DNA of 36,979 bases from Oscillospiraceae bacterium (GTDB lineage Bacteria > Bacillota > Clostridia > Oscillospirales > Ruminococcaceae). Shown piece by piece: positions 1 through 36,979 of this stretch (the stretch's first letter is position 1; the number at the start of each line of letters is the position of its first letter). The position numbers were made by a program, and so were the translations under genes. The DNA lies in NCBI GenBank assembly GCA_009786985.1, contig WRGW01000101.1, positions 1-36,979 on the forward strand. Direction: 5' to 3'. The notes beneath the pieces are model-generated. The model made no database searches. It saw only the letters and a list, made by a program, of their open reading frames with translations, and was not told where the DNA came from.

Positions 1-102
1 TTTGTACGAATATTCGCTAATATTCAAACAAAAATTAACGTAGTATGGTGTCAAAAAGACCGAAAAAACTTATAGGTTTTTATGTTAATCGACTATAATA
101 GT
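1..102. repeat. ~100-bp intergenic direct repeat, copy 1
   Basis: The first 60 bases are identical to 34029-34088. The rest, to about position 102, matches with a few substitutions and two single-base indels. It lies just beyond the spoIIIAG stop codon; copy 2 lies just beyond the gpmI stop in the same relative orientation. It contains an AT-rich inverted repeat (TTTGT, GAATATT, 4-nt loop, AATATTC, ACAAA). The copy may begin before the window edge. A role as an end-of-operon element or a non-autonomous mobile element is inference. Confidence 0.85.
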
Positions 103-112
103 ATTAAGCCTC

Positions 113-589
113 CTAGCTATTAACCGAAATTCTTGTAGTATTAACTCCAAGTAATCTCGATGCAAGCTCTGTGATTTGTGCTTTGATTATTGGGTTATCC
201 GCCCCCTCGGCGATGATTGCTACTCCGCGAACACGTGGGGTAATTATTGTGCGAACCCCTGAACCACGCTCGGCATAAACAGTTTCAGAAACACTATCTA
301 AGGTGACAACTATTGTAAGTTCACCCACCCCATCAAGTGCCGAAACTGCACGCTTTAGTTTGTTTTCGAGTCTGATTTCGTACTCTGACACAGTATCATT
401 AGAAATTTCACTTTCTTGACTATGCCTATTATAAGATGGTGTATTATCTCCATCAAAAATCGATGACAAGAATAACATGGCGATTAAAGCTAATCCGCCT
501 ATAATCATGGCCTTGAGGCTCTTTTCATTTGCGAAAAGTTTTTTTAGATTTAAGCCTTTATTTTCAAGTTCGTTCTTTTTTTCTTTCAT
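113..589 (-). CDS. spoIIIAG: Stage III sporulation protein AG
   Basis: SpoIIIAG is a ring-forming part of the SpoIIIA-SpoIIQ channel that links mother cell and forespore during engulfment. The 158-aa product has a charged Lys-rich N-terminus, one membrane segment at about residues 28-46, a polar linker, and a C-terminal domain (about 70-155) with the VYAERGSGVRTIITPRVRGVA-type pattern of this family. It is shorter than the Bacillus protein (about 230 aa, from memory). The ATG lies 2 nt after the spoIIIAF stop, behind a GGAA ribosome site, so translation is probably coupled. Its family identity is secure mainly through position as seventh gene of the operon. spoIIIAH, the usual next gene, does not start within the 112 bases left in the window; whether it follows outside is unknown. 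Confidence 0.9.
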   Translation of the reverse strand: MKEKKNELENKGLNLKKLFANEKSLKAMIIGGLALIAMLFLSSIFDGDNTPSYNRHSQESEISNDTVSEYEIRLENKLKRAVSALDGVGELTIVVTLDSVSETVYAERGSGVRTIITPRVRGVAIIAEGADNPIIKAQITELASRLLGVNTTRISVNS

Positions 590-591
590 TA

Positions 592-1152
592 TTATGACCG
601 TTCCTTATTACCTCGTGCTTGGCTAAAATACCCTGCCACAAAAACTTCGTTTCCTACCTCCTTTTGAATTATGTTTATAGCTTCCCTTAGCTGGTCGAAA
701 TGCTGTTCCTCGTTTGAGAATACAAGCCTAACTTCACTAATAGATATGCTATACTTGTCTGAAATAGTACTAGCTTCTGTAGTTTTGTTTTCGTTTGTTT
801 CAATGAACACATTGACGCGAATTTCTTCTGGAAAAATCTCATGCTCCGCTAATAATTCAGTCAAATATTCGTTTGATTGGGTTATGACTTCTCGTTTAAT
901 TGCACGTAATTGTGCGGATGTAAGTTCCTCTTCAAAATCGATATATGGGAATTCTTTTTGAACAAAGTCTGAAAAATCTATGCCATAAACAAAATCAATT
1001 CTCCCACTTGTGAAAAAAAATAGCATACTTGACAAAAAAAACAGCGCAATCAGAAAATTTGTTTGCTTTTTCATGCTATTTTCAGGCAACAGCATTTTGA
1101 ACAAACATAAAGCAACTGCAATTAAGCAGATATTTAATAGAATTTCACGCAT
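592..1152 (-). CDS. spoIIIAF: Stage III sporulation protein AF
   Basis: SpoIIIAF is an accessory membrane protein of the sporulation channel complex. The 186-aa product begins MREILLNICLIAVALCLFK and has two membrane helices within the first 50 residues, followed by a soluble domain of about 130 residues, the usual architecture. An open frame extends upstream to 1221. I chose ATG 1152 because GGGGGAT lies about 8 nt upstream and because it starts 5 nt after the spoIIIAE stop; the longer form would overlap spoIIIAE and lose the family's usual N-terminus. Confidence 0.88.
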   Translation of the reverse strand: MREILLNICLIAVALCLFKMLLPENSMKKQTNFLIALFFLSSMLFFFTSGRIDFVYGIDFSDFVQKEFPYIDFEEELTSAQLRAIKREVITQSNEYLTELLAEHEIFPEEIRVNVFIETNENKTTEASTISDKYSISISEVRLVFSNEEQHFDQLREAINIIQKEVGNEVFVAGYFSQARGNKERS

Positions 1153-1157
1153 TTTTG

Positions 1158-2297
1158 TTATCCCCCAGTTCCAATTCTGAGCATTAGTGCGATTGAAACG
1201 ACCATAATTAGCATAAAACATACCAACATAGCGAGAATAATTGATAAAACATTTTCGCCGCTTTTGAGTAGGGAGGTAAGTCTATCTGCCCCAAAAAGAG
1301 AACTCACTCCTGATGCTAACGATAATGCAATCCGAAAACCAATTGTCGATATAATCGGAGGTAGGCATACAGAAACGATTGCGATAATTCCGAAAGCACC
1401 AGTGCTACTGCGTAAGACTGCGACGCTCCCGTTCACAACTCCTAGTGCATCGGAAATAGCACCGCCGATAAACGGCACTCCCCCTGAAATGGTGAATTTT
1501 ACGGCTTTCATTGCTACTGAATCTGCACTCCCAGATACTAAACTTTGAATGGTCAATAACCCTGTAAACACAGTCACCGAAATGCCGAGTAACCAGAGAA
1601 CTGCTGTCTTAATGCTTCCAGCTAAATTTTCAGTCTTTAAATCTGGATTAACTGCACCTGCAATCGACACACCGAGAATTGAAGCTGATAACGGCATAAG
1701 TGCTAATATCATAATTTGCGAAAAAACCTGTGCGGCGATTACTACAGCGGTGCTAAAGAGATTCGCAGAAACAAACTGTCCCATCATCGCCATTATTCCA
1801 GCGAGAATTGGCACAAAAGTCAGCGTAAATGCTCCTGCGGCGGTAAGAGTTTGATTTGTTCTGAGTACTGTTTCAGCAATTGACGCACTCATAATTGCCG
1901 CACCTGCAAGAACACCTACCATCTCAAATGCAACAACCGCACTGCTTCCACCTCCACCCGAAGAATCTCTAAGCGTGTTAGCAGCGGCACAAAGTATAAT
2001 TACTCCGACCAGAGAAACAAGTAACCTTAGCGGAGCAGTAATTTCAGTTTTTACAAGCCCCCAAATTTCCGCCATGATTGCAGTGAATGTAAGTTCTAAC
2101 GGCTGAACGCCCTCGATTAAATCACGTGCTTCATGCGGGAGAGCGTCAAGAATTTCATCCTGCCCGAAATCGCCGTATTCGCCCAAAATTTCAGGAAAAT
2201 CTGAGACTTCTGGAGTTTCACTCGACAGACTCGATGTAATAGCTATAAAAGCTGGAAAAAACAATACAATAAGTATAATCGTAATCAAATATTTCAT
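1158..2297 (-). CDS. spoIIIAE: Stage III sporulation protein AE
   Basis: SpoIIIAE is the large polytopic membrane protein of the SpoIIIA complex. The 379-aa product has an N-terminal signal-like helix (MKYLITIILIVLFFPAFIA), an acidic extracytoplasmic stretch to about residue 75, then roughly seven hydrophobic segments rich in Gly, Ala and Ser to the C-terminus. Motifs typical of the family include the FTISGGVPFIGGAISDALG loop and the SIKTAVLWLLG segment. The ATG at 2297 follows AAAAGGAC. The gene sits 24 nt after spoIIIAD and 5 nt before spoIIIAF. Length and position are as expected. Confidence 0.95.
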   Translation of the reverse strand: MKYLITIILIVLFFPAFIAITSSLSSETPEVSDFPEILGEYGDFGQDEILDALPHEARDLIEGVQPLELTFTAIMAEIWGLVKTEITAPLRLLVSLVGVIILCAAANTLRDSSGGGGSSAVVAFEMVGVLAGAAIMSASIAETVLRTNQTLTAAGAFTLTFVPILAGIMAMMGQFVSANLFSTAVVIAAQVFSQIMILALMPLSASILGVSIAGAVNPDLKTENLAGSIKTAVLWLLGISVTVFTGLLTIQSLVSGSADSVAMKAVKFTISGGVPFIGGAISDALGVVNGSVAVLRSSTGAFGIIAIVSVCLPPIISTIGFRIALSLASGVSSLFGADRLTSLLKSGENVLSIILAMLVCFMLIMVVSIALMLRIGTGG

Positions 2298-2321
2298 TTT
2301 ACACGTCCTTTTATGGTGAAA

Positions 2322-2711
2322 TCAGAGATTTATGAGTTCACTAACAGTATTAACAACCGATGCAAATAGCGGGAGAGATACAAGAACAATCGCAAGTTTT
2401 CCCGCCATTTCGATTTTTGAAGCGATTGCTGTTTCGCCAGAATCTCTACAAGTATCACACGCAAGCTGTGTTATATAACAAATCGCCAATGCTTTTAGCA
2501 AAGCAGTTCCATAAGCTGCGTTTAAGCTAACCACTCCGATTAGCTCACTAATTGTATCAAGAATCGGAGTAATTGATTGAATAATTGCCAACAGCATAAT
2601 CACCCCAGCGATGAGAGATATATACATTCCGAACTCAGGCTTATACTGTTTTATAACAATTGAAAGCAGTGCGGCTATAATTCCAGCACCTACAAATGAG
2701 ATTAAATTCAT
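2322..2711 (-). CDS. spoIIIAD: Stage III sporulation protein AD
   Basis: SpoIIIAD is a small membrane protein of the sporulation channel. The 129-aa product contains about four hydrophobic segments and the conserved tract around YGTALLKALAICYITQLACD, followed by CRDSGETAIASKIEMAGK, both characteristic of the family. The start is supported by GGAGGT five nucleotides before the ATG. It is the fourth gene of the operon, between spoIIIAC and spoIIIAE. Confidence 0.95.
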   Translation of the reverse strand: MNLISFVGAGIIAALLSIVIKQYKPEFGMYISLIAGVIMLLAIIQSITPILDTISELIGVVSLNAAYGTALLKALAICYITQLACDTCRDSGETAIASKIEMAGKLAIVLVSLPLFASVVNTVSELINL

Positions 2712-2743
2712 TAGACCTCCATTAAAATCTGTGAGTTTGATGA

Positions 2744-2938
2744 TTAAAACCCAAATACATTTTGAATCGTATCAAAAAGTACGCTGATTTCCCTAATTAG
2801 CATTAGTAAGACTACGATAAGCCCCGCAATATTTACCATCATTGCTTGTTCTTCACGCCCTGATTGTTTTAATAGCTGTGAAAGTACTGCGACTATAATT
2901 CCGACCGCCGCAATCTGAAAAATTAAATCTAATTCCAT
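2744..2938 (-). CDS. spoIIIAC: Stage III sporulation protein AC
   Basis: SpoIIIAC is a very small membrane protein of the SpoIIIA complex. The product, 64 aa from the chosen start, has two hydrophobic helices joined by the diagnostic SGREEQAMMVNIAGLIVVLL tract and ends SVLFDTIQNVFGF, close to the family consensus. A second ATG in frame at 2950 would add MVIT, but the AAAGG there touches the codon; ATG 2938 has GGATGG about 8 nt upstream and matches the usual protein start, so it is preferred. Confidence 0.93.
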   Translation of the reverse strand: MELDLIFQIAAVGIIVAVLSQLLKQSGREEQAMMVNIAGLIVVLLMLIREISVLFDTIQNVFGF

Positions 2939-2958
2939 TGTTATAACCATCCTTTAAT

Positions 2959-3468
2959 TCAAATTACTATAATCGCTAAAAACAAACCACCGAGAATGCC
3001 ACAAGTTCGATAGAGTTTTGCTTTTTTGTTATACTGTTCGTGTGCATCGCTTACATAGGTGGATAGCAGTTCTATGTTGACTTCAAGCATAGATAACTGC
3101 CCTTCAATATCACTTGTCCCTAAAGAAAGCCCTACCGATTTTAAGATTTCGCGTTCTTCAAATTGTAGTTCACTAAGCTCATTTACCGACTTTAGCCAGC
3201 AACTTCTGAAATCGCCAATTGCTTCGGGGTCACAGATACTTTGAATAAAAGTATACCGTGACAATTCATTAAACAATTCTTCAACCGTCAAAGCACGGTG
3301 ACGAATTAAAAGCGACATTTCTCGTAGAAGTTGTATAATTTCTTTTAGTGTTTCTTCACGGCTTTTCAGGCGTTGCGAAAAATACAGACCTGCCACTGTC
3401 CCCGAAATGATTATTACAATCGGCACTCCGAAATTCATTAGGTTTATTAAATTCATTAATGCGTCCAT
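2959..3468 (-). CDS. spoIIIAB: Stage III sporulation protein AB
   Basis: SpoIIIAB is a membrane-anchored cytoplasmic protein of the SpoIIIA complex. The 169-aa product has an N-terminal membrane helix (about residues 12-30), the YFSQRLKSREETLKEIIQLL motif that follows it in this family, a helical cytoplasmic domain, and a second hydrophobic helix at the extreme C-terminus (TCGILGGLFLAIIVI). The start is well supported by GGGAGG upstream. Its first 113 nt overlap the 3' end of spoIIIAA in another frame, which is unusual for this gene pair. Confidence 0.93.
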   Translation of the reverse strand: MDALMNLINLMNFGVPIVIIISGTVAGLYFSQRLKSREETLKEIIQLLREMSLLIRHRALTVEELFNELSRYTFIQSICDPEAIGDFRSCWLKSVNELSELQFEEREILKSVGLSLGTSDIEGQLSMLEVNIELLSTYVSDAHEQYNKKAKLYRTCGILGGLFLAIIVI

Positions 3469-4354
3469 AATATTTAACCCTCCCTAATTCTTTGTTTGAG
3501 CCTAATAGTGCGACGTGAGAAATCCCGCCAGTGTTTAATAACTTGCAAATTCGAGGCGATGAATAGGCTTCTTTTATGCTCCCTGAATGTGCAGTAAGCA
3601 CCATTTTAACCCCCGAATTAGTGAGGGATTTGAGTGATTTAAGTTCGGATTTTTCCCATCCTATTTCATCACAGAACAAATATTCTGGCGAGAGATTTCG
3701 CAGAGCTGTCATAATACCATCTGATTTGGGGAAATTATTCAATACATCGGTATTTTCGCCGACGTTCAAAGCTGGAACGCCGTCATGCACCGCTGCAATT
3801 TCTGAACGCTCATCAATTAACGCAATTTTGTGATTCTTTGAGAGTAATCTGCACAAATCACGTAAGATTGTTGTTTTTGCACTCATAGGCTTGCCGATTA
3901 GCAAAAGTCCGTGCAAATTTTCACTTGAGATAACTTTTGTGTAAAGTCCATCAGCACAATCGATGTATTCTTTTGCGATTCTAAGATTTATCGATGAAAA
4001 GTTTCGTATATTTTCGACATTGCCTGCTTTTACAACAGCAGTTCCAGCGAATCCGACACGATGCCCGCCTTTGAGAGTGAGCCACCCTTCCTTGAATTGC
4101 TTTTCATAACTATGAATAGATTGTCCACAAAATTCACACAAGCAATCGTTTATATGAGTTGGTGTAACAGTCTTGTTTAATCGAATCCGTTTACCACTCG
4201 CAAGTTCGAGAGTTAGAAGTCGCCCTGCACGTAATCGTATTTCACACACCTGCCCACTAAGTTCTCGTGGCAGTGAGAGCAGTTCTTTTCTAAAATCTAA
4301 AACGATGATTTGTTCTACCGCTCGTTCAAACGGGCTTTTTTTAGCGATGACCAT
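3356..4354 (-). CDS. spoIIIAA: Stage III sporulation protein AA, ATPase of the channel
   Basis: SpoIIIAA is the cytoplasmic AAA/secretion-type ATPase thought to power or assemble the sporulation channel. The product is 332 aa from ATG 4354, which has GGAGG about 6 nt upstream; the open frame continues to 4510 but that extension overlaps the divergent promoter and lacks family features. The N-terminal domain carries the EIRLRAGR and LTLKGGHRVGFAGT signatures. The P-loop reads GKPMSAKTT, with Ala where the consensus has Gly before Lys. The Walker B strand is YLFCDEIG. The last ~35 residues run past the expected end (around GRVKYYGRI) and overlap spoIIIAB. The operon is usually under sigma-E control; no convincing sigma-E promoter was recognised here. 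Confidence 0.95.
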   Translation of the reverse strand: MVIAKKSPFERAVEQIIVLDFRKELLSLPRELSGQVCEIRLRAGRLLTLELASGKRIRLNKTVTPTHINDCLCEFCGQSIHSYEKQFKEGWLTLKGGHRVGFAGTAVVKAGNVENIRNFSSINLRIAKEYIDCADGLYTKVISSENLHGLLLIGKPMSAKTTILRDLCRLLSKNHKIALIDERSEIAAVHDGVPALNVGENTDVLNNFPKSDGIMTALRNLSPEYLFCDEIGWEKSELKSLKSLTNSGVKMVLTAHSGSIKEAYSSPRICKLLNTGGISHVALLGSNKELGRVKYYGRINEFNKPNEFRSADCNNHFGDSGRSVFFATPEKP

Positions 4355-4424
4355 ATTAGACCTCCTTTTCACTTCGCGCAAATGAGCTTGTTCGATTATA
4401 CTCAAATCAGTGCAAAAAAATAAC

Positions 4425-4453
4425 TTGACGAGTTCGATTATTTGTGCTATAAT
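4425..4453 (+). promoter_or_regulatory. Sigma-A promoter of the CmpB-like gene
   Basis: TTGACG (4425-4430), a 17-nt spacer, then TATAAT (4448-4453). It lies 35 nt before the ATG at 4489 and within the divergent region shared with spoIIIAA. Confidence 0.85.
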
Positions 4454-4488
4454 AAAAAAACACAGTAAATTTTGAAAAGGAATGACGA

Positions 4489-5289
4489 ATGTTAGTAACT
4501 TTACCCGCACTGCCTACGTTCACTTCAGTACCATCTTTGCCGACTATTGAAACGTTTCTATACTGGCAATTTCTATTCTTTACTTTTAGCGTTTTAGGCT
4601 GGATTTTAGAAAGCATTGTTGAATCAATAAATCATAAGCGACTGATTAATCGTGGCTCATTATCTGGACCATATATCCCTATTTTCGGAATAGGCGGACT
4701 GTTATTTTCAATCGTAGGTCCTCCGCTTAGAGATGCTTATCCTAATCCACGATTAAATATACTTGTTGTATTTTTAGTCGGAACGCTACTAGCAACTGCT
4801 TTAGAATACATCGTTGGCGGAATTATGGAAAAGCTATTTAAAAGGCAATTTTGGGATTATAGTACAATCAAACTATGTTATAAGTTCACTTATAAGAATC
4901 GGATTTCGCTCATTTCGTCGCTGTTTTTTGGATTATGTGCTCTTTTTGTCACTTTCTTTTTTTATGACATCATTTCAGCTCACACACTTTTATTGGATTT
5001 TAGAGTAATTTCGATTGTCAACGCAGTATTAACAGTGATTATGGGGACTGATATAGTGCTACAAATTCATAAGCATACAAACATTCAAATCACTTTACAA
5101 AAACTCTCACGCGAGCAGTTGCGCGAAGCACTACTAAAATCAATGTTACGAATGGGTAAAAGCAGTCAAATCTATGAATTTAGAGCCGCAATGCAAAAAA
5201 GCACCTTAAATCTTAAAAATAAAATTAAAAGCAAATTCAAAAATTCAGGTGAATCAGAAAATTTCGAAATTTTTGAAGACCAAAATTAG
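4489..5289 (+). CDS. CmpB-type (putative ABC-transporter type IV) membrane protein
   Basis: The 266-aa protein matches the pattern of the family annotated as putative ABC-transporter type IV permease (Pfam ABC_trans_CmpB), common in Firmicutes and of unproven transport function. Visible signs are FSVLGWILESI at about residues 33-43, RGSLSGPYIPIFGIGG at about 56-71, and LEYIVGGIMEKLF near 105-117, plus five to six hydrophobic helices. The Lys- and Ser-rich C-terminal tail (from about residue 195) is probably cytoplasmic. The start follows AAAAGGA and a consensus promoter. It is the first gene of a likely three-gene operon with an HD protein and an aldolase. No ATP-binding partner is nearby. 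Confidence 0.8.
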   Translation: MLVTLPALPTFTSVPSLPTIETFLYWQFLFFTFSVLGWILESIVESINHKRLINRGSLSGPYIPIFGIGGLLFSIVGPPLRDAYPNPRLNILVVFLVGTLLATALEYIVGGIMEKLFKRQFWDYSTIKLCYKFTYKNRISLISSLFFGLCALFVTFFFYDIISAHTLLLDFRVISIVNAVLTVIMGTDIVLQIHKHTNIQITLQKLSREQLREALLKSMLRMGKSSQIYEFRAAMQKSTLNLKNKIKSKFKNSGESENFEIFEDQN

Positions 5290-5303
5290 GAGTATGAATA
5301 ACG

Positions 5304-5798
5304 ATGGAGCATCTGATGAATTATGAAAATAGCAAAAATAACATCACCGAAATTTTAAATAACGAAGAGTTCAGAAAATCTGAAAATTATACTCAACATG
5401 GAAACGTATCAGTTTTTTCACACAGTGTAGCCGTCGCCGAATATAGCTGTCGATTCGCACAAAAACTAAAATTAAAGGTTGACTTTTTGAGCATGATTCG
5501 TGGTGCATTATTGCATGATTTTTTTCAATATGACTGGCATGATGACTGGAATTTATTGCATGGGTTCAAACATCCGAAAATCGCATTAAATCACGCAGTT
5601 GAACGATTTTCGATTAACAAGCGAGAACGTAATATAATACGAAAACATATGTGGCCGATGACACTACTCAATATCCCAACTTGCAAAGAAGCGTGGATTG
5701 TCTGCTTAATCGATAAATACTGTTCTTTATTAGAAACATTTAAGATTTTTAAGTATAATTTTCATAATTTGAATGAAGAAACGGTGAAACAGATATGA
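5304..5798 (+). CDS. HD-domain protein (putative metal-dependent phosphohydrolase)
   Basis: The 164-aa product carries a full set of HD-domain metal ligands: His40 in VFSHSVAVAEYS, the His71-Asp72 doublet in GALLHDFFQYDW, His90/His97 in the KHPKIALNHAVERF helix, and Asp137 in CLIDKYCS. HD proteins of this type hydrolyse phosphate esters, often nucleotides; the substrate here is not evident. The ATG follows TTAGGAG by about 14 nt, so ATG 5316 (Met5) is a possible alternative start. Its stop overlaps the next gene's start (ATGA), implying translational coupling with the aldolase. Confidence 0.8.
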   Translation: MEHLMNYENSKNNITEILNNEEFRKSENYTQHGNVSVFSHSVAVAEYSCRFAQKLKLKVDFLSMIRGALLHDFFQYDWHDDWNLLHGFKHPKIALNHAVERFSINKRERNIIRKHMWPMTLLNIPTCKEAWIVCLIDKYCSLLETFKIFKYNFHNLNEETVKQI

Positions 5799-6346
5799 CA
5801 ATAATAGATATTTGCAAAGAAATGCACCACCGTAACTGGGGTGCAAAAAATGGTAATGTTTCTAAGAGAATAGATGATAGAACTTTTTCCGTTACTCCAT
5901 CTAAAATCGCTAAAAACGACGTTACTGACAAAAATCTTGTAATCGTTGATTTGAGCGGAACTCCTCTCGGTAAGTGTAAAAACCCTACATCTGAACTAAA
6001 AATGCACCTTCAGATTTACACTTGTCGCCCTGATGTTAATGCAATCGTCCACGCTCACCCACCGTATGCTACAGCGTTTGCAGTGACAGGGAAAAGCATC
6101 GACAGCTCGAATTTAGTAGAAATGTCGCTTACAATCGGTGATGTCCCAGTCGCACCCTTTGCTGAACAGGGCAGTGATGCGGTTGGCGAATCGCTTGTCC
6201 CTTTTCTTAAAGCTGGTCATGACGTGATTTTGCTCAAAAATCATGGTGCGATTGCAGTCGGCGATAACTTAACTTCAGCGTTTGAAAAGTTAGATACGCT
6301 TGAACTATGTTCAAAAACATTGTTATATGCTAAATTGTTAAAATAA
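5795..6346 (+). CDS. Class II aldolase/adducin family protein
   Basis: The 183-aa enzyme belongs to the fuculose-/ribulose-phosphate aldolase and adducin-head family, Zn-dependent cytosolic enzymes acting on phosphorylated sugars. Evidence: the phosphate-binding GNVSKRI near residue 20, SELKMHLQIY with the acid residue Glu67, the Zn-binding HAHPPYATAFA (His86, His88), and the third ligand His150 in LLKNHGAIAVG. The substrate cannot be told from sequence. The protein is slightly short for the family (typically about 200-230 aa), losing some C-terminal helix. It overlaps the upstream HD gene by 4 nt. Confidence 0.88.
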   Translation: MTIIDICKEMHHRNWGAKNGNVSKRIDDRTFSVTPSKIAKNDVTDKNLVIVDLSGTPLGKCKNPTSELKMHLQIYTCRPDVNAIVHAHPPYATAFAVTGKSIDSSNLVEMSLTIGDVPVAPFAEQGSDAVGESLVPFLKAGHDVILLKNHGAIAVGDNLTSAFEKLDTLELCSKTLLYAKLLK

Positions 6347-6390
6347 AACACAAAATTTATCTTTATCTATATCCGTTTACTGGCAAGACA

Positions 6391-6493
6391 AGGACTGGTG
6401 GGGTGGCTTTGCCAACCCCGAAGCTCGACGGAAGCAAGCCAAACAAGAGCAGAATAAAGACGGAGCTATGCTTCTGCTTTGTTTTGCTTGACG
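6391..6493. repeat. Folded GC-rich intergenic element (locus 1)
   Basis: Between the aldolase and nusB lie two nested structures. The first is a hairpin at 6400-6419 (GGGGTGGC, TTT, GCCAACCCC; one bulged base). The second is a long imperfect inverted repeat whose arms are 6435-6454 and 6472-6490, with only two or three mismatches and a 17-nt loop. The right arm ends in TTTTGCTTG and runs straight into the -35 box of the nusB promoter. The TTTTGCTT core is shared with the elements at 8434, 31652 and 36775. Confidence 0.7.
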
Positions 6494-6516
6494 AATCTTA
6501 AAATTTATGATATAAT
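6488..6516 (+). promoter_or_regulatory. Sigma-A promoter for the nusB-nadK gene run
   Basis: TTGACG (6488-6493), 17-nt spacer, TATAAT (6511-6516). The -35 box overlaps the right arm of the long inverted repeat ending at 6490, so the repeat could affect promoter activity or insulate it from upstream transcription. Confidence 0.85.
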
Positions 6517-6537
6517 AAGTCTAAGCTAAATGAAGGA

Positions 6538-6987
6538 ATGGTAACAAAATTGAAACTAAGCAGAAGTCAAAAACGAGAAGGTTCGTTCTTGTTGTTGTAT
6601 CAGTCAACCCTGAATGACTCGTCTATAGATGATATAGTCAGTGCTAATGTTGAAGAGTTCGAAATGCTCCTCGGTGGTGATGAGGTGATTGTTTCTACTG
6701 CAAAATTAGCCCTCGATAATACCAAAAAAGCTGATGAAATCATCAACAAATACTCACCTAAACGAAAAATCGAACGTATTTCAAAAATCCCTTTGTCGAT
6801 TATGCGTTTAGCATTGTACGAGATGGATTGTCTTCCAGATACAGGCGATGATGCGCTCCCAGACAAAGTCGCAATTAATGAAGCGATTGAGCTTTGCAAA
6901 AAATACGCTGGCGAAAGCGACAGTAAATTCATAAGCGGGCTACTTGGTAATTACTATCGCGAAAAACATGGTGGAAAATTTGAATGA
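6538..6987 (+). CDS. nusB: Transcription antitermination factor NusB
   Basis: NusB binds boxA RNA with NusE (ribosomal protein S10) and supports rRNA transcription antitermination. The all-helical product (149 aa) shows the family's N-terminal SRSQKREGSFLLLYQ, the central INKYSPKRKIERISKIPLSIMRLALYEM and the C-terminal KVAINEAIELCKKYAGESDSKFISGLLGNYY. The start is uncertain: ATG 6538 is only one base from GAAGG, whereas TTG 6550 gives a protein beginning MKLSRSQK, closer to the family. It leads the cluster nusB-xseA-xseB-ispA, a common Clostridia order. Confidence 0.95.
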   Translation: MVTKLKLSRSQKREGSFLLLYQSTLNDSSIDDIVSANVEEFEMLLGGDEVIVSTAKLALDNTKKADEIINKYSPKRKIERISKIPLSIMRLALYEMDCLPDTGDDALPDKVAINEAIELCKKYAGESDSKFISGLLGNYYREKHGGKFE

Positions 6988-8209
6988 GCTAAATGAATTG
7001 AATGAATTTTCAATAAATCAGATTAAGTTCACTGTATCAGAACTTAATCAAAAATTCGCTGAACATATCAAAAATGACAGCACATTTTCAAATATTAGCA
7101 TACATGGCGAGATTTCAAATTTCACTAATCATCATAAGACTGGACATCTTTATTTTACGCTTAAAGACGAAAAAGCCTCAATCGGCGCGGTGATGTTTAA
7201 GTGGAGTGCTAAAGACTTATCTTTTACCCCCGAAAATGGTATGAAAGTAACAGCCGTCGGCGATGCGAGCGTGTATGAGCCAAGAGGACATTGTCAGCTT
7301 AGAATAAACTCTATGCAGCCAGAAGGTTTAGGTGCTTTGTATATCCAGTTTCTACAATTGCGCCAGAAATTAGAGTCCGAAGGGCTGTTTTTACAGAAGC
7401 GAACACTTCCTAAAAACCCGAGTAAAATCGCAGTCATTACCGCTGAAACTGGTGCGGCTTTACAGGACATCTTGAATATATTAGGAAGACGCAATCCACT
7501 CGTAAAAGTTTTGCTTTTCCCTGCTTTGGTTCAAGGGGTAAACGCACCAAATTCTCTGATTTTTGCATTGTCAAATGCACAGAGTTCAGATGCTGATGTG
7601 ATTATATTGGGTAGAGGTGGTGGCTCGTTAGAAGACTTGTGGGCGTTTAACGATGAGGCATTTGCACGTTCAATTTACGCCAGCAAAATCCCGACAATCA
7701 GTGCGGTAGGGCATGAAATTGATTTCACAATAGCTGATTTTGTGGCAGACTTGCGTGCCCCCACTCCATCAGCGGCAGCAGAACTTAGTGTCAGCGATGT
7801 AAATGAAATCTATGATAACCTGAATGTGTTAGAACAAAATCTACACTCAAACTTAATACGAAATTTAGAAGGCAAGTTTGAACGTGTGAACGCTTTTTCG
7901 CGCGAAATAGAAGCTAAATCTCCGTTAGGGCGATTAGCGACTTATGAAACGCAATTAGAAACTCTGCAAAACCAAGTTGAAACAACTATTAACACAACCA
8001 TTTCGAGTAAACGACAAAGACTCATTGCTCAAATGAAACAAATTGATGCGTTAAGCCCACTAAAAGTCCTCACACGTGGATATTCGATTGTTACGAGTGT
8101 TGATAACAAACCGATTATAAATGCAACCGATGTAGAAGTCGGTTCTCGAATAAGCGTAAAATTGCACAAAGGAAAAATCACTGCGGAGGTTAAAGAACGC
8201 CATGGCTAA
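6968..8209 (+). CDS. xseA: Exodeoxyribonuclease VII large subunit
   Basis: This is the catalytic subunit of exonuclease VII, which degrades single-stranded DNA to oligonucleotides. An OB-fold comes first (ISIHGEISNFTNHHKTGHLYFTLKD), then the catalytic domain with TAETGAALQDIL, the GRGGGSLEDLWAFNDEAFAR motif, SAVGHEIDFTIADFVADLRAPTPSAAAEL, and a coiled-coil region before the C-terminal TRGYSIV segment. The start is not firm: the frame is open from 6944. ATG 6968 overlaps nusB by 20 nt; TTG 6980, with GGTGG 7 nt upstream, is an equally good candidate. The 3' end overlaps xseB by 8 nt. Confidence 0.96.
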   Translation: MVENLNELNELNEFSINQIKFTVSELNQKFAEHIKNDSTFSNISIHGEISNFTNHHKTGHLYFTLKDEKASIGAVMFKWSAKDLSFTPENGMKVTAVGDASVYEPRGHCQLRINSMQPEGLGALYIQFLQLRQKLESEGLFLQKRTLPKNPSKIAVITAETGAALQDILNILGRRNPLVKVLLFPALVQGVNAPNSLIFALSNAQSSDADVIILGRGGGSLEDLWAFNDEAFARSIYASKIPTISAVGHEIDFTIADFVADLRAPTPSAAAELSVSDVNEIYDNLNVLEQNLHSNLIRNLEGKFERVNAFSREIEAKSPLGRLATYETQLETLQNQVETTINTTISSKRQRLIAQMKQIDALSPLKVLTRGYSIVTSVDNKPIINATDVEVGSRISVKLHKGKITAEVKERHG

Positions 8210-8429
8210 TAATACAGGCAATAAGATGGATTTTGAACAGTCATTATCAAGACTAACAGAAATCTCCGCTTCTATGAATGATGCTACGTTACCATTAGAA
8301 GAATCAGTCAAACTCTACGGTGAAGCAGTAGGGCTGATTGATATATGCAAACGCAGAATCGAGTCCGCTAAACTTGAGGTTGAAAAAATTACGAGCAAAA
8401 GCAATTCGGATAATTCAAATGTTCAGTAA
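8202..8429 (+). CDS. xseB: Exodeoxyribonuclease VII small subunit
   Basis: XseB is the small helical subunit that assembles on XseA. The 75-aa product has the classic tract FEQSLSRLTEISASMNDATLPLEESVKLYGEAVGLIDICKRRI, forming two helices joined at the acidic LPLEES turn, then a short polar tail. It overlaps xseA by 8 nt, so the subunits are probably translationally coupled. Length is as expected. Confidence 0.95.
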   Translation: MANNTGNKMDFEQSLSRLTEISASMNDATLPLEESVKLYGEAVGLIDICKRRIESAKLEVEKITSKSNSDNSNVQ

Positions 8430-8433
8430 CACC

Positions 8434-8530
8434 GCAGGGCAAAGCTCTCGAAGAGCAGGTTTTGCCTGCTTGACAGAGTGCCCTGCACCCCTCTTTTGCT
8501 TCGCGCGCGTGAACCGATGCGGAGCATCGG
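8434..8530. repeat. Folded GC-rich intergenic element (locus 2)
   Basis: Outer arms GCAGGGC (8434-8440) and GCCCTGC (8480-8486) enclose two hairpins that share bases. GCTCT/AGAGC (8444-8456, CGA loop) competes with AGCAGG/CCTGCT (about 8454-8470). A separate perfect hairpin CCGATGC-GGA-GCATCGG lies at 8514-8530. Between them is CTCTTTTGCTT, the core shared with the other folded elements. It lies between xseB and ispA, so it is probably transcribed in the operon mRNA. Confidence 0.65.
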
Positions 8531-8577
8531 GGTATTACACCCGAACTTTCAAATAAAAAGAATAATGAGAGCGCCTA

Positions 8578-9474
8578 ATGAATAAAACTACAAAAAGAAG
8601 TACAAGCCCTAATGGAACACTAACAGATATATTAGATGAATATAGGGCAATAATCGAAAAAGAATTAGAAATAGCATTAACAGGAAACAATGCAAGGTTT
8701 ACGGTCGAAGAAGCGATGAAATACAGCACACTTGAAGGCGGAAAACGAATCCGCGGGGTATTAGTGCTTGAGTTCTGTCGGATTTTTGGTGGTAAATTAG
8801 AAAAGGCAACCCCAATAGCTGCAGCAATCGAAATGATTCAAGCGTTTTCTTTAATTCACGACGATTTACCTTGTATGGACGATGATGATTTCCGCCGTGG
8901 GAAACCATCATGCCACAAAGAATTTTCGGAACCAGTAGCACTACTCGCTGGAGATGCACTTTTGGCTAATGCGTTTAATACCGTTTCAGCGACAGCGTTT
9001 TTGTCTAAAAAAGAAGCAATTTCTCACAAAAACACTGTATTGGTGATGTCGGCGTTATCAAATGCTATAATGGAAATGGTGAGAGGGCAACAACTCGATA
9101 TGGATTTTGAAAGTGCTAAATCAAACACGCTTGATGAAGACGCTATAATCGGGATGTATAATCGGAAAACGTGTGCTTTGATTAGCGGTGCGTGCGTTTG
9201 TGGGGCAATTTGTGCAAGTGCAAGCGACAAAGACATTCATAAAGCTAAAAGTTACGGCATAGCACTCGGCTTAGCTTTTCAGATGACTGATGATTTACTC
9301 GACTTGGAAAACGAAAGCAAAGACAAAAAAACTTTTGCAACTTTATTCGGTGCAAAAAAAACAAACGAAAAAGCTGACGAGTATACCGACATGGCACTAA
9401 AAATCGCAAAAAGCATTCCAGATAGCGAATTTTTACAACAATTAGCGACAATGCTGATTAAAAGAACAGTTTAA
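8578..9474 (+). CDS. ispA: Polyprenyl (farnesyl/geranylgeranyl) diphosphate synthase
   Basis: This is a short-chain trans-prenyltransferase that condenses isopentenyl diphosphate with allylic diphosphates, feeding quinone and undecaprenyl synthesis. The 298-aa product has the lysine/arginine substrate loop EGGKRIRG (53-60), the first Asp-rich motif DDLPCMDDDD (95-104) with the two-residue insertion typical of bacterial FPP synthases, and the second motif DDLLD (238-242). Product chain length cannot be assigned with certainty. The upstream ribosome site (GAGAG) is weak. It is clustered with dxs, another isoprenoid gene, as is usual in Clostridia. Confidence 0.93.
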   Translation: MNKTTKRSTSPNGTLTDILDEYRAIIEKELEIALTGNNARFTVEEAMKYSTLEGGKRIRGVLVLEFCRIFGGKLEKATPIAAAIEMIQAFSLIHDDLPCMDDDDFRRGKPSCHKEFSEPVALLAGDALLANAFNTVSATAFLSKKEAISHKNTVLVMSALSNAIMEMVRGQQLDMDFESAKSNTLDEDAIIGMYNRKTCALISGACVCGAICASASDKDIHKAKSYGIALGLAFQMTDDLLDLENESKDKKTFATLFGAKKTNEKADEYTDMALKIAKSIPDSEFLQQLATMLIKRTV

Positions 9475-9485
9475 GGAGATTTGTT

Positions 9486-10004
9486 TTGATAGAATATTTT
9501 AACGCTAATGCACTATGGGCTGTACCTATTTTCAGTTTTATTGTTGCACAGCTTCTAAAATATGTTGTGTATGCAATCCAATACAAAGTGTTACGAAAAG
9601 AAAGGCTTATGGGGGCTGGCGGAATGCCATCATCTCACTCATCAGGAGTATGCACGATGATGGTTATGATGGCGAGAAATTTTGGTATGGATTCGCCGTA
9701 TTTTGCACTCGCTTTACTCTTTGGTCTAATAGTTATGTATGACGCTGCAGGTGTTCGTAGAGCGGCGGGGCTTCATGCTAAGGTGATTAACGTATTAAAA
9801 AAGAGCATGGATGAATTGGACGGAAACACAGAGCATAGCACAAAATCTAAACAAGACGCTCAGCAAGAATCGCTCAAGACAGGCGACCCGCGTATTCACG
9901 GTCGAAGAGAGGAACGACCACTCAAAGAATTTGTTGGTCATACTCCGTTAGAAGTAATTTGCGGAGCGATTCTCGGAATCGGAATTGGATTTATGTTTAC
10001 ATAA
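9486..10004 (+). CDS. Divergent PAP2 family membrane protein (DUF212)
   Basis: The 172-aa membrane protein carries the DivPAP2 signature GAGGMPSSHSSGVCTMMVMMARN near residues 43-65, followed by a hydrophobic helix and YDAAGVRRAAGLHA, then a charged linker and a C-terminal GHTPLEVICGAILGIGIGF segment. The family is related to type 2 phosphatidic acid phosphatases, but its function is unproven; placement between ispA and dxs fits a role with prenyl phosphates, which is inference. The start codon is TTG with AAGGAG 7 nt upstream. Confidence 0.87.
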   Translation: MIEYFNANALWAVPIFSFIVAQLLKYVVYAIQYKVLRKERLMGAGGMPSSHSSGVCTMMVMMARNFGMDSPYFALALLFGLIVMYDAAGVRRAAGLHAKVINVLKKSMDELDGNTEHSTKSKQDAQQESLKTGDPRIHGRREERPLKEFVGHTPLEVICGAILGIGIGFMFT

Positions 10005-10021
10005 ACCGATTTGGTGAAATT

Positions 10022-11818
10022 ATGTATAAAATATTAAACAAAAACATCTCGCATGAAAAATTGAAAAATCTGTCAGAATCAGAACTAAAACTACTCTGTA
10101 AAGAAATTCGTCACTTTTTAATTAAAACTGTTACTAAGACTGGGGGGCATTTAGCTTCTAATCTCGGAATAGTTGAGCTTAGTGTTGCAATCCACAAAGT
10201 TTTTAAAACTCCTATGGATAAAATCGTATTTGATGTAGGACATCAATCGTACACACACAAGTTGCTTACTGGAAGATTTGAAAAATTTCACACTCTGCGA
10301 CAAAAAGATGGAATTTCAGGATTTCCGCGACAAGCCGAATCTGAGCATGATGCTTTTATCGGAGGACATTCTGGAATTTCGATTTCAGCGGCACTCGGCA
10401 TTGCTGAAGCTAATCGCAAAAACGGCAACCCTCGTAAAACAATCGCAGTGGCTGGTGACGGTTCGTTCACCGATGGTGCAATTTACGAGGGGCTTAATAA
10501 TGCTGGAAAAAGCAATGCGAATCTACTTGTAATTCTAAACGATAACGCTATGAGCATTTCAAAAAATACGGGGGCAATCGCATCATACTTATCTGGACTT
10601 AGAATCAGTAAAAAATACCATGTGGCTAAATCAGATGTCAAGAACTTCCTCGAAAAAAGCAAGACTGGGGAGGCTGTTAGTGATGCGGTTTCGGCGACTA
10701 AACGAATGGTCAAAAACACAGTGTATTACAAAAACTCTAACGGGAATATATTTGAAAATCTCGGCTTCAAATATTACGGACCGATTGATGGACATAATCT
10801 AGACGAATTGACTAAGGCCTTACAACAATGCAAACGAATTAACGTGCCTTGCCTTATTCATGTTAAGACCAAAAAGGGCAAAGGATATAAGCCAGCCGAA
10901 CATAATTCAGGGGCGTTTCATGGACTACAGAGAACTGTATTAGAGAACGCAAAAACAGAAAGTTTTTCACAAGTTTTTGGTCGTGAGATTGCCGCTTTAG
11001 CTGAAAAAGACGAGCGTATTCTGCTCGTTTCAGCGGCAATGAAATATGCGACTGGTAGCAATATTTTTAACGACCAATTCCCTGAACGTTTCTACGATTG
11101 CGGAATTGCGGAAGGTCACGCTGTGTCGTTTTCATCTGGGCTTGCTTCACTACCTGAGTTTCAGAGATACCTACCAGTATTCGCTGTGTATTCGACTTTT
11201 TTGCAACGCGGATTTGATAGGCTATTACATGATTGTGCGATTGAGAACCAACACATCGTCCTCGCAATCGACCGTGCTGGCGTGGTTGGTGAAGACGGCG
11301 AAACTCATCAAGGAATATTCGATGTAGGTTTTCTTTCGCTTATTCCGAATTTTACGATTTTTTCGCCGTCTAATGCCTTGGAACTAAAAGTCTGCTTACG
11401 AAAAGCACTGTATGAGGTTGAAGGTCCAGTCGCAGTGAGATACCCACGCGGACAAGCCGAACCTGGTGATTACGTCGGCGAATGGAGATTGATTGAACAG
11501 GATTCGTCGAAGCTAATCTTGACGTACGGTAGAATGTTTCAAAATCTAAAACTAAAATGGGCGAATTCTAATTATGATTTACTACAATTAATAAAAATCA
11601 AGCCGTTACCTGACGAGGTATTTGAAGTCGCTTTAAATTATAAAGAAATTGTGTTCTATGAAGAAGGTGGTGAGCGTGGAGGAATAGGCGAAGCGTTCCT
11701 GCTCGAACTAATCCGCAAAGGGTGGCAGGGGCGTTATGATGTAAAAGCAGTCACCGATTTTATCCCTGCTGCTGATATAAATCATCAGTTATCTGAAATT
11801 CTTGGCGAACGCTCGTGA
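10022..11818 (+). CDS. dxs: 1-deoxy-D-xylulose-5-phosphate synthase
   Basis: Dxs makes DXP from pyruvate and glyceraldehyde 3-phosphate using thiamine diphosphate, the first step of the MEP pathway. The 598-aa product shows GGHLASNLGIVELS (41-54), DVGHQSYTHKLLTGR (71-85), the ThDP motif GDGSFTDGAIYEGLNN (145-160), NDNAMSIS, GPIDGHN, and IDRAGVVGEDGETHQG. The catalytic acid region reads IAEGHAV (Glu364), where most family members have AEQHAV. Met at 10022 was chosen because GGTGA lies 5 nt upstream; the open frame from 9959 overlaps the DivPAP2 gene. Slightly shorter than the usual ~620 aa. The 3' end overlaps a convergent small gene. Confidence 0.93.
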   Translation: MYKILNKNISHEKLKNLSESELKLLCKEIRHFLIKTVTKTGGHLASNLGIVELSVAIHKVFKTPMDKIVFDVGHQSYTHKLLTGRFEKFHTLRQKDGISGFPRQAESEHDAFIGGHSGISISAALGIAEANRKNGNPRKTIAVAGDGSFTDGAIYEGLNNAGKSNANLLVILNDNAMSISKNTGAIASYLSGLRISKKYHVAKSDVKNFLEKSKTGEAVSDAVSATKRMVKNTVYYKNSNGNIFENLGFKYYGPIDGHNLDELTKALQQCKRINVPCLIHVKTKKGKGYKPAEHNSGAFHGLQRTVLENAKTESFSQVFGREIAALAEKDERILLVSAAMKYATGSNIFNDQFPERFYDCGIAEGHAVSFSSGLASLPEFQRYLPVFAVYSTFLQRGFDRLLHDCAIENQHIVLAIDRAGVVGEDGETHQGIFDVGFLSLIPNFTIFSPSNALELKVCLRKALYEVEGPVAVRYPRGQAEPGDYVGEWRLIEQDSSKLILTYGRMFQNLKLKWANSNYDLLQLIKIKPLPDEVFEVALNYKEIVFYEEGGERGGIGEAFLLELIRKGWQGRYDVKAVTDFIPAADINHQLSEILGERS

Positions 11819-12156
11819 TGCTCATCGTGTTGTGATTCTCGTAAATGTTCGTGGCGAAATTCACGTGATTCTCGTAGATGTTCGCATTCAAGAGAACTTC
11901 GATGCTTGGACTCACAATAGTCTTTACAGAACGCCTCACGTTCACGACATTTACGTTCGTGAAATTCCCGCAAATGAAAACGCCTTCTCTCAACCCGTGC
12001 AATTGCGTGAATCGTTTCAGTGAACATCTGAAAAAGGCTCGCAAGCACTTCGATTTCTTCAACCGATTTCCCTTTGCAAAGCATAGCAGCCGCCGTGTTA
12101 AGCATGGCGGCGAGTTCAGGTGTATCTGGGAAATCGTTTTGAGTACAATTGTCCAT
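11785..12156 (-). CDS. Small protein with His/Arg/Glu-rich tail, resembles DUF6774-type
   Basis: The predicted 123-aa protein has a helical N-terminal half (DTPELAAMLNTAAAMLCKGKSVEEIEVLASLFQMFTETI) that resembles the small clostridial proteins I recall as DUF6774, of unknown function. The C-terminal half is extremely rich in His, Arg and Glu with repeated HLRES and HER units, and its DNA contains two copies of an approximately 20-bp direct repeat (around 11834 and 11869). The gene is supported by GGAG 7 nt before the ATG. It is antisense within a plus-strand run and overlaps the dxs 3' end by 34 nt. The tail could bind metal or nucleic acid; that is inference. Confidence 0.6.
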   Translation of the reverse strand: MDNCTQNDFPDTPELAAMLNTAAAMLCKGKSVEEIEVLASLFQMFTETIHAIARVERRRFHLREFHERKCREREAFCKDYCESKHRSSLECEHLRESREFRHEHLRESQHDEHHERSPRISDN

Positions 12157-12233
12157 ATTATTACTCCGCTCGCAATGTCTTAGAAGGAATCAAAAACGAC
12201 TTTGTGGCACACTTTTTAGAGCCTGTTGAAGAA

Positions 12234-12262
12234 TTGCCACAGCTCCATTCAAGTTGTACAAT
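12234..12262 (+). promoter_or_regulatory. Sigma-A-like promoter upstream of tlyA
   Basis: TTGCCA (12234-12239), 17-nt spacer, TACAAT (12257-12262), about 60 nt before the tlyA start. It would restart transcription after the reverse-strand small gene. The -35 box overlaps one arm of a GTGGCA/TGCCAC inverted repeat. Confidence 0.6.
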
Positions 12263-12324
12263 ATTAAGCCTTACAAAACGCAATAGTTTTGTTGCGGTTT
12301 AATATTATGATATGCGGAGGGTTT

Positions 12325-13047
12325 GTGAAAAGACTTGATAAAATTATATACGAAAAAAATTTAGCTAAAAGCAGAACCTCTGCCGCTGAATTGATTTCAA
12401 CTGGTAAAGTAACTGTTAATGGCGAAACTTGCACTAAACCATCACAATTAGTATCCGAAACTACAATAATTGAGCTTTGCGGAGAAATGCCAGAAAGCTT
12501 AAAATATATCTCACGCGCGGGACTAAAACTCGAACACGCACTAAATAGTTTTGAGGTTGATTTACAAGGCAAAATCTGTTTAGATGTAGGGGCAAGCACT
12601 GGCGGGTTCACCGATTGTATGTTAAAACACAGTGCATTCAAAGTCTACGCTGTAGATGTTGGGACTAACCAGTTAGACGATTCTTTACGTCACGACAAAC
12701 GTGTAATTTCTCTCGAACAATGCGATATTAGAACAGTTACGACAGAAATCCCTGAAAAAGTAGATTTTGTAGCGGTTGACGTATCGTTCATTTCACAAAA
12801 ACTGATTTTGCCAGAATTAAAAAGATTCATTTCACCAAAAGCGACTTTAATCACACTGATTAAACCACAGTTTGAGCTTGGTAAAAAACATACTGGCGTA
12901 ATCACTGACAAAAAGACTAGAGGTGAAGTAGTGGATAAAGTTTCTAATTTCGCAAAAGATTGTGGATTTTCGGTAAAAGGTTTGATTGAATCACCAATTT
13001 GCGGAAAATCCGGCAATCACGAATTTTTGATGTGGCTAGAGGTGTGA
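12325..13047 (+). CDS. tlyA: TlyA-type rRNA 2'-O-methyltransferase (hemolysin A family)
   Basis: TlyA-family enzymes methylate 2'-hydroxyls of ribosomal RNA. The product (240 aa from the chosen start) has an N-terminal S4 RNA-binding domain (RLDKIIYEKNLAKSRTSAAELI, then GKVTVNGE), followed by an FtsJ-like Rossmann methyltransferase with the SAM motif CLDVGASTGGFTDCML, VYAVDVG, and VAVDVSFIS and LIKPQFELG further on. I chose GTG 12325 because the protein then begins VKRLDK like its relatives and GGAGGG lies just upstream, though spacing is tight; the frame is open from 12289. It is followed by nadK after 4 nt, the usual clostridial order. Confidence 0.92.
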   Translation: MKRLDKIIYEKNLAKSRTSAAELISTGKVTVNGETCTKPSQLVSETTIIELCGEMPESLKYISRAGLKLEHALNSFEVDLQGKICLDVGASTGGFTDCMLKHSAFKVYAVDVGTNQLDDSLRHDKRVISLEQCDIRTVTTEIPEKVDFVAVDVSFISQKLILPELKRFISPKATLITLIKPQFELGKKHTGVITDKKTRGEVVDKVSNFAKDCGFSVKGLIESPICGKSGNHEFLMWLEV

Positions 13048-13051
13048 ATCT

Positions 13052-13831
13052 GTGAAAATCTATGTATTTACTAGAGAAAAAGGCAAAATTTATGATTTAG
13101 TAACTAAACAAATCATAAATTCTCCTTTAGAACTCAGTCTAGTTGACGACGTTTTAAATTGTGATATAGTCATCACAATCGGAGGTGATGGAACGATTTT
13201 AGAGGTCGCCAAAGAAGCAGCTGAATTGGAAAAACCACTGCTCGGAATTAATACGGGACGGCTAGGATTTATGGCGAATCTCGAAACGAGTGAGCTTACC
13301 TCCCCCCACGAAACTGACTGGTTACAGAGGCTCAAAAACTCTGATTATTCTATTAGTGTACGAATGCTCCTGAACGTGATGGTCGATAACAAAAACTATA
13401 CTGCGTTAAATGATGTAGTGCTTCATAGAGAAGCTACTTCTCGTCTACCTGAATTTGCGGTTTTTCGAGGAAACCACGAAGTCTTAAAACTCCGTGCTGA
13501 TGGAATGATTGTGACGAGCCCTACTGGTTCAACAGCGTATTCATTATCAGCGGGCGGTCCTATTATCCAGCCAGAGTTAGAGTGCTTTATGGTGACAGCG
13601 GTATGTCCACACACCCTATTTAATCGCCCGATGATTTTCCCAACTAATACACCTCTCTATGTTCGGACTAAAAATGTTTCAGCAATTGTTGATGGTTACG
13701 TTGTCGCTGAACTTACCGTGGAGAGCGACATAACAGTCTTAAAATCAGATGCTTGTCTGAAACTAATCGACATTGATGGGAATAGCTTTTATAATAGTAT
13801 TCATAATAAATTGATGCGTCCGCTTAAATAA
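13052..13831 (+). CDS. nadK: NAD kinase
   Basis: NAD kinase phosphorylates NAD to NADP in the cytosol. The 259-aa product has the family's GGDG active-site motif (TIGGDGTILEVAKEA), NTGRLGFMANLE, the adenine/ribose-binding NDVVLHR, and SPTGSTAYSLSAGGPI. The start is GTG with GAGGTG about 8 nt upstream, 4 nt after tlyA. In many Clostridia the next genes are argR and recN; here the cluster stops and an acquired-looking segment follows. Confidence 0.96.
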   Translation: MKIYVFTREKGKIYDLVTKQIINSPLELSLVDDVLNCDIVITIGGDGTILEVAKEAAELEKPLLGINTGRLGFMANLETSELTSPHETDWLQRLKNSDYSISVRMLLNVMVDNKNYTALNDVVLHREATSRLPEFAVFRGNHEVLKLRADGMIVTSPTGSTAYSLSAGGPIIQPELECFMVTAVCPHTLFNRPMIFPTNTPLYVRTKNVSAIVDGYVVAELTVESDITVLKSDACLKLIDIDGNSFYNSIHNKLMRPLK

Positions 13832-13864
13832 GAGGGTTATCAAATGGTAAAATGGGGTAATATA

Positions 13865-14065
13865 ATGACGTACTCGGAGATTATCTCTAAACGAATTCTT
13901 TTTCTGTGCAACGAGCGCAAAATTACGGTCAACAAACTTGCCACATTATCTGGAATGAAGCAATCAACTCTTGAAAATGTCATCAAATGCAATACAAATT
14001 CGCTTGATTTTGGGCTCAATATATGGTATAATTGCTTTAATACAGTACAATTGCAAGGAGAGTAA
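13865..14065 (+). pseudogene. 5' fragment of an XRE-type helix-turn-helix regulator
   Basis: The frame begins MTYSEIISKRILFLCNERK and continues ITVNKLATLSGMKQSTLENVIK, a clear XRE/Cro-type HTH. In intact relatives the recognition helix is followed by a conserved stretch of the kind PTLKTLxKIAxxLG and a short acidic tail. Here, after about residue 45, the frame runs into unrelated sequence that is also a sigma-A promoter and ribosome site for the next gene, then stops. The break is near 13998-14003. A longer start at 13844 is also open. It could still encode a short truncated regulator; I judge it a remnant. Confidence 0.7.
14004..14032 (+). promoter_or_regulatory. Sigma-A promoter of the MmeI-like gene
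   Basis: TTGATT (14004-14009), 17-nt spacer, TATAAT (14027-14032), then AAGGAG 8 nt before the ATG at 14069. The promoter begins almost exactly where the HTH homology ends, so the restriction-modification gene seems to have arrived with its own promoter. Confidence 0.8.
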
Positions 14066-14068
14066 TTT

Positions 14069-16720
14069 ATGCTGACATGGGACATAATCCAGTCAAACGC
14101 TGTGGCTTTCTCGAAGAAATGGAAGGCTATTGACGGAAAAGAACGGCAACAAGCCCAATCATTCGTTCGTGAATTTTTGGGTGTTTTCGGCATTGACGAC
14201 CCGCTCCAGAGTGGTGAATCAGAGTTTGAATACACCATCAAAGGCAACTACATCGACTATCTTTGGAAAAAGCAAATCGCCATTGAGATGAAAAGCAAAG
14301 GCAAGGACAACGACCTCAAGAAAGCGTTTGTGCAGACACGCGAGAAGTATATGCCGCATTTGTCAGACGATGAATTTCCTGATTTGTGGATGCTGTGCGA
14401 TTTCGAGAATATTCATATAACTCGGCATTCCACCAAGGAGACTTTCAAGTTTAAGACTGCCGACCTCCGCAAGCATATCAAAAAATTCGCTAATATTGCG
14501 GGTTATGTTACCGAGCGGATTCGTGAAGACCAACTTGAACTCAACGTCCGTGCCGCCGAAAAAATGGCGAAGTTGCACGACGAACTCGAATCGCACGGTT
14601 ACGAGGGCAACGACCTTGAAGTCTATCTTGTGCGACTGCTTTTCTGTATGTTTGCAGGCGATACTGGAATTTTTCCGCAAGATAATTTCTATCATTACAT
14701 CAAGAATTCTAAGGATGACGGCAGTGACCTTTCGCACAGAATCTCCGACTTATTTGAAGTTCTGAATATGCCCGACGAAATTCGTGCGAAAAAGAAACTG
14801 CTCTCTGACGAACTGAAAGCGTTTCGATACATCAACGGCAAGCTGTTTGAAACTCGACTTCCGCCTGCTGATTTTAATGCAAAAACTCGGAAACTCCTGC
14901 TTGAATGTCGTGAGTTTAACTGGAGTGAAATTTCCCCTGCAATTTTTGGTGCGATGTTCCAAGGGGTCATGGACAAGACAAAACGTCGAGAACTCGGTGC
15001 ACATTATACAAGTGAGGAAAACATTCTAAAGCTGATTAATCCGCTGTTTTTGGACGAGCTGTACAAGGAATTCGAGCGGGTGAAAACTGACCCTATTGCA
15101 CTTGACAGATTCCATGACAAGATTGCAAAGCTTAAATTTCTCGACCCTGCCTGTGGGTGTGGGAATTTCCTCATCATCACTTATCGTGAGTTGAGATTGC
15201 TTGAACTCGAAATCCTAAAAATGAAGCAGAATAGCGGACAGTTGCAGCTTGATATGCACATGGAAAATCTGCTGAAAGTTAGCGTGGAACAGTTTTACGG
15301 AATTGAACTCGATGACTTCGCTTGCCAAATCGCCACCGTCGGAATGTGGCTTGTTGACCATCAGATGAATCTGAAAACGTCGGATTTGATTGTCTCGTAT
15401 TACGCACGATTGCCATTGACGAGGAGTGCGACTATTGTTAATGGAAACGCACTGCGCATTGATTGGGAGAGCGTTGTTTCTAAACTTCAGCTGAGTTATA
15501 TTTTAGGAAACCCGCCGTTTGTTGGCTACTCTTATCAGAGCGATGAACAAAAGGAAGATGTAGCATTACTGACTAAAAACAAGAATTTAGATTATGTTAC
15601 GATGTGGTATATTAAGTCCGCCGATTATATAAAAGACACTTGTATTAAATGTGCGTTTGTTTCGACAAATTCCGTGTCTCAAGGTGAACAAGTAGCTATA
15701 TTATGGAAACCGCTCATGAAAAGCGGAATTTATATAAACTTTGGAATTCCAACTTTCAAATGGAGCAATGAAGCCAAGGGAAAAGCGGCTGTTCATTGTG
15801 TGATTGTTGGGTTTAGTTACGTGAAATCAGAAAACGACCTAAATCCGTATTTAGTAAAAGCTCCTGTCGTTTTTATCGAAAAACGAAGAAAGCCTTTATG
15901 TAATATTCTTGAAATGCAAAAAGGAAATATGCCTAATGATAATAAAGGGTTACTTAGCAACTATTCAACTGCACAAAAGCATGAAATCATAAAAAACCAC
16001 CCTGAAACCAAGAAATGGTTCCGAAAATTCTTGGGGGCAGATGAATTTATCAATAATATTGACCGTTGGTGCTTGTGGCTAAAAGACGTTTCGCCAGCGG
16101 AAATTCAAAAGTCTGCTTTCATGAAGGATATTTTGGCAAAAGTCAGAGACTGTCGTGCCAAAAGCAACAGACAAGCCACACGCGAATTAGCTGAAACACC
16201 ATACTTATTTGGTGAGATACGACAACCGATTACACCATATTTGCTTATTCCTGAAACCTCTTCGCAACGACGAAAGTATATTCCTATTGATATTTTATCA
16301 GCAAATGTTATCGTTAGTAATGCAACTTTTTTTGTTTCGCAAGCTGATTTATACCACTTTGGCATTCTCACCTCGTCTGTACACATGGCATGGATGCGGA
16401 CGGTATGCGGGCGACTGAAAAGCGACTATCGTTATTCAGCTACGCTCGTCTACAATAACTTCCCATGGGCAAAAGTTAGCGATTCGCAGAAGTCGGCGAT
16501 TGAGAAGTTGGCACAGGCTGTTCTGAATGCTCGAGCGGAGTCGCCGAATTGCAGTCTGGCTGATTTATATGACCCGCTTACCATGCCACCAGAGTTGCTG
16601 AAAGCTCATAAGGCTTTGGATAAGGCGGTGCTCAAGTTATATGGATTTTCGGCGAATGCGAGTGAGGCGGAGATTGTGGCAGGGCTTATGGAGAGGTATC
16701 AAAAGTTGGTGGAGGGGTGA
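14069..16720 (+). CDS. MmeI-like (type IIL/IIG) single-chain restriction-modification enzyme
   Basis: The 883-aa protein combines nuclease, adenine methyltransferase and target recognition in one chain. The N-terminal PD-(D/E)XK nuclease has Asp63, nine residues, then Glu73-x-Lys75 (IEMKSKG), the same spacing I recall for MmeI. A helical linker follows. The methyltransferase shows GAHYTS (310-315, motif X region), the SAM motif DPACGCGNF (359-367) and catalytic NPPF (481-484). The target-recognition region spans roughly 560-780, and the C-terminal helical part ends LYDPLTMPPELLKAHKALDKAV. Intact nuclease residues suggest it cuts unmethylated DNA. Base use is more GC-rich at both ends than in the middle, which fits exchange of the recognition domain. 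Specificity cannot be predicted. Confidence 0.92.
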   Translation: MLTWDIIQSNAVAFSKKWKAIDGKERQQAQSFVREFLGVFGIDDPLQSGESEFEYTIKGNYIDYLWKKQIAIEMKSKGKDNDLKKAFVQTREKYMPHLSDDEFPDLWMLCDFENIHITRHSTKETFKFKTADLRKHIKKFANIAGYVTERIREDQLELNVRAAEKMAKLHDELESHGYEGNDLEVYLVRLLFCMFAGDTGIFPQDNFYHYIKNSKDDGSDLSHRISDLFEVLNMPDEIRAKKKLLSDELKAFRYINGKLFETRLPPADFNAKTRKLLLECREFNWSEISPAIFGAMFQGVMDKTKRRELGAHYTSEENILKLINPLFLDELYKEFERVKTDPIALDRFHDKIAKLKFLDPACGCGNFLIITYRELRLLELEILKMKQNSGQLQLDMHMENLLKVSVEQFYGIELDDFACQIATVGMWLVDHQMNLKTSDLIVSYYARLPLTRSATIVNGNALRIDWESVVSKLQLSYILGNPPFVGYSYQSDEQKEDVALLTKNKNLDYVTMWYIKSADYIKDTCIKCAFVSTNSVSQGEQVAILWKPLMKSGIYINFGIPTFKWSNEAKGKAAVHCVIVGFSYVKSENDLNPYLVKAPVVFIEKRRKPLCNILEMQKGNMPNDNKGLLSNYSTAQKHEIIKNHPETKKWFRKFLGADEFINNIDRWCLWLKDVSPAEIQKSAFMKDILAKVRDCRAKSNRQATRELAETPYLFGEIRQPITPYLLIPETSSQRRKYIPIDILSANVIVSNATFFVSQADLYHFGILTSSVHMAWMRTVCGRLKSDYRYSATLVYNNFPWAKVSDSQKSAIEKLAQAVLNARAESPNCSLADLYDPLTMPPELLKAHKALDKAVLKLYGFSANASEAEIVAGLMERYQKLVEG

Positions 16721-16904
16721 GATTCCTATTGAAAATTCCGATAAATATACTGTGTTAAGTGTTAAAGGCAATATTGAATCAAAATAAGCAGTACAAATGA
16801 CAATTCATTAGGATTACTACTTGAACCATTCCGACTATTAAAAATCTCAAAATAAAGATAATCGGGCATACTAACCATAAAAACCCAAAGGAGTTCATGG
16901 TCAT
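16721..16904 (+). other. Intergenic segment with possible gene remnants
   Basis: This is 184 bp between the MmeI-like gene and the fumarase-type gene. Two short open stretches look like coding debris: one reading ENSDKYTVLSVKGNIESK then stop near 16730-16787, and one reading NSLGLLLEPFRLLKISK then stop near 16802-16855. Neither matches a family I recognise, nor the missing C-terminus of the HTH regulator. AAAGGAG at about 16888 serves the next gene, with a rather long spacing to its ATG. No consensus promoter was found. Confidence 0.35.
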
Positions 16905-17426
16905 ATGGCTACACATCACATACAACTCAAAAACAGCATAGGGTTCACTGATGAGATGATTGAGTGTCTACAAACTGGCGACCAAGTTCTGCTTTCGGGT
17001 GAGATTTATACTGCACGTGATGCCGCTCATAAACGAATGATTGAGTTACTCGATTCAGGCAAATCACCCCCGTTCGATTACATAGGGCAGGCGGTTTATT
17101 ACACTGGACCTTGTCCTACACCACCGAACGCTGTAATAGGTTCATGTGGTCCTACCACGAGTTGTCGTATGGACAAATATTCGCCAAAATTGATTGAATC
17201 GAATTTGCGTGTAATGATTGGCAAAGGCGAACGTAACGACAAAGTGTTCAAGGCAATCAAAAAACATAAAGGGGTTTATTTCACGACTGTCGGAGGAGCG
17301 GGAGCGTTGTTGTCGTTATGTGTCAAAAAAGCAGAAGTAATCGCTTTTGAGGATTTAGGGGCAGAATCTATTTTTAAGCTCACTGTAGAAAAAATGCCAC
17401 TTACTGTTGCAATTGACTCACACTAA
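16905..17426 (+). CDS. Fumarase/tartrate dehydratase-type beta subunit
   Basis: The 173-aa protein matches the C-terminal (beta) half of class I, iron-sulfur fumarate hydratases, which is a separate subunit in many anaerobes (FumB/TtdB type). Evidence: LSGEIYTARDAAHKRM near 33-48, YYTGPCPTPPNAVIGSCGPTTSCRMD near 65-90, MIGKGERND, and FTTVGGAGALLSLCVKKAEV near 127-146. The alpha subunit, which holds most of the cluster ligands, is not next to it; the gene stands alone downstream of the acquired segment. Substrate (fumarate or tartrate) cannot be decided from this half. Its 3' end overlaps the convergent YibE/F gene by 26 nt. Confidence 0.9.
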   Translation: MATHHIQLKNSIGFTDEMIECLQTGDQVLLSGEIYTARDAAHKRMIELLDSGKSPPFDYIGQAVYYTGPCPTPPNAVIGSCGPTTSCRMDKYSPKLIESNLRVMIGKGERNDKVFKAIKKHKGVYFTTVGGAGALLSLCVKKAEVIAFEDLGAESIFKLTVEKMPLTVAIDSH

Positions 17427-18600
17427 CACGTCCATAAAACACAGCACACACCAAAGTAGTAATCGGAATTGCAAGGAGAATGCCAATGCTACCTATAATA
17501 GCTTGAAGTAATTCAACTGCCACAAATTCACCGCTCAAAAGCATTCCGAGCGTGTCGGTATTATAAACATATAGAAGTAAAATTGTTGACAGCGAACTTC
17601 CGATATAAGCTAACACAAGCGTATTAGTCATAGAACCCATAATATCCCTACCAATATTGATTCCAGACTTGATTACCTGCCTAAAAACCAAATGATTAGA
17701 TTCAGATTTAAGCTCGGTGAGTGATGATGCGATTGATACCGCAACGTCCATAATCGCACCTAGTGCACCGATTACAATTCCCGCAAAAATCACACCCCTT
17801 AATTCGATTGGATTTTCTTCATGAACACTCCATAAAATCAGAGATTCACTATCTAGCATACCAGACATTTTTAGTATAGCATTCATCGAATAAGCGAGTA
17901 ATCCTGCTGCCAATACTCCACCGAAACACCCCGCAGCAGCAGCTAACGATTTTTTATTTACCCCATAGATTAAAAATAGAGATATAAAAATCAAGAACAG
18001 CGAAACTATGATTGTAGTGGCATAAATATTCCTCCCAGTTAAAATTGCTGGAATTAATACAGCAAAAACCACAGCACAAGTGTAACCGAGGGAAACAATT
18101 GCGTTTAACCCTTTAATATTTCCGAATAGTAGCATTAGTGCCACAAGTACAATTCCGAGAGCGAGAATTGGGCTTGTTCTCGAATAATCAAGGAAAACCC
18201 ATGCGAACTCATGCTCGTCTAACACTACAAACACCCTGTCACCAACCTCGACTGGTTCTACCGGAGCTGAGAATGCCCCGTCAACAAGTTGTCGTGCAAA
18301 TAAGGACTGTCCACGCCTCAACGTTTCACCTTCTAACACTGTGCCTTGAAACAATATCGAAACGTCGTATTCATTACTCCATTCGTTTGATTCTTCGAGA
18401 ATTTCGATAATTTGTGTTACGCGAATTTCTGCAAAAACGCTATTATTATGCTCGTTATTTTGAAAAATGTTTTCTATGCCAGCCGCTGCAATTCGATTGC
18501 CGATTAAAAGAAACATCACGGCAAAAATCACCACCGCAAAATGGATGGCGATTTTAGTTATATTAGATTTAGTGAAAATCGAACTCAAATAATTTTTCAT
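17401..18600 (-). CDS. YibE/F family membrane protein
   Basis: The 399-aa protein has an N-terminal membrane helix (about 18-38), an extracytoplasmic beta-rich region to about 150, then about seven membrane helices, the arrangement of the YibE/F family found in Firmicutes. Recognisable tracts are LALGIVLVALMLLFGNIKGLNA, GVIFAGIVIGALGAIMDVAVSIASSL and the NIGRDIMGSMTNTLVLAYIGSSL loop. The function is unknown; roles in export have been suggested. The ATG lies 7 nt after the prfB stop, so it is probably the last gene of the uvrC-prfB transcription unit. Confidence 0.88.
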   Translation of the reverse strand: MKNYLSSIFTKSNITKIAIHFAVVIFAVMFLLIGNRIAAAGIENIFQNNEHNNSVFAEIRVTQIIEILEESNEWSNEYDVSILFQGTVLEGETLRRGQSLFARQLVDGAFSAPVEPVEVGDRVFVVLDEHEFAWVFLDYSRTSPILALGIVLVALMLLFGNIKGLNAIVSLGYTCAVVFAVLIPAILTGRNIYATTIIVSLFLIFISLFLIYGVNKKSLAAAAGCFGGVLAAGLLAYSMNAILKMSGMLDSESLILWSVHEENPIELRGVIFAGIVIGALGAIMDVAVSIASSLTELKSESNHLVFRQVIKSGINIGRDIMGSMTNTLVLAYIGSSLSTILLLYVYNTDTLGMLLSGEFVAVELLQAIIGSIGILLAIPITTLVCAVFYGRVSVSQLQQ

Positions 18601-18607
18601 GCTACTT

Positions 18608-19744
18608 TTACAGTTCCCCCCTACTTTTTGCGGTCAAGTAAGCATTGATAAACCCATCTAAATCGCCGTCCATAACAGCGTTGATGTTACCCATTTCGTA
18701 TGACGTTCGATGGTCCTTAGCAAGGGTGTATGGCATAAACACATATGAACGGATTTGTGCCCCCCATGCGATTTGTAGCTGTTCACCTTTAATGTCAGAA
18801 ATCTTATCAAGATGTTCACGTTCTTTAATTTCGATTAGCTTGGATTTTAGCATACGCAATGCATATTCACGGTTTTGATTTTGGCTTCGTTGCGTCTGAC
18901 AACAACAAACAATCCCCGTAGGTTTGTGGATTAAACGGACAGCAGAACTCGTCTTGTTGACTTTCTGACCGCCTGCACCAGACGCACGATAAAACTCAGT
19001 TTCAAGATCATCAGGGCGAATATCAATCTCTACACTATCGTCTATTTCAGGCATAACTTCAACGCTAGCGAAGCTAGTATGTCGCCTTCCAGACGAATCA
19101 AATGGAGAAATTCGCACCAAACGATGCACCCCATTTTCAGACTTCAAAAACCCGTAAGCATTTAATCCTTTAATCAAAATCGACGCACTTTTGAGCCCAG
19201 CTTCCTCACCGTCCAACATATCCAAAAGCTCAACCTTAAAATTATGTCGCTCACCCCAGCGAGTATACATTCGGTACAGCATCAAAACCCAGTCCATAGC
19301 TTCAGTTCCGCCAGCCCCTGAATTAAGACTAACAATTGCGTTCTTGCTATCATATTCGCCTGTGAGCAAGGTTGACAGCGTCTGCATTTCAAGTTCAGAC
19401 TTAGTCTTTTCGGAAAGTTCGCGAATTTCTGTTAGCATGGCTTCTTTTTCAACAGCGTCGCTCTCATCGTCCAATTCCGCCCCAAGTTCGAGCATAGTAA
19501 GAACGTCATCAAAAGAAGTTTTGAGCTTTTCATAAACATCAGTGGTGTTCTTCAAATCGCCGAGTTTTTGCTGAATTTTTTGAGCTTCTTCAGTGTCATT
19601 CCAAAAGTCTGACTCTGACATTTTTCCTTCGAGTAATTCTATTTCTTTTGAAACGCTTTCAAGATTTAAGGCTTTTCCGAGTTCATCAAGTCGTGGTAAA
19701 AGTGATTCAAACTCTAAACGCAATTCGTCATATTGTAATATCAT
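18608..19744 (-). CDS. prfB: Peptide chain release factor 2
   Basis: RF2 ends translation at UGA and UAA. The 378-aa protein has the stop-codon recognition tripeptide SPF in [19 protein letters not shown] and the peptidyl-transferase motif GGQ in [22 protein letters not shown]. Unlike most prfB genes, the reading frame is continuous: no CTTTGA shift site or in-frame TGA occurs around codon 25, so the usual autoregulatory +1 frameshift is absent. The ribosome site GGGAG sits about 12 nt from the ATG. Confidence 0.96.
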
Positions 19745-19789
19745 ATCTATTTATTACTCCCTGTAAATTGAAAGATGCCCTATTTTATC

Positions 19790-20242
19790 TTATCTACCAG
19801 AATTTCTAATCGACATACGTGCTTTTTTAATGTCAGATAAACTATGTGCATGGAGTTCTTCATTTTTAGCGAGCATTTGGTCGATATAATCATTAGTGGT
19901 ATTACGGAGTTCGCGCGATTTTTGTTGAGCCGCGAGCATAATTTCTTCCGCACGAGCCTGTGCCAACCGTGTGATTTCTTGATTTTTTACGAGTTCCCTC
20001 GCACGTTCTTCGGCTTTCCTAATGATGCGGTCAGCTTCACGCCGAGCATCATTTTCAATGCTTTTAGCTTCTCTAACGATTTTGCGTGCTTGTTCTATTT
20101 CGCGCGGGAGATTAGAACGAATTTCATAAATCAAGCTATCCATTTTTTCTATGTCAATCAAACTTTTCTTTCCACTAAATGGAACAGCAACAGCTCTATC
20201 AAGAACATCACCCATCATATCAAGAGTATTTTCTATATTCAT
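19790..20242 (-). CDS. Coiled-coil protein next to coaD, unknown function
   Basis: The 150-aa protein is almost entirely a charged coiled coil (about residues 35-145) with long runs of Arg, Glu and Ala, for example REIEQARKIVREAKSIENDA and RKAEERARELVKNQEI. It has no membrane segment or nucleotide-binding motif, though such proteins are often labelled ATPase or DivIVA-like in Clostridia. I chose ATG 20242 with AAAGGG 9 nt upstream; the open frame begins with a TTG at 20251. Position between coaD and prfB suggests co-transcription. A role at the membrane or cell-division apparatus is only a guess. Confidence 0.75.
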   Translation of the reverse strand: MNIENTLDMMGDVLDRAVAVPFSGKKSLIDIEKMDSLIYEIRSNLPREIEQARKIVREAKSIENDARREADRIIRKAEERARELVKNQEITRLAQARAEEIMLAAQQKSRELRNTTNDYIDQMLAKNEELHAHSLSDIKKARMSIRNSGR

Positions 20243-20269
20243 TTTCAACAACCCTTTCCTTATTATTAA

Positions 20270-20794
20270 TTATTTTTGTTCAAGCACTCTTCGAGCTGTA
20301 AACTCTTTTGCTTTCATTTTTATATCGTCAACTATTTTAGGTGACACATATGCACTCACATCTCCACCGAACATTGCTATTTGTTTTACGGCACTTGAGG
20401 AAAGAAACATACTCGCTACATTTGCAGTCAAAAACACAGTTTCAGCCTCATGAAACATATCACGATTTATTAGTGCCATCTGAAATTCATACTCAAAATC
20501 AGACATAACCCGAAGCCCCTTGACAATCACATTAGCTTTACAATTTTTGAAATAATCAATGAATAATCCGCTGTGTTCATCAATTACAATATTGTTGTCA
20601 ACCTTGGAAAGTTGACGAGATAAACTCCGCTTCAAAAAATCCACACGTTCATTTGGAGAAAAGGTCGGTGGTTTTACTGGATTAGTTAAAACTAATACTA
20701 TGAGCTTATCAAACAATTTCGCCGCCCTTTCAATAATGTCAATATGCCCATAAGTCACGGGGTCGAAACTACCAGGGTAAATCGCTACTTTCAA
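20270..20794 (-). CDS. coaD: Pantetheine-phosphate adenylyltransferase
   Basis: CoaD transfers AMP to 4'-phosphopantetheine, the fourth step of coenzyme A synthesis. The 174-aa product begins MKVAIYPGSFDPVTYGHIDI, containing the nucleotidyltransferase TxGH-type motif, and later has KGLRVMSDFEYEFQMALINR and the C-terminal SSSAVKQIAMFGGDVSAYV signature. The start is TTG with a strong GGAGAGGAG upstream. It follows rsmD, an order conserved widely in bacteria. Confidence 0.96.
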   Translation of the reverse strand: MKVAIYPGSFDPVTYGHIDIIERAAKLFDKLIVLVLTNPVKPPTFSPNERVDFLKRSLSRQLSKVDNNIVIDEHSGLFIDYFKNCKANVIVKGLRVMSDFEYEFQMALINRDMFHEAETVFLTANVASMFLSSSAVKQIAMFGGDVSAYVSPKIVDDIKMKAKEFTARRVLEQK

Positions 20795-20838
20795 TGTTAC
20801 TCCTCTCCATTCATACGAATGTCAACTTTTTTAACTTG

Positions 20839-21426
20839 TCACAACTTTTGCCTATAAATCGTGATTGCAATAGTTCCATAAGTGAAATTTTTGACGACTT
20901 CAAAACCGTCAACTTCTTTAGGTAGACAGAGTTGCTTTTCATGTTCGCAAACGATGAGTGGGTTCTTGTTTTTTGTGTTCATTTTCGGAATTAATATCGG
21001 TAGTGTTTTTGCAATCAACCCTCTTTCATATGGAGGGTCTAAAAACGCTATATCGATTTCGCCCTTCAATAATTTCAAAAAAGCATGATACGGGAGTTTG
21101 TCAACTCTAAAAGGTTTAATATATTCGCCGAATTTTTCAACATTTTCAAAACAGCCGAAATTTTCAAGTTTTGCGAGATTAGATTTTACAACATTCACCG
21201 CTTTGAAATTATTATCGGAAAAATAAACAAATTTTGCACCTCGGCTAAGTGCTTCAATTCCAAGTTGTCCCGAACCCGCAAACAAATCAAGAACAACTGC
21301 ATCTTCGACATCAAACTGGATTGCAGAAAAAATCGCTTCTTTAATTTTATCAGACGTTGGTCGTGTTTCATTGCCAGATAAAGTGTTTAAGTTTACACCT
21401 TTAGCTATTCCAGTGATAATTCGCAT
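20839..21426 (-). CDS. rsmD: 16S rRNA (guanine966-N2)-methyltransferase
   Basis: RsmD methylates G966 of 16S rRNA. The 195-aa product begins MRIITGIAKGVNLNTL with the typical TRPTSDKIKEAIFSAI segment, the SAM motif VLDLFAGSGQLGIEALSRGA, and the catalytic DIAFLDPPYERG (DPPY). The ATG is preceded by a weak AGGAAA. It is followed by coaD as usual. The first gene of the likely unit is uvrC, 54 nt upstream; that gap holds a 6-bp hairpin at 21455-21470. Confidence 0.94.
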   Translation of the reverse strand: MRIITGIAKGVNLNTLSGNETRPTSDKIKEAIFSAIQFDVEDAVVLDLFAGSGQLGIEALSRGAKFVYFSDNNFKAVNVVKSNLAKLENFGCFENVEKFGEYIKPFRVDKLPYHAFLKLLKGEIDIAFLDPPYERGLIAKTLPILIPKMNTKNKNPLIVCEHEKQLCLPKEVDGFEVVKNFTYGTIAITIYRQKL

Positions 21427-21480
21427 ATGCTATTTTCCTAACTAGCTTCATATCAAACCTAAAAAGGTTTACATTCGATT

Positions 21481-23370
21481 TTACATAGTCTTAACAAACT
21501 CAAATAGTACTTGTGCTTTTTCAGAACTTAGTTTTGCAACACATGAGAGTTCTTCAAATGTTGCAGACTTAAGTGCTGTCTTGGTCTTAAAATGTTTCAA
21601 GAGAAGAGTAGCTTTAACTTCGCCGATTCCTGGAACTTGTCTTAACGATAAATCAAAGCTGGATTTCTGATGCCTCTCGCGTGCAAATGTAACTGTAAAT
21701 CTGTGAACTTCATCTTGTAATTTAGTCAAGAAAGTGAACACTTTCTTATTAGCCTGAATTTGAATTTCAGTACTTTCACCTTCACGGTTTGAAGTTGCAA
21801 TCGCACGCGTTCGATGTTTAGAATCTTTGACTAAACCAAAAAGATTTACAGATTTTCGGATTTTATCATTTGAATCGGATTTCGACAACCCATCAAAGTT
21901 TACACCAAAACCAAGCTCTTCAAGTACACCTTTAACAACCGAAACATGACCTATCCCTCCGTCAACTAATATTAGTTGCGGTAATTCCAATCTGTCGTCA
22001 TCTGATTTATATCGACGTTCGATTATTTCGCGCATACAACCATAATCATCAAGTCCATCTACTGTTTTAATGGTGAATTTACGATAATCTTTTTTGTATG
22101 GTTTACCATCACGATAAGTTACCATTCCGCCGACTTTCACCGATTCACCGATATTTGATATATCAAAACACTCAATACGTCTCGGGAGTTCTGTCAACCC
22201 GAGTAGGTTGGCGAGTTCTTCAAGAACTAATGTTTCTTTTGTGGTTCGTCCGAGTTTTAATGCCAGAATTTCCTCAGCATTACTCCGTGCCAACATGATT
22301 TGTGATAAACCCTCCCCGCGCTTCGGGATTTTTAGGGAAATTTTCAGATGTTTTTCGAGTAGTTCCTGGTCAATGATTTCACTTTCAATGTAAACTTCAA
22401 TAGATTTATCTAAATTTCCGTCTATCCTCGAAGAGTAATATTCCAATATAAAATCACGCAACATTTGTGATTTTTCATAGACATCACCAAGTTCAAAACT
22501 TTGTTTGTCAACCAATCTGCCGCCTGAATATTTTACCACCGCCACCGCAGTCAACCCATCGTAGTTTACAAACATTCCGATTACATCGTAATCTGTCAAC
22601 TTAGAAGAGATTACACTCTGTACAGTATCTGCACGTTTCATCGCCGCAATTCTATCACGAAGGCGTACAGCTTTTTCAAAATCGAGAGCTTCTGCAGCTT
22701 CATTCATTTCATTAGTGAGATTCGCAATGCTCGCCTTGCTACCATTTTTGATATAATCAACCGCCAAATTAACAATGTCAGAATATTCATCTCGAGAAAT
22801 TGTGCCTTGACAAACCCCCATACAACGCTTGATTCTATGATTTAGACATGACCTTATTTTCCCAAAACTTTCCGGAAATTTTCGATTACAAGACGGCAAA
22901 AGAAATATTCGATTCGCATCTTCAACTGATTGTTTTACAAAAAATCCTCCAACATAAGGGCCAATATATTTTGCTTTTTTATCATCAGCATTTAAAGTAT
23001 ATTGCAATCTCGGATACTCATCTGCAGTGATTTTTACATAATTAAAACCTTTGGCATCTTTCAACAAAATATTGTACTTCGGGCGATACTGTTTTATTAA
23101 AGACGTTTCTAAAACAAACGCATCGATTTCTTTTAGTGTCACTATATAATCAAAGTCGCGAATGTGTTCAACTAATTTTGCTGTTTTACGGTCACGTTTA
23201 GCGTTACCAACAAAATAGGTTGACACTCGATTCTTGAGGTGTTTTGCCTTGCCAACGTAAATTACTTTACACTTAGGGTCGTCATTTGAGCGATTTTTCA
23301 TTAAATAAACCCCTGGTGTTGCTGGAAGTTTAGAGCATTTTTCTTTTAAAAAATCAATCTGTTCATTCAT
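21481..23370 (-). CDS. uvrC: Excinuclease ABC subunit C
   Basis: UvrC makes both incisions in nucleotide excision repair, acting on the UvrAB-damaged-DNA complex. The product (629 aa from ATG 23370) has an N-terminal GIY-YIG nuclease (PGVYLMKN and VIYVGKAKHLKNRVSTYF), a UVR domain (NEAAEALDFEKAVRLRDRI), the RNase H-like nuclease region with CFDISNIGES and LILVDGG, and a C-terminal helix-hairpin-helix (LRQVPGIGEVKATLLLKHF). ATG 23370 has GAGGT 7 nt upstream; a GTG two codons earlier is open but too close to that site. Confidence 0.96.
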   Translation of the reverse strand: MNEQIDFLKEKCSKLPATPGVYLMKNRSNDDPKCKVIYVGKAKHLKNRVSTYFVGNAKRDRKTAKLVEHIRDFDYIVTLKEIDAFVLETSLIKQYRPKYNILLKDAKGFNYVKITADEYPRLQYTLNADDKKAKYIGPYVGGFFVKQSVEDANRIFLLPSCNRKFPESFGKIRSCLNHRIKRCMGVCQGTISRDEYSDIVNLAVDYIKNGSKASIANLTNEMNEAAEALDFEKAVRLRDRIAAMKRADTVQSVISSKLTDYDVIGMFVNYDGLTAVAVVKYSGGRLVDKQSFELGDVYEKSQMLRDFILEYYSSRIDGNLDKSIEVYIESEIIDQELLEKHLKISLKIPKRGEGLSQIMLARSNAEEILALKLGRTTKETLVLEELANLLGLTELPRRIECFDISNIGESVKVGGMVTYRDGKPYKKDYRKFTIKTVDGLDDYGCMREIIERRYKSDDDRLELPQLILVDGGIGHVSVVKGVLEELGFGVNFDGLSKSDSNDKIRKSVNLFGLVKDSKHRTRAIATSNREGESTEIQIQANKKVFTFLTKLQDEVHRFTVTFARERHQKSSFDLSLRQVPGIGEVKATLLLKHFKTKTALKSATFEELSCVAKLSSEKAQVLFEFVKTM

Positions 23371-23401
23371 AACCACGACCTCATATCCAAAAGTATTCCT
23401 C

Positions 23402-23430
23402 TTGACATTTAACGCAATATGTGATAAAAT
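23402..23430 (+). promoter_or_regulatory. Sigma-A promoter of the nitroreductase-like lipoprotein gene
   Basis: TTGACA (23402-23407), 17-nt spacer, TAAAAT (23425-23430), followed by AAAGGAG and an ATG at 23463. The spacer and both boxes are close to ideal. Confidence 0.85.
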
Positions 23431-23462
23431 TATTAAACAATAGAAACTAAAGGAGTCTTACT

Positions 23463-24230
23463 ATGAAAAAATCGTTCTCATCTCTAATAATGGCAGGCTT
23501 GATATTGTTCGCTGCCTGCAGCCCTAAACCAGACACGTCTGAAAATAGCAGTACAGAAGGTGATATCCACATTCTCACAAATGAGTCTGAATCAATTCCT
23601 GACAATGAAAACACCTCCACAGAATCTGCGATAATTCAGCTTCCACCACCAATTTTATACGGAGAAATGAGCCTCGAACAAACTCTCTATGAACGACGCT
23701 CGCATCGAAATTTTGCCGAAACCACTCTCACCAAAGAACAGTTGTCGCAACTTTTATGGGCAGCATACGGCATTTCCGAACAAACACAAAATCTAAGAAC
23801 TGCACCATCTGCAGGGGCGTTATATCCTCTTGAAATTTATTCAATCATCGGAGAAGTTTCAGGCATATCCGCAGGTGTGTATCGATACAACCCATTAGAA
23901 CATCAACTTATTAAGGTTGTCAGCGGTGATGTGCGTTCTGAGCTACGAAGTTCTACTTTTGGAAACCAACAAATGGTAGAAATCGCACCACTAACAATCT
24001 TCTACACTACTGTATTTGAACGTAGTACTGCACGTTACGGCGAACGCGGAATCATGTATACTCATATGGAAGTAGGGCATTCCGCGCAAAACGTATACCT
24101 ACAAGCAACAGCACTCGGACTCGGAACTTGTGCGATTGGTGCGTTCCATGAAGACATCGTGAGCGAACTTCTTCAACTCTCCGAAAACGAAACTCCGTTA
24201 TATCTGTTACCAGTCGGGAATTTGGAGTAA
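23463..24230 (+). CDS. SagB/ThcOx-type nitroreductase-fold lipoprotein
   Basis: The 255-aa protein starts with a lipoprotein signal peptide ending in the lipobox LFAAC (Cys19), then a Ser/Thr/Glu-rich linker to about residue 55, then an FMN-dependent nitroreductase-fold domain of the SagB/ThcOx group: YERRSHRNFAETTLTKEQLSQLLWAAYGI, TAPSAGALYPLEIY and GLGTCAIGAFHED. Relatives oxidise azolines in peptide natural products or act as flavin oxidoreductases of unknown substrate. No cyclodehydratase or precursor peptide gene is nearby, so a peptide-modification role is not supported. It is a single-gene unit with its own promoter, divergent from uvrC. Confidence 0.88.
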   Translation: MKKSFSSLIMAGLILFAACSPKPDTSENSSTEGDIHILTNESESIPDNENTSTESAIIQLPPPILYGEMSLEQTLYERRSHRNFAETTLTKEQLSQLLWAAYGISEQTQNLRTAPSAGALYPLEIYSIIGEVSGISAGVYRYNPLEHQLIKVVSGDVRSELRSSTFGNQQMVEIAPLTIFYTTVFERSTARYGERGIMYTHMEVGHSAQNVYLQATALGLGTCAIGAFHEDIVSELLQLSENETPLYLLPVGNLE

Positions 24231-24301
24231 ACTAATATTGGTTTACTCCAAGCCGAATGCAAGCAATTCCCCACCAAAACCGTAAACCAATTCGAGTTTA
24301 C
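24224..24301. terminator. Hairpins between two convergent genes, likely bidirectional terminator
   Basis: GGAGTAAAC (24224-24232) pairs with GTTTACTCC (24241-24249), and the first arm includes the nitroreductase stop codon. ATTGGTTTAC (24237-24246) pairs perfectly with GTAAACCAAT (24282-24291), and GTAAAC/GTTTAC recurs at 24282-24301. The structures compete with each other. No U-tract follows, so terminator function is probable only from position. Confidence 0.45.
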
Positions 24302-25221
24302 TTCTCGTTTTCATCAATCAATTCGTTTAGCAGTTTTGAGAGTTGCTTGTCAACGTCGATGTCCTCACCGAACTGACAAGTTCCTACCGCCTTATGACCA
24401 CCACCACCGTATTTAAACATCAACTTTCCAACGTTTACATTACTTGTGCGGTTGAGAATCGAATACCCAACAGCGACCGCACAACCTTTTCCGCCTTTAC
24501 CATCGACTATCCAAGCAGAGATATTTTCTTCTGGATATAGACTATAGATAAGAAATCGATTTCCGGTGTAAATCGGGTCAACACCTCGCAAATCGGTGAT
24601 GATTACACCAGATTTTGTACGCGTGTGTGCTGCAACCATTTTTTTGAATTTTTCAGTCTGGTCATTATAAAGCTCAATTCGTTCAACAATATCTGGCATC
24701 GCAAGAATTTCCGCAGTAGTCATAGTGCGACAACTCACGAGGAGTTTTTCCATTAGCTGGTAATTACTTATAGAAAAATCACGAAATCTCCCTAATCCAG
24801 TTCTCGGATCCATTAAAAAACCCACTAAAATCCAACCTTCAGGATTCAAGATTTCTTCTTTGGTGAGTTGCCCCGAATCAACTTTATCAACAGCTTCCAT
24901 TAAATCATCAAACTGCGGAAAACGTTCTTTCCCACCGTAATATTCATAGATAATCCTTGCACAGCTTGGAGCACTACGGCTTTCGCCTTCGTATTTTCCT
25001 TTATATTCGTTACGCTCATATTCAGACGAGTGGTGGTCGAACCAAAGACCACAACCTTCTACAAATGGAACGTTTGCAAGACAATCATTTTCAGTGACTG
25101 GCACTAATCCATCTTGCAAATCTTTTGGATGTGCAAAGGTGTAATTATCGATAATTCCTGCTTCGAGTAACAGTGCACCACATGCGAGTCCATCAAAGTC
25201 AGAACGTGTAATCAAACGCAT
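24298..25221 (-). CDS. DHH-family phosphoesterase (exopolyphosphatase-related)
   Basis: The 307-aa protein is a DHH/DHHA1 phosphoesterase. The metal-binding motifs are RSDFDGLACGALL near residue 6, FDHHSSEY (DHH) near 61-68, and the DHHA1 signature KYGGGGHKAVGTCQF near 267-281. The first motif has DFDG in place of the more common HxDxDG, as in some exopolyphosphatase-related proteins. Substrates in the family range from polyphosphate and short oligonucleotides to cyclic dinucleotide products; none can be chosen here. The ATG follows AGAGGT. The gene lies downstream of rnr, separated by a hairpin, so it may have its own promoter. Confidence 0.85.
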   Translation of the reverse strand: MRLITRSDFDGLACGALLLEAGIIDNYTFAHPKDLQDGLVPVTENDCLANVPFVEGCGLWFDHHSSEYERNEYKGKYEGESRSAPSCARIIYEYYGGKERFPQFDDLMEAVDKVDSGQLTKEEILNPEGWILVGFLMDPRTGLGRFRDFSISNYQLMEKLLVSCRTMTTAEILAMPDIVERIELYNDQTEKFKKMVAAHTRTKSGVIITDLRGVDPIYTGNRFLIYSLYPEENISAWIVDGKGGKGCAVAVGYSILNRTSNVNVGKLMFKYGGGGHKAVGTCQFGEDIDVDKQLSKLLNELIDENEK

Positions 25222-25324
25222 AATATCATACCTCTATAATAAATATTATTAATCATTGTAGCATAAAAAAGACAATTTGTCAAGAACTTTCATATAAAAA
25301 CGATGTAAACTTATTTCGTTTCAA

Positions 25325-25346
25325 TGTAAACTAATTTAAGTTTACA
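25325..25346 (-). terminator. Hairpin after rnr
   Basis: TGTAAAC and GTTTACA (7-bp arms, 8-nt loop) lie 9 nt beyond the rnr stop codon. A third TGTAAAC occurs at 25304-25310. The same GTAAAC/GTTTAC arms occur at the other end of the DHH gene. No clear U-tract is present. Confidence 0.4.
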
Positions 25347-25354
25347 CTAATGTT

Positions 25355-27496
25355 TTATGCCAGTTCAAAGTCAACTTGTCCGAGCGGCACGCTGCAACCA
25401 ATACACTTGACAGTCACTTTATCACCAAGTGTATACCGCATTCCAGTCGCCGAATTTGCGAGTGTAACACCATTTTCAATCGTTGTTTCGCCTGTCAACC
25501 CCGAGAACCTGTCACCGCTTCTAAACGAAACACGACCCTCGACAGTGTTCTGAAGCATCACAAAAACACTCGTTTCAGTGACGCCAGTGATTACGCCCTC
25601 AAACACTTCGCCGATGCGACTTGACATATATTCAGCAGAGTAAAAACCATTACAATCTCTCTCAGCGTTCACCGCTTTCATTTCAGCAAAAGTGGATTTA
25701 ATCGCAGATTCATGAGCGAAATTTTCGTGCTTTTTATTAGGTTTACCACTCTTGACGTAGTCGGACAAAATCCTGTGAATGCTAAGGTCTGGGTAGCGAC
25801 GAATTGGGGAAGTAAAGTGTGCATATTCCTTCATCACAAGCCCAAAATGCCCAAGCGGTTCATCAGAATACTTAGCTTTCATCATTGAACGCAATACCGC
25901 CATATTCACCACAGCAAATTTATCACCGCTAAACGCCTCCAGCTTTTTTGCCACTTTCAAAGCGTTCGATAAACTCTCAGCAGTAGGCTTAAGTTCAGGT
26001 ACAGCAATCCCGAGACCTGCAAGCGTTTCAGAAAGCCGAGTAAGTTTTTCGGCCACTGGTGCTTCATGAACACGGTAAACGAACGGGAACTTTTTTTCCA
26101 TAGCAAGCCGAGCCGCAGCGTTATTCGCAAGCAACATAAATTCTTCGATTATACCCTCAGAAATTGCATCTTCACCCGAACCCCGCCTTTGAATATCAAG
26201 ACAATCGCCAGTTTCAGGGTCGCAGATAATTTTGCTCTCCGCTGACTCAAGCGATGGCGCACACCTACCCTCACGATTCTTTTTTAAAATATTGGCAAGC
26301 TCATACATAACTGGTATTTGCTCAAAGACTTCTGAATACTTTTTATATAATTCGCTTGGAATATCACTCTGTCTTTTAGCGACTGTTCCAGCCTTTGTCA
26401 TTTTTATGTTCTTTAGAATCTCGTTGATTTCGCTGTAAACACCCTGAACTCGTGAGCTGATTATGCTTTTTTTAAACTCAAAGTTCTTTAATTCGCCACT
26501 TTTGGCAACTTCCATTAAACAAGAAAACGCAAATCTCTCGACTTGCGGATTAAGAGAACAAATCCCATTAGAAAGAGCTTTAGGGAGCATTGGAACAACT
26601 AAATCAGCAATATAAACACTCGTTCCACGTGCGAACGCCTCTTCGTCCAACGCACTCCCTGAACGGACGTAATGCGACACATCAGCGATATGCACACCGA
26701 GCCTATATCCACCTCTAACACGTTCAATGCTAATTGCATCGTCAATATCTTTGGTATCAGCACCATCGATTGTAAAAATCGGAACATCACGCAAATCAAG
26801 TCTATTTGGAATTTCTACACTATCTATTTCTTCACCGCAAGAGCGTGCCTCTTTTTCGCATTTGCGTGAAAACACTGTAGAAATTCGCTTTTCTTCTAAA
26901 TACGCTTCAACACAGACTCTTGCTTTTTTTGAAGAACCATATACTTTTTCAATTTTTGCGATATGATGGTGATGTTTATCGCCACGAGAAACAATGTTAA
27001 AACTCACCTTATCGCCGAGTTTTAACGCCTCCAAGTCTACATCATCCACTAATTTGAGCGGATACCGTGAACCAAAACTGTCTGGTGATATGCCGATTTC
27101 CTGCTTATCGTTGTACTCATCGAGAACAACTGTCCCAGTTAACATATTATCGCTAGGTTTTATGACTTTGGTGATTCTAACTTCATCTAATCCCCCCGGT
27201 TCGCGTGGAGGGGCGTGTTTCACAAATTCGACAATATCGCCAGTAACAGCACCCTTCATATCACGCCCAGACACAAAATATTCGGTAAAATCGGGAGCGT
27301 TATCAGCTTTTCTTATAAAACCATGAGTTCGCACAACACGCATAACTTCCCCAGTTAGTACCAAAGCGGCATTAACGTTTTGATTACGCTCCGCCGCTTT
27401 TGAGTTATTATTTTTTGTGGACTTTGAAGCCTTTCCCGATTTTCGAGCTTTTACAGACTTGCCAGACTTTACAGATTTTCGAGGCTTTTTAGGCAT
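25355..27496 (-). CDS. rnr: Ribonuclease R
   Basis: RNase R is a processive 3'-5' exoribonuclease that degrades structured RNA and helps tmRNA quality control. The 713-aa protein has a Lys/Ser-rich N-terminal tail (about residues 1-35), cold-shock domains, and the RNB catalytic core beginning IFTIDGADTKDIDDAISI with its metal-binding aspartates. HFTSPIRRYPDLSIHRIL follows, then a C-terminal S1 domain (GEVFEGVITGVTETSVFVML). Its ATG overlaps the secG stop (TAATG), so the two are translationally coupled, as is common for secG-rnr in Firmicutes. Confidence 0.96.
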   Translation of the reverse strand: MPKKPRKSVKSGKSVKARKSGKASKSTKNNNSKAAERNQNVNAALVLTGEVMRVVRTHGFIRKADNAPDFTEYFVSGRDMKGAVTGDIVEFVKHAPPREPGGLDEVRITKVIKPSDNMLTGTVVLDEYNDKQEIGISPDSFGSRYPLKLVDDVDLEALKLGDKVSFNIVSRGDKHHHHIAKIEKVYGSSKKARVCVEAYLEEKRISTVFSRKCEKEARSCGEEIDSVEIPNRLDLRDVPIFTIDGADTKDIDDAISIERVRGGYRLGVHIADVSHYVRSGSALDEEAFARGTSVYIADLVVPMLPKALSNGICSLNPQVERFAFSCLMEVAKSGELKNFEFKKSIISSRVQGVYSEINEILKNIKMTKAGTVAKRQSDIPSELYKKYSEVFEQIPVMYELANILKKNREGRCAPSLESAESKIICDPETGDCLDIQRRGSGEDAISEGIIEEFMLLANNAAARLAMEKKFPFVYRVHEAPVAEKLTRLSETLAGLGIAVPELKPTAESLSNALKVAKKLEAFSGDKFAVVNMAVLRSMMKAKYSDEPLGHFGLVMKEYAHFTSPIRRYPDLSIHRILSDYVKSGKPNKKHENFAHESAIKSTFAEMKAVNAERDCNGFYSAEYMSSRIGEVFEGVITGVTETSVFVMLQNTVEGRVSFRSGDRFSGLTGETTIENGVTLANSATGMRYTLGDKVTVKCIGCSVPLGQVDFELA

Positions 27497-28077
27497 TACT
27501 CGTCACCATTAGTGCCGTTATCAGATTCACCGCCATTAGTGCCGTTATCAGATTCACCGCCGTTAGTGCCGTTATCAGATTCACCGCCGTTAGTACCGTT
27601 ATCAGATTCACCGCCATTAGTACCGTTATCAGAGTCACCGCCATTAGTACCATTATCAGAGTCACCGCCGTTAGCGCCGTTATCAGATTCACCGCCGTTA
27701 GTGCCGTTATCAGAGTCACCGCCATTAGTGCCGTTATCAGCAGGCGCTGGTCCAGCAGGTTGCTGTTCACCTTGATGCCCAGTGCCTCCGTTTGTTGCGT
27801 TTTCAGTGTCTGTCGCTTCGTTATCTCCCAAGCGTGCAGCAATCAAGTTTACAGCAATCGCCACACTAAAGAAAAGTACCGCTAATACAGTTGTGCCTTT
27901 TTTGAGCCTTGCTTCTTTTGAACGACCCATATTTCTTTGATAATAGTTATCAGACCCCTGCCCAGTAATCGACTGTGACATTCCTCCTTTTTGTGCCCCT
28001 TGAAAAAAGACGATTATTATAATCAGTATACAAGATAAAATCAATAAAATCGCACTGACAATTTCAATTGTACTCAT
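27496..28077 (-). CDS. secG: SecG translocase subunit with a long repeat tail
   Basis: SecG assists SecYE in protein export. The first ~83 residues are a normal SecG: helix 1 (IVSAILLILSCILIIIIVFFQGAQKGG), the conserved loop SQSITGQGSDNYYQRN, and helix 2 (KGTTVLAVLFFSVAIAVNLIAARL). Typical SecG ends near residue 75-85, but this 193-aa protein continues with a low-complexity linker and nine copies of a nine-residue repeat of the form DNGTNGG(D/E)S to the C-terminus. If SecG has its usual topology, the acidic, Asn/Gly-rich tail is outside the membrane. A consensus promoter lies upstream and GAGG precedes the ATG. The tail is encoded by a 27-bp minisatellite. Confidence 0.92.
   Translation of the reverse strand: MSTIEIVSAILLILSCILIIIIVFFQGAQKGGMSQSITGQGSDNYYQRNMGRSKEARLKKGTTVLAVLFFSVAIAVNLIAARLGDNEATDTENATNGGTGHQGEQQPAGPAPADNGTNGGDSDNGTNGGESDNGANGGDSDNGTNGGDSDNGTNGGESDNGTNGGESDNGTNGGESDNGTNGGESDNGTNGDE
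27499..27738 (-). repeat. 27-bp minisatellite inside secG
   Basis: Eight full 27-bp units and one 24-bp partial unit sit in frame at the 3' end of secG. Units differ only at a few positions, chiefly GAC/GAG (Asp/Glu), synonymous third positions, and one Ala for Thr. The near identity indicates recent expansion and likely variation in copy number between strains. Because the unit is a multiple of three, changes keep the downstream TAATG junction with rnr in frame. Confidence 0.95.
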
Positions 28078-28138
28078 TTTTCGTTATTCCTCTCTTTAGT
28101 TCCTTGTGTAGTATAGTCAAAATTTTATACCACCGTTA

Positions 28139-28167
28139 ATTATACCTCAAAATATATGAATTGTCAA
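28139..28167 (-). promoter_or_regulatory. Sigma-A promoter of secG-rnr
   Basis: On the minus strand, TTGACA (28167-28162), 17-nt spacer, TATAAT (28144-28139): a perfect consensus, about 60 nt before the secG ATG. Confidence 0.9.
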
Positions 28168-28183
28168 TACTTTTTGAAGTTTT

Positions 28184-28203
28184 TTGAAAAAATATTTTTT
28201 CAA
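28184..28203 (-). terminator. AT-rich palindrome after the tRNA gene
   Basis: A perfect 20-bp palindrome, TTGAAAAAATATTTTTTCAA, begins one base beyond the tRNA-Arg discriminator base. Its second arm is U-rich in RNA. It may help end tRNA transcription before the secG promoter, though it is not a GC-rich intrinsic terminator. Confidence 0.4.
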
Positions 28204-28204
28204 C

Positions 28205-28276
28205 CACCCCTGATAGGAATCGAACCTATAATTAATCCTTAGGAGGGAACCGTTATATCCATTTAACTACAGGGGC
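28205..28276 (-). tRNA. tRNA-Arg (anticodon CCU)
   Basis: The 72-nt gene folds as a standard cloverleaf: acceptor stem GCCCCTG/CAGGGGT, D arm GTTA-AATGGATA-TAAC, anticodon loop CTCCTAA with CCT reading the AGG codon, and T arm ATAGG-TTCGATT-CCTAT, with discriminator G. CCA is not encoded. The anticodon stem is weak, with a G-U pair and a U-U mismatch at its outer end. No promoter is evident in the 62 nt to the upstream GHKL ATPase gene, so it may rely on transcription from that unit or on a promoter inside it. Confidence 0.93.
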
Positions 28277-28282
28277 ATACTT

Positions 28283-28334
28283 AGGGCAACACCACACCAA
28301 CCGCTTACACGCTGGAATTGTGTGGTATTGCCTT
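28283..28334 (-). repeat. 15-bp inverted repeat between the GHKL gene and the tRNA gene
   Basis: The arms at 28283-28297 and 28320-28334 pair with one mismatch and one G-T pair around a 22-nt loop (GGCAAxACCACAC against its complement). No U-tract follows. It could be a weak terminator for the GHKL gene or a processing structure upstream of tRNA-Arg. Confidence 0.6.
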
Positions 28335-28338
28335 GGAA

Positions 28339-31300
28339 CTATTTCCCTAAATTATCTTCAACCCATTTAGCTGCCAAAAGTGGCGAAAGTTCAAAATCAA
28401 TCGAAGTTTGTGGAGTCGAAAACGCTTTTCCGTGTAATCTATCCAAACCAAATACTGGGATTTCATGGGTGACACGTGCAGTATAACGAATGCTACAGTG
28501 CAAAAACTCTGGCGAAATAATTTTGGCAGAAACTATTTCTTTTAGCCATACAAACGGGTTCATTCCACCAATTGCAACATCTTCAATCACCCACCCGTTA
28601 GAAGCGTGAGCATCGTTAGCACACATATACAACGAGAAATTCCAGACTTTTTCTTTCTCTATTTTATCGGCAGTTGAAATGATTTCTACCAGAAAATCTT
28701 TAAACACAAAGCTGTTAATAGTTTCAATTTCAGCTTTGCAGACTGGACAACAACCACCGTATCCGAATAGTTTGTGATTAACATCTTTTGCAAAATAATT
28801 GCGATAAGGATTCTTGAAAGCGTGATTTTTAGAAATCGTAGAAGAAACAGTAGAAGTGTTTTCGGAATTTTCAACATCCTCACTTGGCTTAACCGAATCA
28901 ACCAGTGATTTTAATCGGCGGAATTCTGTGCGAAGATACTCAAACTCCTCACTCGTGATTTCGGGGAGAGGGCGATTATAGTAAGGCATCTGGTCTGGCA
29001 AAACAATGTTAGGGCGAACATTTTTAACAAGTGATTGTGAGATAAGCCCATGACATTCACCAGTCAACAGTTTTTCGATTATATCTGCAAATTCTGCCTT
29101 AGTACAGTCATCACGTAAGACAACCATTCGCACGATTTGCCCATCGAATTCTTCAGGAATAGCCTCATCCGCTTCAATCATCGCCAAGAATTTATCGCCA
29201 ACTCCGAGTAGTGCAACTTTGTCAACCCCTAAAGGCGATACAAACAAACGTGGCAAAATATTTTGCACGTCCTCAAGATAAACATCTTCATTTTTTAACA
29301 GTTTTTGGATTGTGTTAGCATCGAACGAATATTTTACTTGCGAAATCGGGAAATCAAACCGTCTGCCAAAAAGCATTCCAGTTTCAATCATAGCGTCAAT
29401 ATCTCCAACGATTTCATACATCTGTGAGTTAGTAATCCTGCTCGGAATAATAAACTGATTCCCGTAAACAGAGAAACGATATTTTTTGTTCACATCAAGA
29501 GAAAGCGTAACTTTTCCGCCCTGTGATTTTATTTCTTTAAGAAAAGTAATCGTATCTTTACCAGAAGTGAACACGTTCAAAAGGGCTTTTACAGTATCAC
29601 CAAACGCCCCCGCCGTATCAAATCTATGACGACGTGTCTGTAATGTTTCGATTGCGTTTCTAATATTTCCAACTTTGATTTTAGAAATGTCAACCGTGTG
29701 TGTTTCATCGCTATCTCCATCCCTTGAAATGAATAACTGATAATATTTCATAGTGACTCTATAGTCTTCATCAAAAGCATCGTCCATAAAAGCAAAGACG
29801 GATTCAAATGCGTTTTCATCTTCAATGAAATTGCCTTCACCGAAAAAGCGGTTTAAAGCCATGCCAACAATGCTATTAAATCCGTGTCGCAAGTTATAAT
29901 CCTGCAAACCCGGTTTAACTTTTGATTCTACGATATAAGTCCCGCTACCACGTACAAATTCATAATAAAACTCACGCCCTGAAACAAGTGAATCTTTTGA
30001 TTTAGCAGGCTGGCTCTGCTCTACTTGTTCTAACGCAATATCAGATTTTGTGTTAGAGTCTGATTCTGAATTAGCCTCCCACTCATATACAAGGCAGAAG
30101 GTTCTATCACCCACGCCATTTGCATGAGGCAACTGAGCAATCATCTTATTGCGTTCGCCAATGATATATTTATCATACGCTTCACCCGAATGATGTTCCT
30201 CACCAGAAACGCCACCTTTTTCAGAAAGATACGCCGTTTCTTTGAGTGCAAGATAAGGCACTGGTTTAGCCTCATTCGGGAACTGGATTGAAATGTTCTC
30301 CTGAAAAGTATTCTTTAAGTTTTTAACTAAACTTGAACTCACAATAAAGTTTTTAATAAACTCAAAAGCGTAAGATTTTGGTCTAAAAGCATATCTGTCT
30401 TCACCTTCCGATATCGCATTGGGGAGCTTGAAAATATCTAAAATAAAATAATCACTATACGCTTCAATAAGGTCTTTTACGCCTTTTTCCACCATATTCG
30501 CCACGATTTGCTCAGAATCGGCTTTAATTCCAGTCCGGTGTGACGTTATATAGTCGTTAGAAACGCTTATAAAAAACGCAGATAATTTCTCATCAATAAT
30601 CCGTTCACTCGTATCGGCTTTGATTAAACCAGTAAGCTCATAAGTCGAGAAAAAATTATATTTCTGCATGAAAACACGAACAATACTCTGGCGTTTAGAT
30701 GCAGCAACCGCAAATGGAATTAGATATGAAAACCCTTCCTGCTCATAACAAATAAAGTCAACAACGCTTTTATTATCTTGGAAAAAACGTATGATTTTAT
30801 TAGGGCTTTCTCTGTTTTCTTTGTTTTCACCAGCATATGAAATTTTATATAAAGTCGCAATTTTACCTTTGTCCATAACAGCAATGTTAAAAGTTCGATT
30901 AAGTTCTTCCACATCTTTTTCTTGAACATTCATCACCTTTTTACGATTGAACGCAAAACAAAGCTCAACCAGATTGATGAAATCACCTTTTTTATCACCT
31001 AAAGTCATAAAATTGTCTTTCATACGCTCATACTGTTCTGGTAAAACTTTTATATTGATTTCGGTGCCTTTTACAAGTTCGCGCAAAAGGTCAAGCTCGG
31101 TGATTTTAAGTGTACCATCTTGATTTTCGATTTTGAAACCAAAATTGTTAGAACGCATAGTAAGCATTTGTGTATTCATGAACACACTTTTTGCACCTAT
31201 ACCAAAACGACCTTCTTTATATTTGTCGATTTTATTACGTCCAAAAGCAAGATAGTATAAAAACTGTTCCATGGTAAATCCAATTTCGTTGTAAGACAAA

Positions 31301-31620
31301 GAAATAATATTGTCTTCTTTGAAATTTACGATGATTTTTACATCTGGCGTGTCGTAAAAACAGTCAAACGTGTTTTGCAAAAGCTCCCTAAACACGCTTT
31401 CAAAAGGATAGTCTTTAACACTTACAAGTGCGTTAAAAGATGTTCGACCGCTAAACATATTGTTATAATAAGCAATAAAAGGTTGGCTGTCAAGATTACC
31501 TTCAAAAATTTTGCGTTGTAAAAGTTTGAGAGGACCTTCCATACCTTCTTTATCGCCGTTAGCGTGTGCCTGATAAAAGTCACCTATTACTTCTGGTATA
31601 GGCTTTTCAACATATCCCAT
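28339..31620 (-). CDS. Large GHKL (Hsp90/MORC-type) ATPase, unknown function
   Basis: The 1093-aa protein has an N-terminal GHKL (Bergerat) ATP-binding domain: N box FRELLQNTFD with Glu79, Asn83 and Asp86; YNEIGFTM (111-117) in place of the usual DxGxG; and GRFGIGAKS (137-145) as the glycine-rich lid. The following ~800 residues match nothing I recognise. They include an acidic low-complexity insert near residue 520-550 and a Ser/Thr-rich linker near 915-935. Near the C-terminus, Cys958-x2-Cys961, Cys1000 and His1005 could bind zinc. It lies 224 nt after a degenerate SNF2-like gene on the same strand. The closest architectures I know are sacsin/MORC-like ATPases paired with helicases in bacteria. 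Function is unknown. Confidence 0.75.
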   Translation of the reverse strand: MGYVEKPIPEVIGDFYQAHANGDKEGMEGPLKLLQRKIFEGNLDSQPFIAYYNNMFSGRTSFNALVSVKDYPFESVFRELLQNTFDCFYDTPDVKIIVNFKEDNIISLSYNEIGFTMEQFLYYLAFGRNKIDKYKEGRFGIGAKSVFMNTQMLTMRSNNFGFKIENQDGTLKITELDLLRELVKGTEINIKVLPEQYERMKDNFMTLGDKKGDFINLVELCFAFNRKKVMNVQEKDVEELNRTFNIAVMDKGKIATLYKISYAGENKENRESPNKIIRFFQDNKSVVDFICYEQEGFSYLIPFAVAASKRQSIVRVFMQKYNFFSTYELTGLIKADTSERIIDEKLSAFFISVSNDYITSHRTGIKADSEQIVANMVEKGVKDLIEAYSDYFILDIFKLPNAISEGEDRYAFRPKSYAFEFIKNFIVSSSLVKNLKNTFQENISIQFPNEAKPVPYLALKETAYLSEKGGVSGEEHHSGEAYDKYIIGERNKMIAQLPHANGVGDRTFCLVYEWEANSESDSNTKSDIALEQVEQSQPAKSKDSLVSGREFYYEFVRGSGTYIVESKVKPGLQDYNLRHGFNSIVGMALNRFFGEGNFIEDENAFESVFAFMDDAFDEDYRVTMKYYQLFISRDGDSDETHTVDISKIKVGNIRNAIETLQTRRHRFDTAGAFGDTVKALLNVFTSGKDTITFLKEIKSQGGKVTLSLDVNKKYRFSVYGNQFIIPSRITNSQMYEIVGDIDAMIETGMLFGRRFDFPISQVKYSFDANTIQKLLKNEDVYLEDVQNILPRLFVSPLGVDKVALLGVGDKFLAMIEADEAIPEEFDGQIVRMVVLRDDCTKAEFADIIEKLLTGECHGLISQSLVKNVRPNIVLPDQMPYYNRPLPEITSEEFEYLRTEFRRLKSLVDSVKPSEDVENSENTSTVSSTISKNHAFKNPYRNYFAKDVNHKLFGYGGCCPVCKAEIETINSFVFKDFLVEIISTADKIEKEKVWNFSLYMCANDAHASNGWVIEDVAIGGMNPFVWLKEIVSAKIISPEFLHCSIRYTARVTHEIPVFGLDRLHGKAFSTPQTSIDFELSPLLAAKWVEDNLGK

Positions 31621-31651
31621 ATCATGACCATGCCTTTCTCTGTGTTATTTC

Positions 31652-31839
31652 GCAAAACGAGAGTTGCAGTGTCGACGGCTTCGCCATCGAGCAGGCAACT
31701 TGAAGAGCAAAACGAGAGTTGCAGTGTCGACGGCTTCGCCATCGAGCAGGCAACTTGAAGAGCAAAACGAGAGTTGCAGTGTCGAGATAACCCACTACAG
31801 CGAAGCAAAGCTCCGCTTTCGGGGCATACTCTTGTTTTA
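31652..31839. repeat. Folded tandem repeat array (55-bp period) between the helicase-like and GHKL genes
   Basis: Two full 55-bp units and a 24-bp partial third start at 31652, 31707 and 31762. Each begins GCAAAACGAGAGTTGC and contains a hairpin TCGACGGC-TTC-GCCATCGA inside an outer GTTGC/GCAAC stem. After the partial unit comes another hairpin, GCGAAGC-AAA-GCTCCGC, at about 31800-31816, and the element closes with ACTCTTGTTTTA, complementary to its opening AAAACGAGAGT. The unit is homologous, in reverse orientation, to the 54-bp units at 36889-36979. Confidence 0.9.
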
Positions 31840-31844
31840 CCTTG

Positions 31845-33929
31845 CTAAATCACACCATTATTATAGTCGTTCATAAATTCTCTAAGTTCTCTTTTATTAT
31901 CTTTGTGCAGTTTGCAATATTTCCATATGTTATACAAAGTAGGAGTTTTGAGAGCCTCGGGTAGCTTTGAGAGAACTTCACGAACTGGCGGATATTCGCC
32001 CGATTTAGTTTTTGAAATCAACCTTTCAAGTTCTGCTTTTGCCATTTGAACACCTTTGACAATTTCGTGTGACGAATATTCACCAGTCAGCTTTTCTAAA
32101 TTGTTTGAGTTTTCGACGATTTTCGGAACATCGCTTGCTTCTTCATAATAAACATATCCGCTTTTGATTCGGTTAAGGCTTTCTCTAATCTTTTCGTGTA
32201 GAATGTCAACCTGTTTTGCACTTAGATTTTCATTTTTCCCGTTTTCAAAAAGCAGTGTTTCAACTTCGAGGAGGCGGGATAACTTCTCTAAAAGTTGTTC
32301 GGCATAAGCGGCGGATTTTGCCACAGTCGAAACCAGCCCTCTATCAGCGATATTGTATTCCACACCGAATTTTTTTACACCTCCTCCACCAGATTTTAAA
32401 TCAAGCAAAGTTTTTGAGATATATTTCTCAGCTTCAGGAACCCAGAATAACACGTTTTGAGTAGGGATTTTTGTTTTGATACATTTGTGTAATTGTCCGA
32501 ACATAACTTTAGCCAAAATTCGACCATCAAACTGCATTTCTTTGTCAGCAAACATAATAAACTCTTCAGGAATGAGGAGATTTCCACAACCTGCACGTGC
32601 TGTTCTGAAAAATCTCCTCTCTAATTCAGCTGGATTTTCTGGATATTCATAATTGAAGACGTGAGTGACCTTTCCCATACCATGATAATGCTCACCAATA
32701 GAATCAGTCGCTAACGTAATTCGCCCTACATCTTCGTTTTCGCCACTGAACCTTAATTTCAAGAAACGGCTATCTAAAACTGAATCAGTACGAGTCAAAA
32801 TCGCATTTTTGTCTTTTAATTCTGGATAAACAGCGTTTAAAACTTTTGAAATATATTCAAGCGTTTCACCAGCAGTAAAGTATATAACAGCGTTATTACC
32901 CTCATTAACTAAGACCGTATCGAGCTTTGTGAGAAAAGCATCCAGCTTAGCATCAGCTTTTCGTAATGTCTCAACATCTTTTTGATTATACCGTACGTGC
33001 CAATATAAGTTCTTGAGTTTTTGAGGAGCCTCAAACTCCTCAAAAAGATTACCGCCATACGTATAATAAGGAACCCCGCTTTGAATATCAACAATTCTAT
33101 TTTTATCAGAGAACATATCACTGTCAACCTCATACTCACAGATTAAAACATTAGGGTGAGTAGTGTTCAATTTCCCGACTGTGTAATAACGAGTGACTGG
33201 TGTTTCTTTAGAAAACGCAACTATTTTTTCGTCAATAACAAGCTCACTAATCATGGATTTTTTTGACTCGTCATACAAAAATGCTTTAAGGAACGCCTTC
33301 AAAAGTGGTAATGACGCAATAACACCATAATCGTTAGAAAAAGGACACGGTGCAAATACGAGTAGCTGATGCGCCTTGTTCTTGCAAGCATCATACCCCG
33401 CAAAATCCGCCCCATCGGTTGCGAGTGCAGCATCAATAATCATCAAATCCCATACAATATTAGCATCAGTAACAATCCCACTTGGAGGTGGAGTTTTAAC
33501 ACGCCTCTGACTATCAATACCTCCAGCCTCGCCATACTCACTCGACACGTCAAGCTCTTCCGTAGTCGCAGGGACTGTTGCTTTAACTCTGAGGCTTTCT
33601 TCACTAACAATCATCAAATTAGAAGTAGCCGACGAAAAGAAAGCAACAGTGCTATCCGTACCAGAGATAAACTTAAAGTCAGCCCCGATTCCAGATAAAA
33701 GCGACGAGTACCACTTTTGCATGAGGGACTGTGGGCAAACAATCAAAATATTAGGTTTTTGATTTTCGCTAAGCACCCTATGAATACAAAGCTCCGCTTT
33801 GTCGACTTTTCCGTTACCAAATTCATCGAAAATCAAAGCATAACCATACTTATTTAGCCTATCGCATACAGATAGGTTGTACGGGTTCAAATCTACACCC
33901 TGGCAAGCGAGCCATTTCAAATCACTCAT
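31845..33929 (-). CDS. Degenerate SNF2/RapA-like helicase-fold protein
   Basis: The 694-aa protein keeps the layout of an SNF2/RapA-type superfamily 2 ATPase. The Walker A region is DEFGNGKVDKA (35-45; relatives have DExGxGKTxxA). Motif Ia is ILIVCPQSLMQKWYSSL. The motif II region WDLMIIDAALA (160-170) has DA where DE is expected. A motif III-like segment LLVFAPCPFSND follows, and motif V/VI spans ITLATDSIGEHYHGM and YPENPAELERRFFRTARAG, retaining Arg442 and Arg445 but not the Gln and Gly of QxxGRxxR. Residues 450-694 are helical with no known domain. The start follows AAAAAGGA. It is first in a two-gene unit with the GHKL ATPase. Catalysis is probably altered or lost. Confidence 0.72.
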   Translation of the reverse strand: MSDLKWLACQGVDLNPYNLSVCDRLNKYGYALIFDEFGNGKVDKAELCIHRVLSENQKPNILIVCPQSLMQKWYSSLLSGIGADFKFISGTDSTVAFFSSATSNLMIVSEESLRVKATVPATTEELDVSSEYGEAGGIDSQRRVKTPPPSGIVTDANIVWDLMIIDAALATDGADFAGYDACKNKAHQLLVFAPCPFSNDYGVIASLPLLKAFLKAFLYDESKKSMISELVIDEKIVAFSKETPVTRYYTVGKLNTTHPNVLICEYEVDSDMFSDKNRIVDIQSGVPYYTYGGNLFEEFEAPQKLKNLYWHVRYNQKDVETLRKADAKLDAFLTKLDTVLVNEGNNAVIYFTAGETLEYISKVLNAVYPELKDKNAILTRTDSVLDSRFLKLRFSGENEDVGRITLATDSIGEHYHGMGKVTHVFNYEYPENPAELERRFFRTARAGCGNLLIPEEFIMFADKEMQFDGRILAKVMFGQLHKCIKTKIPTQNVLFWVPEAEKYISKTLLDLKSGGGGVKKFGVEYNIADRGLVSTVAKSAAYAEQLLEKLSRLLEVETLLFENGKNENLSAKQVDILHEKIRESLNRIKSGYVYYEEASDVPKIVENSNNLEKLTGEYSSHEIVKGVQMAKAELERLISKTKSGEYPPVREVLSKLPEALKTPTLYNIWKYCKLHKDNKRELREFMNDYNNGVI

Positions 33930-34028
33930 AGCTTTTTCCTTTTTGTTGAATTTCTTTTCTTGTGATAGTCGTTTAACTTGAAAATCTATAATGGTTTGCG
34001 ATAATTTTTGGCATCAGACAAGGCAATT

Positions 34029-34130
34029 TTTGTACGAATATTCGCTAATATTCAAACAAAAATTAACGTAGTATGGTGTCAAAAAGACCAAAAAACTTAT
34101 GGATTTTTATGTTAATCGACTATATAGTCG
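34029..34130. repeat. ~100-bp intergenic direct repeat, copy 2
   Basis: This is the second copy of the element at 1-102, lying just beyond the gpmI stop and upstream of the SNF2-like gene. Two more T residues precede the shared sequence, completing an inverted repeat (TTTTTGT, GAATATT, AATATTC, ACAAAAA). It ends in a perfect 14-bp palindrome, CGACTATATAGTCG, beside the gpmI stop; copy 1 has a damaged version. Confidence 0.85.
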
Positions 34131-34132
34131 CT

Positions 34133-35707
34133 TTAATTCAAAAGTGAGTCTTCCCAATTAGAATTAGGCTTCAGCCCAAACAGTTCTGCAACAGTAGGTG
34201 CAACATTAGCGAGACCCCACTTTTCTTCGCCACCATCTTTTAGCTTAACCGATTTGTCACAAACGATAAACGGAACAGGGTTTAATGAATGTGCAGTTCT
34301 TGGTGCAAGCTCACCCTTTTTGTTTTTCTCGAACATTTCATCAGCGTTACCATGGTCAGCAGTAACTAAAAGAGTAAAGCCGTTCTCGGCACAGGCTTTT
34401 TCTAATAGTGCTAAAGATTCATCAACCGATTCAACACCGATTACAGTAGCTTCAAGGCTTCCGGTATGCCCTACCATGTCACCATTAGGATAGTTACAGC
34501 GAATAAAGTCATACTCACCAGATTTGATTGCGGCAACCACGTCATCGGTAATTTCTTTTGATTTCATCTTAGGTTTTTGGTCAAAGCTGATGTTATCAGA
34601 CGGGATTTCTTTATACGTTTCAAGCGTTTCAGAAAACTTCTCACTTTTGTTTCCGTTCCAAAAATAAGTCACGTGTCCGAACTTTTGCGTTTCAGAAACA
34701 GCGTATTGGCGAACGTTATTTTTCACCAAAAGTTCAGAAAGCGTTCCAGTAATTTCTGGTGGGTTTACAAGATAAAGTTCTGGTAGCTTTAAGTCCCCGT
34801 CATACTGGAGCATTCCCGCATACACGACATCTAGTTTAGCTCCTCTATCAAATTTGTCAAAGCTATCGAATGTAAACGCCATCGAAAGTTCAATTGCACG
34901 GTCGCCTCTAAAGTTAAATAAAACTACACTATCACCATCGACGATTTTGCCAACTGGTTCCGCACCATCAGCGATTACAAAAGGCGGTAAATCCTGGTCG
35001 ATTATACCCGCTGTTTCGCTACGGAAAGTTTCAATCGCTTCTTTAGCAGAGGCAAAAGCACGACCCTCACCTTTAACATGAGTCTGCCATCCACGTTCAA
35101 TCATAGGCCAATCAGCTTCGTATCTATCCATAGTGATTTTCATACGCCCGCCACCAGACGCAATTTTTGCACTAAAACCACTGTCATTTAATTCAGCGAT
35201 TACAGTTTCGAGTTTTTCGACATAATCAAGTGCAGAAGTTGCAGGGACATCACGCCCATCAAGTAGAATATGCACACGAACTGTCTTAACACCATCAGAC
35301 TTAGCACGACAGAGCATATCAAACAAATGTTCAATATTAGAATGCACATTACCGTCTGAAAGTAATCCAATCAGATGCAAAGTGCTATTTTTATCTTTCG
35401 TATTACCAGTGATTTTTTTCCAAGTATCAGAGCTGTACATCTTACCACTTTTAATCGATTCGTTCACAAGTTTTGCACCCTGTGAATAAATCTGACCACA
35501 CCCTAAAGCATTGTGACCAACCTCAGAGTTACCCATATCATCATCAGAAGGCAGACCTACCGAACTTCCATGTGCTTTTAATCTCACGTGTGGGAATTCT
35601 TTATGAAATCTATCGAGTGTAGGGGTCTTTGCTTGTTCAACAGCGTCACCCACTCCTGTTTTTGAATATCCAATACCGTCCATTACTACTAATAAAACTT
35701 TTTTCAT
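34133..35707 (-). CDS. gpmI: 2,3-bisphosphoglycerate-independent phosphoglycerate mutase
   Basis: GpmI interconverts 3- and 2-phosphoglycerate in glycolysis using two Mn ions. The 524-aa product has VVMDGIGYS at the N-terminus, the catalytic serine Ser61 in DMGNSEVGHNALG, the substrate-binding HILLDGRDVPATSA, FNFRGDRA, NYPNGDMVGHTG, and the metal site VTADHGNADEM. The ATG follows AGAAAGG. It lies 60 nt after tpiA, in a glycolytic operon. Confidence 0.97.
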   Translation of the reverse strand: MKKVLLVVMDGIGYSKTGVGDAVEQAKTPTLDRFHKEFPHVRLKAHGSSVGLPSDDDMGNSEVGHNALGCGQIYSQGAKLVNESIKSGKMYSSDTWKKITGNTKDKNSTLHLIGLLSDGNVHSNIEHLFDMLCRAKSDGVKTVRVHILLDGRDVPATSALDYVEKLETVIAELNDSGFSAKIASGGGRMKITMDRYEADWPMIERGWQTHVKGEGRAFASAKEAIETFRSETAGIIDQDLPPFVIADGAEPVGKIVDGDSVVLFNFRGDRAIELSMAFTFDSFDKFDRGAKLDVVYAGMLQYDGDLKLPELYLVNPPEITGTLSELLVKNNVRQYAVSETQKFGHVTYFWNGNKSEKFSETLETYKEIPSDNISFDQKPKMKSKEITDDVVAAIKSGEYDFIRCNYPNGDMVGHTGSLEATVIGVESVDESLALLEKACAENGFTLLVTADHGNADEMFEKNKKGELAPRTAHSLNPVPFIVCDKSVKLKDGGEEKWGLANVAPTVAELFGLKPNSNWEDSLLN

Positions 35708-35767
35708 TTTCTTTGATTTATACCTTTCTTTTTATGAGTATGTACTCCCCCATTCAGGGGGCTGTTG

Positions 35768-36538
35768 TCACCCACTAACAGCGGCGTTAATAATAGCCTT
35801 GAAATCATCAGCAATAAGCGACGCTCCACCGATTAGTCCACCGTCAACATCTGCTTGAGCGAGTAGTTCGGTAGCATTTTTAGCATTCATGCTTCCTCCA
35901 TACTGGATTGTAACAGCATTAGCGACATCGTTTCCATGTAATTTCGCAATTACAGAGCGTATAAATCCACACGCTTCGCCAGCCTGTTCCGCAGTAGCAG
36001 TCTTTCCAGTTCCGATTGCCCACACTGGTTCATAAGCGATTACAGTTTTCTTAACTTGGTCAGCAGTGAACCCTGCCATGTCCAATTTAATTTGTCTTGC
36101 AAGAACTTCTTCTGTAATACAAGCCTCACGTTCTTCCAAAAGTTCGCCCACACACATCAGTGGGATTAGACCAGCATCGAGTGCCGCTTTAGTTCTAAGA
36201 TTAACTGTTTCATCAGTTTCACCAAAGTATTGACGGCGTTCGCTATGACCGATTACGACGTATTCTACTCCGAGTTCTTTAAGCATATCAGCAGAAATTT
36301 CACCAGTAAACGCACCATTTTTCTCAAAATGAACGTTTTGTGCCCCTACTTTGATTGCAGTGCCTTTAGTAACCGCTAAAGCAGTTTCGAGGTTAGTAAA
36401 CGGAACACAAGTTACTACAATTACATCGTTATTCGCCGAAATATCACTAAGCTGTTTTAAAAGTTCGGTTGATTCTGAGCGAGTTTTGTTCATTTTCCAG
36501 TTGCCCGCAATGACAACTCTGCGTAAATCTTTTTTCAT
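35768..36538 (-). CDS. tpiA: Triosephosphate isomerase
   Basis: TpiA interconverts dihydroxyacetone phosphate and glyceraldehyde 3-phosphate. The 256-aa product has AGNWKMN with the substrate lysine near residue 13, VIGHSERRQYFGE with the catalytic histidine, and AYEPVWAIGTGKTA with the catalytic glutamate and mobile loop. ATG 36538 was chosen over the open frame from 36568 because GGAAGG lies about 9 nt upstream and the protein then starts MKKDLRRVVIAGNWK. Its ATG overlaps the stop of the 62-aa gene (TAATG). Confidence 0.97.
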   Translation of the reverse strand: MKKDLRRVVIAGNWKMNKTRSESTELLKQLSDISANNDVIVVTCVPFTNLETALAVTKGTAIKVGAQNVHFEKNGAFTGEISADMLKELGVEYVVIGHSERRQYFGETDETVNLRTKAALDAGLIPLMCVGELLEEREACITEEVLARQIKLDMAGFTADQVKKTVIAYEPVWAIGTGKTATAEQAGEACGFIRSVIAKLHGNDVANAVTIQYGGSMNAKNATELLAQADVDGGLIGGASLIADDFKAIINAAVSG

Positions 36539-36726
36539 TAATTTGATTCCTTCCTTCGTAATTCCCATTTTTGCAGTTCATCAATTACTGCTTGAACGTC
36601 TTCCTTATCCATTGACGCTTGTGCTTGTGCAATTGCAGCATCTAAATCGCCTCCAAGTGCTTTAATCATATACATTGACGATAAATTTACTTTTTTTGTG
36701 TCGCGAATTTCAGATTTGTTTGCCAT
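36538..36726 (-). CDS. 62-aa protein of unknown function, coupled to tpiA
   Basis: The product begins MANKSEIRDTKKVNLSSMYM and is mostly helical and charged, ending in DELQKWELRRKESN. It has no membrane segment, and I do not recognise the family. The ATG at 36726 has an excellent GGAGGTGA site 5-6 nt upstream, and its stop overlaps the tpiA start, so it is very likely a real gene that leads the tpiA-gpmI operon. An upstream ATG at 36780 is open but lacks a ribosome site. Confidence 0.7.
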   Translation of the reverse strand: MANKSEIRDTKKVNLSSMYMIKALGGDLDAAIAQAQASMDKEDVQAVIDELQKWELRRKESN

Positions 36727-36774
36727 ACAATCACCTCCGATACTTTTCAAATGTTCTACATCAGATGTAAAACA

Positions 36775-36979
36775 AAGCAAAACGAGAGTGCGTCCCTACG
36801 GGGTGGCTCTGCTACCTCGTAGGGATTAGCTTGAAGAACGCTTGCTTCAACGAGTTTCGAGGAAGCCAAGCTTCCTCTTGAACTCTTATTTTGCTTTCGT
36901 CAAGCAACCTGCTCGTGGCATAGCCACGACCTGTTGCTCTTGTTTTGCTTTCGTCAAGCAACCTGCTCGTGGCATAGCC
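36775..36979. repeat. Folded repeat element and tandem array (54-bp period), cut by the window end
   Basis: The first part (36775-36896) has outer arms AAAGCAAAACGAGAGT and ACTCTTATTTTGCTTT enclosing three hairpins: a 14-bp stem CCCTACGGGGTGGC-TCT-GCTACCTCGTAGGG, a TTGAAG/CTTCAA stem, and a perfect 8-bp GAGGAAGC-CAA-GCTTCCTC. It runs into a tandem array of 54-bp units starting at 36889 and 36943, each holding TCGTGGC-ATA-GCCACGA inside a GCAAC/GTTGC stem. The array continues past the window. Confidence 0.9.

Follow-up and report, generated by a model that had tools for sequence, protein, structure and literature searches.

In prokaryotes, GHKL proteins of the MORC and paraMORC families are often encoded next to superfamily II helicases. 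The survey by Iyer, Abhiman and Aravind (2008, PMC2292703) describes MORC-kind systems as widely but sporadically distributed, mostly accompanied by nucleases and methylases, and mainly concerned with restriction; it also relates the eukaryotic MORC chromatin proteins to bacterial GHKL systems and gives GhXhhpXXRhl as a motif specific to the MORC S5 domain. Compared with what is described there, a gene pair, designated A and B, in an Oscillospiraceae bacterium (contig WRGW01000101.1; the whole stretch analysed, 36,979 nt, is called the window) had a similar make-up, that is, a GHKL ATPase with a transducer or S5-type domain encoded beside a gene of the SWI2/SNF2 helicase type. The pair differed in that its helicase-like member had no intact ATP site and in that it was fixed in one clade, with no nuclease or methylase identified beside it in the window. 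No title or abstract opening among the open-licence papers listed was found to describe the pair.

The two same-strand genes of 694 and 1093 amino acids were confirmed as ORFs (Table 1) and lie, as a preliminary description of this DNA had placed them, between gpmI (TIGR01307 score above the cut-off) and tRNA-Arg; the gene order was amended, B being the upstream gene. That they form one unit was borne out by their relatives: B, the superfamily II-type neighbour seen with MORC and paraMORC proteins but degenerate in its ATP site, lies immediately 5′ of A at 66 of the 70 loci (a contig edge truncates the remaining 4), and in most relatives the two genes are at most 2 nt apart or overlap. The repeat reported to separate them in the window genome proved real, consisting of a pair of exact 55-nt copies plus a third copy at 60%, with a core present at 31 genomic sites at ≤3 mismatches versus 0 for a reversed-pattern control. 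The second repeat, said to border the pair, could not be upheld as such; the segment has a single copy in the window and is a strong hairpin, which may mark the transcript end as a possible terminator. An Rfam search over nt 27900-34300 reached the gathering score with tRNA only.

Table 1 Features of the A/B locus (positions in the window)
Feature	Position (nt)	Strand	Remarks
tRNA-Arg (cct)	28204-28277		
Strong hairpin between A and tRNA-Arg	28276..28345	-	-28.1 kcal/mol, z -4.8
Gene A, GHKL (Bergerat) ATPase, sacsin/Hsp90-like kind	28339..31620	-	1093 aa
C-terminal element of A (residues 958-1003), putatively zinc-binding	28612..28749	-	Cys 958, 961, 1000
A residues 58-390, GHKL ATPase and transducer-type domain	30451..31449	-	
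Dispersed intergenic repeat between B and A, 55-nt units	31652..31816	+	
Gene B, SNF2/RapA-like, without intact ATP site, upstream member	31845..33929	-	694 aa
B residues 3-490, two RecA-like lobes, SNF2 type	32460..33923	-	
B motif V/VI region, residues 420-446	32592..32672	-	Arginine 439 retained (64/64 sequences)
B motif II, residues 160-168, WDLMIIDAA	33426..33452	-	Without Walker B glutamate
B motif I, residues 35-44, DEFGNGKVDK	33798..33827	-	Differs from active P-loop GK[ST]

The Bergerat-type ATP site noted in A was supported by NF047352, the model of the sacsin-type N-terminal ATPase domain, which matched 21 of 21 members at E ≤0.1 (best 1.3e-8; the window protein scored 22.8 bits, below the curated cut-off of 50), and by the predicted fold, a GHKL plus transducer structure of the GyrB/TopoVI-B/Hsp90 type; the A model had a pTM of 0.51, and its domain arrangement is therefore unreliable. 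The N-box Glu and Asn, the G1 and G2 boxes and the GT motif of the GHKL superfamily were all recognized, with E79, N83, G137, G140, G142, K144 and S145 invariant in 69 of 69 aligned sequences and T186 and G114 conserved in 68 and 67 of them, respectively; the G1 box reads YNExGF instead of DxGxG. Residues 58-390 aligned with GyrB and TopoVI-B, and arginine 362 of this region was present in all 69. Each of the three C-terminal cysteines was likewise found in 69 of 69, and this element may bind zinc. A protein of this kind might be a sacsin/Hsp90-like chaperone that folds proteins by ATP, with B as an RNA or DNA tether localizing it. This is unlikely, as TopoVI-B and GyrB scored equal to Hsp90 in the fold comparison (ties within 1 Z), the whole-protein score of A with the Hsp90-family model NF010683 was 14.1, far under the cut-off of 455 for Hsp90/HtpG, and the constant helicase-fold partner points toward nucleic acid.

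The label "degenerate" held for the ATP site of B, not for that of A. The SNF2-like layout of B was upheld by the predicted fold, of the two-lobed SNF2 helicase type, and by RapA chains, the best PDB sequence matches of the B profile (E 1e-6). Of the features of an active SNF2/RapA translocase, the two RecA-like lobes were present, but Walker A GK[ST] and Walker B DE occurred in 14 and 6 of the 64 aligned B sequences, respectively, and together in none. We read B as a putative non-motor nucleic-acid adaptor, and the division of labour proposed earlier, with A as the ATP-driven part and B as the recogniser, would fit the conserved ATP site of A versus its loss in B. The RapA matches would also suit a factor for RNA polymerase recycling or transcription, with B as a RapA-like passive binder of polymerase or RNA and A as the ATP-driven releaser; however, the best RapA stretch spans only B profile positions 34-141 and RapA works via its own ATPase, which B seems to lack, making such a factor quite improbable.

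Of the 71 genomes of the genus, 69 gave a match to A, which was present in all 41 of those with at least 90% completeness and at most 5% contamination. Fifty-nine of the 69 matches were full-length and open, two carried one in-frame stop (G672 and G652), and eight were partial or split (G657, G031, G680, G653, G671, G670, G655 and G006); seven of these ten genes sit in genomes about 90% complete or better, and truncation at contig edges, misassembly or genuine gene loss may account for them. Five of 148 family genomes, representing 3 of 123 genera (this genus and two others of the family), carried A, all five with a full-length B, whereas the class, order and phylum samples gave no match to A outside the one family. 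The patchy presence anticipated for a defence system, and described as sporadic distribution for MORC and paraMORC systems, was thus not observed.

Trees of A, B and the division/cell-wall (dcw) genes, built from 22 of the 70 loci, had 14-16 of 19 splits in common versus ≤2 in shuffles, an agreement among linked genes that joint transfer of the block could also produce. Both genes are under purifying selection with a median dN/dS of about 0.1 (A 0.091, B 0.118), compared with 0.121 for spoVD/ftsI, 0.089 for murE and 0.063 for gpmI. Distances of A and B were coupled after four cell-wall genes had been removed (partial r 0.87), which is only suggestive since the controls, cell-wall gene pairs reaching up to 0.76, were conditioned on two genes only and so incompletely matched. 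GC content was 0.370 in A, 0.389 in B and 0.395 in the window, and GC3 was 0.32 and 0.34 in A and B and 0.29-0.38 in five other window genes, within whose range A and B thus fall; composition gave no hint of recent import. A mobile element was rejected: no relative of A was found among 173 pattern stretches of viral contigs or in plasmids, and the sole phage-collection record matching it (MT835670, 99% of A) is unannotated, is marked UNVERIFIED and has ORFs that show a chromosomal neighbourhood of the A/B clade, and was therefore taken as apparently misfiled. In a PHROGs search, A had no match and B matched one unnamed family (3e-9). The preliminary description had suggested a defence or surveillance system and named beforehand, as an outcome arguing against it, a pair conserved throughout one clade with tree-congruent inheritance. 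The findings come close to this, and the housekeeping role that it had also considered is now the better account than a mobile or defence system in the present form; present in nearly every sampled species of one gut-bacterial group, the pair looks like a standing cell component and not a mobile anti-virus system.

Kinship to defence-kind GHKL-helicase pairs was nevertheless supported by two cousin pairs. In G657, a genome of the same genus, an intact SNF2 helicase gene is directly followed by a gene for a two-module sacsin-type GHKL protein (L135:4786-13150), and a like helicase-then-GHKL pair in G435 (L133:4298-11432) adjoins a type III methyltransferase and a ResIII helicase. By hhalign, the G657 pair matched A with E 9e-10 and B with E 2.7e-7; the gene order is the same as in A/B, its first GHKL module and A have YNEVGFT in common, and the helicases of both cousin pairs align with the second-lobe region of B. 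Unlike B, the G657 helicase has P-loop, DEAH and motif VI intact by eye; a Swt1-like HEPN domain, which exceeds the cut-off in G435 but not in G657, is a further difference from A/B, and neither pair matched A outside the GHKL domain. At 1e-10, matches to a GHKL protein of the G657 type were confined to 3 of the 148 family genomes.

These cousins also favour a core immune system, in which A/B would still sense and block phage or plasmid DNA as a now fixed chromosomal trait of the clade, and fixed immunity under purifying selection would look similar. The PADLOC model TmtA, which we take to be Tiamat, has an N-terminal GHKL domain of the sacsin type like that of A (E 0.0011), but only A residues 76-151 matched, covering 75 of 1370 positions and not most of the profile. 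B matched the helicase models DrmD (E 2e-13) and HmaA (E 1.5e-9) and has the two-lobe SNF2 fold and motif VI arginine of RapA and DISARM DrmD, but it scored 42.7 bits against a DrmD cut-off of 610 and its ATP site is not intact. Persisting immunity is doubtful, given the lack of patchiness among the well-assembled genus genomes, the ATP-site motifs never found together in B, the viral contigs and plasmids without a relative, and the identified neighbours in the window, where some ORFs are unannotated, which include neither a restriction nuclease nor a DNA methylase.

The commonest address of the pair has gpmI upstream and mraZ with the dcw genes downstream. Adjacency to dcw genes was observed in 25 of 46 loci having ≥3 kb downstream, with varied neighbours elsewhere; in the window, tRNA-Arg and an RNase II/R gene take their place. 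Recurrent neighbours across the 70 loci were glycolysis, cell-wall or rnf genes, while most singleton ORFs were unannotated. An empty site, with gpmI adjoining mraZ, had no clean case among 60 family genomes: in six with a gpmI about 70% identical (five lacking A in the 148-genome family sample, the sixth, G648, outside the A test), gpmI and mraZ are on separate contigs, and the insertion is thus not reconstructable.

With a probability of about one half, A/B is a two-gene core unit that has become fixed in one Oscillospiraceae-type clade and is inherited vertically; most likely it is a domesticated defence-type or restriction-type cassette, and it would act by a clamp-adaptor mechanism. The ancestor would have been a cassette of SNF2 helicase and sacsin-type GHKL protein, domesticated before the genus radiated. 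Once it has bound ATP, A would dimerise via the GHKL and transducer domains and close in the manner of the GyrB/MutL/Hsp90 N-gate, whereas B, with two RecA-like lobes and a helical tail, would be a static grip on DNA, or on structured RNA, docking A at the gripped nucleic acid; ATP turnover in A would reset the clamp. The unit would thereby hold or remodel nucleic acid, or protein upon it, as a routine cell function.

Since the pair commonly sits next to mraZ and the cluster of division and cell-wall genes, chromosome-division coordination is the foremost candidate process. More tentatively, an immune-type cassette may have been domesticated at the base of the clade into a core cell-cycle machine, settled between glycolysis genes and the division/cell-wall cluster and acting on the chromosome during division, with the helicase motor dead, its fold kept as a grip, and the GHKL clamp as sole engine. 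A/B would be a bacterial case of a GHKL-helicase pair that became fixed although its helicase is dead and only the clamp is conserved, in which the role of the clamp could be tested separately from helicase activity, and it would provide, inside bacteria, a natural parallel to the recruitment of the eukaryotic MORC chromatin proteins, which the survey relates to bacterial GHKL systems.

The observation in the preliminary description of two genes, B (SNF2/RapA-like, with an ATP site that is not intact) and A (a GHKL ATPase gene), was sound. In the window, the pair was preceded by gpmI and tpiA and followed by tRNA-Arg, beyond which lay an ORF that we read as SecG-like and then an RNase II/R family protein. 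In our reading of its translation, the SecG-like ORF (window 27496-28077) carries an extended tail made of NGTNGG[ED]SD repeats, which SecG does not usually have.

Coordinates of the gene pair, the intervening repeat array and the G657 and G435 loci
Feature	Location	Strand	Description
B	window 31845-33929	minus	694 aa; A next
A	window 28339-31620	minus	1093 aa; after B
55-nt repeat array	window 31652-31816		between B and A
G657 cousin pair	L135:4786-13150		helicase directly followed by GHKL gene; same genus as window
G435 pair and neighbours	L133:4298-16468	one strand	GHKL gene, HEPN-SNF2 helicase, ResIII-type helicase, type III methyltransferase

A was matched in 35 of 60 relatives and, within the genus, in 69 of 71 genomes, including 41/41 with at least 90% completeness and at most 5% contamination; the two genomes lacking a match were 76% and 86% complete. 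These 69 matches comprised 59 full-length genes without stops, 2 full-length with one stop, and 8 partial or split. In the samples of higher rank (the samples overlap), A occurred in 5/148 genomes (3/123 genera) of the family, 11/247 of the order, every one inside the family, and 2/246 of the class and 1/398 of the phylum, both limited to this genus. Full-length B was present in exactly the five family genomes carrying A; B matches were found in 21 family genomes, those in the other 16 being partial matches inside other proteins. Scanning one genome per species (84,980 species) yielded 70 loci, with assembly titles nearly all Oscillospiraceae, Ruminiclostridium, Ruminococcus or uncultured Clostridia and a few titled otherwise (e.g. 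Roseburia, Bacteroides, Eubacterium). A sequence filed as Bacteriophage sp. (L129, MT835670) had ORFs matching a chromosomal neighbourhood of this clade and a copy of A 94% identical to that of a relative, and is probably misfiled bacterial DNA.

The tree comparison covered those 22 of the 70 loci in which A and B occurred together with three cell-wall genes; with these markers, themselves linked to the pair, common splits numbered 16/19 for A and the division/cell-wall (dcw) genes, 14/19 for B and dcw, and 15/19 for A and B, and label shuffles never gave more than 2. Median dN/dS, from non-independent pairs with dS of 0.05-2 and 60-98.5% identity, was 0.091 for A (221 pairs) and 0.118 for B (144 pairs), the largest value being 0.24 in each, and 0.121, 0.089 and 0.063 for the comparators spoVD/ftsI (29 pairs), murE (19) and gpmI (19), respectively. 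The A-B distance correlation was 0.97, or 0.87 with four cell-wall genes removed, and cell-wall gene pairs conditioned on the two others reached 0.76; this coupling of A and B hints at joint function and is not proof of it. The mobile form of the defence reading in the preliminary description is rejected by that description's own criterion, that universal, tree-congruent inheritance in one clade would argue against it.

A script placed B 5' of A in 65 of the 70 loci, and inspection added L084; the remaining four have the start of A no more than 113 nt from a contig edge. Where at least 3 kb of downstream sequence was available, a division/cell-wall gene followed the pair within 3.5 kb in 25/46 loci; where the same length was available upstream, gpmI preceded B within 2.5 kb in 15/47. 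The fullest layout was pgk-tpiA-gpmI-B-A-mraZ-rsmH-(ftsL)-spoVD/ftsI-murE-mraY-ftsW-(murG), in which pgk, ftsL and murG are putative assignments of our own; gene names were checked for the window and L030, with spoVD and ftsW below their own curated cut-offs. A second genus had the order B-A-mraZ, and a third had B-A followed by rnf electron-transport genes in place of the division cluster (genomes G391 and G633; loci L122 and L124). Since neighbours varied at the remaining loci, the place of the pair is common but not obligatory.

In the window genome, B and A were 224 nt apart, 165 of which belonged to the 55-nt repeat array. Allowing up to 3 mismatches, the repeat core was found at 31 sites across the genome, versus 0 for a reversed-pattern control. 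The dispersed repeat, centred on AAAACGAGAGTTGCAGTGTCG, had 28 sites elsewhere in the genome and probably breaks the assembly, because six copies sit no further than 65 nt from the start of a contig. A second repeat pair was located at window 36883-36979. Among relatives, 52 of 65 loci showed a B-A gap between -1 and +2 nt, and the others one between -11 and +84 nt; therefore, the repeat appears to have entered between normally coupled genes.

Two further pairs bear on the origin of the unit, one of them an intact cousin that a genome of the same genus, G657, also carries. The helicase of genome G657 (1193 aa) had an SNF2-related domain over the cut-off, a sub-threshold Swt1-like HEPN match, and motifs intact by eye (GVGKT, DEAH, QRIGRIDR), and its 1593-aa partner contained two sacsin-type GHKL modules. 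By hhalign, the A profile aligned to the first module (E 9e-10) and the B profile to the second lobe of the helicase (E 2.7e-7); by HMMER, the A profile matched both modules and the B profile was not found at the helicase. This type of GHKL protein was patchy (any match at 1e-10 in 3/148 family genomes), and the two genes are likely a defence cassette. Genome G435 had a similar sacsin-type GHKL/helicase pair, with a type III methyltransferase and a ResIII helicase as neighbours; together they may form a composite restriction/defence locus. Compared with G657, its GHKL protein was linked more weakly to A (hhalign E 1.5e-4; A profile not found by HMMER) and its helicase better to B (hhalign 2.3e-7, HMMER 1.1e-10). 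Because GHKL and SNF2 domains are common, we only infer, from gene order and both weak links, that these pairs and the A-B pair have common ancestry; the loss of B's motifs suggests an intact ancestor in which they were later lost. The window's own genome (contig C81, L132:595-5734) also encoded an 872-aa SNF2/DrmD-like helicase (DrmD E 1e-94), with more ORFs behind, which looks like a normal defence-type helicase.

Judging by its fold and by how SNF2 proteins generally behave, B would act on a nucleic-acid substrate, and A, by analogy with the established behaviour of GyrB, MutL and Hsp90, may act as a clamp. The pair, whose ancestry likely lies in defence, is a clade-specific, fixed GHKL/pseudo-helicase unit.
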